A stretch of DNA of 64,000 nt from Bacteroidia bacterium (lineage in GTDB: Bacteria; Bacteroidota; Ignavibacteria; SZUA-365): assembly GCA_027493955.1 (NCBI GenBank), contig JAOSJT010000001.1:4450552-4514551 (forward strand), in the 5' to 3' direction. Below, piece by piece: positions 1 to 64,000 of the stretch (the first letter of the stretch is position 1; each line of letters begins with the position of its first letter). The notes beneath the pieces were generated by a model. That model was given only the letters and a program-made list of their open reading frames with translations. It ran no database searches and had not been told where the DNA came from. The position numbers and the translations under genes were made by a program.

Positions 1-1277
1 GCGTTGAGACGCAGGCGGCGATAGACGTTTTCCACGTACACGATCGCGTCGTCCACCAGAGCACCGATGGCGATTGCCATTCCGCCAAGCGTCATGGTGT
101 TGATCGCAATGTCCAGTGCCTGGAACACGACGAAGGTGGCCAGCAGAGAGAGCGGTATCGCCAGCACGGACAGAATCGTGATGCGCACGTTTCCGAGGAA
201 GAGGAGCAGAATGAGAATGACGAGTATCGCTCCGTCACGCAGCGCTGAAATCACGTTGTCTATCGCGCGCGTGATAAAATCCGCTTGCCGGAATACATGC
301 GTGTCGATGGTAATGTCCGGAGGTAATTGGTCCGTCAGCCCCGCCACCGCAGCATCGATCTTTTCCGTCAGTTCGAGCGTGTTCGCGTTCGGCTGTTTTT
401 GCACGATCAGCAGTACGGCGGGACGGCCGTCGATAGAGGCCGTGCCGAGGCGGGGTGCTTCGCCGATAGCGACGTCGGCGACCGAACGCAGAAGTATGGG
501 AATGCCGTTGCGGGTGGCGACAACCGAGTTGCCGAGTTCCCCGATGTCGTGGATGCGGCCCATCCCGCGTATGAGATATTCTGTTCCGCGATCATTGTAT
601 ATACCGCCCGACGAGGTTGCATTCGCGCCCTGGACGGCGCGGAGTACATCTTCAAGTGTAAGATCATAGGCGGAGAGTTTTTGCGGTGACACATGGACCT
701 GATATTCCTTCTGTGCGCCGCCCATGGGAATGATCTGCGCAACACCGGGAATTGCAAGCAATCGGTGACGCACCAGACGCTCGGCGGCTTCGCGAATACG
801 CATTTCGGCACCTTTGTCATCAGCCCGGCCTCCGCGATGGCGCATACCGACAAGCATGATTTCGCCCATGATCGATGTGACCGGAGCGAGCACGGGAGGA
901 TCGGCGCGGTCGGGAAGTACAGCCGTGACCAACTGCAATTTCTCGTTCACGATTTGCCTCGCAAGGAAGACGTCCATGTCCCAATCAAATTCCACCCACA
1001 CGATGGATATGCCGGCCGCGCTCGACGAGCGGACGCGGCGGACACCGTTCGCGCCGTTCAGCGCCGTTTCGATAGGGAAGGAAATCAGAAGTTCCACTTC
1101 CTCCGCGGCCATGCCGTGCGCTTCGGTCAATACCGTGACCGTCGGTGCAGTGAGGTCCGGGAACACATCCACCGGCAGGCGTATCGCGATGATCGATCCG
1201 AAGATTATCGTCGCGACGGTTGTCAGTAGAACGAGCAGTTTATTTCGCAGCGAGAATTGCAACAATGCACTGAACAT
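1..1277 (-). CDS. Heavy-metal efflux RND pump, CzcA/CusA family (3' end outside window)
   Basis: Inner-membrane proton-driven pump of the HME subfamily of RND transporters, which moves metal cations from the cytoplasm or periplasm out through a tripartite complex. Only the first 425 codons are present; the gene runs off the left edge. My translation begins MFSALLQFSLRNKLLVLL, the family N-terminus with the first membrane helix, followed by the porter-domain segment PVDVFPDLTAPTVTVLTEA. Near the left edge comes the helix GGMAIAIGALVDDAIVYVEN, whose acidic pair lies in the proton-relay region. The start ATG at 1277 has AGGTG just upstream and lies 27 bp after the adaptor stop, so it is co-transcribed with adaptor and channel. 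Metal specificity (Cu/Ag versus Zn/Co/Cd) cannot be read from this fragment. Confidence 0.93.
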   Translation of the reverse strand, partial: MFSALLQFSLRNKLLVLLTTVATIIFGSIIAIRLPVDVFPDLTAPTVTVLTEAHGMAAEEVELLISFPIETALNGANGVRRVRSSSAAGISIVWVEFDWDMDVFLARQIVNEKLQLVTAVLPDRADPPVLAPVTSIMGEIMLVGMRHRGGRADDKGAEMRIREAAERLVRHRLLAIPGVAQIIPMGGAQKEYQVHVSPQKLSAYDLTLEDVLRAVQGANATSSGGIYNDRGTEYLIRGMGRIHDIGELGNSVVATRNGIPILLRSVADVAIGEAPRLGTASIDGRPAVLLIVQKQPNANTLELTEKIDAAVAGLTDQLPPDITIDTHVFRQADFITRAIDNVISALRDGAILVILILLLFLGNVRITILSVLAIPLSLLATFVVFQALDIAINTMTLGGMAIAIGALVDDAIVYVENVYRRLRLN

Positions 1278-1304
1278 GATCACACCTGTATTTGAGCGAA
1301 TGAG

Positions 1305-2819
1305 CTAGTGAGCATGACCGTGTTCCGGCACACTGCCGGAAAGCGATGCAAGCCGTACCAACTGAGCGCCTCTGTTTACGATACGCTCTCCTGCGTCAAG
1401 GCCGTCAAGAACCTCCACATAGACCTCGCCATAGCGTCCGGGCTTGACCCTCCTGCGCTCAAAGGCCTCGCCCTCTTTCTGCACATACACGATATGCACG
1501 CCGTCGCCTTCATCGATGATCGCCGAGCGCGGAACCGCAAGTACAGGCTGTGCGGAGCCGAATTCGATGCGGGTGTCGGCGTACAGACCAATGGAAAGCG
1601 CCTTTCCGGGATTGTCGAATTCGAATGCCACGTACAAGGTTCGGGTTGCCGGGTCAAGGACCTTGCCCGTGGACAGCAGGCGTCCGTTCAGAGCACTGAC
1701 TCGATAGGGTGTATCAAATCCCTCGGCTTCGAACCACGCGTCCGAAATGTTGCCCGCAGCGGACGCATGCGGTGCCGGGAGACGGGCGCTGAGCACCAAC
1801 CGCGAGGGATCGGCGAGAACGAATAATTGTTGTCCCGCAGTGATATGTTGGCCGGGACGCACGTTGATCCGTTCCACGATGCCGCTGATGGGCGCAGTAA
1901 TACGGAGTGTGGCGTCGGCGCTGCCGGCTTCCCATGATGCGGATTTTTTCAACAAGTCATACCCCGCGCGTGCGGCATCGTAGCGGTGCCGCGCCGTCTC
2001 GAGGCGTTTCACGGAAACAGAACCGTCTGCATGCAGACGTTGGGCGCGTTCAAAATCGGCTTCCGCATCCAGGTACTCTGCACGCACCTGCGCCAGACCG
2101 CTTATATTGCCCGGATCAGGTGAGAGCGTGGCAAGCACACGGCCTTTATTGACCCAGGTTCCGTGTGTGGGAAGTTCGGAACCCGGCCGTACGAGCAGGA
2201 TGCCGTTCACAGGAGCGGCGATGTCGACCATTTTTCCCGTCGGGGCGAGCAGCTCTCCGCTCACGGACACAGAGGGATTTACCGGATGCATGGCCGCCAC
2301 TTCGGTGGAGAAGTCATCGTTCCATTGCTGCTCCTTCAGAAACGTGATCGTCGCACTCGCGTCGGCCTGGTGTTCTTCTCCCTCCCCATGGGCATGTTCC
2401 TTCTGAATACGGACAACCGGCAGTGCGCAGGTGTCGATGAATGCAGCATCGCGATACACGAGTTGCACTGTATGCGCTCCCTCGCGGGCAAAGCGATGAC
2501 GGATGGAGTAGATGCCGGGGCGATGCGCGCGGGAGACCACGGTTTCGACAGTGCCGCCATCGGGTCCGGTGACGAGCAGCGCGACTTCGCCCTGTGAAAT
2601 CGGAGACCAGTCCGAAATCCTGGTCAGATGCGTGAGAAAGACAATGTCGGCGGGGCCGTGCGGGACGGGATACTCGATGAAAATTTCCAGACTGTCCGTC
2701 CATCGGGTAACGACCACCGACTCTTCGTGCGCGTGGTGATCGTCATCATCATGTGTATGTGTTGTGCATGCCGCGAAACACAGCAGCGGCAGAACAAGAA
2801 AAAGCGATCTGAAGTACAT
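1305..2819 (-). CDS. Efflux RND periplasmic adaptor (CusB/CzcB-like), His-rich lipoprotein
   Basis: Membrane-fusion protein (504 aa) bridging the RND pump and the TolC-like channel. MYFRSLFLVLPLLCFAAC is a lipoprotein signal ending in a lipobox, so Cys18 should be lipidated. A His/Asp-rich stretch (THTHDDDDHHAHEE) follows directly. A second His-rich linker (HAHGEGEEH) sits near residue 145, and the protein ends EHGHAH, so candidate metal-binding patches occur at both ends. The middle carries the barrel-sandwich and alpha-hairpin region (GKMVDIAAPVNGIL, then ITAPISGIVERINVRPGQ). I chose ATG 2819 because GGAG lies 7 nt upstream and it gives a clean signal; ATG 2837, one base after the channel gene's stop, is the alternative. 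The longer frame extending to 2981 would overlap the channel gene and is not believed. Confidence 0.92.
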   Translation of the reverse strand: MYFRSLFLVLPLLCFAACTTHTHDDDDHHAHEESVVVTRWTDSLEIFIEYPVPHGPADIVFLTHLTRISDWSPISQGEVALLVTGPDGGTVETVVSRAHRPGIYSIRHRFAREGAHTVQLVYRDAAFIDTCALPVVRIQKEHAHGEGEEHQADASATITFLKEQQWNDDFSTEVAAMHPVNPSVSVSGELLAPTGKMVDIAAPVNGILLVRPGSELPTHGTWVNKGRVLATLSPDPGNISGLAQVRAEYLDAEADFERAQRLHADGSVSVKRLETARHRYDAARAGYDLLKKSASWEAGSADATLRITAPISGIVERINVRPGQHITAGQQLFVLADPSRLVLSARLPAPHASAAGNISDAWFEAEGFDTPYRVSALNGRLLSTGKVLDPATRTLYVAFEFDNPGKALSIGLYADTRIEFGSAQPVLAVPRSAIIDEGDGVHIVYVQKEGEAFERRRVKPGRYGEVYVEVLDGLDAGERIVNRGAQLVRLASLSGSVPEHGHAH

Positions 2820-2838
2820 GGGAATCTCCGTTGTCATA

Positions 2839-4104
2839 TCAATTCGTTTCCTGAAGCTTAAAAATGGAGCCACCCGCCGCATATTCGAGCCTGAAGGCGG
2901 CGCGAAGCATGGATGCCCGCACAGCGGAGCGCAGTTCCGCGTTGTCGATATGTGCGCGTATTGCGTCGAGAAATTCGACAAGGGAAAATTCCCCCTCCCT
3001 GTACGCGGTGGTTGCGGCGGTTACAAACCGGGCCGCTTCGTCTTCGTCTGGGAAGCGGAGCTCGGCGGCCTGATCCTGTAGTTCCCGAATGGTCGCGACA
3101 CCGCCCTGTATTTCGAGAGCGATACGCTGTTCGAGTTCCCGGATTTGTGCAAGCAGACGCGCTTCATCCGCCACGATAGCTCGCGAGCTGCCCTGATCGC
3201 GGTGAAACACCGCGAGCGGCAGCGAAACCGTAAACACCGGTCCCCGGAAATCATCCGATTGCCTCTTATAGCCTCCTCCAAGTCGTAGCTTATCCATCCA
3301 CTGTGTCCCGATCCACGCACCTCGCCGGCGCAGTTCTTCCTGTTCGGCGCGCAACGCTTGCAGATCAGCACGTCGCTCCAGCGCTGTCGCTTGCAACGCG
3401 GCGAGCTCAGGAGCGCCGTTGAGGACCTGCGGAAGCATGAGCCGACGCGCTTCGAGGGCATTCAGGGGTAATGCCATCAGCAGAGCGAGTTCGGTTTCCG
3501 CTTCGCGGACAGAGGCGGACGCTTCGGTATGCCGCCAGCGCAGCCGTGATAGCTCGGTGCGGAGCCGCTGCTCCTCATACGCGGAGATATCACCCTCCCC
3601 GGAGCGTCGTGCTGTCGTGCGGTCGAGGGAGCGCAACACCGTCTCCATCTCGCGAAACGAATTCTGCATTTCCCGTGCCTCCCACAGGCGTATGAAACCG
3701 TCGCGAACATTGTATGCGAGTGCTTCAAGACTACGAGTACGGCGATGGGCCGCCGCGCGCACGGCGAAGTCGGCCGCGCCGATGCGCTTCCCTCTGGTCA
3801 GAAGGGAAAAAAACGGATAATCTACGGCCAGGGTCCACTCGGACAGAGAGGCACCCTTGTGATGTAGTTGCTCTATGGAAAAGCCGGCTTCCGGATTCGC
3901 ATACAGGCCGGCCTGCTCTCGCTCGGCATGGGCTATGTCGAGAAGGGCATCCTGGCGGCTCGTCTCATAAGACGCACGCATCGCAACGTCAACCGCATCG
4001 CGAATTGTCATTGCTGTCGGTATGTCGGCCGATTGAGAAGTCGCGATCCCCGGCAGGATCAGAAAGTGTAGTATGAAAGCGCACAGCCGGATATGCTGAT
4101 TCAT
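2839..4104 (-). CDS. TolC-family outer membrane efflux protein (CusC/CzcC-like)
   Basis: Outer-membrane channel subunit (421 aa) of the metal efflux complex. A signal peptide (MNQHIRLCAFILHFLILPGIATSQ) is followed by two repeats rich in long alpha-helix (IRDAVDVAMRAS..., then LQATALERRADLQALRAEQE), the usual OEP pattern of coiled-coil hairpins. Each half also holds a strand segment, for example NPEAGFSIEQLHHKG and MDKLRLGGGYKRQ. The start at 4104 is preceded by GGAGG at good spacing; the upstream in-frame extension contains no signal and is rejected. It directly precedes the adaptor gene (1 to 19 bp depending on the adaptor start), so channel, adaptor and pump form one operon. Confidence 0.92.
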   Translation of the reverse strand: MNQHIRLCAFILHFLILPGIATSQSADIPTAMTIRDAVDVAMRASYETSRQDALLDIAHAEREQAGLYANPEAGFSIEQLHHKGASLSEWTLAVDYPFFSLLTRGKRIGAADFAVRAAAHRRTRSLEALAYNVRDGFIRLWEAREMQNSFREMETVLRSLDRTTARRSGEGDISAYEEQRLRTELSRLRWRHTEASASVREAETELALLMALPLNALEARRLMLPQVLNGAPELAALQATALERRADLQALRAEQEELRRRGAWIGTQWMDKLRLGGGYKRQSDDFRGPVFTVSLPLAVFHRDQGSSRAIVADEARLLAQIRELEQRIALEIQGGVATIRELQDQAAELRFPDEDEAARFVTAATTAYREGEFSLVEFLDAIRAHIDNAELRSAVRASMLRAAFRLEYAAGGSIFKLQETN

Positions 4105-4192
4105 TGCGGAAATCCTCCGTAATAGCATCACTGAAATGATCCGGAAGTGTAATCCCGGACAGTAGATTATGTGGGAAGGTGAGACCGGTTGA

Positions 4193-4609
4193 TCAGGTAA
4201 GGGCGGGAGGAGGAAGATTTGCAGCGCGGCGTAGAAGTTCCTCACGCACGGCGCTTTGGGGAGGGGTAGTCGGGAAGGGAAGTATCTGCCGGACGAGGTC
4301 CGGGCGCGTATCGGCCAGAAGATTCAGGAGAAAGGTGTCGCAATACGCGGGATGGTCGGGTATTTCGGAAGTGCCGGATGAACGAGTGAGCGCAGTCGCG
4401 GTCATCTGCAGGAACAGATCGACGGGCTGATGATCGTGACTGTGGGGTTCGTCGGAGTGCTCGTGCGGATGCTCGTGCGGATGCGATGCGTGCTCGTGAT
4501 GAACGGTTTCCAGATGCGCGTGATGCCGCTGCGCCATCAAACCCATCACGGGAACGATGACTGCGAGCAAAAGGCGGAGTATCCTGAAACTGAAGCTTGC
4601 ACTGTGCAT
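4193..4609 (-). CDS. Small His-rich secreted protein at head of metal-efflux operon
   Basis: A 138-aa protein I do not recognise as a named family. The start MHSASFSFRILRLLLAVIVPVMGLMAQ reads as a signal peptide. Directly after it comes a histidine cluster (HHAHLETVHHEH, HPHEHPHEHSDEPHSHDH) with about 14 His in 40 residues, as expected for a periplasmic metal-binding or metal-sensing protein. The C-terminal half is ordinary and ends in a short alpha-helical segment. It precedes the channel gene by about 90 bp on the same strand and is probably the first gene of the efflux operon. The start is uncertain: no clear ribosome-binding site is visible at 4609, and in-frame ATGs lie upstream at about 4651 and 4687. 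A metal chaperone role like CusF is an inference from composition and position only; there is no CusF fold signature. Confidence 0.7.
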   Translation of the reverse strand: MHSASFSFRILRLLLAVIVPVMGLMAQRHHAHLETVHHEHASHPHEHPHEHSDEPHSHDHQPVDLFLQMTATALTRSSGTSEIPDHPAYCDTFLLNLLADTRPDLVRQILPFPTTPPQSAVREELLRRAANLPPPALT

Positions 4610-5030
4610 GAAAAAAAATACGCAGGATATTTTATTCAGACAAGTGAATTGCATCGTATATGAATCGATCTCCGGATTCGCATCCAACGAACACTTGCAA
4701 TTCTTCGCAACGGTTTGGCGCGGGAAGACGGCTCACAGAGCAGAAGTACTATCGTTGTGTGGAAACGGAAAGGCGCAAAGTCGCTCTCGGCTCATTCACG
4801 GACGAGGTTCCGCCCTGGAAATTGACCGTGGCTCGATGGAGCGGCTCAGGAGACCGTCGTCCGGGATCCATGCTCCTCAGTATGCCGTCCCCAAACTGTT
4901 ACAAAAGGCAGGAAGTCTCCTCGCGAAGGTCAGCGCGGTCTGTGTGGAGGCAACGCTTCGTCAGCGCCTCCAACGGAAGCGCTGACGCACGAATCGAAGA
5001 GAAAGGACGCATGTTCCGCCATAACAGTTT
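4610..5030. other. Intergenic region upstream of the metal-efflux operon
   Basis: Holds no convincing gene. It must contain the minus-strand promoter of the efflux operon and the 3' end of the TPR-gene transcript, for which the hairpin at 4959-4987 is the candidate terminator. I could not identify a MerR- or CopY-type operator by eye. Confidence 0.5.
4959..4987 (-). terminator. Terminator-like hairpin after the TPR gene
   Basis: Perfect 9-bp inverted repeat CGTCAGCGC / GCGCTGACG with an 11-nt loop, 44 bp beyond the TPR gene stop. There is no long U-tract, so it could be a processing or stability hairpin instead of an intrinsic terminator. Confidence 0.5.
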
Positions 5031-5771
5031 TCACACTTCGTCAAAGATCTCCGTGAACGGCGCATCGGGATACACCCGTCGAAGCAGGAGCATACGCTGC
5101 CGCGAAGGAAAGATCGCGAACGTGTACACCGGCGGCCAGTCGAGGTGGTATTCGTCGCGCATGAATTGCAAAGCGCGCTGGAAAAACAGGTGCATCGCGA
5201 CCTGGCGGTCGAATGCTTGCTGTGAACAGGTCCACACCGGCAGCCAATCGTACCGCTCTACCTGCTCGTAGGGCGTCTGCTCCCACGGCAGAGCGCAGAG
5301 AAACTGTTTACCCGGCCCGAGAATAATCGCAGGATCGATGCTGATCGGGTCGCCGAGATCATTCCTTCCGTACCAGACCATCTGCGCGAATGCCTGCGGA
5401 AGTAAAGGAGAAAGCCTCATTTCCTCACGAATTGCGACGGCCTCTTCCATGGTGAGCATGCGGACGTCGTCCAGCGCATTGCCTTCCCGCAGCAGGAACG
5501 CGCGGCTCAGCAGCTGGCAGGCGAGTTGCGCTTCGGGATCGTTTATTCCGGCAAGAGAATTGTATACTTCCGTAGCACAGTCATACCATCCTTCGCGGAA
5601 GTAGGACAAAGCCAGATAGTACCGCACACGAAAATCCAGGGGATCGAGCCGAAGAAGCTCCTCGAACAGCGGAAGACTCGCACGATACGCTCCGACCTGA
5701 AACATGGTCGTTGCGTTGTGCATGGTGATATCGGCTTTGTCGGGTTTGGGGCGAAATGTGTGCTCGAACAT
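5031..5771 (-). CDS. TPR-repeat protein of unknown function
   Basis: A 246-aa soluble protein without a signal peptide. Residues about 15-70 form a tetratricopeptide-type helical repeat (ATTMFQVGAYRASLPLFEEL, LDPLDFRVRYYLALSYF, GWYDCATEVYNSL), a protein-interaction scaffold. The remaining two thirds (LLPQAFAQMVWYGRNDLGD, ILGPGKQFLCALPWEQ, WLPVWTCSQQAFDRQVAMHLFFQRALQF) matches no family I recognise. The start ATG at 5771 is fixed by AGGAG 8 nt upstream. Its leader (5778-5829) is almost the same as that of the next gene upstream, the L,D-transpeptidase-fold gene, which suggests shared post-transcriptional or transcriptional control. Confidence 0.85.
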   Translation of the reverse strand: MFEHTFRPKPDKADITMHNATTMFQVGAYRASLPLFEELLRLDPLDFRVRYYLALSYFREGWYDCATEVYNSLAGINDPEAQLACQLLSRAFLLREGNALDDVRMLTMEEAVAIREEMRLSPLLPQAFAQMVWYGRNDLGDPISIDPAIILGPGKQFLCALPWEQTPYEQVERYDWLPVWTCSQQAFDRQVAMHLFFQRALQFMRDEYHLDWPPVYTFAIFPSRQRMLLLRRVYPDAPFTEIFDEV

Positions 5772-5777
5772 GATGCA

Positions 5778-5829
5778 CTCCTTTTTAGCTGTTGATGAAT
5801 AGTGGCCGCAATAGGGAGCAAATCGCCAC
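5778..5829 (-). promoter_or_regulatory. Conserved hairpin leader, copy A (upstream of TPR gene)
   Basis: Read on the minus strand, this 52-bp block has a 28-nt element beginning GTGGCGATTTG and ending TTGCGGCCAC, whose ends pair (GTGGC with GCCAC). After a variable 7-nt spacer come CAACAGCTAAAAAGGAG, where AGGAG is the ribosome-binding site. Copy B at 6660-6709 matches 27 of 28 bases in the hairpin element and all of the 17-base RBS block. It could be an RNA control element or a shared promoter-proximal operator. Confidence 0.7.
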
Positions 5830-5846
5830 GGGAAAAAATGTTGCGC

Positions 5847-5872
5847 AGAGACGTTGCATGTACCGTCGCTAC
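5847..5872. repeat. Degenerate copy of the AGAGACGTTGCATG palindromic repeat
   Basis: Starts AGAGACGTTGCATG and ends CTAC, like the intact palindrome at 53052-53085, but the right arm has several substitutions. It lies 11 bp beyond the stop codon of the L,D-transpeptidase-fold gene, i.e. in a 3' flank, as do the other copies. Confidence 0.6.
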
Positions 5873-5883
5873 GCGGGGCAGGG

Positions 5884-6651
5884 TTATTCCTGCAGGGGTC
5901 TGATGTTATAGAGTCCGTCCGCTGTTGCCGTGTAGGAAGGGATGCGTTCTGTCGCACGCGAGCGAAGCAATACATTCCGCATGTTCTCGTAATGGGCGCG
6001 AAGCAGAAGGCGGGAGGCGGCACCAGTGGATCCGAATTCCTCCTCCGCTTCGAAGATCATCTGCTGATAGCGCGCCTCGTTGTCGAAGGGAAGGATGAGG
6101 ACAGGGATGCGCTTGCGGGCGGCCGGACGCGTCGCGGCAAGGAGGTAGAGCTTTTCGATGAGGCTGTCGGTCATTGCGACGCAGCCGATGGAAACGCAAC
6201 GACCGTGTATGAAAATGTCGCCGCCCTGTGACCAGCTCTGCCGCGTCAGGCGCATGTAACGCGCATGGCGTTTGTCGTCCACCGCGTTGGGGTAGTTGAT
6301 TTTCATGGAGAGATGGTAGCGGCTGGCGGGATTGAGATGCACGATAGAATAGATACCGTCCGGCGTCATACCGTCGCCTTGCTGCGCCTTGAAGCCCGGT
6401 TCGAAGCCCATCGTGCAGACGGGGAAAGAGGCGAGGGTGTCTCCGCTGCCATCCTGACGGACAACGTGCAGCATCCTTGTCTGTTTGATGATGACGAAAC
6501 CGATATCGGCGCGCTTCCAGGTGCTGTCGCCGAAGGCTTCTGTCCAGTATGCGTCGTGCCGCGTTTCGAGACGCCGCATCAGCGTCTGCGCCTGCGGGAG
6601 GGCGGCGGGCAGAAGAAGGAGGAAAATGAGAAGGCGGGGCAGGGTGTTCAT
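5884..6651 (-). CDS. L,D-transpeptidase (YkuD-fold) family protein, YafK/DpaA-like
   Basis: Secreted cell-wall enzyme (255 aa). It has a signal peptide (MNTLPRLLIFLLLLPAALPQAQ) and the YkuD catalytic signature HGRCVSIGC around residues 148-157, containing the conserved His and nucleophilic Cys. The preceding core (TPDGIYSIVHLNPASRYHLS, NAVDDKRHARY) matches the murein L,D-transpeptidase subgroup that includes YafK, whose E. coli member cleaves lipoprotein off peptidoglycan instead of making crosslinks. Which activity applies here cannot be told from sequence. The start is set by AGGAG inside the shared leader, 8 nt upstream. It lies 112 bp upstream of the TPR gene on the same strand, each gene with its own copy of the leader. 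Confidence 0.9.
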   Translation of the reverse strand: MNTLPRLLIFLLLLPAALPQAQTLMRRLETRHDAYWTEAFGDSTWKRADIGFVIIKQTRMLHVVRQDGSGDTLASFPVCTMGFEPGFKAQQGDGMTPDGIYSIVHLNPASRYHLSMKINYPNAVDDKRHARYMRLTRQSWSQGGDIFIHGRCVSIGCVAMTDSLIEKLYLLAATRPAARKRIPVLILPFDNEARYQQMIFEAEEEFGSTGAASRLLLRAHYENMRNVLLRSRATERIPSYTATADGLYNIRPLQE

Positions 6652-6659
6652 CGCTGGGA

Positions 6660-6709
6660 CTCCTTTTTAGCTGTTGTTTTCGTGGCCGCAATAGGGATCA
6701 AATCGCCAC
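6660..6709 (-). promoter_or_regulatory. Conserved hairpin leader, copy B (upstream of L,D-transpeptidase gene)
   Basis: Second copy of the element at 5778-5829: the same 28-nt hairpin module (one base differs in the loop), a 5-nt spacer of unrelated sequence, then CAACAGCTAAAAAGGAG. Conservation of hairpin and RBS block with an unconserved spacer argues for selected function over recent duplication of the whole segment. Confidence 0.7.
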
Positions 6710-7010
6710 ATACTGAAAATGATACAAGAATGTACCGATGAATTCAAGGCAAAATCCATGCCATGCAATAATCGGTCAATATGAACGGATTTCGCCACGG
6801 TACTGTGCGCCGGAGTCACAACGCTGTTGCGGTGGTTCACAGGCAGGAGATATGCCGTTGCAGAAACAGTCAGCCGGGATGGTGTCCATTCAATGACGAA
6901 ACTCTGACAGTCTCGTGACATTATGATGCGCGAGAAAGATGAAGTTTACGGTAGATCAGCGACAGAAAGCGTCGCTGCGATACGAGGCCGAATACATCCC
7001 TGGAGGCAGC
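6710..7010. other. Divergent intergenic region
   Basis: Separates the minus-strand L,D-transpeptidase gene from the plus-strand six-gene operon and should hold both promoters. No ORF here has convincing coding character. I could not assign -35/-10 elements with confidence. Confidence 0.4.
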
Positions 7011-7685
7011 ATGTCACTCTTTGCCGGAATACTCATCGGATTCATTCTCGCCCTTCCTCCGGGAGGGATAGTGCTTGTCGGAATGAATCTCGCGATGCAG
7101 GGCGGATTTCGCCGCGCGGTTCCGTACGCATGGGGGACCATGCTTGTGGATACCGCGTATGCATTGCTTGCGGTACTCGGTGCCGGTGTCGTCGTTCATG
7201 CCTACAAGAGCGTGGTGGCTTCCCTTCCCGTTCTGGTCATCGGCATGCAGGCGGTTATCATTACGGCTCTGCTCGGATACGGACTCTATCTTTTCCTTCG
7301 CAGGACCCCGACGCTCACACGCGATGCGAACGGCGGGTTTGACACAGGGAGGTTGCATACCCGAACCCGCGGCAAGGCACCCTTTCTGCTCGGCGTGGGG
7401 CTCAATATCTCGAATATTTTCAGTCCTACCTTCCTTGCGGCACTGGCGATTGTGGCAACGCAGGCGCACGCATTCGGCGTCAGACCGGGAAATACGTTGG
7501 ACGCGGTTCTCTACGCAATCGGCTTCGGTATCGGCAACACGCTGTATATGCAGATCGGAATGAAGCTCGTCGAAAAATACACAAGCCGTCTGCAACCGCG
7601 CCATCTGCTCGGAGTTCAGAAAATCGCCGGCATCGCCTTCGCCGCTATCGGCGGCATGCTGTTCGTGTATGTGGTGCAGCAATGA
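7011..7685 (+). CDS. LysE/RhtB-family translocator
   Basis: Integral membrane exporter (224 aa) of the LysE superfamily, whose characterised members export amino acids. The N-terminal family motif is LALPPGGIVLVGMNLAMQGG (usual form G-P-x-x-hydrophobic), followed by about six hydrophobic segments, including VVASLPVLVIGMQAVIITAL and IAGIAFAAIGGMLFVYVV. A charged loop (RRTPTLTRDANGGFDTGR) lies near the middle. The ATG at 7011 is chosen because GGAGG precedes it at 5-6 nt; the frame is open back to 6939 without a better signal. Its stop overlaps the next start (ATGA), so it belongs to the activase operon. Here it may move a small polar product of that pathway, but the substrate is unknown. Confidence 0.85.
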   Translation: MSLFAGILIGFILALPPGGIVLVGMNLAMQGGFRRAVPYAWGTMLVDTAYALLAVLGAGVVVHAYKSVVASLPVLVIGMQAVIITALLGYGLYLFLRRTPTLTRDANGGFDTGRLHTRTRGKAPFLLGVGLNISNIFSPTFLAALAIVATQAHAFGVRPGNTLDAVLYAIGFGIGNTLYMQIGMKLVEKYTSRLQPRHLLGVQKIAGIAFAAIGGMLFVYVVQQ

Positions 7686-9409
7686 AAGCACAGGAAATGG
7701 AATACCGATCCGACACGGCCTTCCCACGCGTGGATGGCATGAATGGAAGTCATCCGGCGTCCGCGCGTTGCCATCGGGAAGTGAAGAGCGAGCATTATCG
7801 TCAACCCCTGCAAACGCCGTTCACAAGGTCCGAGCGGGACCATGTGACGCTGCTCTTCGGAGGATTGACGTTCGCGCATGAGCGCCTGTTCAAGGCATTG
7901 CTCGAGAGCAGGGGATTCCGGGTCTGTGTACTTCCCACACCGGTGCTGGCGGATTATCAGACGGGTCGTCAATACGCAAATAACGGATTCTGCAATCCGC
8001 TGTACTTCACCGGCGGAAGTTTGATCGCCTACCTCCGGAACAAGGAGCGGGAGGGCCTGTCGCGTGAAGAAATCTGCCGGAGTTTCGTGTACGTGACGTC
8101 CCGGTCCTGCGGTCCGTGCCGGCTGGGGCTGTACGAGCAGGAATACCGCAATATTCTCCGCAACGCCGGCTATTCCGGTCTCAGGGTGTTCGCGTTTTCC
8201 GATACGGTATCGCTCCGAACGGGGAACAGCGACGAGGGGTTGCCCTTCGATGTGCATTTCTATACCAATCTGTTCAGCGCGGTGATGCTTGGCGACATCC
8301 TGAATGATCTCGCGAATCGCACGCGTCCCTTTGAGCGTGAACCGGGCGCTACGGACAGGGCATGGGAGGAGTCCATTCGATTTGCAGAGGAGCGCCTGCG
8401 TAACAGGCCGCGCTTGAACGTATGGATGGAACGACGATTGCCGTCGTGGCTGCGGGCACCGTTGGAGATCATCGGACGCGCCGTCTCCTGGGTGATGGAC
8501 GCCCGATTTTTTGGTGTGATCCTGCATGCACGCAGACAATTCCTCGGTGTGCGCATCGATCCTTTCCGCGTGCGGCCGGCGGTAAAACTGATCGGGGAGT
8601 TCTGGGCACAGACGACGCTCGGCGACGGTAACTTCCGCGCGCATAGTTTTCTCGAACGCCACGGCGCCGAAGTCGTTGTCGAGCCGGTCACGACCTGGGT
8701 ACTGTATTTGTTGTTCGAAGCCGATCAGAAGCTTCGATTGCAAAAGACACAGCTCCGCCATAATCGCGGTGAGGGTATACGGGCGGGTTTACGTTTTGTC
8801 GGTCGCATGCTGTTGCTGGGTACCAAGTCGATGCTCCCGCGTATAGCGGAAATGCTGGTGCGCGCGAAATACAATACGATTCGGCTTCTGTTCCGCGGTG
8901 TGCCTGATCCGCTGCCGGACATCTACGAACTCGCCCGGCTCGCCGGGGAATACTACAATCCGGCATTGCTGGGCGGCGAAAGCCACATGGAAGTGGGGAA
9001 AACCCTGTACTACACGCAGCGCAAACGGGCGCATATGATTGTGTCCCTGAAGCCGTTCGGATGTTTGCCCAGCGGCATGTCGGACGGCGTACAACCGCTG
9101 GTGCGGGCGCATCATCCCGACACGCTGTATCTGTCGATTGAAACATCCGGCGAGGGGAGCACGAACGCGCAGAGCCGCATGCTCATGGTTCTCAATACGG
9201 CGCGCGAACGCGCAGAGCGGGAGAATGACGCCGCACGAAACTCACTGCGCGAATCCCATGCACGTGCGTCGGAGCGCATCGATAATTACAGCCGCGACGC
9301 GCATGCATTGCTCCGCCTTCGGGCTCGGGGAGTGTACGCCTGCCGCGCCGCGAGCGAACTCGCTTCCCTGCGCCACGTAACGCCATCAGGCAGGAGTACC
9401 ACACGATGA
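7682..9409 (+). CDS. HgdD-like (2-hydroxyacyl-CoA dehydratase D-component type) protein, partner of the activase
   Basis: Cytoplasmic protein (575 aa) matching the C-terminal domain of the large multidomain activase proteins and related to the HgdB/HgdD dehydratase subunits that bind an iron-sulfur cluster. Conserved cysteines are NGFCNPLYFTGG (about residue 100), SRSCGPCRLGLYEQEYR (about 142) and SLKPFGCLPSGMSDGVQ (about 458), candidate [4Fe-4S] ligands. The C-terminus is Arg-rich and low in complexity. Start ATG overlaps the LysE stop, and its own stop overlaps the activase start (ATGA both times), implying translational coupling. In PlsA/Ger-type proteins this domain follows two ATPase domains and DUF2229 in one polypeptide; here it is a separate gene placed first. 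A role in reducing or rearranging an acyl-ester lipid is inferred from that domain match. Confidence 0.8.
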   Translation: MKAQEMEYRSDTAFPRVDGMNGSHPASARCHREVKSEHYRQPLQTPFTRSERDHVTLLFGGLTFAHERLFKALLESRGFRVCVLPTPVLADYQTGRQYANNGFCNPLYFTGGSLIAYLRNKEREGLSREEICRSFVYVTSRSCGPCRLGLYEQEYRNILRNAGYSGLRVFAFSDTVSLRTGNSDEGLPFDVHFYTNLFSAVMLGDILNDLANRTRPFEREPGATDRAWEESIRFAEERLRNRPRLNVWMERRLPSWLRAPLEIIGRAVSWVMDARFFGVILHARRQFLGVRIDPFRVRPAVKLIGEFWAQTTLGDGNFRAHSFLERHGAEVVVEPVTTWVLYLLFEADQKLRLQKTQLRHNRGEGIRAGLRFVGRMLLLGTKSMLPRIAEMLVRAKYNTIRLLFRGVPDPLPDIYELARLAGEYYNPALLGGESHMEVGKTLYYTQRKRAHMIVSLKPFGCLPSGMSDGVQPLVRAHHPDTLYLSIETSGEGSTNAQSRMLMVLNTARERAERENDAARNSLRESHARASERIDNYSRDAHALLRLRARGVYACRAASELASLRHVTPSGRSTTR

Positions 9410-12400
9410 AAGCGCAATCCGTATTTATCGGCATAGACATCGGCAGCATTACCGTAAAGGTTGTCGCGTATGACACGGCCTCGCGTGTGCTGCTGTGGAA
9501 CGGGTACAGACGGCATCACGCACGGCAGCTCGATACCGCCGTACAGCTTCTCGCCGATGTCCATGCGGCCCTGAGTTTACCGCCGCATACTCCTGTCGCG
9601 GTCACCGGTTCCGGGGCACAGCAAGCGGCCGGACAGGAAGATCTCCCGTATGTGCAGGAGGTGAACGCACTGATGCGGGCGGTGCGCACTCTGCATCCGC
9701 AAGCACGCAGCGTCATCGAACTGGGCGGGGAGGACGCCAAAATGGTGAGCATCGATCTTCTGGACAACGGCGAAACCGGAATGCTGCCGGTCATGAATGA
9801 AAAATGCGCGGCCGGTACGGGAAGCATGATCGATCGCATGATGGCGCGTATGGATCTCACTCCTGAGCAAGCTACGGGCATTGCGTACCGGCCCGGAGCG
9901 CGACATCCTATTGCCGCGAAATGCGGGGTGTTCGCCGAAACCGATGTCGTCGGATTGCTGAAAAGCGGTATTGCCCGCGAGGAACTCGTGTGCGCTCTCT
10001 TCGAGGCGATCGTGCAGCAGAATCTCGCGACGCTTGCACGAGGGCGCACTCCGCTGCCGCAGGTTCTGCTGCTCGGCGGTCCGCATCTGTACTATCCAGC
10101 GCTCGTGCAGTGCTGGAAGCACCGACTAAGCGACCTCTGGAGGGCACGTGGCATTGAGTACTCAGCCGAAAACGAATCTGCTGTGCTCGTGCCGGCTTAT
10201 GCGCTTTTTCTGCCCGCCATTGGCGCGGTGCTGGAGCTGGAACGGCTCGGCAAGTGTAACGAGCAAACGGAAAGTATTGAAGAGCGGCTTCGGCGTGCAA
10301 GTATGCGTGATACCGGAAAGCTGCGATCCCGTATTGCATTTGCATCGGACAAGGAATACCGCGACTTCGCGCAACGCTACACACCCGAAGAGTTCCACGC
10401 GCCCGACCTGTCGCGGCAGGCGGTTGTCCGCGTGCATCTCGGAATTGACTGCGGTTCCACATCCATCAAGGGCGTGCTTCTTGACGAGAGCATGCAGGTG
10501 CTGCGGAAGGATTTCTCATTTGCGACACACGATCCCATCGAGGATGCCCGGCGCATGTTGTTCCGGTTGCGCGAGAGCGTTGAGGAACAGGGAGCGGGAC
10601 TGGAAATTCTGTCTGTCGGCACGACCGGATACGCCAAAGACGTTCTTGCCGCTGTGCTGCACTCGGACATTTCCGTCGTAGAGACCATTGCGCACAAGGA
10701 AGCAGCGCATGCGTATTTCCCGGATGCGGATGTGATATGCGACGTCGGCGGTCAGGACATCAAGGTAATGTTGCTGCGGGAGGGAAGCGTGGCGGATTTC
10801 CGTCTGAACACGCAATGTTCTGCCGGGACGGGATACTTTCTGCAGACCGTCGCGGACCGCTTTGACACCAGCATCTATCGCTTCGCGGAAGAGGCGCTTG
10901 CTGTCGAATATGCTCCGGAATTCAGCGCGGGGTGTACGATTTTTCTCCAGTCGGATATCGTCAATTTCATGCGCGCCGGGTACACGGCGGGTGAGATCAT
11001 GGCCGGAGTCACGCAGGTGCTTCCGGTTAATATCTGGGTGTATTCCGCGCGTATCTACGATCTGCCGTCGGCGGGGCGCGTGTATGTTTTGCAAGGTGGC
11101 ACGCAGCGCAATCTCGCAGCGGTTCGTGCGCAGGTGCAATACATCAAGGATGCATTCAGCTACAGCGGTCTGGAGCCGGTCGTTCATGTGCACCCGCATC
11201 CCGCGGAAGCGGGAGCCATTGGTTGTGCCATGCTTGCAGCGGCGGAGGCAGCGGGAAGCGGCGGCAGCGGTTGGGTCGGCTTCGAGGCGCTCGGGACCTT
11301 GCACTGTGAAACCGAGCAGTCCGAGCGTACGCGATGCCGCGGTTGCGCAAACCGCTGTGCCCGCACGATCATACGCGTACACTCCGCGCAGGCCGGATGG
11401 GAGTGCGGTGGCGAAACGCTCATCATCGCACCCTGTGAGCGCGGCCGCACCGACGATGCCCTGGTAGCCAGGCGCATTCTGTTGCAGGAAAAAGAGAGAA
11501 ACATTCAGGCACCGAATTTTGCCCGCGAAATGGAGGAGATGGTGTTTTCGCCAAAGTATATAGCGCAGGAATTGCGCCAGATGTATGGAAACAGCGATGC
11601 GGCGCCCGAAGACGGAGTCATTCCTCCCGGACTCTGCATCGGTATTCCCCGCGTCCTGAATTTTTATTCCTATGCGCCGCTGTTCATTGCATGGTTTCTC
11701 GCGCTGGGATTCCGGGAGGATCAGATTCGCATTTCCAGAAGCACGACGCGAAGAATGAGCAGCACGGGGACTGCCCGTGCGACAATGGATCCTTGCTTTC
11801 CGGCAAAGATCTGCTTTGCCCACATAGAGGAACTGCTCCGGGAAGGCGAGGCATGCGGCGGTGAATCATGGATATTCTTCCCCGCCATTCTACGTTTACC
11901 AGGTGCCATCGCCGATTCTGTGGACAGCATGACATGCACGGTTACCGCTGTGATGCCAGAAGCGGTCAACGCCGCGTACATGCTCGAAGGAAATGATTTC
12001 GCCAGACGGGGCGCACGGTATCTGCACCCATTTCTTTCCATGGAGTCGCTCAAAGCATTCAGCGCCACCATGGCTTCCAGCTTCGAGACCTTGCTCCCAT
12101 TTTCGCGCGGCAGCTTCCGGCAGGCGGCGGAGCGCGCATGGGCCTTGCAGGAGCAGGTGATGCGAACGATACGAAGCCGGGCCCGCGCGACGCTGGAGTC
12201 GCTGGAGGCGGAACGGAAGGTGGGACTTGTCCTGCTGGGGCGGCCGTATCACGCCGATAACGGTCTTAACCACGGGGTCCTTGAAGCGCTGCATCGGATG
12301 GGCTTCCCGCTGTTCACGGCGGAGACCCTCCCGCGTGACGAAGAGATACTCGAGCGCTTGTTTGGCGGCCATGAGCAGTCGGTGCGTGACGTGTGGCCGA

Positions 12401-12717
12401 ACCCGTACAGTGAAAACAGCAGCAGGAAAATGTGGGCGGCAAAATATGCGGCGCGTCATCCGAATCTGCTGGCCGTGGAACTGTCCAATTTCAAATGCGG
12501 GCATGACGCGCCGACGTACTCCGTGGTCCGTGACATTTTTCAGGCGGCGGGCAAGCCCTTCTTCTCCTTTCTCGATCTCGACGAAAACACACCGCGGAAT
12601 ACTCTGAACATCCGCATTGAAACGATACAGCATTTTCTCAAACAGTGGTGTGGGAAGCGGAATTTTCTTCCCCCGCAATTGAAGCAAAAGGAGGCGGTAT
12701 GTGTGCAGCAGCAATGA
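9406..12717 (+). CDS. Acyl-CoA dehydratase activase: two BcrAD/BadFG ATPase domains plus DUF2229
   Basis: ATP-driven electron activase (1103 aa), a protein class that uses ATP to push one electron at very low potential into a partner iron-sulfur protein. The first ASKHA domain opens FIGIDIGSITVKVVAYD, with ELGGEDAKM and the cluster-binding EKCAAGTGS near residue 137. The second opens at about 344 (HLGIDCGSTSIKGVLLD), with DVGGQDIKVML and NTQCSAGTGYF near 470. From about 740 comes DUF2229: CIGIPRVLNFYSYAPLF, MDPCFPAKICFAHIEELL, GLVLLGRPYHADNGLNHGV, NFKCGHDAPTYS. This is the domain order of the N-terminal three quarters of PlsA (plasmalogen synthase) and Ger (glycerol ester reductase). Only the HgdD part is encoded separately, upstream. 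No second dehydratase subunit pair is nearby. Function as an ether-lipid enzyme is inference; the activase assignment is firm. Confidence 0.88.
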   Translation: MKAQSVFIGIDIGSITVKVVAYDTASRVLLWNGYRRHHARQLDTAVQLLADVHAALSLPPHTPVAVTGSGAQQAAGQEDLPYVQEVNALMRAVRTLHPQARSVIELGGEDAKMVSIDLLDNGETGMLPVMNEKCAAGTGSMIDRMMARMDLTPEQATGIAYRPGARHPIAAKCGVFAETDVVGLLKSGIAREELVCALFEAIVQQNLATLARGRTPLPQVLLLGGPHLYYPALVQCWKHRLSDLWRARGIEYSAENESAVLVPAYALFLPAIGAVLELERLGKCNEQTESIEERLRRASMRDTGKLRSRIAFASDKEYRDFAQRYTPEEFHAPDLSRQAVVRVHLGIDCGSTSIKGVLLDESMQVLRKDFSFATHDPIEDARRMLFRLRESVEEQGAGLEILSVGTTGYAKDVLAAVLHSDISVVETIAHKEAAHAYFPDADVICDVGGQDIKVMLLREGSVADFRLNTQCSAGTGYFLQTVADRFDTSIYRFAEEALAVEYAPEFSAGCTIFLQSDIVNFMRAGYTAGEIMAGVTQVLPVNIWVYSARIYDLPSAGRVYVLQGGTQRNLAAVRAQVQYIKDAFSYSGLEPVVHVHPHPAEAGAIGCAMLAAAEAAGSGGSGWVGFEALGTLHCETEQSERTRCRGCANRCARTIIRVHSAQAGWECGGETLIIAPCERGRTDDALVARRILLQEKERNIQAPNFAREMEEMVFSPKYIAQELRQMYGNSDAAPEDGVIPPGLCIGIPRVLNFYSYAPLFIAWFLALGFREDQIRISRSTTRRMSSTGTARATMDPCFPAKICFAHIEELLREGEACGGESWIFFPAILRLPGAIADSVDSMTCTVTAVMPEAVNAAYMLEGNDFARRGARYLHPFLSMESLKAFSATMASSFETLLPFSRGSFRQAAERAWALQEQVMRTIRSRARATLESLEAERKVGLVLLGRPYHADNGLNHGVLEALHRMGFPLFTAETLPRDEEILERLFGGHEQSVRDVWPNPYSENSSRKMWAAKYAARHPNLLAVELSNFKCGHDAPTYSVVRDIFQAAGKPFFSFLDLDENTPRNTLNIRIETIQHFLKQWCGKRNFLPPQLKQKEAVCVQQQ

Positions 12718-13544
12718 CGCAGCCCATGCCGGCATGGCGCCACGTCCTCATCACAGGCGCGGCGCAAGGTCTCGGCAGAGCGCTGTCCGAGCTCTGTGCC
12801 CGGGCCGGAATGACCGTGAGCATGCTCGATGTCAATGCCGAAGTGCTTGCCGCGGCATCGGACGCGCTTCGAAATGCCGGAGGACGTATACAGCCCGTTG
12901 TGTGCGATGTGCGGGACGGCGAATCCGTGCGGAGCGCTTTCGAAGCAGTGCAGATCAGCGCTCCGGCTCCCGACGCGCTCATTTGCTGCGCGGCCATCGG
13001 CGACAGTGAATGGAAGCGGAGCTTCAGCGCCGAAGTGCTGGAAGCGGTTCTCAACGTCAACGTCCTCGGCATCGCGCGCTGCATGGAGCACTGCCTGCCG
13101 TTGATGCATGCGGGCGGGGGTGGCGACGTTGTGCTGATCAGCAGTCTCCTCGATGCGCGGGGCTACCCTGGCACGGCCAGTTACTCGACGGCCAAGGCCG
13201 CCTTGCGCGCAATGGCCGACAGCGCCCGCGTGTTGCTGCGCTCGAGCGGAATCAGAGTGGTGCTCGTGCGGCCGGGTTTCATGCGCACGGCGATGACGGA
13301 AAAAAATGCGATCAGCATGCCCGGTATGCTTACACCCGAGCAGGCGGCGGAACGCATACTTCGAGGTGTTGCGAAGGCAAAGGCCGTCATTTCCTTCCCG
13401 CGTTGGCTGGCTATACTTGCTGAGCTTGCGCGGCTGCTTCCTCGAACTCTGTACGAACACATAGTCCGCATGGGCATGGTGAAGGACGGTGAAGCGGAGG
13501 ATCTCCACTACTCTCCGGCCCGGACACACGGAGGTGTATCATGA
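12699..13544 (+). CDS. Short-chain dehydrogenase/reductase (SDR)
   Basis: NAD(P)-dependent oxidoreductase (281 aa). Cofactor motif ITGAAQGLGRA (T-G-x3-G-x-G) at about residue 15, the D-x-N-A segment MLDVNAEVL, the catalytic serine in LISSLLDARG and the Y-x3-K pair in SYSTAKAAL near residue 162. The C-terminal part (ERILRGVAKAKAVISFPRW, then LAELARLLPRTLYEHIV) is basic and amphipathic, the pattern of SDRs acting on lipid or long-chain ketones at a membrane; acyl/alkyl-dihydroxyacetone-phosphate reductases of eukaryotic ether-lipid synthesis are SDRs of this general type. Start 12699 is set by AGGAGG upstream and overlaps the activase by 19 bp; the frame is open back to 12645. Its stop overlaps the ABC ATPase start (ATGA). 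The substrate is unknown. Confidence 0.88.
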   Translation: MCAAAMTQPMPAWRHVLITGAAQGLGRALSELCARAGMTVSMLDVNAEVLAAASDALRNAGGRIQPVVCDVRDGESVRSAFEAVQISAPAPDALICCAAIGDSEWKRSFSAEVLEAVLNVNVLGIARCMEHCLPLMHAGGGGDVVLISSLLDARGYPGTASYSTAKAALRAMADSARVLLRSSGIRVVLVRPGFMRTAMTEKNAISMPGMLTPEQAAERILRGVAKAKAVISFPRWLAILAELARLLPRTLYEHIVRMGMVKDGEAEDLHYSPARTHGGVS

Positions 13545-14197
13545 CTCCAGGAACCGTTCTACTTGCCGCAAACGGCATAAGTAAATCCTACGGAAAGCGA
13601 CGCATACTGCACGATGTCAGTCTCGAAGTACGCGCGGGCAGCATCGTCGGGATATGCGGGGAAAACGGTGCCGGAAAATCCACGCTCCTGCGCATTCTCA
13701 TGGGGCTGCTGCCGCCGGACACGGGTACGGTATCCTGCGGAGTGCGCACGGGATACTGTCCGCAACAGGTGCAGCTCTTCGACCAGCTCACAGTTGATGA
13801 GCACTTCCGCTACTATGCCTGTGCCTACGCCACGCGCGTAAATGGCAGGTCGTTGCGTTCCGCTACGGAACTGAAACGGCGCACGGATGAGCTGAAGGAC
13901 ATGCTCCAGCTTTTTCCCGCGAACGGACAGCAGGTACGCGCACTGAGCGGAGGGACACAGCAGAAGCTGAATCTTGCCCTGGCGTTACTGCACGATCCGC
14001 AACTGCTGATTCTCGACGAGCCGTATGCGGGTTTCGACTGGGAAACCTACCTGCGTTTCTGGGACATTGCCGGTGAGTTGAGCGCGGCGGGCAAAGGGAT
14101 TCTTATCGTATCACATCTCGTATTCGATCACAAGCAATTCAACACACTGTGCACGCTTGCACACGGAGCACTGACATGTTCTTCCACAGAATACTGA
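13541..14197 (+). CDS. ABC transporter ATP-binding protein
   Basis: Nucleotide-binding subunit (218 aa) of an ABC-2 type exporter. Walker A GENGAGKST, Q-loop YCPQQVQLFDQLTV, signature LSGGTQQKL, Walker B LLILDEPYAGFD and the H-loop histidine in IVSHLVF are all present, so the enzyme should be active. It is short for the family, with no C-terminal regulatory extension. It overlaps the SDR by 4 bp and the permease by 22 bp. By position it powers export, flipping or membrane insertion of something made by the upstream enzymes. Confidence 0.92.
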   Translation: MTPGTVLLAANGISKSYGKRRILHDVSLEVRAGSIVGICGENGAGKSTLLRILMGLLPPDTGTVSCGVRTGYCPQQVQLFDQLTVDEHFRYYACAYATRVNGRSLRSATELKRRTDELKDMLQLFPANGQQVRALSGGTQQKLNLALALLHDPQLLILDEPYAGFDWETYLRFWDIAGELSAAGKGILIVSHLVFDHKQFNTLCTLAHGALTCSSTEY

Positions 14198-14937
14198 CAG
14201 GGGTGCGTATGACGGCGCGGGAAATCCTGCGTTCGCGCTATATTCTCGCATTGGTGGTCGCTATGCCGCTCATTTTCTACCTGATGATTTACGTCACATC
14301 AGCCGAACGTGATATACCGGTACTGTTCGGGATGGTGTCCGATGCGCGCGAGTATATGGTAAACGAGCGCGACGAATCGCTGTTGTTTTTCGGCACCGGG
14401 GCAATTGCGCTCATTGCGGCCTTCATCGCGCTGAAGCTGACGCAGCGGCATCACGACAGCAGTCGCAGGTTGATACTCTGCGGTTACGGAACGTCGGAAG
14501 TGCTGTTGTCCCGCGTCGGGACGCTGCTGCTTTCCCTGCTTCCGCTCGGCTGCTATGTGGGTTTGATGCTATTATTCTTTTTTCAGCCCGACAGACTGCC
14601 TGCGGTGATCGCTGGTTTTGTGCTTGCCGGCTTCGTGTATGCGGCGTTGGGTGCGCTGATAGGGGTGCTGTTTCACAATGAGATCGAGGGAGTGCTGGCG
14701 GTACTGCTTATCGCCAATATCGATGCGGTCTGGATGCAGAATCCCATCTACTACACAGCGACGGAACACAGGGAAATAATCCGTCTACTGCCTGCGTATT
14801 TCCCGACGCAAACGAGCATGATAGGCGCCTTCACGCAGGAATCGGTGCTGGCCGCCATGGCAATGAGTTTCCTGTATGGTTCGATTCTTCTCTTTCTCGC
14901 CCTGCTTATCTATCGCAGAAATATGCGGATTGTGTGA
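14176..14937 (+). CDS. ABC-2 type permease
   Basis: Membrane subunit (253 aa) paired with the preceding ATPase. About six hydrophobic segments: LALVVAMPLIFYLMIYV, ALIAAFIALKL, LLLSLLPLGCYVGLMLLFFF, VIAGFVLAGFVYAALGALIG, EGVLAVLLIANIDAV and FLYGSILLFLALLIY. The large external loop between the first two resembles other ABC-2 permeases. Start 14176 has GGAG 8 nt upstream; an in-frame ATG at 14209 is possible. It is the last gene of the operon; the next gene is on the other strand. The substrate is not evident; lipid is a guess from the operon context. Confidence 0.85.
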   Translation: MFFHRILTGVRMTAREILRSRYILALVVAMPLIFYLMIYVTSAERDIPVLFGMVSDAREYMVNERDESLLFFGTGAIALIAAFIALKLTQRHHDSSRRLILCGYGTSEVLLSRVGTLLLSLLPLGCYVGLMLLFFFQPDRLPAVIAGFVLAGFVYAALGALIGVLFHNEIEGVLAVLLIANIDAVWMQNPIYYTATEHREIIRLLPAYFPTQTSMIGAFTQESVLAAMAMSFLYGSILLFLALLIYRRNMRIV

Positions 14938-15225
14938 ATGTGTGCATGGAGGAACAGTCGTCAGAGGACGGCATCCCGAAAAGCGACACAAAGGAATTAA
15001 AGATGGGAGAGAACTTGCGACCGGCCTGCCTACGTTGCCGGCAAGAACCAACATCACGGGATTAGGACGGTCCGAAGCAAGGAACAGCCCGCCGAAAGCA
15101 CAGGGCGCGTTCTATGATTGCGGTGTCAGAGAACGAGGAAGAACCGCCACTGGTGCCGTGAATCCAACGCTGACTTCATTCTCCCGATCACGGGAGGAAA
15201 CGATGTCAGAATCTCGCGCTCTGCG

Positions 15226-17106
15226 TCATATTTTCCGGGCACCGCCGCCCGGCCCCATGCTGCCGGGATCGTCAAAGGAAACCGCATGTTGCTGTCCCTC
15301 CCCCCAAATATCCCGAATCAGTTTCTCCGCTTGCTCTCTGCCATACAGAACCGCGTCGGCTACCATATCGCCCGTCAGCGATGCGCGATCAGCGGCTGAT
15401 CGTGACCGCGGGTACGATTCGTCTTCGCTGTAATCATGCCGGGAGAGCGTGCGCGACTGTTCGTTGCCGGCAAGATGAATGGTTTGCGTCGGAAAGGCGA
15501 ATTGTACGCCGAGCCTCTGTGCCAGGCGAAGGATGTCGGTGAACAACCTGTGCCGCTCGCGCAATTCCGTCGGCCAATCCGGTGTTTCATGAAAAACATA
15601 GAGAAGAATATTCAGGGAAAAATCCGCATACTCGTTGAAGTACACCATGTACATATCCTTGCGTGTATACGGATGCTGCCTGATGATCTCACGTATTCCT
15701 TCGCAAAATGCGTCAATGGTCTCCGGGGGGGTGTCGTACTGCACTCCCAGCTTTGTCGATACACGGCGATACCGCCTGCGTCCCATATTGTCCACAGGGA
15801 TGCTGACGAGCCGGGAGTTGGGCATGGTGATCTGAGAATTGTAAAATGTGCGAATGCGCGTCGAGCGAAATCCCACATCCTCCACTGTGCCCTCCAGATC
15901 GCCCACCTTGATCCAGTCCCCGATCTCGAACGGTTTGTCGAACATGACGGTGAGAGACCCGAACAGATTCTCCACTGTATCCTTGGCCGCCAGCGCGAAT
16001 GCAATACCGCCAATACCCAAACCGGCGAGAAGACTCGTGATGTCAATGTCGAAATTATCGGCGATGAACAGGAGGCCGAATGCGATGACAATGATTTTCA
16101 TTGCTCGCCGCATCATCGGAACAAGCAAATCGTCGAATTTCGAATCCGTGCGCTTGGCCAGCTCGGCAAAATACGCGGATGCGAGATCGACGAGACGATA
16201 CGCCGCCCAGACACCGCTGCCCGCTATCATCATTTGCGTAGCGAAAAACAGTATCGTCGTTGCCTGCAGCGGCAAGTCCAGTTGTGGCAAGAGCAGCGAC
16301 CAGACCAGGGCCATGGCGAAAATTCCGATCGGCCGAATCAACTGTCTGTCCAGCTTGAAATCCTTTTGTCCGCCTCCACGCCTTATCAACCGCAACAGCC
16401 AGTTATTCAGCACCGTGATGACGATGCGCTCGACAAGCAAGCCGATAATGACGACAAGGATTATGGCAATCCATTGCCAATTTTCGAAATACACAGACCG
16501 ACGAAGCAGCGGCGCCGATACCCGTTCGCGAATCCATCCGGCGAGACCGTCCGCGTCGATACTGACATCAACGCCCTCGACCACAGCCTGACCGCGGACG
16601 AGGTCCAGCAGTCGCGGCAGCGATTCAATGGTGCGCCGCGAAAACAGCCACAGACTGTCCTCGGTGCGAAACAATGAAATTTCAGCTTTGGCCGTTGGCT
16701 TGCGCCAGACAAAATAATCGTCGTCGAAGGAATCCGGTATTTCGTCAAGGTCTACCAGTTCGTAGCGATCAAGAAAAAATTTAAGATCGCGCGCGGCCTC
16801 TACTCCCTGTCCCTCGCGCAACGATGCGGGAATGCCGGCAAGATTCAGACACATGATGGCTGCTTTGATGGCCTGAAGGCTTCTCTCCTCATCTTCCGAA
16901 GTGGAATACTCGATCATTTGCAGCAAATAGCTGCGGAATGTTGCGCGGGGCGAATGCCGGTCAACCTCAGAAGGTGTTTCAGCATGTACGATGGGCGGGT
17001 ACAGAGGCAACAACAGCCAAATGAGAAGCAGAGCCCGCGACAGCGTCCCTTTGACACGATGATGAATTGACCCGTCAAAGTGTTGTGGTGCCGTATTTTG
17101 TACCAT
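15226..17106 (-). CDS. Mechanosensitive channel, MscS family (large form)
   Basis: Inner-membrane channel (626 aa) that opens under membrane tension to release osmolytes. A signal-like N-terminus and a periplasmic domain of about 190 residues (DLKFFLDRYELVDLDEIPDS...) precede transmembrane segments at about 220-340. The pore helix and beta domain of MscS follow: SLLAGLGIGGIAFALAAKDT, then FEIGDWIKVGDLEGTVEDVG and FYNSQITMPNSRL. The total is about twice the length of E. coli MscS because of the N-terminal domain and a C-terminal tail. Start 17106 is the first ATG and gives a signal sequence; GGAA lies close upstream. It follows the MFS gene by 123 bp on the same strand. Confidence 0.93.
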   Translation of the reverse strand: MVQNTAPQHFDGSIHHRVKGTLSRALLLIWLLLPLYPPIVHAETPSEVDRHSPRATFRSYLLQMIEYSTSEDEERSLQAIKAAIMCLNLAGIPASLREGQGVEAARDLKFFLDRYELVDLDEIPDSFDDDYFVWRKPTAKAEISLFRTEDSLWLFSRRTIESLPRLLDLVRGQAVVEGVDVSIDADGLAGWIRERVSAPLLRRSVYFENWQWIAIILVVIIGLLVERIVITVLNNWLLRLIRRGGGQKDFKLDRQLIRPIGIFAMALVWSLLLPQLDLPLQATTILFFATQMMIAGSGVWAAYRLVDLASAYFAELAKRTDSKFDDLLVPMMRRAMKIIVIAFGLLFIADNFDIDITSLLAGLGIGGIAFALAAKDTVENLFGSLTVMFDKPFEIGDWIKVGDLEGTVEDVGFRSTRIRTFYNSQITMPNSRLVSIPVDNMGRRRYRRVSTKLGVQYDTPPETIDAFCEGIREIIRQHPYTRKDMYMVYFNEYADFSLNILLYVFHETPDWPTELRERHRLFTDILRLAQRLGVQFAFPTQTIHLAGNEQSRTLSRHDYSEDESYPRSRSAADRASLTGDMVADAVLYGREQAEKLIRDIWGEGQQHAVSFDDPGSMGPGGGARKI

Positions 17107-17229
17107 CGTTCCATACTCATCGTTGCGAATAAGGGAAAGATAGGGTTTTCCTGCTACGCCGCACAGCGGGTGCCCTGGAATGCGAGGACGATGATCCGGT
17201 GACCTTTTATTGACGATAATGCCAAACAG

Positions 17230-18654
17230 CTAGAGTGCCTTTCCGTCAGGGACGATGGAGAGCTGGTCCAGCTCCGCATCGTTGCTGTGGGCCTCTTCCT
17301 CCGCGCGTGCGAACTTCACGCGAAGCAGCAGCACGAAACCGAGGATGAAATAGGCGGAGAGAGACAACACGGCAAGACGGTAGCTGCCGGTGTACTGCAG
17401 TGCGAGCCCGAAGAACAAAGGACTCAGCCAGCTCGTGCCGCGCTCACTGATTTCGTAAATGCCGAAGTACTCCGCCTCGTGTCCCGGCGGTATCATGCGC
17501 GAAAAAGCGGCGCGACTCAATGCCTGACTGCCGACGAGCACCAGCGCTGTAACGGTAGCCATGATGTAGAAATCCGCTTTACTCTGCAGCGGTCCGTAGG
17601 CATACAGCGTGATGAGTATGTACACGATCAATGAACACAGTATGCTGCGCTTCGTTCCCCATCGGCGGGCCAGACGCTCGAACAACCAGGCGCCGAGCAC
17701 ACCCACAAACTGCACCATCAGTATGATTTCCGCCAGATCCTGCATGCCCAATCCCACTTCCTGCTGTCCGAATTGAGTCGAAATGGACGTAACCGTCTGT
17801 ATGCCGTCGCTGTACAGGAGAAAAGCGACAAGAAAGAGGAGTGTATGAGGGTATTTTCCTAAACTGCGGAGCGTGCCTTTCAGTTCTCTGAAGCCCGCAG
17901 TGAGCAATAACCCTCCCTCGGGTCTCCTGCGCTGCGTCCTGCGCGATGGGAGCAGCATCAATGCGCCACCGCCGAAGAGCAGCCACCAGATGCCGCAGCT
18001 GGCAAGAGCGATGCGCGTAGCGTCCATTATGCCGCAGCTGGCAAGAGCGATGCGCGTAGCGTCCATTTCGCCGATACCCATATCTCCGGCGCCGGCGAAG
18101 AAGACGTACTGAAAGACAAGCAATATCCCGCCACCGAGATAGCCCAGTCCCCAGCCCGCGGAAGATATCCGGTTTCTGTCCTCCGGCCTGCACACGTCCG
18201 GAAGGAAGGCGTTGTACAGCACATCCGACGCTCCGAAGCAGATATTGCCGATGAGAAAGAGCGCTCCGCCAAGCAGGTAGTCGGACGCGCCGACGGCAAG
18301 CATCGCGATGACGCTTGCACCGCCTCCGAGCATGCTCACTGTAAGCAGCGGTTTTTTCAGACGGGTGAAGTCCGCTATCGCTCCGATCAGCGGCAGCAGG
18401 CAAATCTGAAGAAAGACGGAGATGGAAATCAGATACGGATAATATGCGCCGGGATGCACGGCGATACCGAATGGATGCAGCATTCCCTCGGCACCCGCCG
18501 CCACCTCGGCGATGTCGGTGATGAAGGGACCGAAAAACACCGTCACAACCGATGTCGGGAAAACAGCGGCGCCGAAATCGTACACACACCATCCGACGGA
18601 CTCCCGTCCAAGTCGAAAGATGCTTCCTCTTCGAAGAGCATTAACCGCACTCAT
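17230..18654 (-). CDS. MFS transporter of the UMF1/Atg22-like group, with internal 13-residue duplication
   Basis: Membrane transporter (474 aa) with about 12 hydrophobic segments. The N-terminus WCVYDFGAAVFPTSVVTVFFGPF and the cytoplasmic-loop motif GAIADFTRLKKPLL are typical of the UMF1 (Atg22-related) family; the second half shows GTKRSILCSLIVYILITLYA and RAAFSRMIPPGHEAEYFGIYEI. Substrates of bacterial members are mostly unknown. Oddity: MDATRIALASCGI occurs twice in direct succession near residue 200, from a 39-bp in-frame tandem duplication (17990-18067) falling next to a predicted helix, which may or may not be tolerated. Start 18654 has AAGGAG 8 nt upstream. It lies 141 bp after the TonB-dependent receptor gene. 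Confidence 0.88.
   Translation of the reverse strand: MSAVNALRRGSIFRLGRESVGWCVYDFGAAVFPTSVVTVFFGPFITDIAEVAAGAEGMLHPFGIAVHPGAYYPYLISISVFLQICLLPLIGAIADFTRLKKPLLTVSMLGGGASVIAMLAVGASDYLLGGALFLIGNICFGASDVLYNAFLPDVCRPEDRNRISSAGWGLGYLGGGILLVFQYVFFAGAGDMGIGEMDATRIALASCGIMDATRIALASCGIWWLLFGGGALMLLPSRRTQRRRPEGGLLLTAGFRELKGTLRSLGKYPHTLLFLVAFLLYSDGIQTVTSISTQFGQQEVGLGMQDLAEIILMVQFVGVLGAWLFERLARRWGTKRSILCSLIVYILITLYAYGPLQSKADFYIMATVTALVLVGSQALSRAAFSRMIPPGHEAEYFGIYEISERGTSWLSPLFFGLALQYTGSYRLAVLSLSAYFILGFVLLLRVKFARAEEEAHSNDAELDQLSIVPDGKAL
17990..18067. repeat. 39-bp perfect tandem duplication inside the MFS gene
   Basis: Two exact 39-bp copies (17990-18028 and 18029-18067) in direct succession, adding 13 codons in frame. 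The absence of differences between copies points to a very recent event or strain-level variation. Confidence 0.95.
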
Positions 18655-18795
18655 CGTATCGCTCCTTACCTTTGCCGGATGTCATGCACGAAGTGGGTTT
18701 CCAGGTCCCGCCACCGGCAGACCATGCACCGCAGCACAGCGTGGAAGCATGATGTGGCTGCAGCGACATGGCCGCCGGAGGAGGACCTTCATACA

Positions 18796-21438
18796 TCAGA
18801 ATCGAAGCTGCACGCGTCCGCTGAGCAGTCTGCCCACTTCCGCCCCGCCGATGAACTCGACATGCCTGTGGTCAAGCAGATTTTTCACCGAAACCACGAA
18901 ATCGGGTCGAAGCGGCAGCGGCAGCGGAATCTGCATTCCGAGGTCAATCAATCCGTACGGGCTGATCCTTCCTTCATACACACCGGACTTGATCCGATGG
19001 CCGTCCACAAAGCGATAGCGCGCCGTACCCTGTATGCCGCTGGAGGGTTCGGTATACTGCACGGAGAGCGAGGCCTTGTGCTGCGGGACGTTGAGAGAGA
19101 GCGGACCCATACCGTCCACATCGTCGAAATAGATGGTGTTGATAAAACTGTATGTACCGCTGAGCTGGAGATTGCGAAGCAGGCCGGCCCTGAAATGCAG
19201 GTCCGTACCCCAGTAGTTGATCTTTCCGTAGTTGATCGGAATCATCAGCAGCTCTGTTCTGTCCGACGCCTGCTCGGGCGTGACTGTACCGATCGGAACC
19301 TGGGCCATGCCCTGCGCGACGAGTGCTGCAAACTGCTGAGCGGCTTCTTCGCCGACGATCGGTGCCGCCTGAGCAAAGAGATACGCGGCTGTCTGTTCGC
19401 CGTCGAGGAAAACGTTGGGCGTGGCAACCCGGGCCGGGGTGACGAAGTTCTCGTACGCCGAGTGATATACATCCACACCTGCCTGCAGCTTCTCGGTGAT
19501 CATTCCTTTGTAGCCGATTTCCCAGGAGCTGAGCATAGTGGGCTTGAGCCGTGCGATGTCCCGTACCTGTGAAGGGCTGATCAGATCAAAACCCTCCGTT
19601 TCGATGTTCAGCAGGGCAAGTGCGCCCCCGACCTGCGAGGCGTCCGGTGCGGGGAGCATCTGCAACAATTGGCGTGCTTCCTCGGGCATATCCGGTGAGA
19701 GCGAGACGGCCTGAACGACAGCGTCCCAGTATGCGGAGGCCTGTCCCACGCCCAGGCCCATCAACGGATCGGGATTGAGCTTCGAGTGAAACACGAGGTC
19801 GCCGTCGTTCCGTGCAAACGTATACCCCGTCTCGGGTACGCCCACGTTACGAAGGCCATACATCAGCGGAGGCAAGCCGAGACCGAATACATCGTCGGTA
19901 ATGGACATATCCAGGAAGAGATCGCTGATAGCGGGTGTGAGAAATGCACGGTTGTAGGTGACGCGGAAACTGTGGTTCTCCGTCGGCGAGAAACGCAGGC
20001 CGGCCCTTGGTGAGAATACAGGATCTTCCAGTGCGCTGTGATAATCGAAGCGTCCGGCCAGCAGCAGAGTGAGCATATCCCCTGAAAGGCGTGTGTCGGA
20101 TTGCACGTAGGCCCCGAACTCGTTGACGTCGTCCTTGTTTTCATTCCTGCCCATGATGGTGCCGTCGGTTTCGGGGCGCGTGAGGAACATCTCGACACCA
20201 TAGGTGAAACGCTGCCAGTCGGCGATGACGCCCGCGTGCTGCACTTCCGCCACGATTTTTTTCGAGTTGTCTACGATTTTCTGATTACCGCGCAGCAGAT
20301 ACGTGTCGCCGGCGTCGTTCATGTTGAGGTACACCTGCGCGAAGAGGTTGCCGCTTGTAAAACGGCTTTGCACATGCGAATAGCTGAAATTCTGCGCCAT
20401 GACGGCGCCGTTGTCGGTGAGATCCAATCCTCGCACGGCGTTGCTGTGTCCCGTGTTGAGTGTAAGTGTACTGGCTGTGCCGATGTTGTAATCCAGTCGC
20501 GCATCGACGGAGTAACGCTCCGATGTGCGGTCGTCGGGATAGGGCTCGCGAGCGTCGGTAAACTGCCAATCCTCGGCGCGCATATAGCCGGCGGATACCC
20601 TGTAGCCAAAATCGCTTCCGAGCGTGCCGGCATGCCTCCCCGAGGCGGACATCAGGGATTGGCTTCCGCCCATGAAGGACAACTCCGTGCCGCGCGATGC
20701 AAACGGCGACTTTGTAATGATGTTCATCACACCATTGGTCACATTCGGGCCGTAGAGCGCCGAGCCGGGACCGAGCACGACTTCGATGCGATCGATGTCC
20801 GCGTCGCTGAGACTTTGCAGGTAGGAGACATTGGCTCTGAGCGATGGAAGGTTGGTGATCCTGTTGTCGACCAGCGTGCGCATGGAGCCGTTGAAAACGT
20901 TGTTCAATCCGCGGGCGATGTACTCACGCTGCATGACACCTTTCTGCGCCACATCTACCCCCTGCACACCCTCCACGTGATCCATAGGCGATGTGCTGTT
21001 TCGTGCTGTGATGTCGCGTGACGAGATAACCGCCACCGATGCCGGAGCATCGAGCATTTTCTCCTTGCGTCGTGAGGCGCTGACAATCACCTCGCCCATG
21101 TTCAGCACTTCTTCTTCCAGTGCGATGCTGAGGTCAGTCGGCTGGCCGGCGCGAACGCGTATCGTGCGTGTATCGCTACGGCTGCCCAGGAAGGAGGTGA
21201 TCATGGAATACTCGCCATCGGCGAGCGTAGTGATCCGGAAGCTGCCATCGGTAGCGCTGTAGGCGCCGGCGGCGAAGCTGTTGTCGCCCGGGTCGAACAG
21301 ACGGATGTGTACTCCGGGCAGCGTGTTACCTGTCACCGCGTCGGTGACAGTACCCTGCACGATGCCATTTTGCGCATGCAGCGGGACCAGCAATCCGGCG
21401 AGCAGCAGCGCTGTGAGAAGGATGGATAGTCGTTTCAT
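18796..21438 (-). CDS. TonB-dependent outer membrane receptor with carboxypeptidase-regulatory-like domain
   Basis: Outer-membrane active transporter (880 aa). Signal peptide MKRLSILLTALLLAGLLVPLHAQ, then a CarboxypepD_reg-like beta-sandwich at about 25-110 (VQGTVTDAVTGNTLPGVHIR, DGSFRITTLADGEYSM). The plug domain follows at about 125-250 (EVIVSASRRKEKMLDAPASV, RIEVVLGPGSALYGPNVTNG), then a beta-barrel ending in the outer-membrane-type C-terminal Phe (GRVQLRF). Start 21438 is fixed by GGAG 6 nt upstream; the frame is open upstream through unrelated sequence. The ligand is not identifiable. It follows the acyltransferase-like gene by 47 bp, so probably the same transcript, and precedes an MFS transporter that might take the same compound across the inner membrane. 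Confidence 0.93.
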   Translation of the reverse strand: MKRLSILLTALLLAGLLVPLHAQNGIVQGTVTDAVTGNTLPGVHIRLFDPGDNSFAAGAYSATDGSFRITTLADGEYSMITSFLGSRSDTRTIRVRAGQPTDLSIALEEEVLNMGEVIVSASRRKEKMLDAPASVAVISSRDITARNSTSPMDHVEGVQGVDVAQKGVMQREYIARGLNNVFNGSMRTLVDNRITNLPSLRANVSYLQSLSDADIDRIEVVLGPGSALYGPNVTNGVMNIITKSPFASRGTELSFMGGSQSLMSASGRHAGTLGSDFGYRVSAGYMRAEDWQFTDAREPYPDDRTSERYSVDARLDYNIGTASTLTLNTGHSNAVRGLDLTDNGAVMAQNFSYSHVQSRFTSGNLFAQVYLNMNDAGDTYLLRGNQKIVDNSKKIVAEVQHAGVIADWQRFTYGVEMFLTRPETDGTIMGRNENKDDVNEFGAYVQSDTRLSGDMLTLLLAGRFDYHSALEDPVFSPRAGLRFSPTENHSFRVTYNRAFLTPAISDLFLDMSITDDVFGLGLPPLMYGLRNVGVPETGYTFARNDGDLVFHSKLNPDPLMGLGVGQASAYWDAVVQAVSLSPDMPEEARQLLQMLPAPDASQVGGALALLNIETEGFDLISPSQVRDIARLKPTMLSSWEIGYKGMITEKLQAGVDVYHSAYENFVTPARVATPNVFLDGEQTAAYLFAQAAPIVGEEAAQQFAALVAQGMAQVPIGTVTPEQASDRTELLMIPINYGKINYWGTDLHFRAGLLRNLQLSGTYSFINTIYFDDVDGMGPLSLNVPQHKASLSVQYTEPSSGIQGTARYRFVDGHRIKSGVYEGRISPYGLIDLGMQIPLPLPLRPDFVVSVKNLLDHRHVEFIGGAEVGRLLSGRVQLRF

Positions 21439-21485
21439 AGCAAACTCCGATGAAGTGTGGAATGGCTGTTGGTGTCCATATATCG

Positions 21486-22571
21486 TTACAAGTCTTTCCT
21501 GTAGACAGCGAAGCTTTTCCACGGAGACAGGCCGAAACGCAGAGCCATTCTCTCCGATGCGGTATTTCCCTCGGTAATCCATGTCGAGTACATTTCCCTG
21601 TAGCGGCCCGCTGTTTGCGCGAGATGCTTCGACAGCAGGAGGGAGGCCGCGGAGTTCTGATACTCCGGATGGATGCCGATGGCGAAGGTAATCAGAGTGC
21701 GCGATATGCGGGCGTACAGCGCTGCGGCAACGGTCGCCGGCACACGTCCCCATCGCCCGAAGCGGCGAAGCGCCGGGTTGATATCGGGGAAGCAGAGCAG
21801 CGCACCTACCGGACGGAGGCCGTCGCAGACAAGGGAGAAGCTCTCCGGCCTGAACGCCGGGAGCAGAAACTTCGCGTTATAGAAGTATTCGTCCGGCGAC
21901 ATGGGCTCCCGGCCCCAGCCCTGACTGAAGGCCGCCTCGAAAATATCGGCGAGGTCTTCGATTCCTGCTGCCAGGTCGCGCAGGCCGACCTGGCGGATAT
22001 TGTAGCGTGAGCTGCGGTCGGGCAAGGATGTCGTGAGCGTTTCGGCACTGCGTTGCAGTGAGAGATTTCGCCACGTCCGTCCGCGTCGTTCGATGTGGTA
22101 ACCCGCCGCTTCCAGCAACCGGGCGTAATACGGCGGCGAGCAGGCCTCATTCAACAGATTTTTCTCACCGAAATGGTCGAGTTGCACACCGGTGATACCG
22201 GAACGCGTCGGACTGAATGGACCGTGCAATGCGGATGCGCCATACTCCAGACACAGTTCCTCCGCTCGCCTCAGCAGCGCCGCCGCTGTGTTTGTATCGT
22301 TGATGCACTCAAAAAAGCCGAATATTGCGGTGCCGCCCGCTTCGCGTGAAGGAAGCAGCGAGCAGCGGCCAACCGCCTCGCCCTCGCGCAGCGCGAGCAG
22401 GAGGTGCAATGCACGGCCCTGGAAGGCCGGATTGCGCTGTACGTCAAGCAGGCGTCGAAGCTCATATCCCGGCAATGGCTGGGCGGGGGAGCGGTGGCTG
22501 TACAGCTGGTATTGCAGGTCTGTAAAGCGCCGCAGGTCCTTATCGCTTTCCACCGTGATGATGCTGGTCAT
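21486..22571 (-). CDS. GNAT-like acyltransferase family protein
   Basis: A 361-aa protein with acetyltransferase-like features: an N-terminal alpha/beta region (LHLLLALREGEAVGRCSLLPSR) and a C-terminal GNAT-like segment ITFAIGIHPEYQNSAASLLLS, YSTWITEGNTASERMALRFG. Length and layout resemble the two-domain N-acetyltransferase proteins often annotated only as hypothetical. A conserved-looking middle part (GPFSPTRSGITGVQLDHFG, AGYHIERRGRTW) is characteristic of that group. No specific substrate can be given. The start is ambiguous among ATGs at 22571, 22583 and 22607; I take 22571, with GGAT 6 nt upstream. Confidence 0.75.
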   Translation of the reverse strand: MTSIITVESDKDLRRFTDLQYQLYSHRSPAQPLPGYELRRLLDVQRNPAFQGRALHLLLALREGEAVGRCSLLPSREAGGTAIFGFFECINDTNTAAALLRRAEELCLEYGASALHGPFSPTRSGITGVQLDHFGEKNLLNEACSPPYYARLLEAAGYHIERRGRTWRNLSLQRSAETLTTSLPDRSSRYNIRQVGLRDLAAGIEDLADIFEAAFSQGWGREPMSPDEYFYNAKFLLPAFRPESFSLVCDGLRPVGALLCFPDINPALRRFGRWGRVPATVAAALYARISRTLITFAIGIHPEYQNSAASLLLSKHLAQTAGRYREMYSTWITEGNTASERMALRFGLSPWKSFAVYRKDL

Positions 22572-22998
22572 GAGGATATCCATTCTGCTGATAACGTGCA
22601 TTGCGTCGGTACGCATGGAAGTACGCAGAAAAAATACCCAGGGCCGTCCGGCCGCCTGTCACGAGAATATCATGGAGTTGTTAAGAATTCACCGACGGGG
22701 GTAATGGATAGCCGAACGACGCCGGGGAATCCGATGTAAACGTCCCGGCCGCTTTGAGCAGGTCGTGACGAGGTATGGTGCGCTCTGGGATGTCAGACAC
22801 TCTGCGGCAGGGCAACTCTGTCTTGCGGCGATACGGGCGTGAAGTTATTCGGAAGAACGGCTTCCTGATTCCGTTTCGGCAGCAAACCCGGGTTCAAGGG
22901 GTATCTTTCGTGTTCTCACATCGCTTATTCACAGCAGATAATCCTGTGTTCCCTGCATTTCCCTTGCAGACTTCTCCCTCACCACGTACTATTGTCAC
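22572..22998. other. Divergent intergenic region with GC-rich hairpin
   Basis: Lies between the minus-strand acyltransferase gene and the plus-strand kinase gene, so both promoters should be here. Around 22720-22750 a perfect stem GCCGGG / CCCGGC encloses a GGAATCCGATGTAAACG loop. No gene is seen. Confidence 0.4.
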
Positions 22999-24018
22999 AT
23001 GAAACGTGCCCAAATCATCTCACTCCATATCTTCGCGTGGGTGTTTTTTGTGATCAACGTGCTGCTGACCTATCCGTCGCAGTACGTCGCACAATTCGGG
23101 CTGTTCGCACTGGGAGTGAAGACGGCGACGTTTTACCTGGTGATGTCGATTGGATTCTACACGAACTACCTCCTCCTGACGCCGAAGCTGTTGGCGGCGA
23201 AGCGCTATGTTCTCTTCATTCTTGCGGTTCTGCTTCTTCAGATGGCAATGGTGGGGGCTTTTCTGCTGCACGCTCTGTTCCTCGACTGGTATCTCGAGAC
23301 GGGAAGCATGTTCATGAATGAGCGTCTTTCCGTCATCCCGTATCTGGCGTTTGAAGTCCTGTTTTTTCTTCTCATCAGCACCGGGGCAAGGTTTTCGGCG
23401 GACTGGTTTCGCATGCAGAAAATGCGCGAGGAACTCAGAAAGGAAAAGGAGCAGGCCGAACTCGCCCTGCTTCGACAACAGCTTAGCCCGCACTTCCTTT
23501 TCAACACACTGAATAACATTTACTCGCTCACCGTTCATCGTCCGGCCGAGGCGCCGGCAGCGATGCTGCGTTTGTCGGAACTGATGCGCTCGGTGCTCAG
23601 AAGTATCGAAAAGGATGAAGTAGATCTGGAAAACGAGGTGACACAGCTTTGCAGCTTTATCGATCTCAAGCGCCTGCGGTATCCTGAAGACGAACGCATC
23701 AGTTTCGAGGTGTTCGGGGATGTGCGCGGAGTACGTCTGCATCCCATGCTGTTGTTGCCGCTTGCGGAGAATGCGTTCAAACATGGCGATCTGTACTCTC
23801 CTGATACGTCGGTGAATATCACCCTCTCCGTGGATGAGCACCGGCTGGTCTTCACTGTCGAGAATACGCCTTCGGAAGGGAGCCGGGAAAGTACGAGCGG
23901 CATCGGCCTGCAGAATGTCAGGAGACGCCTGGAATTGCTGTACCCCGGTCGATTCGAATTGCACATTGATTCCACACCGCAGAAGTACGTTGTTGTCCTG
24001 CAACTGAGGTTGGCGTGA
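22999..24018 (+). CDS. Sensor histidine kinase, LytS/YehU family
   Basis: Membrane-bound sensor kinase (339 aa). Four transmembrane segments occupy about residues 8-125 (ISLHIFAWVFFVINVLL, ATFYLVMSIGFYTNYLLL, VLFILAVLLLQMAMVGAFLL, VIPYLAFEVLFFLLIST). A coiled linker (MQKMREELRKEKEQAELALL) and the His-kinase box LSPHFLFNTLNNIYSL follow, with the phosphorylated His near residue 169, then an HATPase domain with N-box PLAENAFKHG and GIGLQNVRRRLELLYPG. It has no separate extracellular sensor domain, as is common in this family in Bacteroidota. Start ATG 22999. It overlaps the response-regulator start by 4 bp (GTGA). Confidence 0.95.
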   Translation: MKRAQIISLHIFAWVFFVINVLLTYPSQYVAQFGLFALGVKTATFYLVMSIGFYTNYLLLTPKLLAAKRYVLFILAVLLLQMAMVGAFLLHALFLDWYLETGSMFMNERLSVIPYLAFEVLFFLLISTGARFSADWFRMQKMREELRKEKEQAELALLRQQLSPHFLFNTLNNIYSLTVHRPAEAPAAMLRLSELMRSVLRSIEKDEVDLENEVTQLCSFIDLKRLRYPEDERISFEVFGDVRGVRLHPMLLLPLAENAFKHGDLYSPDTSVNITLSVDEHRLVFTVENTPSEGSRESTSGIGLQNVRRRLELLYPGRFELHIDSTPQKYVVVLQLRLA

Positions 24019-24716
24019 AATTCACCTGCATCGCCGTCGATGATGAAGTGCTCGCACTCGATGTCGTTCAGACCTACGTCGAACGCCTTCCCTGGCTTCA
24101 GCTCAAGGCACGCTGTCTTACCGCAACGGATGCCTTAGCGGTGCTACGGCAGGAAACCGTTGATATTCTGTTTCTGGATATACAGCTTCCGGATATCACA
24201 GGAATGGAGATGCTTCGTTCGCTGCACCGCCCTCCGCTGGTAATCTTCACAACAGCGTTCGAGCAATACGCGGTGGAGAGCTACACTGTTGATGCTGTTG
24301 ATTACCTTGTGAAACCATTTTCCTTCGAACGTTTTCTGAACGCGGTGCATAAAGCGGAAGTACTGCTTGCCCCGTCCAGCAAGGTGATAGACGGAGGCGA
24401 TACGCTCTTCATTCATACGGAGCAGGGTGATCTGCGCATCGCCGGCAGGGATGTGTTATATATCAAGTCGTTAAGCGAATACGCCATAGTACGTACCGTG
24501 ACCAAGGAGTATCTCGTTCGTGAAAGTCTGCGCGAAATTGAAATGCGTATTGCCCGACTGGGTTTTCTGCGTGTCCACAAATCATACATCGTGAGTATCC
24601 CCAATGTATCAAAAGTGGAGAATAACGTAATCCGTGTGGGCGATGCTGTCATTCCGGTTGGAAAAACCTATCGCGACGCGGTTCGCCATTTCGTGGAACG
24701 ATTCCGTATTGGGTAA
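24015..24716 (+). CDS. LytTR-family response regulator
   Basis: DNA-binding response regulator (233 aa), partner of the overlapping kinase. The receiver domain has the acidic pocket (AVDDE), phospho-acceptor Asp in ILFLDIQLPDITG, Thr in IFTTAF and Lys in YLVKPFSF. The LytTR DNA-binding domain begins near residue 125 (LFIHTEQGDLRIAGRDVLYI, FLRVHKSYIVSIPNVSKVE, IPVGKTYRDAVR). Translation starts with GTG at 24015, sharing the kinase stop codon region. The target genes are unknown; the nearest downstream gene is the secreted lectin. Confidence 0.95.
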   Translation: MKFTCIAVDDEVLALDVVQTYVERLPWLQLKARCLTATDALAVLRQETVDILFLDIQLPDITGMEMLRSLHRPPLVIFTTAFEQYAVESYTVDAVDYLVKPFSFERFLNAVHKAEVLLAPSSKVIDGGDTLFIHTEQGDLRIAGRDVLYIKSLSEYAIVRTVTKEYLVRESLREIEMRIARLGFLRVHKSYIVSIPNVSKVENNVIRVGDAVIPVGKTYRDAVRHFVERFRIG

Positions 24717-24834
24717 GACGGATGATGTGATATACCTCCGACGGAGGATCCCGGCTCTTCAGAGCGGCCCGACGACGTGAATACCTGCTACCGGTGACCC
24801 TGTTGATGCACCTGTTTAAACATCCGGAGTATAT

Positions 24835-25983
24835 ATGAAACCTTGTCTCACCGTACTTCTTTTCTGCGCGCTCTTTCTGCCGTTACGAGTCACTGCGCAG
24901 TGCGGCTCCTCTTCCACAGTGTATCACTTCATTTACGACAGCAAATCCTACGAAGTGGTGAAGGAAAACGCCAACTGGGCGCAAGCCGCCGCCTGCGCCG
25001 TACAGCGGGGAGGCATGTTAGCGGAGATCAACAGCGCGGCTGAGCAGAACGCTCTGTTCACCCAACTGCTCGTAAACGCATCAATTGTGACTTCGAGAAC
25101 GATCGCACCAGACGGCGGCGGGGCCGCATACGTGTGGCTCGGGGGGAATGACATTCAGACCGAAGGCAGCTGGATCTGGGATGGTGCGAATACCGGGAGT
25201 GGAACGCAGTTCTGGCAGGGTCTCTCCGCCGCAAACGGCGGGGGACCCGTGAATTCGCTCTATACCAACTGGGGAAACGAACCAGACAATTTCGGCACCG
25301 GCCAGGACGGCCTCGCCCTGGCGCTTACCAACTGGCCGCTCGGAACCGCTGGCCAGTGGAATGACATCAGCACTTCCAACTCGATCTATTACATCGTCGA
25401 ACATCCGGGTATCATTCCGGTCGAGCTTCTGTTCTTCAGAGCGGAGCCCAGATCTGATGTGCTTCGCCTGCACTGGAGTACTGCGACGGAAACCAACAAC
25501 TACGGATGGATGGTGGAACGGCGCGACAATGACCGAACGTGGATGGACATCGGATTCGTCCCGGGTTCGGGAACGACTTCGCTTACACGGTTCTACTCGT
25601 TTGACGATACAGGTCATCGTGTGTCTGGTCCCATCGAATATCGCATTCGCCAGATCGATTACGACGGAAGCACATCGTATTCCGATGTGCTGCGCATTGA
25701 AGCGGAGTCTCCACCTTCGCAGGTCGTTCTCGGGAAAAATTTCCCCAATCCCTTTACACATGGAACCACGATAGTCATTACTCTCGATACACCTCGGGAG
25801 GTCACGCTCGTCATAACGGATATGACAGGACGGGAAGTCAGGCGAATCGAGAATGTGTCCAACGGCAGAGCCGGAAAACATGAAATACCATTTACCGGTG
25901 GCGACCTGCCTGCGGGCATGTATGTGTACAGACTTGAGTCAGGAATGCTCATCCACAGAGGAGTGATGCTGCTGGTCCGCTAG
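24835..25983 (+). CDS. Secreted C-type-lectin-like protein with T9SS sorting domain
   Basis: Extracellular protein (382 aa). Signal peptide MKPCLTVLLFCALFLPLRVTAQ. Residues about 30-185 read as a C-type lectin fold: SYEVVKENANWAQAAACAVQ, VWLGGNDIQTEGSWIWDG, WGNEPDNF and the WND motif QWNDISTSNSIYYIVE. A middle segment (VERRDNDRTWMDIGFVPG, YRIRQIDYDGSTSYSD) is the fibronectin-like linker common in such proteins. The C-terminal about 85 residues carry the type A sorting signal (LGKNFPNPFTHGTTIVI, DLPAGMYVYRLE), implying export by the type IX system. The ligand is unknown. A terminator hairpin follows. Confidence 0.88.
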   Translation: MKPCLTVLLFCALFLPLRVTAQCGSSSTVYHFIYDSKSYEVVKENANWAQAAACAVQRGGMLAEINSAAEQNALFTQLLVNASIVTSRTIAPDGGGAAYVWLGGNDIQTEGSWIWDGANTGSGTQFWQGLSAANGGGPVNSLYTNWGNEPDNFGTGQDGLALALTNWPLGTAGQWNDISTSNSIYYIVEHPGIIPVELLFFRAEPRSDVLRLHWSTATETNNYGWMVERRDNDRTWMDIGFVPGSGTTSLTRFYSFDDTGHRVSGPIEYRIRQIDYDGSTSYSDVLRIEAESPPSQVVLGKNFPNPFTHGTTIVITLDTPREVTLVITDMTGREVRRIENVSNGRAGKHEIPFTGGDLPAGMYVYRLESGMLIHRGVMLLVR

Positions 25984-26005
25984 CGCACATTTCGCTCCAT
26001 CCACG

Positions 26006-26042
26006 ACGATGGCCGCGCGGGGTTAACCCGGGCGGCCATCGT
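26006..26042 (+). terminator. Strong hairpin after the lectin gene
   Basis: Perfect 11-bp inverted repeat ACGATGGCCGC / GCGGCCATCGT with a 15-nt loop that itself holds GGGTTAACCC. It starts 23 bp after the stop codon. There is no long U-tract, but the stem is very stable. Confidence 0.7.
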
Positions 26043-26280
26043 GTCGTATATGGGGTTTGTGCAGCAAAAGTGCCATGCCGCGTGGGCACCCTCACTATTT
26101 TACTTCTGATCCATTGCCAGGAAGACTATTCATTGCCGCCATCGGACGGCCTACGGTATGCAGGGAGCAACTGACGGTAGGCATGTAATGGGAGCGACGC
26201 GACAGATTTTGCCGAGCAAGAACATGAGAGATGCCAACAGTCGATGTACCTGGAAAGTCGCAGCGGAGGTTATTGGCGTA

Positions 26281-26742
26281 TCACAACCGTAAAGTTTCCA
26301 GTTCTGCTTTTATATACAGTGCGGACGCAATAAGCACAGCGCTTAGGAGAATCGTCCCGCCGATGATCCAGCCCCAGGGCATCTCAATGCTGCGTTCTGG
26401 TGCTTTGAAATTCTCATTCATAACATAGGGTATTGTTTGACGGGCTGCAGTCCGCTCGGCGACGGCTTGCGACATCCCGTGTACACGCATACAGCTGTCT
26501 ACTCGTTGTTGGAATGAGACACACGCACTTTCCAGTGCTTCGACCCTGTGATGTAGATCCTGTCGGCGCAATTCGTTTCCCGATTGCTCCGAAGGCATCG
26601 CAGCGAGTAACTCATCACGTTCTTTGCAAGGGTATCGCAGAACCTCGCTCTGTGATTCACGTGGTATCGTGGCACAGCTGGCCAGTATCATTGTACAGCA
26701 GAGGAGGAGGCTTATAACGGGAACACATCGACGCTGTATCAT
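26281..26742 (-). CDS. Small lipoprotein with C-terminal membrane anchor, function unknown
   Basis: A 153-aa protein without a family I recognise. The N-terminus MIQRRCVPVISLLLCCTMILASC is a lipoprotein signal with lipobox ILAS-C. The middle is a predicted coiled coil (RRQDLHHRVEALESACVSFQ). A second hydrophobic span, WGWIIGGTILLSAVLIASAL, near the C-terminus would anchor it at both ends, an unusual arrangement reminiscent of phage spanin-like or envelope-spanning proteins, but no phage genes are nearby. The codon use and surrounding AT-richness differ somewhat from neighbours. Start 26742 has GAGG 7 nt upstream. Confidence 0.6.
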   Translation of the reverse strand: MIQRRCVPVISLLLCCTMILASCATIPRESQSEVLRYPCKERDELLAAMPSEQSGNELRRQDLHHRVEALESACVSFQQRVDSCMRVHGMSQAVAERTAARQTIPYVMNENFKAPERSIEMPWGWIIGGTILLSAVLIASALYIKAELETLRL

Positions 26743-27159
26743 TGTATCGCCTCGGAGAATTGAGAGGATAATCACTGCCAGAGTTTCAAATGATTTGAGG
26801 AGACGTCACGCAATACGAGGGAAGCAGTTGGAGCGCGATACATCCAAAAAGCGAATCGTTTATGGAGATCCCGATATCTCGAAAATGTCAAATTCACCGG
26901 GGAATTCCAAGCGAGTGTTACTGTCAAACACCGTCCGCGAAAACCTGCGCGTCGGTACGCTGACTCAGGTGTACAAGGATGGTGTATCTGCTCTGAATAG
27001 AAAATGCAGACCGTAGGTATACAGATATGGCGTTATGCATTCAGGATACATTCGTTACCCCTCGAATATCCACAGCGCCCCGACATGCATCGGGGCGCTG
27101 TGCTTTCAATAGGGGGCGGCGGGCATCTTCGCCGCCGCCATTGGGCTGCAGTGATGCCG
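26743..27159. other. Intergenic region, AT-richer than surroundings
   Basis: No convincing gene. Contains the strong hairpin at 27071-27102 and probably the promoter of the minus-strand lipoprotein gene. Between 26780 and 27000 I see no conserved element. Confidence 0.4.
27071..27102 (-). terminator. Strong terminator-like hairpin after the T9SS gene pair
   Basis: Perfect 13-bp inverted repeat CACAGCGCCCCGA / TCGGGGCGCTGTG with a 6-nt loop, 57 bp beyond the stop of the minus-strand secreted protein gene. No U-tract on either side. Confidence 0.65.
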
Positions 27160-28239
27160 CTAGCGCAGCAGCAGCATCTGTTTCGTCAAAACGACACCGC
27201 CCGCGATAAGACGGTATTCGTAGAACCCGGGAGGCAGTTCCGCCGCATCGACGTGGAGGAGCTGCGATCCCGACGGGTAATCGGCTTCGAAGGTCCGGAC
27301 CGTACGGCCCAAGGCATCGAGGACAAGTATGGTTGCGTGCATGCTCCTCGGGAGAGTAAAAGCGATACTGGTTGTCGCGGAGAATGGATTCGGGTAGTTC
27401 TGTTCCAACCGCAGATCAAGCGGGCGAGGCGTTTCACCGGTACCCACCACCATGACCATATTGACGGGAATATCCAGATAGACGGGATAATTCATGGTCG
27501 AAACCCTGATGTTGCCGGAGTACGTTCCCGCAGGCAGAAGCCGGGTGTTGACCGCGACAGGTATGACGAGTTCACCTTCTCCGCTCATCTGTCCGAAGTC
27601 CAGCCAGGTCATGTCGGGAGAGAGTATCCATGGAATACTCGGGTCGCCGACGGGACGAATGGTCAGGTTAATGGAAGGCAGGGGATCACGGTTGTTGACG
27701 TTGAAGGTCAGTTGGTCGGGAATGGCAACGAAACCCAACGGCGACATGTCCACGGAAAGTTCGACGGTAAACTGCCCCGTGGCGAACTGCGACACGATTT
27801 CCGTTTTCCCGGACATATCGGCGTCGTCGATCTTCAGTTTCGTGATGCGTCCCGGGAGCGGCGTAAACCAGGACATGGTGACGCCACTCGCGTTGATGCC
27901 GGCCTGATACGCGATGGTGTATTTCACAGAGAACAGATTATTCCCCGGAGTCGGCGGGCGATAATCCGTGAGTGAACCGGCGCCGAGTTGCGATGCACCG
28001 GGTGTGCTTATACACCGCGCATCGAATACCTCATTTGGCGGCTGTGGAGGCAGTTCGCCTTCGCCCATGTGCATATCAAGCGCGGACGAAGCGCCTTCGT
28101 ACACACCGACAGCGAGCACCTGGCTTCTGCCCTGTCCGTTGGCGACAGTCAGTTCGAGCTGCACGCCACGCCATCCTTGCGCACCTGCCTGCATTGCCGC
28201 AATCAGCAGCAGTACGGTGATACTGATAAGGGTTCTCAT
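27160..28239 (-). CDS. Secreted protein with T9SS type A sorting domain
   Basis: Extracellular protein (359 aa) of unknown function. Signal peptide MRTLISITVLLLIAAMQAGAQ, then beta-rich segments (QLELTVANGQGRSQVLAVGV, TVELSVDMSPLGF, IPVAVNTRLLPAGTYSGNIR). The last of these resembles a BACON/ASPM-type beta-sandwich linker. The C-terminal sorting domain is clear: RLEQNYPNPFSATTSIAFTL, LDALGRTVRTFEADY, ELPPGFYEYRLIAGG. GGAGG precedes the ATG by 5 nt. It lies only 10 bp after the giant metalloprotease gene, so the two are probably co-expressed. Confidence 0.85.
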   Translation of the reverse strand: MRTLISITVLLLIAAMQAGAQGWRGVQLELTVANGQGRSQVLAVGVYEGASSALDMHMGEGELPPQPPNEVFDARCISTPGASQLGAGSLTDYRPPTPGNNLFSVKYTIAYQAGINASGVTMSWFTPLPGRITKLKIDDADMSGKTEIVSQFATGQFTVELSVDMSPLGFVAIPDQLTFNVNNRDPLPSINLTIRPVGDPSIPWILSPDMTWLDFGQMSGEGELVIPVAVNTRLLPAGTYSGNIRVSTMNYPVYLDIPVNMVMVVGTGETPRPLDLRLEQNYPNPFSATTSIAFTLPRSMHATILVLDALGRTVRTFEADYPSGSQLLHVDAAELPPGFYEYRLIAGGVVLTKQMLLLR

Positions 28240-28249
28240 GGCGTCCTCC

Positions 28250-31200
28250 TTACTTGACTATCGTGAGTATGCGGGAAACGACACCGGCCGATGTTTCGAG
28301 CCGATAGAGATAGATGCCGGCCGGAGCGGGAATCCCGCTCTCATCCCGTCCATCCCAGCTTGCGAGTTTGCTGCCCGCGCCCTGCCTGGAAGCGACAAGC
28401 GTGCGCAGCCGTCTGCCGAGAAGGTCGTACACCTGGAGACGCACGTCACTCTCGAAGGCCAGCGAATAGGGTATCCAGGTCTGTCCGCTCAGAGTGAACG
28501 GATTCGGATAATTACCGCCCAGCGCGAACTCTGTCGCGCGAGCTTGTACCGTAACGGTGAGGAACAGCTTCCTGCTTCCGGCAACCGGTACAACGATCTC
28601 TTCGCCCGCTGTGCCGCGCAGTACACCGAGCAACGTGCCGGACTCATCGCGTACCTCGATGCGCACGCGATCTGTCATCGCGAGGGAGAGACGAACAGAA
28701 CCGTCACCCTGCAGCGACACGGTATTGTCGCCGTTGAAGACGAACAGCGCGTTCTCTGCCGTGCGCATGTCGAAAAGCGATGCCGGGGGCTTGGCGGGTA
28801 TTGTCAGTATGTCACGAATTTCCGAAGAAGGCGTTGTGCCGCTGACGGAGAGGACGCGTGCGCCCTGACCGTCGTGCGTCGCTATCAACAGCGCGGCGAT
28901 ATCGAGCGCGTCAACGATCTTACTGTACAGAGCCGGATTACCGCCATTGACGGCGGAGGTCTCCATGCGGAGCTTGGTGCCCGGGTCAACGCGTACCCAA
29001 TAGCCCTTTCCTGTTTCCACTGTCGTCGGGATAATGTAGCCGGCACTCGGATCCCAGCCGAAGATGGACTTCATCCCGGTTGAGGGAGTGACCTGAATAC
29101 CGGAGACAGCCATGGACTTGCTCAATGCGCCGATCATGTTCCATCCGTAGCCGTAGGGTTCGCCGATACCGTTCAGGCTGTTCCATTCAAACAGATACCG
29201 GTTGATCCCGGTCAGAATATTGCTGTATCCTTCGCTCTTGAGCCAGTAGCCGCGGCCGAACGCCATACCGCCGACGCTCTCGTATGCACCGGTCGCCGTA
29301 TTGAACTGGTAGAGCACCGCGGAAGGATCTGCAAAAACAACGGAGGCCTCCGCGTCCTTCATGTCCACCGGCAGAGATATCATCTGCCAACCGCCGGGGA
29401 TTTTCCATGCGTAGCGTACGGGATCCTCATTCCCGTCGGGAATCGGAAGCGGGATGCGCAGACGTGTCGTGTCCTTCTCCTTGTCGGGATCATCGTCATC
29501 GTTGATCACATGGATCTCGCGATCACGGCCTGGTTTGTCCGGATCGAAGCAGAAGCGCACGATGAGCAGCGTGTCGAGCTGTTCGAAGGCAGAAAGTCTG
29601 GTGGGCTCGCCGCCTCCACCGTGAGTCGGTTCTTCAAAGCGCAGGTTGTACGGGTTGGCATAGGGACGGAGCTCACCGGTTTGGCGGTCGCGCAGCTCGA
29701 GTGCGAGGCGGACGCACGGCCACTCCTTCGTATCGATATCGACCGGTGTCACCACGATGTCGTTCTGGTTTGTGGGCTCGGGACAGGTCTTTTCTTTCAC
29801 TTCGATGGTGAAAATATACGTGCCCTCATCAACGAAGGTGTAGTTCGATACCGTGCGCATGTCGATGCTTCCAGCCATGCCCTGGACTTTCAGCGTGAAG
29901 CTGGCGCTTGGTGAAACGGGCGGTGCAGGCCAGGTCATCTGTACAGGACTTGCCGAGCCGGTCTGTACGCGACCCTGATAGATATGCGAGGGTTTGATCG
30001 CGCGGTGATCGGTAACACTGCCCTGAGATCCGGTGATGTTGATCCACCGAATGTCAAAGGCCGTGGGCGGCGGTACTGGCGGCAAGTCAATCTGTCCGGC
30101 TTCGAGGCCGTCGCCGGCGCCTGCCTGCATTGCATATTCAAGAGCGACCTGATTGTTTTTGGAATTCACGAAGGCCAGATTGTGTCGCCATGCCTTCATT
30201 GGTTCCGGAACGCACGGCTTGGGACGGTAGTGGGCGATGAGTTTCTTGCTGCGCCACATGACGACATTCAGGGGATTCGTCGTCGTTGCCGTGTCACCAC
30301 CCCATCCGACGAAAATGAAATCCGACGGCGGCGTTGCCTGTGCGATGAGCGTCGAACCTATCGCCGCGGTCTGACGATGGTCAAACGGTCCGGAGGGGCC
30401 TTCGGGATAAATGACCACCAACTCGGCCAGCTTGGGGTCGATCGGCTGAATTCGCGGATAAATCCGGTACACGCCCGGAAGCGTATTGGGCCCGAGCGGG
30501 ATGTTGCTGGGATTGTTCGGCAAGTCGCCGAGATCCCCGCCGATACCGTGGAAGGTGAATCCGGGGGGAGTCTGATAGTATAGCTGGAAGGGCTGAAGAT
30601 TCGGCCGTTTCAGACCCACGCGGAACAGGTCGGGATGAGGATGAGGCAGAGGAATGATCTCACCAGGGAAGGGACGGACCAGCAAAACGCGCACAAGGTC
30701 CGGACCCGGTAGATGTACAGACGGAGTCGAACTTATGCGCTCCACCTCAAGATCGTATTCGCCGAACGCGTAATGCCCGCCCCAGCGATCCACAAGGTCG
30801 TAGCTGATGGACTGCGAAATATCCGCTTCCACTTTTATCGTGTACTCGCCGTCGGTGTTGAGGGTGAGTTTCCACTCGCTTCCGACGCGCACAGCATTGA
30901 TATAGGTTGATGTACCCGCGCGTTGCGCACGGAGTATGGGTACGAAATCCGACTGCGACTTCACCCGAAGGGTAATGCGTACGGCTTCGCCGAAAAACCC
31001 GCTGGAAAGATTGATAGCCGTGAGCCGGTATATATCAGCCTGTGGTATGAACCACGAGAACTCACCCGCAATGCCGGTGATCACCAGCGCGCCGTCGACG
31101 CGATACGGCAGCATGCCGGATCCCGACGAGGGCAGCACATGGGGATTCGTGCTGGTACTCGGTTCGCTTGGATCGTGGCAGTACACGGTATCCGCCGGGG

Positions 31201-33292
31201 TGGAGGGACGTGTCGTCACAGAGGCGATCTGCGAAGGCGTGCCGCGGTTCGTGTTGAAATACCCCACGATGCGGAAGCGGTACTCGCGATTGGCCTGAAT
31301 CGGGTTCGCACCCGTCCCGCTCGTGCCCGGGACGGCGTATACGATAACGCCTGTCCACTGATTGATGCTCACGACAAACGGACTCAACGGGATATGTCCG
31401 CTGCCGAGCTCACGCCAATTGCCTGAGGATGCTTCGTACTCGATCTTCGTTTGCGCGTCGGACATGTTGTACTTGTTCCGCCAACGCAGCGCAATCGCGG
31501 GTGCCGGGCTAGCACTTGTTCCTCCGGGTGCGAGATTGGCGCGCAGCGTTGTATTGAGCGCGAAAATATCCGGAGGCGTACTCGTGTAGGTGGCCGTCAC
31601 GCGGACGACGGGATTGGATTCGGTGGAACTGATACCGTAACTCGGCAGCTCGTTGGCGTAGTAATCGATATTGACTGTCGAGCCGTCAAGACGGCGCACA
31701 GCCCAGTAGTCGAAATAGTACGTTGTACTTCCGATGGTGCGCGACGCCGGCGCCACCACTTTGTGCCGATAGTAATAGCCCATCGGGATCGCGGTAGGTG
31801 TCGTTCTCGTGACGTTCGCGCGATTATCCTCATTCTTGAATTCCAGGGGAATACCGGACGGAACGCTGAGAAAGAGTCGGGAAGGGATGGCATCCGCGGC
31901 AAGCTGCACGGCGGTGAACACCGGTGTCGCGAGACTCGTCCCTCCGGTGTAATTCGACTTCATGATACCGTCCCAGCCATGCATCGTGTATCCCGGCTGT
32001 TTGTAGGCCGGGCGATCGGCCTGACAGTTCACGTTCTCGATGCCGCGATACGAGAATCCGCAATTGTCGGTCTTGTACTCGTCGGGACAACCCCAGAGAT
32101 GCCCGATTTCATGCGCGACAACGCTCCGCATCGGGAGATCAAAGGGGGTGGAGCCGGCATAGCGCGTGTCCATGGTCCAGTACACGCCTTCTTTGTCCGT
32201 GCCGCTGTTCCACCAGACACTCGACGCGTGGGGCCAGATTGCCGCATCACCCGAGGGCTTGTAAGCGATGAAGCCCGTCACAGACTCATCCGCCCCGGTC
32301 AGCGCGCGGATCTTATTGTTGTACCACCAGCAATACTCGAGACCGTCGCCGGCCCAGGACCAGCTCGGTGGACTATCGGAACCACTCGGAGTATAGAAGC
32401 GCCTGACGATTTCGCGGATGAACACGTCCTCGCCGACCACTGTCGGCTCGCCGGTGACAAGCGCGTAGTCACCGTAGGGAGTATACAGTCGCCAAAACAT
32501 CGTGACGACCTTTCCATAGGCCGATGCGAAAGTGACCCAGAAGTTCACGCCCGCGATGTAGTAGTTCCGGTAGTCGTTGTATACGGTGTTATCCCAGTTG
32601 TACGACCCTGTCCCGGTTTTGCTTTCCATGAAGAAACTCGTATGCGCGACGAGCCCCCGAAGGGCAGAGCGCCGAAGGATTTGCGGATCGCCTCCCCCGA
32701 TCGTGGGCAAGCCCTGAAACACCTCGCGCGGTGACGGTTCCTCGGTAACGTATGCACGGACACAGTCCAATTCGGGCATTGCCTGCATACGCGCCCACTG
32801 TTCTTCGCCCGCAAGTCGGATGCGCTCTGCTTCCTGCTCTGAAATGGGGCGCTTGACGAAGTCGAGGTACTCGACGATAGCGCGATCAGCATCATTCTCC
32901 GCGGACTGAATAGTATTGCCGCTTTGATTGCTGCGGAACTCGGCGCTGTTGTAGGAAACCGCAAGCACTCCGATGCTGCCTGTCGCCGCGGCCAGGCGGG
33001 TATTCAGTACAGCCTCCGTGGCGGTGGGCGGAACCCATGCCAGCATGCGTTGCGGTGAGGTAATGATGGACACGAGTGCGCCTTTGCGTGTGAGCTCGTC
33101 ACGCAGGAGAAGCGCCTCGTCGATGGATGATGCTGTTGTTTGGATGACGGCCAGGTGCTGATTGTGCGCCTCGAGGCCGAATTCCGCGACGCCGGGCGGG
33201 GTATAGACCGGCTGCTGCGCCTGCGCAAAGGCACAGAGCGGCAGCAGGACGGAGAACAGAACCGCACCGAGCATGTGCTTCCAGTGTTTCAT
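28250..33292 (-). CDS. Giant secreted metalloprotease-like protein with T9SS sorting domain
   Basis: Extracellular multidomain protein (1680 aa). Signal peptide (MKHWKHMLGAVLFSVLLPLCAFAQ). A zinc-protease motif, AHEIGHLWGCPDEY, near residue 393 supplies HExxH and a downstream Asp/Glu, as in M43/M12-type metzincins. Fibronectin-like regions follow, and the InlB-like repeat AIGSTLIAQATPPSDFIFVGWGG lies around 970-1000. A long stretch of beta-sandwich repeats leads to the C-terminal FlgD-like/type A sorting domain (GGNYPNPFTLSGQTW, YDLLGRRLRTLVASRQ, PAPAGIYLYRLET). Start 33292 has AGGAG 7 nt upstream. The substrate is unknown. An active protease is likely because both zinc ligands and the catalytic Glu are present. 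Confidence 0.88.
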   Translation of the reverse strand: MKHWKHMLGAVLFSVLLPLCAFAQAQQPVYTPPGVAEFGLEAHNQHLAVIQTTASSIDEALLLRDELTRKGALVSIITSPQRMLAWVPPTATEAVLNTRLAAATGSIGVLAVSYNSAEFRSNQSGNTIQSAENDADRAIVEYLDFVKRPISEQEAERIRLAGEEQWARMQAMPELDCVRAYVTEEPSPREVFQGLPTIGGGDPQILRRSALRGLVAHTSFFMESKTGTGSYNWDNTVYNDYRNYYIAGVNFWVTFASAYGKVVTMFWRLYTPYGDYALVTGEPTVVGEDVFIREIVRRFYTPSGSDSPPSWSWAGDGLEYCWWYNNKIRALTGADESVTGFIAYKPSGDAAIWPHASSVWWNSGTDKEGVYWTMDTRYAGSTPFDLPMRSVVAHEIGHLWGCPDEYKTDNCGFSYRGIENVNCQADRPAYKQPGYTMHGWDGIMKSNYTGGTSLATPVFTAVQLAADAIPSRLFLSVPSGIPLEFKNEDNRANVTRTTPTAIPMGYYYRHKVVAPASRTIGSTTYYFDYWAVRRLDGSTVNIDYYANELPSYGISSTESNPVVRVTATYTSTPPDIFALNTTLRANLAPGGTSASPAPAIALRWRNKYNMSDAQTKIEYEASSGNWRELGSGHIPLSPFVVSINQWTGVIVYAVPGTSGTGANPIQANREYRFRIVGYFNTNRGTPSQIASVTTRPSTPADTVYCHDPSEPSTSTNPHVLPSSGSGMLPYRVDGALVITGIAGEFSWFIPQADIYRLTAINLSSGFFGEAVRITLRVKSQSDFVPILRAQRAGTSTYINAVRVGSEWKLTLNTDGEYTIKVEADISQSISYDLVDRWGGHYAFGEYDLEVERISSTPSVHLPGPDLVRVLLVRPFPGEIIPLPHPHPDLFRVGLKRPNLQPFQLYYQTPPGFTFHGIGGDLGDLPNNPSNIPLGPNTLPGVYRIYPRIQPIDPKLAELVVIYPEGPSGPFDHRQTAAIGSTLIAQATPPSDFIFVGWGGDTATTTNPLNVVMWRSKKLIAHYRPKPCVPEPMKAWRHNLAFVNSKNNQVALEYAMQAGAGDGLEAGQIDLPPVPPPTAFDIRWINITGSQGSVTDHRAIKPSHIYQGRVQTGSASPVQMTWPAPPVSPSASFTLKVQGMAGSIDMRTVSNYTFVDEGTYIFTIEVKEKTCPEPTNQNDIVVTPVDIDTKEWPCVRLALELRDRQTGELRPYANPYNLRFEEPTHGGGGEPTRLSAFEQLDTLLIVRFCFDPDKPGRDREIHVINDDDDPDKEKDTTRLRIPLPIPDGNEDPVRYAWKIPGGWQMISLPVDMKDAEASVVFADPSAVLYQFNTATGAYESVGGMAFGRGYWLKSEGYSNILTGINRYLFEWNSLNGIGEPYGYGWNMIGALSKSMAVSGIQVTPSTGMKSIFGWDPSAGYIIPTTVETGKGYWVRVDPGTKLRMETSAVNGGNPALYSKIVDALDIAALLIATHDGQGARVLSVSGTTPSSEIRDILTIPAKPPASLFDMRTAENALFVFNGDNTVSLQGDGSVRLSLAMTDRVRIEVRDESGTLLGVLRGTAGEEIVVPVAGSRKLFLTVTVQARATEFALGGNYPNPFTLSGQTWIPYSLAFESDVRLQVYDLLGRRLRTLVASRQGAGSKLASWDGRDESGIPAPAGIYLYRLETSAGVVSRILTIVK

Positions 33293-33694
33293 GGAGGCTC
33301 CTCTCAGTTGGTTGATTGAAGCGGTGTCGAGTCGGATGAACGCGTCTGCCGCCGCCGACAGGCGACGGCGGAAATGGAATCATGCGCTATGCAAATGGGA
33401 ATGCCGCGCAGACATCGTCTCGCCTTAAAAAAAGGACTGATAAGTATGAATACAACATACGCAATTCCCGCGATGATGTCAAGGGGTGCGGCGCGCGAGC
33501 ATCCTTCCGCCGTTCCGATGCATGCCATGAGCTGTGCGTCATCAGGCGGCCTCCCGGTTCTCCGGCGGTCTCCCGGGTACGATGGTTGGAACCCCCGCCA
33601 CGAATTCGTATGTTCGGGATGTGTCACGTCATACTCACATGTCCCGGCCCGCCCTCCGCGGCGGTCCGATCACATACAGCACAGGAGAAATCTC
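33293..33694. other. Divergent intergenic region
   Basis: Between the minus-strand metalloprotease and plus-strand reductase. Contains a GC-rich dyad, GCCGCCGCC near 33348 against GGCGACGGCGG near 33360, about 55-75 bp upstream of the metalloprotease start. The plus-strand frame is open here but has no coding character. Confidence 0.4.
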
Positions 33695-34396
33695 ATGAAC
33701 ATCGCCGTTTTTGGTACGGGAATGGTCGCGCAGACCATTGGCCCCGCTTTCGCAGCGCAAGGGCATACCGTGGTGTACGGTACACGCAATCCTGCGGAAA
33801 CGCTGGCCCGCAGTGAAGCCGGTCCTTTTGGAGCGCCACCGTTCGCGGAGTGGTTTAAGACGCAGCCGGATGCGCGTCTCGTTCCCTTCGCCGGGGCCGC
33901 TGAAGGTGCGGAGCTTATCGTGAACGCCACCTCCGGTCAGGGGTCGCTCCCCGCGCTCGAAAGTGCCGGTGCGCAACGACTCGAAGGGAAAATCCTTATA
34001 GACATTGCCAACCCGCTGGATTTCTCGAACGGATTTCCCCCGTCCCTCTCCGTGTGCAATACCGACTCTCTCGGTGAGCAGATTCAGCGCGCGTTTCCCG
34101 GACTCAAGGTCGTGAAAACGCTGAACACGCTCACCGCCGCGCTGATGGTCAATCCTGCGGCCCTGCCCGCCGATCATGTCATATTCATGAGCGGCGACAA
34201 TGCGGAAGCAAAGACGCGGGTGGCATCGCTCCTGCAGGAGGCGTTCGGCTGGAAAGCGCAGAACATCATCAACCTTGGCGATATCACGACAGCGCGCGGA
34301 ACGGAAATGGTGCTTCCCCTGTGGGTGCGGCTGTATGCGTCTCTCCAAACGCCGATGTTCAATTTCGGTATCGTCCGGCAGAGCGAGGCGCCGTAA
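33695..34396 (+). CDS. NADP-binding oxidoreductase, F420-dependent NADP reductase-like
   Basis: A 233-aa protein with an N-terminal Rossmann fold: MNIAVFGTGMVAQTIGPAFA, then YGTRNPAETLARS, the arginine and Thr/Ser pattern of NADP-binding members of the F420 reductase/NADP oxidoreductase family (PF03807). IVNATSGQGSLPAL and KILIDIANPLDFSNG follow, as do KTLNTLTAALMVNP and SGDNAEAKTRVASLLQEAFG, all typical. F420 itself need not be the partner, because many bacterial homologues lack it. Start 33695 has AGGAGA 6 nt upstream; the longer open frame to 33374 is not used. It stands alone, 230 bp before the molybdenum-cofactor operon. Confidence 0.85.
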   Translation: MNIAVFGTGMVAQTIGPAFAAQGHTVVYGTRNPAETLARSEAGPFGAPPFAEWFKTQPDARLVPFAGAAEGAELIVNATSGQGSLPALESAGAQRLEGKILIDIANPLDFSNGFPPSLSVCNTDSLGEQIQRAFPGLKVVKTLNTLTAALMVNPAALPADHVIFMSGDNAEAKTRVASLLQEAFGWKAQNIINLGDITTARGTEMVLPLWVRLYASLQTPMFNFGIVRQSEAP

Positions 34397-34626
34397 GGCC
34401 GCGTACTCCTTCCGCGGTATGGCTGCCGTGTTCGGAACTGTTCAAACCACATTGCAACGGAACTCGAATTCCTGTATTATCCGGTGAGGACTTTGGCGGC
34501 TTTCCGAAATCGTTTCGTGAGCAGGTCCAATATCCGCTGTCTGTCATCCTCTCTCGCCGGATCGTATCCTGGTCAGAAAGGTTGCGGCGGCACAGCATCC
34601 TTCTCAATCAGTAACGGGTGGATCTT

Positions 34627-35538
34627 ATGCTCGATGTTTCCGCGAAACCGCGAACCCTTCGCACCGCGACTGCCCGCGCCAGACTGCATCTCCATCCCGC
34701 GACCCTTGCGCGTGTGCATGCCGGAACCATTCCGAAGGGCAATCCCCTGGAGGTGGCCAAAGTCGCCGCCGTGCAGGCCGCCAAGCAGACCAGCGCCATC
34801 ATTCCCTACTGTCATCCCCTCCCCATCGATTACGTCGGCGTGCAGTATGAATTCGGCGATGACTGGATAGATGCCATCGTTTCCGTCAAGGTCATGTACC
34901 GTACCGGAGTCGAGATGGAAGCCATGACCGCCGCCGCAGTCGCCGTGCTCACGCTGTACGACATGATGAAGATGCTCGATGCGGACATGTCCATCGGCAG
35001 TGTCGTGCTCGAAAAGAAGCGTGGCGGAAAAAACGACTTCCGTACTCCCTACGCCACACCTCTCCGAGCGGCCGTGCTCGTGATGTCGGATTCCATCTCC
35101 GCGGGGACCAAGTCCGACAGCTCCGGACGCATGATCGCGGATCGCCTCGGCGCCGAAGGTGTGTCTGTTGAGGACTACCGCATCATCCCGGATGACAAGG
35201 ATGAGATTGTCCGAATGCTACGTTTGTACGCGGACGACACGAAGCTCGATCTGGTCATGACCACCGGAGGTACGGGTTTTAGCGCTCGCGACTGCACGCC
35301 CGAGGCCATGGCGGAGGTGATTGACCGGCACGCTCCCGGCATTTCCGAAGCGGCGCGTAGTTACGGGCAGGAGCGCACACCGTTTTCCATGCTCTCCCGC
35401 GCACAGGCGGGATTGCGCGGTCACACGTTGATCGTCAATCTGCCCGGCTCGAAGAAAGGCGTCGCCGATTCACTGGACGCCCTGTTTCCCGGGCTGCTGC
35501 ATTCCTTCAAAATGATTCGCGGAGGAGGGCACGAATAA
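34627..35538 (+). CDS. moaCB: Bifunctional molybdenum cofactor protein MoaC-MoaB/MogA
   Basis: Fusion (303 aa) of two steps of molybdopterin synthesis. Residues about 1-150 are MoaC, cyclic pyranopterin monophosphate synthase: PYCHPLPIDYVGVQYEF, RTGVEMEAMTAAAVAVLTLY, then DMMK with the conserved catalytic Asp and Lys, and KRGGKNDF. Residues about 155-303 are MoaB/MogA, molybdopterin adenylyltransferase: VLVMSDSISAGTKSDSSG, TTGGTGFSARDCTPEAM and NLPGSKKGVADSL. Start ATG 34627 has GGTGGA upstream; GTG 34618 is the alternative. Its TAA overlaps the moeA ATG (TAATG). The fused form is known in several bacterial groups. Confidence 0.94.
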   Translation: MLDVSAKPRTLRTATARARLHLHPATLARVHAGTIPKGNPLEVAKVAAVQAAKQTSAIIPYCHPLPIDYVGVQYEFGDDWIDAIVSVKVMYRTGVEMEAMTAAAVAVLTLYDMMKMLDADMSIGSVVLEKKRGGKNDFRTPYATPLRAAVLVMSDSISAGTKSDSSGRMIADRLGAEGVSVEDYRIIPDDKDEIVRMLRLYADDTKLDLVMTTGGTGFSARDCTPEAMAEVIDRHAPGISEAARSYGQERTPFSMLSRAQAGLRGHTLIVNLPGSKKGVADSLDALFPGLLHSFKMIRGGGHE

Positions 35539-36758
35539 TGCTCGACTTCTCCGACGCACTTGGATTAATCATTCGCGCTGCCAAGCCCCCGCCTCCCGTG
35601 GATGTCCCGCTCAAGTCCGCCGCCGGTCGCGTGCTCGCCGCGGACGTCAAGTCTGCGTCGCCACTGCCGCGCTTCGATGCTTCGGCCGTTGATGGCTACG
35701 CCCTTCGGGCGGCGGATACATCCGCAGCCAGTGAAAAGGGAGAGGTGCGACTCACGGTAACGGACACCATTTCCGCGGGGACAGGTTCGCACACAGCGCG
35801 CCCGGGTACGGCGCTTCGCATCTTCACAGGAGCGATGATGCCGAAAGGCGCCGACAGCGTGGTGATGCAGGAACATGTGCTGCGCGACGGCGATGCCATT
35901 CTGCTCGGGAAATCTGTGTCCCCCGGAGCGAACGTACGACTCAAAGGTGAAGAGTTTCAGAAAAATGCACTTGTCTTTCCCAAAGGTACGCTCGTCACAC
36001 CGCCGGTAGTGGGCATGCTCGCGTCGCTCGGAAAAACGGAGTTGCGTGTGTATGATCTTCCCCGCGTCGAGGTGATCGTTACGGGAAATGAACTGCTCGA
36101 ACCGGGCACCCCGCTGTCTCCCGGCAAAATCTACGATTCCAACGGCGTGACGATCTCCACCGCGCTGCGCGCCTTGGGCTTGTCTTCGGTGCGGGTCCAT
36201 CGCGTGAAAGATAACCTTGCGTCCATCCGGCGTGCCTTGCGTACGGCGCTGCAGCGCGCTGATATCGTGGTCACAGCCGGAGGCGCATCCGTGGGGGATT
36301 TCGATTATATCAGGGAAGCGTGTGAAGCGGAGGGTGTGCGGTTGAAGTATCAGACACTTGCCATCAAGCCGGGGAAGCCCAACATGTTCGGCACACGGGA
36401 TCGGGTGCTGTTTTTCGGACTGCCCGGTAATCCTGTAGCCGCGCTGCTTTCCTTGCATTTGCTGGTGCAACCCGCGGTCTGCGGATTGATGGGACTTCCG
36501 AACCGATACACAGGCGGATTTTCGGCCCGACTGACATGCGGCATCAAGAAAAAAGCGGGACGCCTCGAGTTTCTTCGAGGCGTCCTGCACGCCGACGGCA
36601 ACGGGACCTACGTGGTAACCCCGGTGCTGGCTCAGGATTCCCACATGCTCAGCGGACTTGCGCAGGCGGATTGCCTCATCCATTTTCCGAAAGATGCCGG
36701 CAGCTTGGACGAAGGTGAATCCGTCACCGTCACATCCCTGCGATGGAGTCTTGCATGA
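35538..36758 (+). CDS. moeA: Molybdopterin molybdenumtransferase MoeA
   Basis: Inserts molybdate into adenylylated molybdopterin (406 aa, usual length). Motifs: PRFDASAVDGYALRA, RIFTGAMMPKGADSVVMQE, VTGNELLEPGTPLSPGKIYD, TAGGASVGDFDYI, the substrate loop AIKPGKPNMFG and FFGLPGNPVAALLSLHLLV. Domain IV at the end (TGGFSARLTCGIKKKAG, SGLAQADCLIHFP) is complete. The start overlaps the moaCB stop by one base, implying coupling. It acts directly after the MoaB half of the preceding protein in the same pathway. Confidence 0.96.
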   Translation: MLDFSDALGLIIRAAKPPPPVDVPLKSAAGRVLAADVKSASPLPRFDASAVDGYALRAADTSAASEKGEVRLTVTDTISAGTGSHTARPGTALRIFTGAMMPKGADSVVMQEHVLRDGDAILLGKSVSPGANVRLKGEEFQKNALVFPKGTLVTPPVVGMLASLGKTELRVYDLPRVEVIVTGNELLEPGTPLSPGKIYDSNGVTISTALRALGLSSVRVHRVKDNLASIRRALRTALQRADIVVTAGGASVGDFDYIREACEAEGVRLKYQTLAIKPGKPNMFGTRDRVLFFGLPGNPVAALLSLHLLVQPAVCGLMGLPNRYTGGFSARLTCGIKKKAGRLEFLRGVLHADGNGTYVVTPVLAQDSHMLSGLAQADCLIHFPKDAGSLDEGESVTVTSLRWSLA

Positions 36759-36809
36759 GGAGCGGTGAAAGAAACGGAATGCTCCGGTATATCACATTCT
36801 TTTGGCTTC

Positions 36810-37568
36810 ATGGCTGAGACGCTTTTCACACCCTGGATTCTCGGACTCTTTTTCCTCATCGCCGTACTGTACTCCAGCGTCGGCCACGGGGGTGCCACAG
36901 GGTATCTCGGTTTGTTCGCCTTTCTGGGCGCCGCAACCGCCGCCGTCGTACCGGTGGCTCTGGTTTTGAATATGCTCGTTGCCGGGACGGGGTTCTATAT
37001 CTTCCGGCGAAAGGGATATTTTTCCTGGACGCTGCTGGCACCTTTCGTCGCGGCTTCCATTCCCGCGGCGTTTCTCGGGGGGATGCTTCGCTTGGAAGCG
37101 GATACGTTCCGGGCGATTCTCGGCGTGGTCCTGCTCGCAGCCGGATTACGGATGGCATTCATCCCACAAGTAACAATCTCTCGACTGGCTTCCTCCACAC
37201 GCTACCGCGTCGCGCTCAGCGTGGGCATCGGGTTGACGCTCGGGATAATCAGTGGCATGGTGGGCATCGGCGGGGGAGTATTCCTGAGCCCCATCATCAT
37301 GTTTCTGGGTTGGGCCGACGCGCGGCAAACAGCGGCCGTGTCCAGCGCTTTTATCGTGCTGAATTCCCTGAGCGGTCTGCTCGGACAGATCACCAAGGGG
37401 AATGTGGAAGTCGGCTCGATGTGGCTGCTCGCCGTCATCGTTTTTATCGGCGCACTCGTGGGCTCCTCCCTGGGCGCCAGGCAGACGCGCGTCCGGAGAC
37501 TTCAGGTCGTGCTGGGAGTCGTGCTGCTCGGCGCGGGCGGGAAAATGATAGCGCAACTCTGGGTATGA
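36810..37568 (+). CDS. TSUP-family (TauE/SafE) membrane transporter
   Basis: Membrane protein (252 aa) of the sulfite/organosulfonate exporter family with about eight hydrophobic segments in two repeats. The first repeat shows FFLIAVLYSSVGHGGATGYL, the second ISGMVGIGGGVFLSPIIMFL, the family's G-x-G-G repeat motifs. It sits between moeA and mobA, which hints that the molybdoenzyme served by this operon handles sulfur oxyanions such as sulfite, though some TSUP proteins carry other anions. The start is uncertain: ATG 36810 lacks a visible ribosome-binding site, while GTG 36765 has AGGAG only 2 nt upstream and would add 15 residues. Confidence 0.85.
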   Translation: MAETLFTPWILGLFFLIAVLYSSVGHGGATGYLGLFAFLGAATAAVVPVALVLNMLVAGTGFYIFRRKGYFSWTLLAPFVAASIPAAFLGGMLRLEADTFRAILGVVLLAAGLRMAFIPQVTISRLASSTRYRVALSVGIGLTLGIISGMVGIGGGVFLSPIIMFLGWADARQTAAVSSAFIVLNSLSGLLGQITKGNVEVGSMWLLAVIVFIGALVGSSLGARQTRVRRLQVVLGVVLLGAGGKMIAQLWV

Positions 37569-37571
37569 ACT

Positions 37572-38150
37572 ATGATCCGTACCAGCGACACCACGGCGCT
37601 TATCCTCTCCGGCGGGAGAAGCAGCAGAATGGGAAGCGACAAGGCTTTTCTCACGATCCATGGTGTCACCTTCATTCAGCGACTGCTGACGCTCGCCTCC
37701 TCGATCTTTCCTTACACAGTGATAAGCGCAAAGGAAGTTGGGAAGTACGCGGATTTCGGTGTTCCGGTGATAGCGGATGACGTCACCGATGCAGGCCCTC
37801 TCGCCGGAATCCACGCCTGCATGATCCGTACGAATACACCTTTCCTCTTCGTTCTGACCTGCGACGTCCCCATGATATCCGGGGAAGTGCTTCGTCATGT
37901 GTTGCAACATGCGCATGAAGATGAAGTCACCCTCATCGGTACGGGACAGGATCGTCCCCTGCTCTGCGGCGTACTGCCGCGGTTAATGGAGCCCGCCCTC
38001 TCCGAGGCATTGCGCAGAGGAAAACACCGTGTGCTCTCCGTCCTCATGCGCGGGAAACACACGGTACTGAATTGTGCGGCGTATTCGGATTGTCTTGTCG
38101 GTGTGAACACCAGGGAGGAATACGAGCGCCTGCCCGGCAGTACGTGGTGA
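37572..38150 (+). CDS. mobA: Molybdenum cofactor guanylyltransferase MobA-like
   Basis: Nucleotidyltransferase (192 aa) attaching GMP to Mo-molybdopterin to make the bis-MGD form. Signature ALILSGGRSSRMGSDKAFL near the N-terminus, then VIADDVTDAGPLAGIHACM and the metal-binding LTCDVPMIS. Length matches the family. It follows the TSUP gene by 3 bp, so it completes the operon moaCB-moeA-TSUP-mobA. Presence of mobA implies that the host uses DMSO-reductase-type enzymes. The stop codon TGA adjoins a 7-mer repeat array directly, so the last residues (PGSTW) could have been changed by array growth. Confidence 0.92.
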   Translation: MIRTSDTTALILSGGRSSRMGSDKAFLTIHGVTFIQRLLTLASSIFPYTVISAKEVGKYADFGVPVIADDVTDAGPLAGIHACMIRTNTPFLFVLTCDVPMISGEVLRHVLQHAHEDEVTLIGTGQDRPLLCGVLPRLMEPALSEALRRGKHRVLSVLMRGKHTVLNCAAYSDCLVGVNTREEYERLPGSTW

Positions 38151-38265
38151 GCAGAGAGCAGAGAGAAGAGAGCAGAGAGAAGAGAGCAGAGAGCAGAGAG
38201 CAGACAGCAGAGAGAAGAGAGCAGAGAGCAGAGAGCAGAGAGCAGAGAGAAGAGAGCAGAGAGCA
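38149..38265. repeat. AGAGAGC/AGAGAAG 7-bp tandem array
   Basis: About 16 units of 7 bp, a mix of GCAGAGA and GAAGAGA, starting inside the mobA stop codon and ending before GTTTGTACAG. Purine-only on the plus strand apart from the C of each unit. A related shorter array lies at 59403-59440. Confidence 0.95.
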
Positions 38266-38393
38266 CGTTTGTACAGTATTCCGCGATGCTGTACTGATTC
38301 CCGATTTCGACTGCGGGAGTACGAACAGGATCAGCGTGCTCCGCAATACTCGAAATGGTACAATTCCTTCCCGCTGCGCCTCTGGTACACGGC

Positions 38394-38470
38394 CCCTGAG
38401 CGTAGTCGAAGCCCGATCAGGGACCGCCCTTCGCCCGGTGGCTGAGCGAAGCCGAAGCCCGCTCAGGGAC
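38394..38470. repeat. Two copies of a CTGAGCG..GAAGCCCG..TCAGGGAC repeat
   Basis: Copy 1 (38394-38423) and copy 2 (38441-38470) share CTGAGCG-A-G-CGAAGCCCG-TCAGGGAC with few differences. Each is an imperfect inverted repeat (CCTGAGC against GCTCAGG). This is the look of the short intergenic palindromes common in environmental bacterial genomes. Confidence 0.75.
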
Positions 38471-38632
38471 CAGCGCGAGGATGCTGAAACGCAAGGAACA
38501 GTGGCGTGACAGATGGAGCCGCTGCCTGCGTAAATGCTCTCGATTGAAACCTATCCATTCCGACACCGGGCCAAATCCCACAGCGAACCGATTAACGATT
38601 CTCTCCGCCTCTGGCGGACCGATAAACGATTA

Positions 38633-38723
38633 ACGATTCCCGATTAACGATTCCCGATTAACGATTCCCGCCCAACGCTTCCCGCTTCACGCTTCCCGCT
38701 TCACGCTTCCCGCTTCCCGCTTC
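38633..38723. repeat. 14-bp tandem array with two sub-types
   Basis: Six and a half units of 14 bp. Units 1-2 are ACGATTCCCGATTA, unit 3 is a hybrid (ACGATTCCCGCCCA), and units 4-6 are ACGCTTCCCGCTTC, with a 7-bp partial unit at the end. It lies just upstream of the lrp promoter. Confidence 0.93.
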
Positions 38724-38757
38724 AGCGTGATGCAAAGACGTAATATCGTGGAGTGAC

Positions 38758-38786
38758 TTGCAAATCCTAAAAAATTTCTGTAAAAT
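38758..38786 (+). promoter_or_regulatory. Sigma-70-like promoter of the lrp-glnA operon
   Basis: TTGCAA (38758-38763) and TAAAAT (38781-38786) are separated by exactly 17 bp, 38 bp before the lrp start codon. The AT-rich stretch stands out from the GC-rich background. Bacteroidota promoters can deviate from this form, so this is a strong candidate, not proof. Confidence 0.6.
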
Positions 38787-38824
38787 GGAGAAATGAATTA
38801 AGAAAATAAGGCACAGGGGCGCAA

Positions 38825-39298
38825 ATGCAGTCGTTGGATGAAGCGGATCTCGGAATTCTCGATACCTTGCAGCGTAACGGACGCATCAAGCGCAGTGAAA
38901 TGGCCGAGCTGGTCGGTCTGTCGCTGCCGGCGGTGAGCGAGCGATTGCGCAAGCTGGAGGAACGAGGCTACATCACGGGCTACGCTGCAATTCTCGATGC
39001 CAGGAAATTCGGCAAGGACGTTACCGCTTTCGTGCAGGTTTCAGTCGACACCTCGCTGCATTACGATAACTTCCTCCATCACGCCGAGGCGCATCCGGAT
39101 ATTCTCGAATGTCACGCCATTACGGGCGACGGCTCCCATCTGCTGAAAATCCGAACCGACAATACCGCCACACTGGAGCGCGTGCTTTCCGAGATTCAAG
39201 CATGGAAGGAGGTCCAGAGTACACGGACCAGTGTGGTTCTCTCCACCCGAAAAGAGACATTGGCAATTTCCGTTCATCACACCACCACCAAATTATAA
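38825..39298 (+). CDS. Lrp/AsnC-family transcriptional regulator
   Basis: DNA-binding regulator (157 aa) of amino-acid or nitrogen metabolism. N-terminal winged helix-turn-helix: [52 protein letters not shown]. The C-terminal RAM (ligand-binding) domain follows: [53 protein letters not shown]. Normal length. It is separated from glutamine synthetase by 13 bp, so regulator and enzyme share one transcript, suggesting glnA is a target. Confidence 0.94.
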
Positions 39299-39311
39299 AG
39301 GTATCACCGTC

Positions 39312-40742
39312 ATGAGCACTACGCGCGAAAACGCCATCGGCAACGTTTTCGACATGATCTCCTCACATAACGTGAAGATGATCGATTTCAAATTCATGGA
39401 TTTCCCGGGGCAGTGGCAGCACCTCACCGTGCCGATCACACAGCTCAAGCCGGATTCCTTCAACGAGGGATACGGCTTTGACGGATCGAGTCTCCGCGGC
39501 TTCAAGAGCATTCACGAGAGCGACATGGTGATCATACCCGATCCCTCGACGGCGATTATCGATCCGTTTATCAAGGAAACCACGCTGAGCATGATTTGCG
39601 ATATTCACGAACCGCTCACGCGTGAGAAGTACGAACGCTGTCCGCGCAATATCGCCCAGAAAGCCGAGCAGTATCTGCTCTCGACCGGCATCGCCGATAC
39701 CGCCTATTTCGGTCCCGAGGCGGAATTTTTCATTTTCGACGATGTGCGCTACGCGTCGAAAGAGAACCATGCGTTCTATCAGCTCGACTCCATCGAAGGT
39801 ACCTGGAATTCGGGGCGGGACGAGGGACCGAATCTCGGGTACAAACCGCGCTTCAAAGAGGGCTACTTCCCGGTACCGCCAACGGACCACTTCAACGATT
39901 TGCGCAACGAAATGGTGCGGGTCCTCATGGAATGCGGCCTCGACGTCGAGACGCAGCATCATGAAGTGGCGTCGGGCGGACAGTCGGAAATTGATCTGCG
40001 TTTCGCACCGCTCGTCAGCGCTGCCGATCAATTGTTGCTGTTCAAGTACGTGATAAAAAACACCGCCTTCCGCAACGGCAGAAGTGCCACCTTTATGCCC
40101 AAACCGATTTTCGGCGACAATGGCTCCGGTATGCATGTGCACATGAGTTTGTGGCGTGAAGGCAAGCCTTTGTTCTACGGCGAGCGCTATGCCGGCCTGA
40201 GCGACATGGCGCTGCACTTTATCGGAGGACTGCTCAAGCATGCGCCGGCGTTGTGCGCGATCACCAATCCGACCACCAACAGCTACAAGCGGCTCGTGCC
40301 GGGCTTCGAAGCCCCCGTCAATCTCGCATACTCTCAGCGGAACAGAAGCGCTTCCATACGCATCCCCATGTATTCCTCCAGTCCGAAAGCCAAGCGCGTG
40401 GAGTTCCGCACCCCCGATCCCTCCGGCAACCCGTATCTGGCTTTCAGCGCCATGCTGATGGCGGGTCTCGACGGTATCATCAATCGCATCGATCCCGGAG
40501 ATCCGTTGGACAAGGATATTTACGATCTGGCGCCGGAGGAATTGCGCAACGTGCCGAGCACACCGGGCACGCTCGAGGAAGCGCTGCTCGCGCTGGAACG
40601 CGATCACGATTTTCTGTTGAAGGGTGGAGTGTTCACGGAAAGCGTGATCCATACCTGGATCGATCTGAAAATGAAGAGCGAAGCCAAACAGATCGCCCTG
40701 CGTCCGCATCCCTACGAATTCAGCCTCTATTACGACGTATAA
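39312..40742 (+). CDS. glnA: Glutamine synthetase, type I
   Basis: ATP-dependent ammonia assimilation enzyme (476 aa, normal for GSI). Key parts: [20 protein letters not shown] (N-terminal beta-grasp, active-site latch), [11 protein letters not shown] with the metal-binding Glu, [30 protein letters not shown], the catalytic loop [41 protein letters not shown]. Near the C-terminus [20 protein letters not shown] retains the tyrosine that is adenylylated in GSI-beta enzymes. The frame is open back to 39231, but ATG 39312 follows the lrp stop at 13 bp and matches the usual N-terminus. The product ends with a clear terminator. Confidence 0.96.
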
Positions 40743-40764
40743 GCGGATACAGCGTATAGTTATT

Positions 40765-40797
40765 AACGGATTCCGTTCGTACAGAGCGGAATCCGTT
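40765..40797 (+). terminator. Terminator after glnA
   Basis: Perfect 11-bp inverted repeat AACGGATTCCG / CGGAATCCGTT with an 11-nt loop, followed by TCGTTT; 22 bp after the stop codon. Confidence 0.8.
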
Positions 40798-40827
40798 TCG
40801 TTTCCGGTCAGTTTGCACGAAAGAAAA

Positions 40828-40870
40828 ATAGGTGGGAACACCTATGCAAAATGGGTGCTTCCCCCCATTT
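40828..40870. other. Two consecutive small hairpins
   Basis: Hairpin 1 is ATAGGTG-GGAA-CACCTAT with a GNRA-type tetraloop (40828-40845). Hairpin 2 is AAATGGG with an 8-nt loop to CCCATTT (40849-40870). They lie 31 bp beyond the glnA terminator and could be a small structured RNA, a minus-strand terminator or chance. Confidence 0.45.
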
Positions 40871-41105
40871 ACTCCGCGTCCCGGATGTTGTTAATTGCAT
40901 CCAGCAACACTACACAATCCCATGCTGCTTTCACCGCCGGTTAGTCTCGCAGCAGTAGTGGCCGAAGGTGGAAGACCGATTCGAAGATTGAGCGATAGCT
41001 CTGGAACAGTGAGAGAAACAGGATCATCAGTGAACAGGTAATGACGTTCCATTCGAGCATCGGAAGCAGAGGGCTTCTTCACACTTCAGCACAGGAGGTA
41101 CAGAG
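40871..41105 (+). other. Leader region of the 36-codon gene
   Basis: No larger gene is seen. Should hold the promoter for the small membrane peptide. A GC-rich to mixed stretch without a motif I recognise. Confidence 0.35.
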
Positions 41106-41216
41106 ATGAACACCTTGCAGCACCACGGAACACACAGTGCCCATATCGGCACGACGCTCCGCTGGTTTTTCTGGAGCGGAGTCCTGATCGGACTGCTCTA
41201 CATGGCGATTGGATGA
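41106..41216 (+). CDS. 36-residue single-span membrane peptide
   Basis: Begins MNTLQHHGTHSAHIGTTLRW and ends FFWSGVLIGLLYMAIG. The first 18 residues are polar with four His; the last 18 form one hydrophobic helix ending at the stop. It has a near-ideal ribosome-binding site, AGGAGG, 7 nt before ATG, and a strong terminator 128 bp downstream, so it looks like a real gene transcribed alone. I know no family with this sequence. Small single-span proteins of this size often stabilise a larger membrane complex (as CydX does for cytochrome bd), but no obvious partner is adjacent. Confidence 0.6.
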   Translation: MNTLQHHGTHSAHIGTTLRWFFWSGVLIGLLYMAIG

Positions 41217-41902
41217 AACACCGAAGAGAGAGACAACTACTCGGATGTGGCGACAATACGCTGAGCACCATACTAGTTCACGAATGTTCCAACAACGACG
41301 GGAAAGGATGAGGCGATATCAATGATTGTGCACGAACCTGAATGAAACAGCGGAAGACAGATTGCTTCCGCTGTTTTTTTTTCAGCATGGTATTGCAGGC
41401 CTCCTGCTGGTGCGCACGAGAAGAGAAAGCGGGAGAGAGAGTACTGGCGGTGTTACATAAACCACCACAACGACAGCATTGCGGACAGTGGGCGTTTCAT
41501 GAAACACCCCGCCCGAAATCGCAAATTCATGATTCCCGCCTCGGTGTGCATGAAAACAGGCAAACACCTCTTTCCTCCTTCCTGTTCTCTCCTTCCTGTA
41601 GAGCAATTTGCATTACTTCAAAAATATCTCTACACTCGTTTCATAGTATTTTCTGACTATTCCAGGAAACGCCAGGAACGGGCTGTCACCGGATCATTAC
41701 GTTTTGTCCGAAATGCGTGCGTCCGTATGTCTCATAGGAGATTCAATGCCGTGGCTTTCGAAATATCAGTGGTCCCGCACACACGCAACCTGCTCCGGCT
41801 CGGTGGGATGAAGCGATGCACGGATATGTGAATGGTCTGCAGAGCCTGCTTCTCCGAACCGCTCTCCCCTGATACGTTGAACAATTGTTCCATGGAGGTC
41901 CT
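41217..41902 (+). other. Intergenic region before aquaporin
   Basis: Apart from the terminator at 41345-41380 it holds no supported gene. A 21-codon frame at 41746-41811 has AGGAGA upstream but no further support. The stretch 41560-41700 is AT-rich and may contain the aqpZ promoter. Confidence 0.4.
41345..41380 (+). terminator. Rho-independent terminator
   Basis: Stem AAACAGCGGAAG / CTTCCGCTGTTT (12 bp, 8-nt loop) running into a nine-T tract. The clearest intrinsic terminator in the window; it ends the transcript of the 36-codon gene. Confidence 0.92.
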
Positions 41903-42595
41903 ATGAAAAAGTATGGCGCGGAGTTTATCGGAACGTTCTGGCTCGTCCTCGGCGGCTGCGGAAGCGCCGTGCTGGCGGCCGCTTTCCCGGAAGTCGGTAT
42001 AGGTCTGCATGGTGTGGCGTTGGCTTTCGGTCTTACAGTGCTCACCATGGCCTATGCAATCGGCCATATCTCTGGTTGTCACCTGAATCCGGCGGTGTCT
42101 TTCGGGCTTTGGGCCGGTGGACGTTTCCCCGCGCGTGACCTGGCACCGTACATCATTGCGCAAGTCCTCGGCGCGATTGCTGCGGGAGGCATTCTCTTTG
42201 TCATCGCCGACGGGAAGGCCGGCTTCGATGTCACGGCCGGCTTCGCATCCAATGGTTTTGGTGAACATTCACCCGGCGGCTACGATCTGCCCGCCGCGCT
42301 GCTGACGGAAATCGTGATGACTATGATGTTTCTCATCGTCATTCTTGGTGCCACGGATAAGAGAGTTCCGCAGGGCTTCGCTCCCATCGCCATCGGGCTC
42401 TGCCTGACACTGATTCATCTCATCAGCATACCCGTTACGAATACTTCCGTGAATCCCGCGCGCAGTACTGGTGTTGCGCTGTTCGCCGGCGGCTGGGCCC
42501 TCGCACAGCTGTGGCTGTTCTGGGTTGCTCCTGTCATCGGTGGTTTGCTCGGAGCGGCGGTGTATCGGTTCATTGGCAGCGAAGAGAAATTATAG
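41903..42595 (+). CDS. aqpZ: Aquaporin Z
   Basis: Water channel (230 aa) with six membrane helices. Both NPA boxes are intact ([11 protein letters not shown] and [11 protein letters not shown]). The selectivity-filter residues of water-specific AqpZ appear present: Phe in [19 protein letters not shown], His in [12 protein letters not shown], and Arg in the second NPAR. The C-terminus [19 protein letters not shown] is very close to the classical AqpZ pattern. Start 41903 has GGAGG 5 nt upstream; an in-frame ATG at 41885 is less likely. A monocistronic gene; role in rapid osmotic water flow. Confidence 0.96.
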
Positions 42596-42968
42596 CTTCC
42601 TGCTTCGTCGCGCGCGATCGAGGGGGGCGAACACCCAGCGGTGCCGACTCACATGTGCGTTTTTCTGCATTCTCCCGCGGAGAGTACGGTGCACGACGGA
42701 ATAATCGCAGGCCCTGTTGCCCTGGCACACTGCTCAGCGAAGCAGAGGAGCAGACGGTTCCGATGCTCATCCGATACAGGTACTGTCTTGTCGGTTGGCC
42801 GTGGTGAAAAAAAAGATGAGGACTTGACGCATTTTTTCACCAAAGGGGATCAGTGGTCATATATATATACGGCGAAGGTAGCGCCGAAAGACCGTGCTGT
42901 GTCCTGCACACCCGGTCCAGTGTCTGCCTCCACCACGCACCTTACATTGTCACGGCTTACGAGGACCT
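42596..42968. other. Intergenic region with long-loop inverted repeat
   Basis: Between aquaporin and the unknown 133-residue gene. Contains GGTGAAAAAA (42803-42812) and TTTTTTCACC (42832-42841), a perfect 10-bp inverted repeat with a 19-nt loop, and an alternating TATATATATA tract near 42858-42868. No gene seen. Confidence 0.45.
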
Positions 42969-43370
42969 ATGGCTACGCTGCACCTTTCTTTCCAGGAACT
43001 CGCTGATCTTGTCCTGGGTCAACCGAATCTCCCACCGGGAATAAAAAATGTGTATCCGGACGGAGACGTACTCATTTTCAACGTACGGCCGCTGAGAATA
43101 GCACCAGCGGTACAGGTGTCACTACGCATCGGGGAATACCGCGAGGATAGCATTTTGCACTGTCCCCTTGTGATGCCGAAGCATATGAAGTGGCTCCTCC
43201 GCCATATCATCACCACCGAAGTTTCACATTTTCTTACGGTAAATGAGACGGGCCTGGATGTGAATGTCGGCGTCTATCTCAGGCATTGTTTCCCCGGGAT
43301 CAAGGTGTCGGCGGTAGAGAAGACTGTCAACGGCATCACCCTCGTACTTTCTGTTGAACGCCGGAGTTGA
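42969..43370 (+). CDS. Hypothetical protein, 133 aa
   Basis: A soluble protein I do not recognise: MATLHLSFQELADLVLGQPN at the start, then LPPGIKNVYPDGDVLIFNVR and PAVQVSLRIGEYREDSILHC. The C-terminal half has VNVGVYLRHCFPGIKVSAVE and ends in an exposed strand (GITLVLSVERRS). Alternating hydrophobic patterns suggest a small alpha/beta fold. GAGGAC lies just before the ATG. The reading frame is open upstream to 42894 without support. It is 230 bp upstream of the phospholipase-like gene on the same strand. Confidence 0.6.
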   Translation: MATLHLSFQELADLVLGQPNLPPGIKNVYPDGDVLIFNVRPLRIAPAVQVSLRIGEYREDSILHCPLVMPKHMKWLLRHIITTEVSHFLTVNETGLDVNVGVYLRHCFPGIKVSAVEKTVNGITLVLSVERRS

Positions 43371-43599
43371 CGGCAGTGTGGTGTGGAAAGGGTTCCAGTC
43401 CGCATGGATGCACCGGACCCAGCGGATTTCATAATCGCACCGCTGCCATGTCGGATATACAGCATGTCGGCTTTCCGGTGCAACAGGGCAGCGCGATTGA
43501 ATGCGTGTGGTTGAATGCGTATGGGGAGGATTCTGAAATTTGCCTGAAATTGCGGAAATTATTGGTCTGATACTTACAACAACGCGGATTCCTTTTTCT

Positions 43600-44553
43600 A
43601 TGGCTGGACCTTATACACATCTTACCATCGCACATGGCGCCATGCTGGACGCACAACTTTCCCCGGAGCTGGTGGCACTTCTGCAAGTCAAAGCGAGCTA
43701 CGTGTACGTTGGCGCCTTGTCGCCCGATATGCCGTATGCGTCTCTCGATACACACTACTCGGATATGTATCACCGCCGGGATACAGGGCGAGTCCTTCAG
43801 GCTGCTTTGGAGCTGCTTCGGCGCCGAAGGGCGAGCGGGGAGTACACCACCGGCGCACTCGATGCCATGGAAGCTTGGCTGTACGGCTACGCTTCGCATC
43901 TCGTGATCGACACCTTCCTGCATCCTATCAATCAAGCGACGGTTTCCGTTGGTGGCAGTGAAATGGATCCCCTCCGTCACAGAGAATGCGAAATGGCGCA
44001 GGATATCCTTCTCGTTTCCGACGTGCACGCAGACGATGTGGAAATCTGCACGGGCGCTTACGCATACACCCTGCGTATGGCGCTTGATTCGGATGAAATT
44101 AGTGACATCGCGGAGTTCTGGGAAAGCATTCACGATACTGTGTACGGAGATCTCGCTCCCGACACCGGACCACGACTTTGGATTCCCTCCTTCGTCGAAA
44201 TTATCGAACTCATAGAGAAGGGACAGGCGGTACAGCATGTGACGCGCCACATCAACAACGACCTGGGCCAGAATGTTCAGTACGTCGCCGCGGACGAGTT
44301 GCGCAGTGATCGTCCTGACCTTGTGGCGGATTACTACGAACACGTGCATCTGCCCGACGGTACGAGCGCACATTTCCTGAACGATGTCTTTCCCGCCGCA
44401 GTCGACGCGGTACTTGGATTGTGGGATCTTATCGAAGGCGTACTCAACGCGCAAGATGACGAGCTCGAGGTACGCTTTGATTCCTGGGACCTCGACAGGG
44501 GCGTGGAGGTGAGCAGCGACGAGTTGGTCTTCTGGCGTGGGTCCGAAGCATAG
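43600..44553 (+). CDS. Zinc-dependent phospholipase C-like protein (PF00882 type)
   Basis: A 317-aa protein with the metal-ligand pattern of the zinc-dependent phospholipase C/S1-P1-like fold. GPYTHLTIAHGAML comes near the start, followed by VGALSPDMPYASLDTHYSDM, and LYGYASHLVIDTFLHPI supplies the H-x3-D-x3-H set. No signal peptide, so it is probably cytoplasmic, as many members of this uncharacterised bacterial branch are. Activity on phospholipid is not established for this branch. The ATG at 43600 precedes the family N-terminus MAGPYTHL; the frame is open to 43540. It converges with the YbaK gene across a shared hairpin. Confidence 0.8.
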   Translation: MAGPYTHLTIAHGAMLDAQLSPELVALLQVKASYVYVGALSPDMPYASLDTHYSDMYHRRDTGRVLQAALELLRRRRASGEYTTGALDAMEAWLYGYASHLVIDTFLHPINQATVSVGGSEMDPLRHRECEMAQDILLVSDVHADDVEICTGAYAYTLRMALDSDEISDIAEFWESIHDTVYGDLAPDTGPRLWIPSFVEIIELIEKGQAVQHVTRHINNDLGQNVQYVAADELRSDRPDLVADYYEHVHLPDGTSAHFLNDVFPAAVDAVLGLWDLIEGVLNAQDDELEVRFDSWDLDRGVEVSSDELVFWRGSEA

Positions 44554-44571
44554 TGCATCGAGTAAATGAGA

Positions 44572-44605
44572 AAGCGGCGGATACGTTGTGACGTAGCCGC
44601 CGCTT
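44572..44605. terminator. Bidirectional hairpin between convergent genes
   Basis: AAGCGGCGG (44572-44580) pairs with CCGCCGCTT (44597-44605), 18 bp after the plus-strand stop and 22 bp before the end of the minus-strand gene. Confidence 0.75.
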
Positions 44606-44627
44606 GTCGTTGAAAGAGGTCTTCCGC

Positions 44628-45092
44628 TTACTTCGCCGAGAACTTGAGAATGTTTGGACGCACCAAACGCTCGTAGTCTTTGTACTTCATGCGTACAAGT
44701 TCCCTGTGCGTACCGGCGTTGAAGGCAATATCTTCGTCCTCCGTCAGTGCGAGCGCGACATACACCGGCATGTTGTACAGATTGCCGAATGGAGGCATCG
44801 CACCCAATTCGCATTGCGGAAAAAGGTCCCGGAATTCGGCTTCCGTGGCCAACTCGATACGTTGCGCTCCGCTTACCTTCTCCATTTCATCAAAATCCAC
44901 ATGTCGCGATGCGGGTAATACGGCCATCGCAATTTTGCCGTCGATCTTCAGCATGACGGTCTTCGCCATCTCCTTCCCCGGGATGTGGGCGTTTGCGGCA
45001 ATTTCCTGTGCCGTGAATGCGGGGGAGTGCGAGATGACGACATAGCGCACGCTTTCGCGGTCCAGAAATTCCTTGAGTCGTTGAACAGGCAT
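44628..45092 (-). CDS. YbaK/ProX-type aminoacyl-tRNA deacylase
   Basis: Editing-domain protein (154 aa) that clears mischarged tRNA, or a related deacylase. MPVQRLKEFLDRESVRYVVI and HSPAFTAQEIAANAHIPGKE precede the catalytic-lysine region MAKTVMLKIDGKIAMAVLPA. GAMPPFGNLYNMPVYVALAL is the G-x-x-P-F-G motif typical of the YbaK family, and NAGTHRELVRMKYKDYERLV closes the fold. Start 45092 is set by GGAGG 7 nt upstream; the open frame extending to 45443 is upstream noise. It stands alone. Confidence 0.9.
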   Translation of the reverse strand: MPVQRLKEFLDRESVRYVVISHSPAFTAQEIAANAHIPGKEMAKTVMLKIDGKIAMAVLPASRHVDFDEMEKVSGAQRIELATEAEFRDLFPQCELGAMPPFGNLYNMPVYVALALTEDEDIAFNAGTHRELVRMKYKDYERLVRPNILKFSAK

Positions 45093-45471
45093 TGCACCCT
45101 CCGTCGAATTATCGTTGGTGTGCGGTCGTGAGAAACAATACAGCACTCCGAAGTGATGGCACAGGGAGCGCCGACGGAAGCGTCTATGGTAAGGAATCGC
45201 TCGCGCATAGTACACATTCTTGCATAGAAAGGCAATACCTCCCTGGTGATCGCTGTGATGTCTTGCGGCGCAAGGTCCTCCCTTGGAGATGCTTACGGCG
45301 CGACCAGACAGTCCTGCTCTTAGTACTGACTGAAAATCTATCGTCCGGTGTGTGAATCCCTGAATGTTCCGGAACGGAGAAGCCCCGTATGGGAAGCTCT
45401 TCGACGAACGCTGCGATGGGCGCGGAGCGTGTTGAAGCTGCACGCCTCATGCAATCATGGAATGGCCTCCG
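45093..45471. other. Intergenic region
   Basis: Between two minus-strand genes. Should contain the ybaK promoter and the end of the outer-membrane receptor transcript. Nothing else recognised. Confidence 0.35.
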
Positions 45472-48294
45472 TCACCGCCTCGGCCCAAAGCTCCGTATCG
45501 TGTAGCTGAACGTGAGCAGGGCGTAGCGTTGAAGCACGTTGGAACGTGTGTCTTCAATATAGGTTTCCGTGACGTTGCGGAGGATGTTCTGATTCTGCTT
45601 GAGCACATCGAACACCGTGAGCTTGAGTTCGGCCTGATCGTCCGCAAGGAATTTGTATCCGAAACTCAGGTTCCAGAGCAACACCTCATCATTGTACCCT
45701 TCGGCGAGACCGCTGTACTTGTTGTGCGCCAGATCGGATGTAAACACTAACCCACCGAGGAAGATCCAGTTCAAACGGAAACGTGTGGTCTGGTTGATAT
45801 AGCGCTGATCGGCGTCGGCGCGCAGGCTGTTCTCCACCCAATTCACGTTGGTTTGCGAGGACAAGGTGAAGTCGAAGTCCTCGGAAATGTTGCTGGCAAG
45901 GACTACGCCCACACCCAGCATGGGCTGATACGCGTAATTCATCTGCTCGTTGATCATGCTCGGCATGCGCGAGTAGCTGCCCATCAGGTTTAGATTCAGA
46001 TTCGATTTGAGCCAGCTTACCGGCCGTCCGTACGTGATGAAACTGCGCACCGAATAATTTCCGCTGAGATTCACAGGACGCGTGAGCTGTGCTCCACGAA
46101 GCATCGGCACGCCGTAAATCGTCGTGTCGCTTCGGGCGAGAAAGGAACTGCTGCCTACATAGTCATCGGTAGCCGAAGCGGAAAAGAATGTGAACAGGTA
46201 GCCGCCACTCTCCGCATGTGTCGTGCTGAATCGCGTTCCGATGAAATGGGTGTAACTCTGATCCAATCCGGGATTTCCGATCGAGAGCTGAAGCGGATTC
46301 GAATTGTCCACGACGTCCTGCAGCTGGTCAACACTGGGAGAACTTGTCCGTGTACGGTAAAAAAGATGCCACTCTGAACTGCTCGACAGTTTCCATCGCA
46401 TCATCGCGCGGGGCATTATCGTGGTGAACGTACGGTCGAGTGTGGACGTGTACGGATATTGCTGTTCGCTGCGCAGCGACGCCGTTTGCCAGGCCGCATC
46501 CACGTTGATGCGGAAATCCGCGTCCTCGTACCGCAAGCCCGCACCGGCCTGCTGCGTGAAGTAATTGCTCGCGAATTCGTTGCTGATCAACGGATCCAGA
46601 ATGTCGTACAATCCGGAAAAGGTGTCGAGATTGTACGTTTTCTTGTCGGAGAAATTGTCGTTCCACGAATTTTCGTAGCGGACGAGTACCTGCATTTTGT
46701 CGGCGACGGGTTCGGTGTATTGAGCGTCCGCACCGATGGTAAACCCGCGCTTGTCCAGTTTGCCGCGCTGATCGAGCGAGTCGAGAGAAGCACCCTGGCC
46801 GAAGGTTTCGTATCGCGACAGCAGTGCGTTGTTGCCGTCATTGTTGGAAAGGTCATTGCTGACCCGAAGCGAAAACGTACGTCCCCGCGTTTCGAAACGT
46901 CTGCGGTACAGGAGTTCATTGCGCACACTCATGCCGGTCAGATCCGAGGAAAAAGAGGAGAAACCATTGTTGAGTCCCATGCCGGCAAACTGCGTGGCGG
47001 CCGAGGTCATGCTGTTTCCGTCATTCGCCTGCGCGGACAGGCGCGGCGTGTAGAGCAGCGAATTCAGCGAATCAATACTCCACTCAACGCGCAGGTTCAT
47101 CCGGTGATTCATGTTTGTGCTTTCGGCCACTTCCAGCTCATCGTAGAGTTGACCGCTTTGTCCCGTCAGCACATACTCCCGGAGCACTGCGTTGCGCGCG
47201 TCGCTGTTCGAGTAATTGAAGAAGTAGCTCGCCGTCGCCTCTACATTCTCGCTCCATTTATCCATGTAGTTGATGCCGAACGCATGCGTCGTTGCGATTC
47301 CGTTGCTCGCGGTGACCATGAAGTCTCCCAGGCCGCCGCCGAATCCGCCGAAGCCGCCCGGTGGACGCATCCCTCCTGCGAGTCCGCCCAAACGGCTCAT
47401 CATGGTGCGCATGGCCCCGCCGCGGGACGAACCGCCCATGACGCCGAGCAAGTCGTCGATGGAGAAGTTCTGCTCGTTCACGTTGTTTGTCATTGCCAGC
47501 AGGCTGATGCGTTGATCGCCATTGAAGAAATTCATGATGCCGCCCGCGCGGTACAGTTCATTCTCCCCGGCGCCACCGTACAGCTTTCCGAACGTGGCGT
47601 TGCGCATAAATTCGCGGGTTATGAGGTTGATGGTTTTCGTCTCATTTCCGTCGCTGAAACCGGTGAATCGGGATTGCTCGCTTTGCCTGTCGTACACCTG
47701 AATCTTCTCGATGACTTCCGCGGGAATGTTGCGCAGCACGGCGCGGGCGTCGTCGCCGAAAAATTCACGGTTGTCTACCATGACCTTTCTCACCTCCTCG
47801 CCCTGCGACTTGACCGTTCCGCTTTCCACGGTGATGCCCGGCATTTTCTCCACCAGATTTTCAGCGGAAGCGTCGCGGCTGATTTTGTATGCGCGCGCGT
47901 CGTACTCCAACGTGTCGTCCTTGATCACGGCAGCCGGCGCTTTGCCCGTCACCTCAACCTCTCCGAGACGAATGTCGTCTTCCTTGAGGGCGATGCGCCC
48001 GAGCATTACATCCTCGCGCCGTACGGTGATTTCGCGATTGATGGTTGCGAAACCGATATACGACACACGCACGACATAACTGCCTGGTTTGACACCGCTG
48101 AATTCGAAGCGTCCATTCGCATCCGTGACCATCCCACGGCTGCTGGAGTCGGGTAATTGAAACAGAACGACGTTTGCGCTGCGTAGCGGCACATTGTCGC
48201 TTTCGGAAACAGCGCGTCCACGGATGGAATAGCTTTGCGAAAAAAGTGAGCCCGAGACGGCGAAGAAGAGCAGAGAAGTGACGATGAAACGCAT
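45472..48294 (-). CDS. TonB-dependent receptor-like outer membrane beta-barrel protein
   Basis: Outer-membrane protein (940 aa) of the OMP beta-barrel family with an N-terminal carboxypeptidase-regulatory domain. Signal peptide MRFIVTSLLFFAVSGSLFSQ, then SIRGRAVSESDNVPLRSANV, GRFEFSGVKPGSYVVRVSYI. A plug-like region follows (VEVTGKAPAAVIKDDTLEYD, ENLVEKMPGITVESG, PAEVIEKIQVYDRQSEQSRF). A Gly/Met-rich loop near residues 275-325 (GGSSRGGAMRTMMSRLGGL, MRPPGGFGGFGGGLGDF) is notable. The barrel has many alternating strands. The ligand is unknown. The product has no visible ribosome-binding site but a good signal peptide. It is divergent from the FG-GAP gene. Confidence 0.88.
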   Translation of the reverse strand: MRFIVTSLLFFAVSGSLFSQSYSIRGRAVSESDNVPLRSANVVLFQLPDSSSRGMVTDANGRFEFSGVKPGSYVVRVSYIGFATINREITVRREDVMLGRIALKEDDIRLGEVEVTGKAPAAVIKDDTLEYDARAYKISRDASAENLVEKMPGITVESGTVKSQGEEVRKVMVDNREFFGDDARAVLRNIPAEVIEKIQVYDRQSEQSRFTGFSDGNETKTINLITREFMRNATFGKLYGGAGENELYRAGGIMNFFNGDQRISLLAMTNNVNEQNFSIDDLLGVMGGSSRGGAMRTMMSRLGGLAGGMRPPGGFGGFGGGLGDFMVTASNGIATTHAFGINYMDKWSENVEATASYFFNYSNSDARNAVLREYVLTGQSGQLYDELEVAESTNMNHRMNLRVEWSIDSLNSLLYTPRLSAQANDGNSMTSAATQFAGMGLNNGFSSFSSDLTGMSVRNELLYRRRFETRGRTFSLRVSNDLSNNDGNNALLSRYETFGQGASLDSLDQRGKLDKRGFTIGADAQYTEPVADKMQVLVRYENSWNDNFSDKKTYNLDTFSGLYDILDPLISNEFASNYFTQQAGAGLRYEDADFRINVDAAWQTASLRSEQQYPYTSTLDRTFTTIMPRAMMRWKLSSSSEWHLFYRTRTSSPSVDQLQDVVDNSNPLQLSIGNPGLDQSYTHFIGTRFSTTHAESGGYLFTFFSASATDDYVGSSSFLARSDTTIYGVPMLRGAQLTRPVNLSGNYSVRSFITYGRPVSWLKSNLNLNLMGSYSRMPSMINEQMNYAYQPMLGVGVVLASNISEDFDFTLSSQTNVNWVENSLRADADQRYINQTTRFRLNWIFLGGLVFTSDLAHNKYSGLAEGYNDEVLLWNLSFGYKFLADDQAELKLTVFDVLKQNQNILRNVTETYIEDTRSNVLQRYALLTFSYTIRSFGPRR

Positions 48295-48757
48295 GGATGA
48301 GCTGAAAAATGATACATCTTGTGTTTGACACGCGGCCGGCTGTATGGTTTAGTCGGCTCCCGAACAATGTGTTGGATGCGGGACGGGGCAGGACGATCCG
48401 GTCGAGACCCGTGCGAATCCTTCCAGAACCGTAATGTACGACAGATCGGTTCATTTGTATGCAACCAATTTGTGCCGGGTCGCCCGGCGCGAATAGGAAC
48501 GGCCTGATTTTCCCTGGTTCACACGACACCGTTGAAATCTGTTTGCGGGGCATCGTATCGTTTTGTAGTTTATCGCATTCGATTCTTGGGTTTCCCGATG
48601 TGGAAGCATCTGTTGTACGCCAGTCCACGGGCGCGCATTCCGCATGGAGCCGGGCTGCATGTGTCTGGGCATAGCGCTTCTTCCCGGCTGCATCAAGACG
48701 CTTCCCATCCCAACGACGCAGAAGAGACGCACCTTTCATTCAATAGGAGGACCTTGT
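48295..48757. other. Divergent intergenic region
   Basis: Must hold the promoters of the receptor gene (minus) and the FG-GAP gene (plus). A GCCGGGTCGCCCGGC hairpin lies near 48473-48487. The plus-strand frame is open from 48644, but the first ATG with a ribosome-binding site is 48758. Confidence 0.4.
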
Positions 48758-50764
48758 ATGAAGAACCTTGTTTCAGTCCCGCGTGGTCGTACGGCGTTCG
48801 CAGTTACGGCTCTGCTTTTCGGTTTTTTCGCCGTGCGCACTGCCATGGCACAGAACTACAGAGAAGTGCAGGATTTCGGCTGGGGCATCGGTGTCAACCG
48901 ACCATCACCGGTCATCATTGATCTCGACGGCAACGGCAGACTGGACATGCTTGTCGGTACGGAATCCGGCGTCATCATGCGCTTCGAACAGACGGCGGTT
49001 AACGGACAGGAATTTCGCCTGCTCGACCGGCGTTTCATGAAACTGAGAAACGCCAGTCAAGCGGCGCTCACCGTCGCGGATATCGACAGCGACGGACGGC
49101 TCGATCTCCTGGTGGGGGAGAGCGGAGGGCGATTGGTGCACTATGTACAAACCGCACCGGGAGTAGCGGAATTCGAAATGGTGACGAACTATTTCGGTGC
49201 TATTACGACCCCGGCCTCTCCCAATCCGTTTTTCACAGACATTGAGGGAGACGGTTTGCTGGATCTCATTTACGGCTCCAGCAGCGGGAAAATTGAACGG
49301 TACACGCAGGATGCGCCACAGTCGACAAACTTCGTCAAGGCCTCCAATTTGAAATTCGACACCAATCTCGGCAGTTCCAACCGGCTTGGCGTATCGGATT
49401 TTGATGCTGACGGCGCACTGGACGTAGTAATGGGCAGTTGGGATGGCGACGTCATGCATTTCGAAGCGCATGAAACCGTCAAGGATTCGTTTCTACTCGT
49501 GGAAAAGCGTTGGAGTGGTATTCCGAAAAACACGCTCGGGGCTCCGTTTTTTATTGACGTGGACAACGACGGGCTGTTGGACTGCTTCATCGGATACGGA
49601 GCCGGTACGGTGGAGCACAGGGAACAGAGTGCGGCGAATTCCACACAATTCAGTAACGTGCTGCAACATGATGTGCTGAACGCCTGGGATTTCGGGCGGG
49701 AAACCATCTTTGCCGTCACGGATCTGGACCGTGACGGACGACTGGACATTCTGCGTAGCGACATCCCCATGGGCGAATCCTATATGCTTCGCCACCCCCT
49801 TATGCACATGACACAGACCGCTCCGGGCGCTCTGACTGTCACTGTGGTTTCCAATAATTTCAACGATATCCGTGTGCAGCAAAGCGGCTCACTCTCTTTT
49901 ACCGATCTTAACGGCGACGGACGCCTGGATCTCTTTATTGCACGCTTGAACCAGGATACGATTTACCAGTATCAGCAGAAAGCCGATGCGCCGTTCGAAT
50001 TCGAGATGGTGCCAGGCAGCTTTCTCGCCGGGCAGATCCAGACCAACGGGAACATTCAACCGCTGGTGTTCAGGGATCTTGACAACGACGGGCTGCTGGA
50101 TCTGCTCGTGGCATGCGGGAGGATGGACCATTTCGAGCAGGACGCTCCCGGTTCCTCCTCGTTTGCTCTGAAACGTGAGAACGTAATATGGAGCAATCTC
50201 GTCAATCGGGGGAGAGGGTTTGCCGTGGAAGATCTGGACGGAGACGGTGTCCTGGAAATGCTCGTCGGCAATGGAGGGGTCCTTGCCCTTTTCAGACAAA
50301 CACAGCTTCATGGGGAGGAATTCGTGAAAGTCGCCGATACACTGGCCGGTATTGACGTCTATTCCGGCGCTATCCCGTACGTGGCGGACGTCAACAACGA
50401 CGGTCGTCTCGATATCATTGTCGGAGATGATGCCGGGGGACTGTGTCTGTTCCTCGAAACCGGTCCGAACGCCTCTGGTGAAGTAGCACATCTTCCTGCG
50501 AGCCCGAAGCTGCTCGACATCTCTCCGCACCCGGTCAATACGTACGCCTCGGTGCGCGTCGCTATGCCGGTGGACGAGCGGGCTACGGTAGCGCTATACG
50601 ATCTCCTGGGTCGCGAGCGCCAAACCGTTGCGTCGCACCGTTTGTTGACGCAGGGCGTGACACCGTTGGAGATAGACGGACGCGGACTTCCTCCGGGTTG
50701 TTATTTGCTCGTTCTTGAGGCCGGCGGTATCAGGGTAAGCAAGCCCGTGATGATTATGCGATAG
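48758..50764 (+). CDS. FG-GAP/VCBS-repeat protein with T9SS sorting domain
   Basis: Secreted 668-aa protein. Signal peptide at residues about 1-32 (GRTAFAVTALLFGFFAVRTAMA). About nine FG-GAP-type repeats, each with a calcium-binding D-x-D/N-x-D-G-x-x-D loop: DLDGNGRLDMLVG, DIDSDGRLDLLVG, DIEGDGLLDLIYG, DFDADGALDVVMG, DVDNDGLLDCFIG, DLDRDGRLDIL, DLNGDGRLDLFIA, DLDNDGLLDLLVA, DVNNDGRLDIIVG. Together they probably form a beta-propeller. The C-terminus (ISPHPVNTYASVRVAM, YDLLGRERQTVASHRL, LPPGCYLLVLEAG) is a type A sorting domain. AGGAGG lies 7 nt before the ATG. It probably binds a ligand at the cell surface; no enzyme domain is present. Confidence 0.9.
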   Translation: MKNLVSVPRGRTAFAVTALLFGFFAVRTAMAQNYREVQDFGWGIGVNRPSPVIIDLDGNGRLDMLVGTESGVIMRFEQTAVNGQEFRLLDRRFMKLRNASQAALTVADIDSDGRLDLLVGESGGRLVHYVQTAPGVAEFEMVTNYFGAITTPASPNPFFTDIEGDGLLDLIYGSSSGKIERYTQDAPQSTNFVKASNLKFDTNLGSSNRLGVSDFDADGALDVVMGSWDGDVMHFEAHETVKDSFLLVEKRWSGIPKNTLGAPFFIDVDNDGLLDCFIGYGAGTVEHREQSAANSTQFSNVLQHDVLNAWDFGRETIFAVTDLDRDGRLDILRSDIPMGESYMLRHPLMHMTQTAPGALTVTVVSNNFNDIRVQQSGSLSFTDLNGDGRLDLFIARLNQDTIYQYQQKADAPFEFEMVPGSFLAGQIQTNGNIQPLVFRDLDNDGLLDLLVACGRMDHFEQDAPGSSSFALKRENVIWSNLVNRGRGFAVEDLDGDGVLEMLVGNGGVLALFRQTQLHGEEFVKVADTLAGIDVYSGAIPYVADVNNDGRLDIIVGDDAGGLCLFLETGPNASGEVAHLPASPKLLDISPHPVNTYASVRVAMPVDERATVALYDLLGRERQTVASHRLLTQGVTPLEIDGRGLPPGCYLLVLEAGGIRVSKPVMIMR

Positions 50765-51079
50765 GTTCTGTCCGGGATGTCTGCTGGTACTGACACGCGC
50801 CCGTATCGTATGGATCGATGCGGGCGCGTCCCGTCTAAAGCGGATATTTTTCCATACCGGACGTCACCCCGGCACGGGATGAAAAAACCGTTTCGGGGAT
50901 TTGTTTCTCATTGCACATACACGCATTTTTTCCCTACCAGTCCCTGAAAGAAATACCCGGAATCGCGCCGCGCCCGCGTGCCATATTCCGCCATCGTGGT
51001 ATTTCGCCGGCAGGACGGCGAAAGAACGGGACGATCGTGTATCCATCGAAACTACATCACAGCAAGGAGCGGTCTGCTG
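50765..51079. other. Intergenic region
   Basis: Holds the hairpin at 50795-50829 and the leader of the NSS transporter gene. The in-frame extension upstream of 51080 has no coding character. Confidence 0.35.
50795..50829 (+). terminator. Terminator-like hairpin after the FG-GAP gene
   Basis: ACGCGCCCG (50795-50803) pairs with CGGGCGCGT (50821-50829) with a 17-nt loop; 30 bp after the stop, no U-tract. Confidence 0.6.
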
Positions 51080-52732
51080 ATGAGTTCTCAACAAGAACAC
51101 TGGGGTTCGCGCGTCGGACTCGTGCTCGCTGTCGCGGGTAATGCCGTAGGCCTCGGGAACTTCCTCCGTTTCCCGGCGCAGGCCGTGCAGAATGGCGGCG
51201 GCGCTTTCATCATTCCGTATCTCGTGTCTTTTGTGCTCATGGGTATTCCGTTGCTCTGGATCGAGTGGGCGATCGGCAGGCACGGGGGGCGATTCGGGCA
51301 TCACTCCACACCCGGCGCCATGCACGCGATGGGGAAGGCCTGGTACTGGAAGTATATCGGCGTGTTCGGCATTTTTACGAACCTGACGGTGGCGGCGTAT
51401 TACGCATACATCGAATCCTGGACGCTGGGGTATGTCTGGTACTCACTTATCGGCACTTTCGCGGACAAATCCCCGCAAGGTGTATCCGATTTCTTCAGTT
51501 GGTATCTCGGTTCCGATCAGGGCATCGTGAGTTTTTCCGGTCCCGCGGTGATATTCTTCCTCATCACCGTGATGCTGAATTTGTGGATACTTTCGCGTGG
51601 TTTGCAGAAGGGCGTCGAAATCGCGAGCAAGATCGGTATGCCCATACTCATCGTGTTCGCGATTTTCCTGACCATACGCTCGCTGACACTGGACGCCGGT
51701 GAGCAGGGCGCGGTGTTCGACGCGATGATGGGTCTGAATTTCCTTTGGACGCCGCAGTTCGATTCGCTGACCAATCCCAAAGTCTGGCTCGCGGCGGCGG
51801 GACAGATCTTTTTCACACTGTCCGTGGGCATGGGCTCCATACACTGCTATGCGTCGTATTTGCGCGAGAAAGACGACATCGCGCTCAACGCCTCCACCGC
51901 CGGGTGGATGAACGAGACCGTGGAGGTTGTGCTCGGCGGCACCATCATTGTTCCGATCGCGGCGGCGTATCTCGGTCTGGACTGGCTCAGCGCGCATGTG
52001 GGCTTCGAGATGGGCTTCCGCACCATGCCGACACTGTTTCAGCAATGGGGATCGGTGCTGTCGGTGCTGGCCGGGGTGGCGTGGTTCGGCCTGCTGTTTT
52101 TCGCGGGCATAACGAGTTCGCTGGCGATGGGGCAACCGGTCATGGCCTTCATGCAGGACGAATTCAAGATACCCCGAAAACGCGCGGTCATCATTTTCGG
52201 CATTATCCTGCTGATGCTCTCGCTGCCTTGCGTGATCCTGTACAACGGGGGCGCTTTCAATGAATTCGACTATTGGGCTGGCACCTTCGCGCTCGTGGTA
52301 TTCGCGCTGGCGGAGATCATACTCTTCGCCTGGGTCTTCGGCATAGACAAGGGCTGGGCTGAAATCAACAAAGGTGCCGATCTTAAGGTCCCCGTCATTT
52401 TCAAGTACATCATGCGCTATGTTACACCGGTGTTCCTGCTCGCCGTGTTTGTGGGCGCGCTGGTCAAACCAGTCGGCGGCGACTGGGCGGCGGCCCTCGG
52501 TACGCTGTTCAGCGGAGGCGGCTGGCCATTGGAGACGGACAGCGTGATCGGCATGGTGCTGCATCTTGGCAACAACGACACGCGCTGGTTTATCGAGGGC
52601 GAACCGACGAAGGTTTTCATACTCGACATGACGCGCACACTATTGCTCTTTACGTTCACGGCCATCGGCGTGGCGGTATGGGCGGCATTCAGAAAGCGTG
52701 AACAGCAACACATGCATACGGAGGTGGTATGA
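51080..52732 (+). CDS. Sodium-dependent neurotransmitter:sodium symporter (NSS) family transporter
   Basis: Na+-coupled amino-acid importer (550 aa) with about 12 membrane helices of the LeuT fold. The N-terminus has the unwound first helix and Na+ site (VGLVLAVAGNAVGLGNFLRF, then GGGAFIIPYLVSF and IPLLWIEWAIGRHGG). The sixth-helix region QIFFTLSVGMGSIHCYASYL and the eighth-helix segment LLFFAGITSSLAMGQPVMAF supply sodium and substrate contacts. Start 51080 follows GGAG at 10 nt; the frame is open to 50978. It overlaps by 4 bp with a 38-residue subunit gene, the arrangement of MetP/MetS, so methionine or alanine uptake is plausible. Confidence 0.93.
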   Translation: MSSQQEHWGSRVGLVLAVAGNAVGLGNFLRFPAQAVQNGGGAFIIPYLVSFVLMGIPLLWIEWAIGRHGGRFGHHSTPGAMHAMGKAWYWKYIGVFGIFTNLTVAAYYAYIESWTLGYVWYSLIGTFADKSPQGVSDFFSWYLGSDQGIVSFSGPAVIFFLITVMLNLWILSRGLQKGVEIASKIGMPILIVFAIFLTIRSLTLDAGEQGAVFDAMMGLNFLWTPQFDSLTNPKVWLAAAGQIFFTLSVGMGSIHCYASYLREKDDIALNASTAGWMNETVEVVLGGTIIVPIAAAYLGLDWLSAHVGFEMGFRTMPTLFQQWGSVLSVLAGVAWFGLLFFAGITSSLAMGQPVMAFMQDEFKIPRKRAVIIFGIILLMLSLPCVILYNGGAFNEFDYWAGTFALVVFALAEIILFAWVFGIDKGWAEINKGADLKVPVIFKYIMRYVTPVFLLAVFVGALVKPVGGDWAAALGTLFSGGGWPLETDSVIGMVLHLGNNDTRWFIEGEPTKVFILDMTRTLLLFTFTAIGVAVWAAFRKREQQHMHTEVV

Positions 52733-52845
52733 CGCGCGCAGGACTCATCACCATGCTCGTCACCTGGAGCATTGTTCTCGTCACCGTAATCACGCTGTTC
52801 ATCCGCGTCCTGCGCATACCGCAGGATCCGCACGACGATGAGTAG
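52729..52845 (+). CDS. MetS-type small subunit of the NSS transporter
   Basis: A 38-residue protein, MTRAGLITMLVTWSIVLVTV with a single membrane helix, continuing ITLFIRVLRIPQDPHDDE. Its ATG overlaps the transporter stop (ATGA) and has GAGGTGG upstream. This is the size, position and layout of the small MetS subunit required by bacterial NSS transporters of the MetP type. The stop codon TAG is formed by the first bases of a TAGAGACGTTGCA repeat, so the C-terminus may have been set by the repeat. Too short to appear in most automated tracks. Confidence 0.8.
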   Translation: MTRAGLITMLVTWSIVLVTVITLFIRVLRIPQDPHDDE

Positions 52846-52916
52846 AGACGTTGCATAAGCAGAGACGTTGCAGGAAAATTTTTGGGTGATGCTCGACATC
52901 CCAGCGCAACGTCTCT
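52843..52916. repeat. AGAGACGTTGCA repeats, two direct and one inverted
   Basis: Direct copies AGAGACGTTGCA at 52844-52855 and 52861-52872; inverted copy CGCAACGTCTCTG at 52904-52916, followed by a partial GACGTCTCC. The array starts in the stop codon of the MetS gene. Confidence 0.85.
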
Positions 52917-53219
52917 GCCGCGACGTCTCCCGTGTGATTCGAAAATCGGTCCGCCGGCGGAGGGAATCGGGAATTAGGAATTGATCGCTGCGACGTTGCC
53001 GGATAGTTTTCGGATAATCCTCGCCATCTGCTTATGACATCTTCCACGATGCACGTAGAGACGTTACATGCAACGTCTCTACGTGATGGGTCTCTACATG
53101 ATGGGGGTGGTGGCTCGGATTCGCTTCCCATGACAATTTGTTGAAGAAGGACGAAACGGCTTGTCGACGCACGACGCCCGCTTGCAAAAATCGATAAAAG
53201 ACTCTATGTTTATAATGAA
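52917..53219. other. Intergenic region before the hemerythrin gene
   Basis: Repeat-rich. Holds the perfect-arm palindrome at 53052-53085 and, near its right end, AT-rich sequence with TATAAT at 53211-53216, a probable -10 element. No gene seen. Confidence 0.45.
53052..53085. repeat. 34-bp palindromic repeat (CACGTAGAGACGTT..AACGTCTCTACGTG)
   Basis: Two 14-bp arms that are exact inverse complements around a 6-bp centre. Same core as the repeats at 5847 and 52843. It could fold to a long hairpin if transcribed; REP- or MITE-like. Confidence 0.9.
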
Positions 53220-53239
53220 CATCGACAAAAAAGTCGATG
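53220..53239. promoter_or_regulatory. Palindromic operator candidate
   Basis: Perfect dyad CATCGAC-AAAAAA-GTCGATG (20 bp). It begins 3 bp after TATAAT (53211-53216) and ends 22 bp before the start codon of the DUF438 gene, the position of a repressor site covering the transcription start. The regulator is unknown; a nitrosative- or oxygen-stress regulator would fit the downstream genes. Confidence 0.65.
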
Positions 53240-53261
53240 AAATGAACGATTTGAGGACAAT

Positions 53262-54503
53262 ATGAGCGAACTGATCAATAATGCACAAAAACGCAAAGAG
53301 CTTCTCAAGCACCTTATTCTCCAGTTGCACAAAGGCGAGGCTCCCGAGCAGGTTCGGACACGGCTGGAGGAAATTCTCGGAAGCATCCCCTACGGCGAGG
53401 TCGTGGAAGTGGAGCAGGAACTGATCGCCGAAGGTCTCCCGCAGGAAGAAGTATTGGCATTCTGCGATATTCACACGCGCGTACTCGACGGCAAGATCGA
53501 TCACAGCAATATTCGTCTCGTACCGCCGGGCCATCCCGCCGATACTTTTTCGAAGGAAAACCGCGAGTTACAGAAATTGACGCACGAAATCCGCGAACTC
53601 TGCGCCCCCGCCACGCAGTTACCCGCCGATGCCGTGGCGTCGCAGTTGCTCAAGATACGCGGACTGTTCAATCTCTTGTGGGATGTGGACAAGCATTATC
53701 GCCGTAAGGAGAATTTGCTTTTCCCGTTTCTCGAACAGAAGGGTATTACTGGGCCGCCCGCCGTTATGTGGGGTAAGCACGATCAGACACGCGAACTGCT
53801 CAAAGCCGCCCGCGAAGCGCTGGCCGTGGAGAGCGGCATGACACAGGAAGAATTCGCCGCAACGGCGGAATTGCTGCTGTTGCCCGCTACGCAGTCTGTG
53901 GATGACATGATTATGAAGGAGGAAGACATTCTTCTGCCCATGTGCCTCGATCAGCTCACCGATCTGGAATGGTATGAAATTTATCGGCAAACACCGGAAA
54001 TCGGCTTCTGCCTCTACGATCCCCAGGTCGAGTGGCGTCCGAAGGACAGTGTTGAAGCCCCTGTTGAGGCGATGGAGGGCGACGCCGTACGCTTGCCCAG
54101 CGGACAGCTGACTCCCGCCGAGCTCACCGCCATTCTCAACACCGTGCCCTTCGACCTTACCTTCGTGGACAAGGACGACAAGGTAAAATACTTTACGCAG
54201 GGAACTGAACGCATTTTCGACCGCAACCGTGCTATTCTCGGTCGCGACGTGCGTCTCTGCCATCCGCCTTCCAGCGTCAACATTGTCGATACGATTCTCC
54301 TGGACTTCAAGAGCGGCAAGGAGAGCAGCGCACCGTTCTGGATTCAGCTTCACGGCAAGTTCATTCATATCGAGTATTTCGCCCTGCGCGACAAAGACGG
54401 CAGCTACCTCGGGACACTTGAAGTATCGCAGGATCTCACCGCCAAGCGCGCGCTGGAGGGCGAGCAGCGCCTGCTGTCCTATGCCGTGAAGGAGGACAAA
54501 TGA
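53262..54503 (+). CDS. DUF438-hemerythrin-PAS protein
   Basis: Cytoplasmic 413-aa protein in three parts. DUF438 at about 1-80 (KRKELLKHLILQLHKGEAPE). A hemerythrin-like HHE domain at about 85-235 with candidate di-iron ligands (KLTHEIRELC, DKHYRRKENLLFPFLEQ, WGKHDQTRELLKA, DDMIMKEEDILLP). A PAS domain of the DUF438-associated type at about 275-400 (TVPFDLTFVDKDDKVKYFTQ, DVRLCHPPSSVNIVDTILLD, KFIHIEYFALRDKDGSYLG). Proteins of this make-up occur in facultative and strict anaerobes and are thought to sense or repair damage by NO or O2. Start 53262 matches the palindromic promoter upstream. It overlaps the next gene by 4 bp (ATGA). Confidence 0.9.
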   Translation: MSELINNAQKRKELLKHLILQLHKGEAPEQVRTRLEEILGSIPYGEVVEVEQELIAEGLPQEEVLAFCDIHTRVLDGKIDHSNIRLVPPGHPADTFSKENRELQKLTHEIRELCAPATQLPADAVASQLLKIRGLFNLLWDVDKHYRRKENLLFPFLEQKGITGPPAVMWGKHDQTRELLKAAREALAVESGMTQEEFAATAELLLLPATQSVDDMIMKEEDILLPMCLDQLTDLEWYEIYRQTPEIGFCLYDPQVEWRPKDSVEAPVEAMEGDAVRLPSGQLTPAELTAILNTVPFDLTFVDKDDKVKYFTQGTERIFDRNRAILGRDVRLCHPPSSVNIVDTILLDFKSGKESSAPFWIQLHGKFIHIEYFALRDKDGSYLGTLEVSQDLTAKRALEGEQRLLSYAVKEDK

Positions 54504-55027
54504 AGCGCGACATCATCAACCCGCAAATGAAGGTCGGTGATTTGCTGGATCAGTATCCCGAGCTCGAGGAGACGCTTATTAGTATCGCGCCGGCCTTCAG
54601 CAAACTGAAAAATCCCGTCCTGCGCCGCACAATCGCCAGGGTGGCAACCCTGCAACAGGCCGCGCTCACCGGCAACGTCCCGGTCCATGAGGTGGTGAAT
54701 ACTCTGCGAACCGCTGCGGGGCAGACAAAGGATGACGACGCATCTCAAAGCCCAATCGCGGCGCGTGATGCAGAGTCCGTTCCGGCCTGGTTGAGCGGGG
54801 CGACGGAGCGCGTTGAGTTCGACGCGCGTCCCGTGCTCGCTTCAGGCGCACATCCGCTTCAGGAGGTGTTCGCGCGTCTGCAGCAGCTCCCGCAAGGCGC
54901 CGTACTCGATCTGATTACGCCGTTCTATCCCGCACCGCTGGTGGACGCCGTGCGCGGGAAGGGCTGGGATGCCATCCACACAGAACGAGGGAAGGACCTG
55001 TTCGTCACCACCATCGGGCGCCCCTGA
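54500..55027 (+). CDS. DUF1858 plus DUF2249 protein
   Basis: A 175-aa protein. DUF1858 at about 1-65 (INPQMKVGDLLDQYPELEET, ISIAPAFSKLKNPVLRRTIA, VATLQQAALTGNVPVHEVVN), the small helical domain also found at the N-terminus of RIC/ScdA-type iron-sulfur repair proteins. DUF2249 at about 105-175 (EFDARPVLASGAHPLQEVFA, GAVLDLITPFYPAPLVDAVR, KGWDAI...ERGKDLFVTTI), a SirA/TusA-like fold. The two are joined by a flexible linker. Its ATG overlaps the DUF438 stop, so the pair is translated together; such pairs recur in nitrogen-oxide metabolism loci. Exact function is not known. Confidence 0.88.
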   Translation: MKRDIINPQMKVGDLLDQYPELEETLISIAPAFSKLKNPVLRRTIARVATLQQAALTGNVPVHEVVNTLRTAAGQTKDDDASQSPIAARDAESVPAWLSGATERVEFDARPVLASGAHPLQEVFARLQQLPQGAVLDLITPFYPAPLVDAVRGKGWDAIHTERGKDLFVTTIGRP

Positions 55028-55261
55028 ACTCCCGAAGTCGTACGATGACCGAGCTTGCGGCACGAAACAGAAGGGCCCGAAACCGAAACCTGCGTCATCT
55101 GATGTCCTGCGTCCCAGGATCACAGATGACGCGTTCGTCTCCGTCTGCTCGGTTCCGATGTGCTTCACCGCCTCGGTTTGCATCTCCCTCGCACACGAAC
55201 TAGATTTCCATGTTCACATCCGACCGTGCATAATTTTTTATCCAAACTGGAGAACTGAGGT

Positions 55262-55849
55262 ATGAAACGGACAATACCATTTCTGCTCGCCGCTGCGGCG
55301 ATAGTGCTCTGCGTCATGCTCGGCGCGTGCTCGGAAGACGAGAGCACCGTGCAACCTAAAGCGGATCCGGATTATTTCCCGTTTTCACGTTCCATGACGT
55401 GGACGTACAAAACCAACGTGCTCGCGGACTTCGGCTATCCGGAAACAACGCTGGACATGAAAATCGATACGCTCACGTCGGCAAAGGGTGTGCATCACTG
55501 GATATGGGTGCGCATCCCGGCGTTTCCGGATTGGGCGCCACTGTTCGCGGTACTCGACAGCGGTAACGTGGTGTACTCCATCGGTGACCATCCTCCCGAG
55601 GAAGCTATCGCGCTATTCCGGCACAGATACCAGGCGGGTGAAGCCGTGAGCGAAACGATAACCGTGCAGGGCAAATCCTACAACACTCTGCGCTACGAGC
55701 TCACGGTGGAACCCGAAGGGAAGGTCACCTGGTGGTTCGCCGACGGTATCGGACTTGTAAAAGAGTACAGTGAGGATGGAATCAGTATCTTCTCCGGCGA
55801 CATGATCAGTGGTGTTGCGCTCACGGAACTGGTGTCATACAAGAAATGA
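55262..55849 (+). CDS. Lipoprotein of unknown function
   Basis: A 195-aa protein with lipoprotein signal MKRTIPFLLAAAAIVLCVML ending in lipobox LGA-C (Cys23). The mature part, starting SEDESTVQPKADPDYFPFSR, is beta-rich with repeated strands (SMTWTYKTNVLADFGYPETT, YELTVEPEGKVTWWFADGIG, GLVKEYSEDGISIFSGDM). The 'F-P-x-x-x-x-x-W-x-Y' start and the 'F-A-x-G-I-G-L-V-K' end are familiar from many surface lipoproteins of this phylum. No function can be assigned. ATG 55262. Confidence 0.8.
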   Translation: MKRTIPFLLAAAAIVLCVMLGACSEDESTVQPKADPDYFPFSRSMTWTYKTNVLADFGYPETTLDMKIDTLTSAKGVHHWIWVRIPAFPDWAPLFAVLDSGNVVYSIGDHPPEEAIALFRHRYQAGEAVSETITVQGKSYNTLRYELTVEPEGKVTWWFADGIGLVKEYSEDGISIFSGDMISGVALTELVSYKK

Positions 55850-56059
55850 CGGCGCCTCCTTCCGTACCCGCCGCTGTCGCGGGAAAGCGAGAGTAAGACA
55901 TCCTGGCATCCGCCCCGCATCGCGTTGTGCTACCCGCCACTGTGGACGACGGATAGTCCTGCAACGCCGAGAACGCGTGCAGGGATGCGGAAAGCGAATG
56001 GACTTGCTTTCCTCGCTGGGAATCGTACTTTAGCTGTAATGCACTTTATGGATACCGCC

Positions 56060-57457
56060 ATGCCAGTACGATTGAATTTCACGAACAGAACCTTCTGTAT
56101 CGCGGTAGTATTTGCCGTAGCAGTGCTGCCGGCAACTCTCTTGTCGCAACAGGACCAAAAACTCAGAATGGACGTGGATCTGGCGTCCTTCCGCTTCGGC
56201 GCGGATACCTCCTTCGTCGAGCTGTACTATGCCTTCCCGCGATCGGCGCTCACTTTCTCGTATGAGGAAGGTGTCTATCGCGGGGCCGCACTTATGCACG
56301 CGATACTGCGTTCGCAGGACAGGGACGAAGATCCCGTACTCAAGGCCTGGCGGGTGCCCGTGCAGTTGCAGGATACTGCCAATCTCGAGCAACGCTCGCT
56401 CATCGGACGCGTAAATTTTCTGCTGAAACCCGGGCGCTACAATATCACCGTGATCGGCAGGGATGAGCATCAGGCGGCGCTGTCGGACAGTGTTGCGATG
56501 TTGTATGAAGTCCGTGGCTTCGGACCGAAGAATCCGCTGTTCAGCGACATTGAGCTGGCCTCGTCCATCGAACGCGCCGAGGAGGACGCGGCGAATATTT
56601 TCTACAAGAACACGCTCGAAGTGATTCCCAACCCGGCTCTGCTCTACGGAAAGCAATTGCCGAACGTACTGTACTATGCGGAATTGTACAACGGCGACCT
56701 CGAACATTTCATGGTCAAAAGTGAAATCGTCAGCTCGTACGGCAAGACCATGATCAGCACCGCCAAGAAGCGCAGCGGCAAACATCCGTCCCGTGTCGAG
56801 GTCGGATCACTCAACACCAGTACGCTTCCGTCGGGGGTGTACACGTTGATTCTCTCCCTTGGTGATACTACAGGACAGATGAAGCTTTCGCAAAGCAAGA
56901 TGTTCTATGTGTTCAATCCCGACATTCCGCTCGATACCGCCGCCGCGGTGGCTGTCGCCGATCTCATTGCCGCGGAATTTACCGCTATGAGCGAATCGGA
57001 GCTCGACGATCAGTTCGCCATGGCGACGTACATCTGCTCAAAAGATGAGCGGAACATCTGGAAATCCCTCTCCGGAGCGGAGCCGAAGAAGAAATTCCTG
57101 ACCAAGTTCTGGCGTGATCGCGATCCCGACTACAGCACACCGAGCAACGAGGCCTACGATGTGTACAAGCAACTCATTGCGGCGGCGAACGAACAATTCC
57201 GTACCGCGTACCGCAAGGGTTGGAAGTCCGACCGCGGACGCGTCTTCATTCTGTACGGACCGCCCGATTATGTGGAGCGACGGTCGAATGAATCGGACAT
57301 GAAGCCTCATGAGATCTGGCGGTATGACAACATTGAAGGGGGTGTGGAGTTCGTGTTCGTCGATCGGGGTGGCTTCAACGATTACGAGCTCGTGCATTCC
57401 ACCAAACGCAATGAGATCAGCAATGAGGATTGGCAGCGCAACGCGTCCACACGCTGA
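56060..57457 (+). CDS. GWxTD-domain secreted protein
   Basis: Exported 465-aa protein; the N-terminus MPVRLNFTNRTFCIAVVFAV plus AVLPATLLSQ is a signal peptide. The N-terminal 300 residues are beta-rich (DLASFRFGADTSFVELYYAF, PGRYNITVIGRDEHQAALSD). The C-terminal GWxTD domain is clear: FLTKFWRDRDPDYSTPSNEA, YRKGWKSDRGRVFILYGPPD (GWKSD in place of GWKTD), PHEIWRYDNIEGGVEFVFVD. GWxTD proteins are common in Ignavibacteria, Caldithrix and Gemmatimonadetes and have no assigned role. Start ambiguous among ATG 56039, 56048 and 56060; none has a strong ribosome-binding site. It lies 15 bp upstream of the acyltransferase gene, so likely the same operon. Confidence 0.85.
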   Translation: MPVRLNFTNRTFCIAVVFAVAVLPATLLSQQDQKLRMDVDLASFRFGADTSFVELYYAFPRSALTFSYEEGVYRGAALMHAILRSQDRDEDPVLKAWRVPVQLQDTANLEQRSLIGRVNFLLKPGRYNITVIGRDEHQAALSDSVAMLYEVRGFGPKNPLFSDIELASSIERAEEDAANIFYKNTLEVIPNPALLYGKQLPNVLYYAELYNGDLEHFMVKSEIVSSYGKTMISTAKKRSGKHPSRVEVGSLNTSTLPSGVYTLILSLGDTTGQMKLSQSKMFYVFNPDIPLDTAAAVAVADLIAAEFTAMSESELDDQFAMATYICSKDERNIWKSLSGAEPKKKFLTKFWRDRDPDYSTPSNEAYDVYKQLIAAANEQFRTAYRKGWKSDRGRVFILYGPPDYVERRSNESDMKPHEIWRYDNIEGGVEFVFVDRGGFNDYELVHSTKRNEISNEDWQRNASTR

Positions 57458-57472
57458 TCGGGAATTGTTTCC

Positions 57473-58387
57473 TTGAAATCTACCGTGGAGTATCTGTTTT
57501 TCGCGGGTGTGGCACGCCTCGTGCAAGCGCTTCCGTTGCACGCGGTGCGCGCCATCGCGGGCTGGCTGGGTGCGGGCTTGTTTCGTTTCTTTCCCATGAG
57601 GAAGGCTTTGACGCTCATGCAGTTGCGCACGGCTTTTCCGGAAAAAGACGAGGCGGAAATCCGGAGCATCGCGCGGGGAAGCTACGTGAATCTCATCACC
57701 ACGATTTTCGAGCTGATGTGGACGCCGCGGCTGACCGAAGATATCATCGCCCGGGAAGTGCGTGTACGTGATGCGGAGCTCTTTGACCATGTTCTGCGAA
57801 GGGGTCAGGGTGTGGTCCTGATGTCGGGGCATTTCGGAAACTGGGAGTGGCTTTCTACCGGCACCGCGCGTGTGTTCGGACATCCCTATACCGTCGTCGT
57901 CCATCCCATCCACAATCCATCGGTGGACGCATTGGTGGAGCATTGGCGTACGATCCACGGCAATCGCGTCGTTCCGATGGGGGTCGCTATTCGTGAGATA
58001 GTACGGACGCTCAGGGAGCGGGGCGTCGTCGCGATGGTCGCGGACCAGAGTGGTCCCAGCGGTGCATACTATGTACGCTTGTTCGGCAGGTACGCCGCTA
58101 CGTACGAAGGACCCGCTGTGTTTGCGTTGAAAACCGGCGCACCGATCATGATGGGATTCGCCTACCGGCAGGCGGACGGACATTATGAAGTGATGATCGA
58201 GGAGATCCCGACGCAGGATCTGAAAGGTGCAAGCGAGGAGAATCTGCGTGAACTCACCCGCCGTCATGTCCGGGTGCTTGAGCGCGAGATACGAGAGCAC
58301 CCCGATCACTGGCTCTGGCAGCACAAGCGGTGGAAGCATACGCCGCATGAAGGAAGTATCCTCATAGAAGATCCGCCGGAGCTGTAA
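57473..58387 (+). CDS. Lysophospholipid/lipid A acyltransferase (LpxL/HtrB family)
   Basis: Inner-membrane acyltransferase (304 aa) that adds a secondary fatty acyl chain to lipid A precursors. An N-terminal hydrophobic stretch (YLFFAGVARLVQALPLHA) and the catalytic HX4E motif HFGNWEW near residue 120 are followed by the conserved segment VRTLRERGVVAMVADQS, GPAVFALKTGAPIMMGFAYR and the C-terminal HPDHWLWQHKRWK typical of LpxL/LpxM. The start is TTG at 57473, because no ATG gives the full N-terminus; this makes the exact start less certain. It overlaps the heptosyltransferase start by one base (TAATG). Confidence 0.92.
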   Translation: MKSTVEYLFFAGVARLVQALPLHAVRAIAGWLGAGLFRFFPMRKALTLMQLRTAFPEKDEAEIRSIARGSYVNLITTIFELMWTPRLTEDIIAREVRVRDAELFDHVLRRGQGVVLMSGHFGNWEWLSTGTARVFGHPYTVVVHPIHNPSVDALVEHWRTIHGNRVVPMGVAIREIVRTLRERGVVAMVADQSGPSGAYYVRLFGRYAATYEGPAVFALKTGAPIMMGFAYRQADGHYEVMIEEIPTQDLKGASEENLRELTRRHVRVLEREIREHPDHWLWQHKRWKHTPHEGSILIEDPPEL

Positions 58388-59400
58388 TGGATGTGTTAAT
58401 CATTCAGACCGCGTTCGCCGGCGACCTCGTGTTGACCACCCCATTAATGCAGGCCTGCGCCGACACACTGCCGGATGCCGTGATCGATGTGCTGTGCATC
58501 CCGTCTACCGCAGGGCTGTTGAAGAATCACCCTATGCTTCGCGAGGTCATTGCCTACGATAAACGTGGAGGCGAACGCATGGCTTCCGTGATGCGCATGC
58601 TGTCGCGGCGTTCCTACGACATCTGTCTCACACCGCACAGATCCATGCGCAGCGCCATACTTGCACGCTCCTCCCGCGCCCGGGTGCGCGTGAGTTTTGA
58701 CAGGTCGGCGGGCGGCCCCCTGCATACCCATCGCGTGGTGTACGACAGAAAAGCGCATGAAGTCCGAAGGAATCTCTCCCTGCTTACCGCGCTCGGTATC
58801 TCCCCGCATCCGGACACCCCGCCAAGACTCTATCCATCCGAAGATGACGCGATGCAGGTGCGCGAGATCATCGGTCGTCTCGGTGGGCGACCTGTTGTCT
58901 GTCTCGCTCCTGGCTCGGTGTGGCCCACGAAGCGCTGGACCGAACATGGGTTCGCCGATCTCGCCTCGGCGTTGCTCTCCACACATTCGGTCGTCCTCCT
59001 CGGCGGTGCCGATGATCGCGTCCTCTGTAGCCGTATTGTCGCCCGCGTGGAAGACGCACGCTGCATTTCGCTGGCTGGTGAACTGTCGTATCTGGCCTCC
59101 GCCGCCTTGCTCCGCGAGGCGGATGCGCTTGTCAGCAACGACAGCGCTCCCGTGCACATCGCTTCAGCGGTATCCACTCCCGTCGTGGAAATATTCGGTG
59201 CCACCTCTCCCGCGTTCGGTTTCACGCCGTTTGCGGTACCTCACCGCATCGTCGAGCTGGAGGGACTTCCCTGCAAGCCCTGCGGCATTCATGGAAGCAT
59301 CCGCTGCCCCGAAGGGCACTTCTCCTGCATGAAAGATCTTTCCGTCGAGAAGGTTTACGGAGCGCTGATGGAGTTGCTCCGGTCCACCCGCGAGCGGTAG
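58387..59400 (+). CDS. Glycosyltransferase family 9, LPS heptosyltransferase (WaaF-like)
   Basis: Cytoplasmic GT-B enzyme (337 aa) that transfers a heptose to the lipopolysaccharide inner core. N-terminal IIQTAFAGDLVLTTPLMQAC, the donor-site motif LAPGSVWPTKRWTEHGFADL near residue 175, then NDSAPVHIASAVSTPVVEIF and GATSPAFGFTPF, all typical of RfaF/WaaF. Four cysteines in the C-terminal loop (LPCKPCGIHGSIRCPEGHFS) match the metal-like cluster of this subgroup. Heptosyltransferase II is most likely, but I cannot fix the exact linkage. The TAG stop is followed at once by a GAGCAGAGAGC repeat. Confidence 0.92.
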   Translation: MDVLIIQTAFAGDLVLTTPLMQACADTLPDAVIDVLCIPSTAGLLKNHPMLREVIAYDKRGGERMASVMRMLSRRSYDICLTPHRSMRSAILARSSRARVRVSFDRSAGGPLHTHRVVYDRKAHEVRRNLSLLTALGISPHPDTPPRLYPSEDDAMQVREIIGRLGGRPVVCLAPGSVWPTKRWTEHGFADLASALLSTHSVVLLGGADDRVLCSRIVARVEDARCISLAGELSYLASAALLREADALVSNDSAPVHIASAVSTPVVEIFGATSPAFGFTPFAVPHRIVELEGLPCKPCGIHGSIRCPEGHFSCMKDLSVEKVYGALMELLRSTRER

Positions 59401-59402
59401 GG

Positions 59403-59440
59403 GAGCAGAGAGCAGAAAGCAGAGAGCAGTGAGCATGCTC
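59403..59440. repeat. Short AGAGAGC-type array after waaF-like gene
   Basis: Units GAGCAGA, GAGCAGA, AAGCAGA, GAGCAGT, GAGCATG follow the stop codon by 2 bp. An inverted copy of the same motif (CATGCTCTCTGCTC) is at 59557-59570, so about 115 bp are flanked by inverted arms. Confidence 0.85.
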
Positions 59441-59556
59441 ATACGGTACGAGCGTCCGTATAGCATGCTATATCCGCTGCCAGGCTCCTGTGTGTATCCC
59501 AGACCTCCCGCCTACTGAGCTGAGGCACTTGTACGATTATCGCACTACCGCACGGA

Positions 59557-59580
59557 CATGCTCTCTGCTCTTGGCTCTCC
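59557..59580. repeat. Inverted AGAGAGC-type arm
   Basis: CATGCTCTCTGCTCTTGGCT, reverse complement of the 59403-59440 motif with one substitution cluster. Together with it this frames a possible hairpin or small non-autonomous element. Confidence 0.7.
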
Positions 59581-59652
59581 CCGCCTGCGCCAAATCAAAT
59601 TATTGAGATACCGAAGCGCTGTGGAATGGCTTCGGGGGGCAGGCGCGCTCCG

Positions 59653-59955
59653 CTACTCCGCAGCCTTGGCGGTGGGTGTCGGAGAGGTCGTGCTTGACGC
59701 GGCGGGTGGCGCGGTACTCGCGGAGGCGCTGTCCGAAGCGGTGGAGGTTGAGGACGCTGTGCTCGATCCGGTTTTTTTGTAATCAGTGAGATAGAAACCG
59801 CTGCCTTTGAAGACCAGTCCGGCACCCGCACCGATGAGCCGCTGCAGAGCGTCCACACCGCAGGAAGGGCAGGTCACGAGCGCGTCGTCGCGCATGGATT
59901 GAAAAGCTTCAAAACGATGATCGCAAGCTTTGCAGGCGTAATCATACGTTGGCAT
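59653..59955 (-). CDS. FmdB-family zinc-ribbon protein
   Basis: A 100-aa protein with the FmdB zinc ribbon: MPTYDYACKACDHRFEAFQS, then LVTCPSCGVDALQRLIGAGA. Two CxxC pairs bind zinc. After FKGSGFYLTDYKK the tail is a low-complexity Ser/Thr/Ala/Pro run to the C-terminus, unusual in length but common for the family. Regulatory or ribosome-associated roles have been suggested for FmdB; none is certain. Start ATG 59955. Confidence 0.9.
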   Translation of the reverse strand: MPTYDYACKACDHRFEAFQSMRDDALVTCPSCGVDALQRLIGAGAGLVFKGSGFYLTDYKKTGSSTASSTSTASDSASASTAPPAASSTTSPTPTAKAAE

Positions 59956-60028
59956 GGATATGAACCTCGGGTAAATGCTGAATGTGATGCATGGTTTGTT
60001 TGATGCCGCGAAGTCGGAAGCGTCGCCG

Positions 60029-60505
60029 TTAACCGAATTTTCTTTTCAGTTCGCGCACGACCACCGCCGGCACAAATTCTGAAACATCGGTATGGTGCCT
60101 GGCGAGTTCCCGAACGATCGAGGAATTCAGGTAGGTGAATTTTTCATGCGGCATGAGAAATACTGTCGCCAGATCGCTCGCAAGCTTGCGGTTCATCAAC
60201 GCCATCTGGAACTCATACTCGAAATCGGAGACGGCACGCAAGCCGCGCACAAGTGCAACGGCACCCTTAGCGCGCGCATAGTCCACGATGAGACCGGTAA
60301 AAACGTCCACCTCCACTCCGTCGAGATGTGCGGCGGCTTCGCGAATCATTGCGACGCGCTCATCGGTGGTGAACAAAGGGGCTTTGGACGAATTAACCGC
60401 TACGGTGATGATGACGCGGTCGAACAAGCCCAGCGCCCGCTCGATGACGTCGAAATGTCCGAAGGTGATGGGATCGAAAGACCCCGGATAGACAGCGATT
60501 TTCAT
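60029..60505 (-). CDS. coaD: Phosphopantetheine adenylyltransferase CoaD
   Basis: Fourth step of coenzyme A synthesis (158 aa, usual length). T/HxGH motif region YPGSFDPITFGHFDVIERAL, NSSKAPLFTTDERVAMIREA, the substrate segment VALVRGLRAVSDFEYEFQMA, MNRKLASDLATVFLMPHEKF and YLNSSIVRELARHHTDVSEF. In the first motif the sequence is T-F-G-H, so the catalytic His is present. The ATG overlaps the rsmD stop (ATGA), a classic rsmD-coaD pair. Confidence 0.97.
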   Translation of the reverse strand: MKIAVYPGSFDPITFGHFDVIERALGLFDRVIITVAVNSSKAPLFTTDERVAMIREAAAHLDGVEVDVFTGLIVDYARAKGAVALVRGLRAVSDFEYEFQMALMNRKLASDLATVFLMPHEKFTYLNSSIVRELARHHTDVSEFVPAVVVRELKRKFG

Positions 60506-61059
60506 TCCATTTCTCCTGCATCTGCGCGTAGAAACGTGAGGGTGGTGCTTCCGTAATTGCGCGCCGTATCCATGGTGAGTCCGGAAACTCCCGGCAGCAC
60601 AACATCACTCCGGTGTTCGATGACCGCCAACGCAGCCGGTCCGGAGAGAAGCTGCGAGATGCCCGAAAGGAGGGCAAAATACTTGTTGTAATCATACGGC
60701 GGATCGGCGAACACAAGATCAAAGCGCGCAACGGCACGGGAAAGCCAGGACTCTGCCGGAGCACAGACGACCTCGGTACATTTCTCGAGACCCAGCATCT
60801 GTAGGTTTTCCCGCAGGAGATCCGTATTGCGTCGGTCGCGTTCAACAAACACGGTATGTAACACCCCGCGGCTCAGCGCTTCGATGCCGAGACTGCCCGA
60901 GCCCGCGAACAGATCGCACACACGTAGCATACTCCAGTCCTGTCTGCTTTCCAGCATGGAAAACAACGCTTCGCGCACTCTGTCCGTCGTCGGGCGAAAC
61001 GTGGCCTTGGCCGGTACGCGAAGCCGGCGCCCGCCCAGCTCGCCGGCGATAATTCTCAT
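60502..61059 (-). CDS. rsmD: 16S rRNA (guanine966-N2)-methyltransferase RsmD
   Basis: SAM-dependent methyltransferase of the small ribosomal subunit (185 aa). MRIIAGELGGRRLRVPAKAT and RPTTDRVREALFSMLESR are the family N-terminus. The SAM motif is LRVCDLFAGSGSLGIEALSR, then VFVERDRRNTDLLRENLQML, and the catalytic DLVFADPPYDYNKY (DPPY). Start ATG 61059 follows the PilM-like stop with overlap; the frame is open upstream to 61170. Usual pairing with coaD downstream. Confidence 0.95.
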   Translation of the reverse strand: MRIIAGELGGRRLRVPAKATFRPTTDRVREALFSMLESRQDWSMLRVCDLFAGSGSLGIEALSRGVLHTVFVERDRRNTDLLRENLQMLGLEKCTEVVCAPAESWLSRAVARFDLVFADPPYDYNKYFALLSGISQLLSGPAALAVIEHRSDVVLPGVSGLTMDTARNYGSTTLTFLRADAGEME

Positions 61060-61970
61060 GCCAAACCCAGCACTGCGGCCGCCGCCGCGACATCGAATAC
61101 GCTCGCATCGTCCGAGCGTGAATTTGCTCTGAAGATTTCCTCCGCACCGGGATCGGTGACCGGTACGCAACGCGATACCTGCGTGTGCAGCAAGCCGCCC
61201 ATGGCGTCGCCGACGTGCGCCGAATAACCCGGTCCGAAGCAGTACACATTGTCCAGCGGTCCGACCGCGATGCTCTCGATAAGATGCAGCGCCTGCGCCG
61301 CGTACTGCTGCCTGTAGCTCACCGGTCCGATACGGAAACCATTGTACACCGACCCATGATAGACTCCGGCGCTGCAGTATGACGCGAACATCCCCAGCAC
61401 CGCAAGACCGTCCGATGTGTACTTCGGATAGCGCAAACGGACGAGATTTTCCATGACGAAATGATCGATATCGATGGCCGCGATATCGAAGGTGAGATGC
61501 GAAAATACACTGTTAAGGAAATGCACCAGCGACTGCGGCAGAGCCACGACCAGCGCCGATGGGTGCGCTCCTTCGCGCCGTATGGGGTGCGATAACACAC
61601 TCATCGCGGTGTCGTCGGCGAAGCCCATCAGGGTCCGGCATTCCCATTCCAGTTGCGCTGTTCGCTCCGCTTCCGGGACAGATACATCCAGAGGCAGTGT
61701 TGCGACCAGCGGGAGATCGGATGGGAGCACAAGCGACACCGCCGGCGCGTAGACGTTGCTCGCCGTCAAAGCCCGGACGAGATCCGAGATGAACATCTTC
61801 GCCAGCTCCCGGTCGAAAGGCAAATCGAAGATGCGGGTCGATGCGAAATCCGCTTCCGTCTCATACACATCAGCACGCAGGACCACCGTATGGTGGTCCT
61901 GCTTCTGGAGTTCGACGAGCCGAAAGCAATTTCCGGCGATCTCAAGACCGATATGGTGTGCGACATTCAT
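61056..61970 (-). CDS. PilM-like protein (actin-fold type)
   Basis: A 304-aa protein whose opening HIGLEIAGNCFRLVELQKQD and layout resemble PilM/PilM_2, the cytoplasmic actin-like platform protein of type IV pilus and type II secretion machines. Later blocks are LVLPSDLPLVATLPLDVSVP, AIDIDHFVMENLVRLRYPKY and LGMFASYCSAGVYHGSVYNG. The usual PilN/PilO/PilP genes are not adjacent; instead a pilin-like one-span gene precedes it by 24 bp. It may be a diverged or partial system, or another ASKHA protein. The stop overlaps the rsmD start. Confidence 0.6.
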   Translation of the reverse strand: MNVAHHIGLEIAGNCFRLVELQKQDHHTVVLRADVYETEADFASTRIFDLPFDRELAKMFISDLVRALTASNVYAPAVSLVLPSDLPLVATLPLDVSVPEAERTAQLEWECRTLMGFADDTAMSVLSHPIRREGAHPSALVVALPQSLVHFLNSVFSHLTFDIAAIDIDHFVMENLVRLRYPKYTSDGLAVLGMFASYCSAGVYHGSVYNGFRIGPVSYRQQYAAQALHLIESIAVGPLDNVYCFGPGYSAHVGDAMGGLLHTQVSRCVPVTDPGAEEIFRANSRSDDASVFDVAAAAAVLGLA

Positions 61971-61994
61971 GCCACGCTGCCGTACGCCTCGTTC

Positions 61995-62459
61995 TCACTG
62001 CTCCCATGAGGCTTTGTTGTGGTCATCCGGGTTGGTGATGGAACTGATGCTTCCGAAACCGTCGGGATCCACAATCTGATAACGCTTGATGGCGGAAGTG
62101 TCGTCAATGGAAATCTCATACGGCAGACGCTTGAGAGGCGAGAGCCGCAGGGAGTCGAAGGAGAAGGCCGAAATGTACAGCTTCGTGAAGAGACTGTCGC
62201 GCCGTCCCTCGGAGATATCATTCTGAATAAAGTGCATCAGCGTGTCGATATTGTTGGTATATCGCTGCTTCGCATTGAAAAACTCAATTTCAGCCGAACG
62301 AAGCGCTGACATGCGGGCACGGGATTCCCACTTCATGTCGTCCTTGAACCGGAGTTCCTGACCGGGGGACCAGATCACCCACCAGAGGGCGGCGGTCAGA
62401 CCGACGATTACGACGACGAGGACGATGTCAACGATTCCAAATGGCTGTTTGTGTGCCAT
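61995..62459 (-). CDS. Pilin/pseudopilin-like one-span membrane protein
   Basis: A 154-aa protein of unknown function. Hydrophobic N-terminal helix at about 7-30 (FGIVDIVLVVVIVGLTAALW) after a short basic-ish leader (MAHKQP), followed by a segment rich in charged residues (RSAEIEFFNAKQRYTNNIDT) that resembles the alpha-helical stem of type IV pilins and pseudopilins. It lacks the conserved prepilin cleavage Gly/Phe-Glu motif, so it is not a standard pilin. Position next to the PilM-like and ComEA-like genes supports a link to DNA uptake or secretion, by inference. Confidence 0.6.
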   Translation of the reverse strand: MAHKQPFGIVDIVLVVVIVGLTAALWWVIWSPGQELRFKDDMKWESRARMSALRSAEIEFFNAKQRYTNNIDTLMHFIQNDISEGRRDSLFTKLYISAFSFDSLRLSPLKRLPYEISIDDTSAIKRYQIVDPDGFGSISSITNPDDHNKASWEQ

Positions 62460-62494
62460 GCATGCCTCCAGAGTTGTGCAGTACTGCCTGCGTG

Positions 62495-62968
62495 TTATTC
62501 TACAGTAATCAGATGTCGCATTTTTTCGAACTTCTTTTCACCGATCGAGGGCACGTTCATGATGTCTTCGGGTCGGCTGAATCGTCCATGCGCTGTGCGC
62601 CAGGTGACAATTTTCGTCGCGGTGGCTTCTCCGACCCCGGGGAGGGACTGAAGCTCGGCCGCTCCGGCTGTGTTGATGTTCACAGTGCCGCCAGTGCGCT
62701 TCGTGCCGCTGTTCGCCACTGTGGTGCTTGTGCGATGCGGCGTTCTTGTGCTGTCCGTGGCGGCCATTTCCGGTAACGAGGCACGCTGCGCAAACAACGA
62801 GTCATGCTTCGCGAATTCAGCCCGATAATCAGGACCGGGCTGCGGCGGCTGCCGGAACGCGGACAGGGCAATGCCGAACAGTATCGCGGCGCCGAGAAAC
62901 AGGGCGACTGCCGCTTCGTTTCGTGTGAAACCGGCGCGGTGTGCGAGAGATATCAGGGATTTCCACAT
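62495..62968 (-). CDS. ComEA-like helix-hairpin-helix DNA-binding protein
   Basis: A 157-aa protein with a membrane-anchoring segment at about 15-38 (NEAAVALFLGAAILFGIALS) and a C-terminal helix-hairpin-helix pair (TVNINTAGAAELQSLPGVGE, ATKIVTWRTAHGRFSRPEDI, VPSIGEKKFEKMRHLITVE). ComEA binds incoming DNA in natural transformation; many genomes carry such small HhH proteins without a full competence set. Start ATG 62968 has GGTGAG 6 nt upstream; GTG 62977 is the alternative. It lies 35 bp upstream of the pilin-like gene. Confidence 0.88.
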   Translation of the reverse strand: MWKSLISLAHRAGFTRNEAAVALFLGAAILFGIALSAFRQPPQPGPDYRAEFAKHDSLFAQRASLPEMAATDSTRTPHRTSTTVANSGTKRTGGTVNINTAGAAELQSLPGVGEATATKIVTWRTAHGRFSRPEDIMNVPSIGEKKFEKMRHLITVE

Positions 62969-63320
62969 GATGCTCACCCGCGGTCAGTTCACAGACTCTA
63001 AAATACGGAGAAGGGAATTCTCATAAAACTGCGTGCGTGTCACCCTGTGATCCAATCGGGTTGAGGGCAGTACGGGGGAGGGTGCGCTTCGCGCGTTCAG
63101 CGGGTGAGCGCGCAGGACTACGAAGACCCGCCGCTGTCTGCGCAGAGCATGCGCGGAGCACGCCCGAAAGCGTGGTGCCCCGTCGGGGTGGTCATCGAAA
63201 TTCGTGTGTTTCATTTCAGGCTCCCAAGTATGAAACGGAATGACGTGAAGGCGGCCATGCGGCCGCATCGTATTGTGTTTACTCTGTCGTGCGGGCGGAC
63301 CATGCCGCCCCGCGTCGGTG
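62969..63320. other. Intergenic region after dnaJ
   Basis: No convincing gene. A GCGGCCATGCGGCCGC palindrome lies near 63251-63266 and may help to end the dnaJ transcript. Confidence 0.4.
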
Positions 63321-64000
63321 TCAGGAGAATGAATCGAAGAGTTTTCCGAAGAAGCTCTTCTTTTCATCTTTTCCTTCGGGCGAAAACCCGTTGAGTTCAC
63401 CCATCTGTTGCAGTAATTCCTTTTCCTGCGGCGACAGCTTCTTCGGTACAAATACATGCACGCGCACAAGTTGATCCCCGCGTCCGCTGCTGTTGAGATG
63501 CGGAATACCTTTGTCCCTCATGCGCAACAATGTCCCCGAAGCCGTCCCCGCTTCGATTTTCAGCCGGGCTTTGCCGGTCAGCGTCGGGACCTCCGTATCC
63601 GTGCCGAGCACCGCCTCCGGATAGCTGATCACGAGGTTGTAGATCACATCGTCTTCATGCCGGTCGAAATGTTCATGGTCCTTCTCGCGAATGTAGACGA
63701 TCAGATCTCCTGCGGGGCCGCCCTTACGGCCGGCGTCGCCCTGTCCGTGCAGCGGGATGTAGTTGCCCTCGCTGACACCGGCCGGCACCTTCACTTTGAT
63801 GGTGCGTTCACCCTGCACGCGACCGTCGCCGTGGCAGCCGAGGCAAGGTTCCTTGATGACGCGTCCCTCGCCGCCGCAGTTGGTGCAGGCAACGACGTTG
63901 ATGAACTGCCCGAAAAGCGAGCGCGACACCTGACGAAGCTCACCGCTGCCTTTGCAGACGGAGCAGGTCTCCAGAGAGGACCCGGATTTCGCACCGCTGC
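63321..64000 (-). CDS. dnaJ: Chaperone DnaJ (5' end outside window)
   Basis: C-terminal part of the Hsp40 co-chaperone (the J domain lies beyond the right edge). Reading in from the edge: zinc-finger repeats CSVCKGSG, CTNCGGEG and CLGCHGDG, then the substrate-binding domain (ERTIKVKVPAGVSEGNYIPL, GGPAGDLIVYIREKDHEHFD, LRMRDKGIPHLNSSGRGDQL). The C-terminal tail LNGFSPEGKDEKKSFFGKLF is basic. At least 226 codons are present. Downstream come comEA-like and related genes with a 352-bp gap. Confidence 0.96.
   Translation of the reverse strand, partial: SGAKSGSSLETCSVCKGSGELRQVSRSLFGQFINVVACTNCGGEGRVIKEPCLGCHGDGRVQGERTIKVKVPAGVSEGNYIPLHGQGDAGRKGGPAGDLIVYIREKDHEHFDRHEDDVIYNLVISYPEAVLGTDTEVPTLTGKARLKIEAGTASGTLLRMRDKGIPHLNSSGRGDQLVRVHVFVPKKLSPQEKELLQQMGELNGFSPEGKDEKKSFFGKLFDSFS

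Follow-up and report, generated by a model that had tools for sequence, protein, structure and literature searches.

A second, divergent gene pair related to PlsA-type reductases in a six-gene operon of an Ignavibacteria genome

The plasmalogen synthase PlsA is encoded by one gene in Enterococcus and other bacteria. Its reaction turns the sn-1 ester of a phospholipid into a vinyl ether, and that of the glycerol ester reductase Ger yields saturated alkyl ethers. Biochemically studied proteins of the two kinds are C. perfringens Q8XL48/Q8XL47, E. faecalis Q835P9, T. maritima Tmari_0479 and D. alkenivorans SHJ90043. The founding member of the class, plsA-plsR of C. perfringens, consists of two genes (PMC8788747; PMC12838417), and a two-gene form is also annotated in Fusobacterium. 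PlsA/PlsR and Ger produce (vinyl) ethers in E. coli (PMC12838417; PMC11150832). In Ger, described from Thermotoga and Desulfatibacillum, a single chain carries two activase domains (BB) and is otherwise similar to PlsA, from which Ger is not separable by sequence alone (PMC13274423). Homologues of PlsAR have also been noted in Solibacter usitatus (PMC10087280).

The window analyzed here, a stretch of 64,000 nucleotides from an Ignavibacteria genome, contains six open reading frames that form one operon on the + strand (positions 7011–14937). Neighboring frames overlap by 4 nt at 7682, 9406 and 13541, and by longer stretches at 12699 and 14176, so that every coordinate and overlap on which the initial annotation had based its six-gene operon is borne out. 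The operon is a closed unit, because the flanking genes on both sides lie on the opposite strand. Scans for promoters and terminators returned nothing above chance. The starts at 7011 and 14176 are backed by the orthologous operon of a second genome (G005), which belongs to another genus of the same family.

The first gene (7011–7685, +) encodes a LysE-like membrane protein of 224 residues with an orthologue of 65% identity at the same place in G005. It is followed by the two genes of main interest, encoding subunits R (7682–9409, +) and A (9406–12717, +), and then by an SDR-family oxidoreductase of 281 residues (12699–13544, +; PF00106, E 9e-42) that is 60–62% identical to its G005 orthologue and whose relatives in the PDB are alcohol-dehydrogenase SDRs. 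The last two genes encode an ABC transporter ATP-binding protein of 218 residues (13541–14197, +; PF00005, E 1e-29; 67% identity to G005) and an ABC-2 family permease of 253 residues (14176–14937, +; PF12698; 81% identity to G005). Pfam thus agrees with the SDR and the ABC-2 exporter proposed earlier, whereas the match of the proposed LysE-like exporter to PF01810 is weak (21.1 bits, under the cut-off of 25.6).

Subunit A (1103 residues) consists of two BcrAD/BadFG ATPase domains followed by DUF2229 (two PF01869 and one PF09989 in Pfam), as the initial annotation had read it. The first activase domain spans approximately residues 5–285 and the second residues 345–611, and the DUF2229 reductase half occupies residues 745–974 and beyond. 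Eleven conserved cluster cysteines are found in the chain (Cys134/173, 471/510, 644/647/651/677 and 797/844/1031), and each PF01869 stretch holds its own pair. Homologues are present in the PDB, and the structural model and its fold match activases. Alignments with proteins of Listeria, Fusobacterium, Collinsella and Haliovirga cover 97–99% of the length of A, with E values of 3e-96 or better.

Subunit R (575 residues) matches no Pfam or NCBIfam family above threshold, and the HgdD-like domain previously assigned to it therefore finds no support as a family match. Its reductase nature is upheld by profile and fold comparisons. Its profile corresponds to the C-terminal portion of proteins in which A and R are fused (hhalign E 5e-33; E 2e-14 for a second profile match), and its fold is of the HAD/BCR/DCCP type, with Foldseek E values to DCCP of 5e-5 to 8e-4. 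The eight chains with the best Z scores (7.6–9.7) all belong to the HAD/BCR/DCCP superfamily and rank above all others. Three cluster cysteines, Cys104, Cys146 and Cys461, are present. Taken together, the profile, fold and cysteine evidence identifies R as the PlsR-like, dehydratase-like reductase part of the enzyme.

R and A are homologous to PlsA-type proteins over their full length. The 14 cluster cysteines, 11 from A and three from R, are all identical in four PlsA-type references, the proteins of Listeria, Fusobacterium, Collinsella and Haliovirga, which were picked from the literature on genera (Listeria) and by architecture rather than by proven accession. Trees were built for the whole protein, for each activase domain and for the reductase half, without Ger sequences. 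The R-before-A pairs form a sister group to the clade of these four references, none of which is a biochemically proven sequence, and do not fall inside it. The activase domains of A group with PlsA-type domains, apart from the activases YjiL and those of Sphingopyxis and Azoarcus. The complete genome of 5.24 Mb has no match to PF06050 (HGD-D dehydratase), which extends the earlier remark that no dehydratase pair lies nearby, and it holds no orphan activase, all activase domains belonging to two R-A pairs. Because of the trees and the lack of both an HGD-D dehydratase and an orphan activase in this genome, the link of R and A to PlsA-type enzymes, first proposed in the initial annotation, is supported.

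The pair resembles PlsA-PlsR in its two-gene division of the activase-activase-DUF2229-reductase set, which C. perfringens and Fusobacterium share; it has the two activase domains of Ger and differs from Ger in being two genes, with R before A, rather than one chain. The initial annotation had described PlsA and Ger alike as single chains, which holds for Ger but not for plsA-plsR of C. perfringens. A frameshift of a fused gene is rejected, in line with the earlier argument, because the fused proteins carry the parts in the reverse of the R-then-A order. The split and reversed layout is not sustained as a novelty: two genes are the founding arrangement, already known, and the R-before-A order is the rule at approximately 73 loci of at least five phyla. 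These loci are found in Acidobacteriota, Ignavibacteria, Planctomycetota, Neomarinimicrobiota and others, always in the same order. Relative to PlsA-PlsR, the family reverses the gene order, and its R protein is longer (about 575–600 residues versus about 400 in Fusobacterium); the window pair is only 24–28% identical to the PlsA-type references, and the genome that carries it has haem-copper oxidases. Among 104 neighbors of canonical R-A pairs at about 40 loci, no family recurs at more than four, and no common lipid gene was found. Squalene/phytoene synthases adjoin the canonical pair in some Ignavibacteria. In the genus of the Solibacter-titled genome G431, a second and shorter R-like gene is present in most genomes. 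In the wider superfamily, a Paraclostridium member adjoins ABC transporter genes and a Monoglobus member consists of three separate genes, and non-lipid substrates are therefore likely in parts of it.

What is unusual about the window pair is not the split but its status as a second, very divergent copy. The same genome contains a canonical R-A pair (C1:945355-950573), and one such pair is present in every genome of the family surveyed. The window pair is about 40% identical to it. The two kinds of pair have the same genes, order and cysteines; none of the canonical pairs examined has the four accessory genes of the window operon. The window-type copy occurs in two of 12 family genomes, the source genome and G005, where the six-gene order is kept at 60–81% identity, and for five of the six genes a dN/dS of about 0.14–0.22 between the two genomes indicates purifying selection. 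Four other searches at phylum level, which sampled about 800 more genomes, detected none, and among the matches listed the relatives outside G005 reach at most 47% identity over the matched stretches. All cluster cysteines are kept in both window-type copies, while 26 of 135 canonical-invariant positions in R (19%) and 102 of 373 in A (27%) are changed in both. The window pair branches outside the canonical pairs as a whole, and its branch is long. Grouping it with the canonical pair of its own family is not rejected (AU p 0.138), and a duplication at the family level with fast change, an older origin and transfer are therefore all compatible with the data.

An ordinary 2-hydroxyacyl-CoA dehydratase or benzoyl-CoA-reductase-type system, serving amino-acid fermentation or aromatic degradation, would share with R and A the fold superfamily, the fold of the activase domains and the activase family, as would DCCP. 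We consider this reading very improbable and largely refuted. R has no recognizable sequence similarity to HGD-D-type proteins and does not match YjiM even by profile comparison, the window activase is a fused double domain, and PF06050 is missing from the whole genome. In the trees the domains of A stayed apart from the stand-alone dehydratase activases, where clustering with 2-hydroxyacyl-CoA dehydratases had been named beforehand as the outcome that would speak against a PlsA-type enzyme. Ordinary amino-acid fermentation is rejected on these grounds. The long branch and the many changed positions might instead suggest a duplicate of the canonical pair that is decaying and has no function of its own. 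This is the least credible of the alternatives, and it is refuted by conservation: the six frames are open with their overlapping starts and stops intact, the block persists in another genus with dN/dS far below 1 for five genes, and every cluster cysteine is retained.

A more serious, although still rather unlikely, alternative is that a reductase of the PlsA clade has been recruited for a product other than a glycerolipid. R and A would then carry out the ATP-driven reduction of an ester or thioester, and the operon would be a small locus for the biosynthesis and export of a secreted specialized metabolite, for example an acyl ester or a polyketide-like or amino-acid-derived compound. The strong divergence and narrow distribution of the copy are in keeping with such a role, as are the SDR and two kinds of exporter that accompany it in both genomes, and the change of about a quarter of the other invariant positions around preserved cluster cysteines. 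By contrast, the operon offers no gene for assembling such a compound, be it for an acyltransferase, ligase, carrier or synthase, and the trees still join the reductase half and each of the activase domains to PlsA-type proteins.

The explanation that we favor, with slightly better than even confidence, is that R and A are the two subunits of an ATP-driven, PlsA-type Fe-S ester reductase with an altered substrate, probably in the making of a specialized, exported lipid. By analogy with the BCR/HAD mechanism, a [4Fe-4S] cluster would be held between the two activase domains of A, and ATP hydrolysis would lower its potential. From there the electron would reach clusters in DUF2229 and R, the site at which a carbonyl would be reduced via a ketyl-type radical. 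By the precedent of PlsA/PlsR and Ger, the likeliest substrate would be a carboxylic ester of a glycerolipid, and the product a vinyl or alkyl ether. The divergent window copy may well differ in substrate from PlsA, and most likely it would act on another acyl ester than the canonical, housekeeping copy. The company of genes suggests a possible role for the SDR in reducing an intermediate aldehyde or ketone, and one for the ABC-2 pair and the LysE-like protein in carrying the product away from the inner leaflet or out of the cell. Three observations count against this explanation: the haem-copper oxidases of the genome, such reductases being usually oxygen-sensitive; the lack of a shared lipid gene among the neighbors of canonical pairs; and the probable non-lipid substrates elsewhere in the superfamily.

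Tentatively, and with more doubt than confidence, the window copy could found a new kind of locus, in which an ATP-driven reductase of the PlsA type, working in an organism that has haem-copper oxidases, makes a specialized ether- or aldehyde-type lipid, or another ester-derived product, with a dedicated SDR and exporters. If so, the product of the locus would be distinct from the membrane ether lipids that the canonical pair of that organism would make. The branched tetraether lipids of Acidobacteriota serve as climate proxies, and the present findings bear on the question of which enzyme turns esters into ethers in bacteria such as these. Since the R-before-A pairs are a coherent sister family of PlsA with a fixed gene order and complete cysteines, they are a concrete candidate for that enzyme. 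The diverged second copy, with accessory genes of its own, would provide a natural test of what determines the substrate in this enzyme class.

The six open reading frames at 7011–14937, which the initial annotation had proposed as an operon, lie on the forward strand and form a closed unit with opposite-strand genes on either side. They encode a LysE-like protein (7011–7685), a 575-residue reductase/dehydratase-like protein (R; 7682–9409), an 1103-residue protein with two BcrAD_BadFG activase domains and DUF2229 in Pfam (A; 9406–12717), an SDR (12699–13544), an ABC ATPase (13541–14197) and an ABC-2 permease (14176–14937). Within the accessory set originally described, the SDR and both components of the ABC-2 exporter have good Pfam matches, but the LysE match is sub-threshold. 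Elsewhere in the window, consecutive reverse-strand genes for an HlyD-type fusion protein, an outer-membrane efflux protein and a small His-rich protein (1305–4687) look like a metal efflux set. A perfect 39-bp tandem duplication (17990–18067) within an Atg22-like MFS transporter gene (17230–18654, reverse strand) places MDATRIALASCGI twice in the protein.

The description of R as HgdD-like is supported by profile and fold, but not by a family assignment: R has no meaningful match in Pfam and none at all in NCBIfam. R aligns to the C-terminal part of the fused proteins in hhalign (98.3%, E 2e-14; E 5e-33 with more rows), and shows no profile match to E. coli YjiM, an annotated dehydratase subunit. 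The top Foldseek match of its AlphaFold2 model (pLDDT 77) is a double-cubane cluster protein (DCCP; E 5e-5), and the eight top-Z chains in a second structure comparison (Z 7.6–9.7) are all 2-hydroxyacyl-CoA dehydratases (HAD), benzoyl-CoA reductases (BCR) or DCCPs. Sequence identity to these structures is just 8–12%, so the likeness is one of shared fold. The A model (pLDDT 75), in turn, resembles the activases of HAD and BCR (E 4e-15).

Phylogenetic trees included named references of the plasmalogen synthase (PlsA) type, drawn from large "plasmid" records: Listeria (one chain), Fusobacterium animalis (two genes, A then R, of 975 and 404 residues), Collinsella (one chain, with an adjoining TetR regulator) and Haliovirga. 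The window pair and the canonical R-A pairs of the wider family are sister to the clade of these references in the trees of whole A+R, the second activase domain and the reductase half, and share one clade with them in the first-activase tree (starred supports 97–100). None of these proteins groups with stand-alone HAD activases or with a further fused group that occurs in the class of the window organism, and all 14 cluster cysteines are identical among them. The sister placement, the shared cysteines and the profile match to fused proteins uphold the suggested kinship with enzymes of the PlsA type. A separate second clade of fused 1420–1470-residue activase-reductases from the same class (L038, L146–L149) falls outside the PlsA-type references; one genome, G038, carries both types. 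A plasmid-borne Paraclostridium relative (L161:2629–6477), encoded beside a Crp/Fnr regulator and ABC transporters, shows none of the reductase cysteines when aligned and hints at a non-lipid branch. Because of this protein and of Monoglobus, where the parts are spread over three genes, the role of the superfamily probably reaches beyond lipids.

The split, reversed layout is not the novelty it had seemed. R lies upstream of A on the same strand in all of the approximately 73 distinct loci having both genes (82 rows including duplicates), with a variable gap and one or two intervening ORFs in some; the single A-before-R case belongs to another clade. The pls locus of C. perfringens is already a two-gene operon, pls is a single gene in tested Enterococcus, Lactococcus and Bifidobacterium strains, and both forms yield plasmalogens in E. 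coli (PMC12838417). Plasmalogen producers with plsA-plsR orthologues include Listeria and Enterococcus, and a TetR/AcrR regulator adjoins the pls gene in facultative anaerobes (PMC9702350). Glycerol ester reductase (Ger) proteins, also with two activase domains, give alkyl ethers (PMC13274423, PMC11150832); PlsA and Ger are at present not distinguishable from sequence alone (PMC13274423).

A scan of named genomes returned at least 562 relatives, the best 80 of which come from Acidobacteriota, Ignavibacteria, Zixibacteria, Latescibacterota, Planctomycetota, Neomarinimicrobiota, with a few MAGs filed under other taxa; same-class and same-family relatives are filed under Ignavibacteria or Bacteroidetes. 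Solibacter usitatus makes ether lipids without ElbD, and has been suggested to rely on PlsAR homologues (PMC10087280). In the genus of a genome titled Candidatus Solibacter (G431), an R of the R-before-A type, whole or partial, occurs in 7 of 9 genomes, and a shorter R-like gene, additional or instead, in 8 of 9. No family recurs among the neighbours of canonical pairs, which therefore seem to stand alone. In one Ignavibacteria genus, G056 and G047 have R and A separated by an ORF of about 406 residues (L036:11193–12410), with a type IX secretion sorting domain in G056, and squalene/phytoene synthase genes lie near R in G029.

The canonical pair was found in all 12 genomes of the family searched, its R being approximately 41–45% identical to the window R, and the window type accompanies it only in the window genome and in G005, a genome of another genus. 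G005 holds the entire six-gene block at 60–81% protein identity; for the five genes other than the permease, dN is 0.24–0.33 and dS a near-saturated 1.4–1.7. The window type was not found among 297, 199 and 294 genomes of the phyla of the Solibacter-titled, a Neomarinimicrobiota and a Phycisphaerae genome, respectively, or among 16 genomes of the phylum to which the Zixibacteria and Latescibacterota loci belong. In the trees the branch leading to the window pair is very long, and the pair's origin by duplication within its own family was not rejected by the AU test (p 0.138). Among positions at least 97% constant across canonical pairs, 26 of 135 in R and 102 of 373 in A are altered in both window-type sequences, with the cluster cysteines intact in both. 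Cys143 of R, invariant across canonical pairs, is an unlikely cluster ligand, as it is Ala in G005 and mostly other residues in fused proteins.

The genome is complete (5.24 Mb), and each of its four BcrAD domains belongs either to the window locus or to a canonical R-A pair at 945355–950573 (L030:8856–14074). The canonical pair is followed by genes for a GDSL lipase, a PIG-L deacetylase, glycosyltransferases and a polysaccharide flippase; downstream genes of like sizes also lie behind it in several family relatives. The reported lack of a dehydratase pair nearby extends to the whole genome, which encodes no HGD-D (PF06050) protein. Haem-copper oxidase subunit I is matched at three places, so the organism likely respires oxygen.

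What the analysis shows directly is the component parts of the enzyme, their homology, cysteines and fold, and their conservation. By analogy with established BCR and HAD biochemistry, ATP would drive electrons from an activase-bound [4Fe-4S] cluster to the reductase clusters. Kinship with PlsA and Ger points to a glycerolipid ester as the substrate, and the divergence of the window copy suggests that it may act on a different acyl ester. From their gene company, the SDR could be a follow-up reductase and the transporters could handle the product. The interest of the system lies in a widespread sister family of PlsA and in the diverged second copy, with its accessory genes, that is found here.
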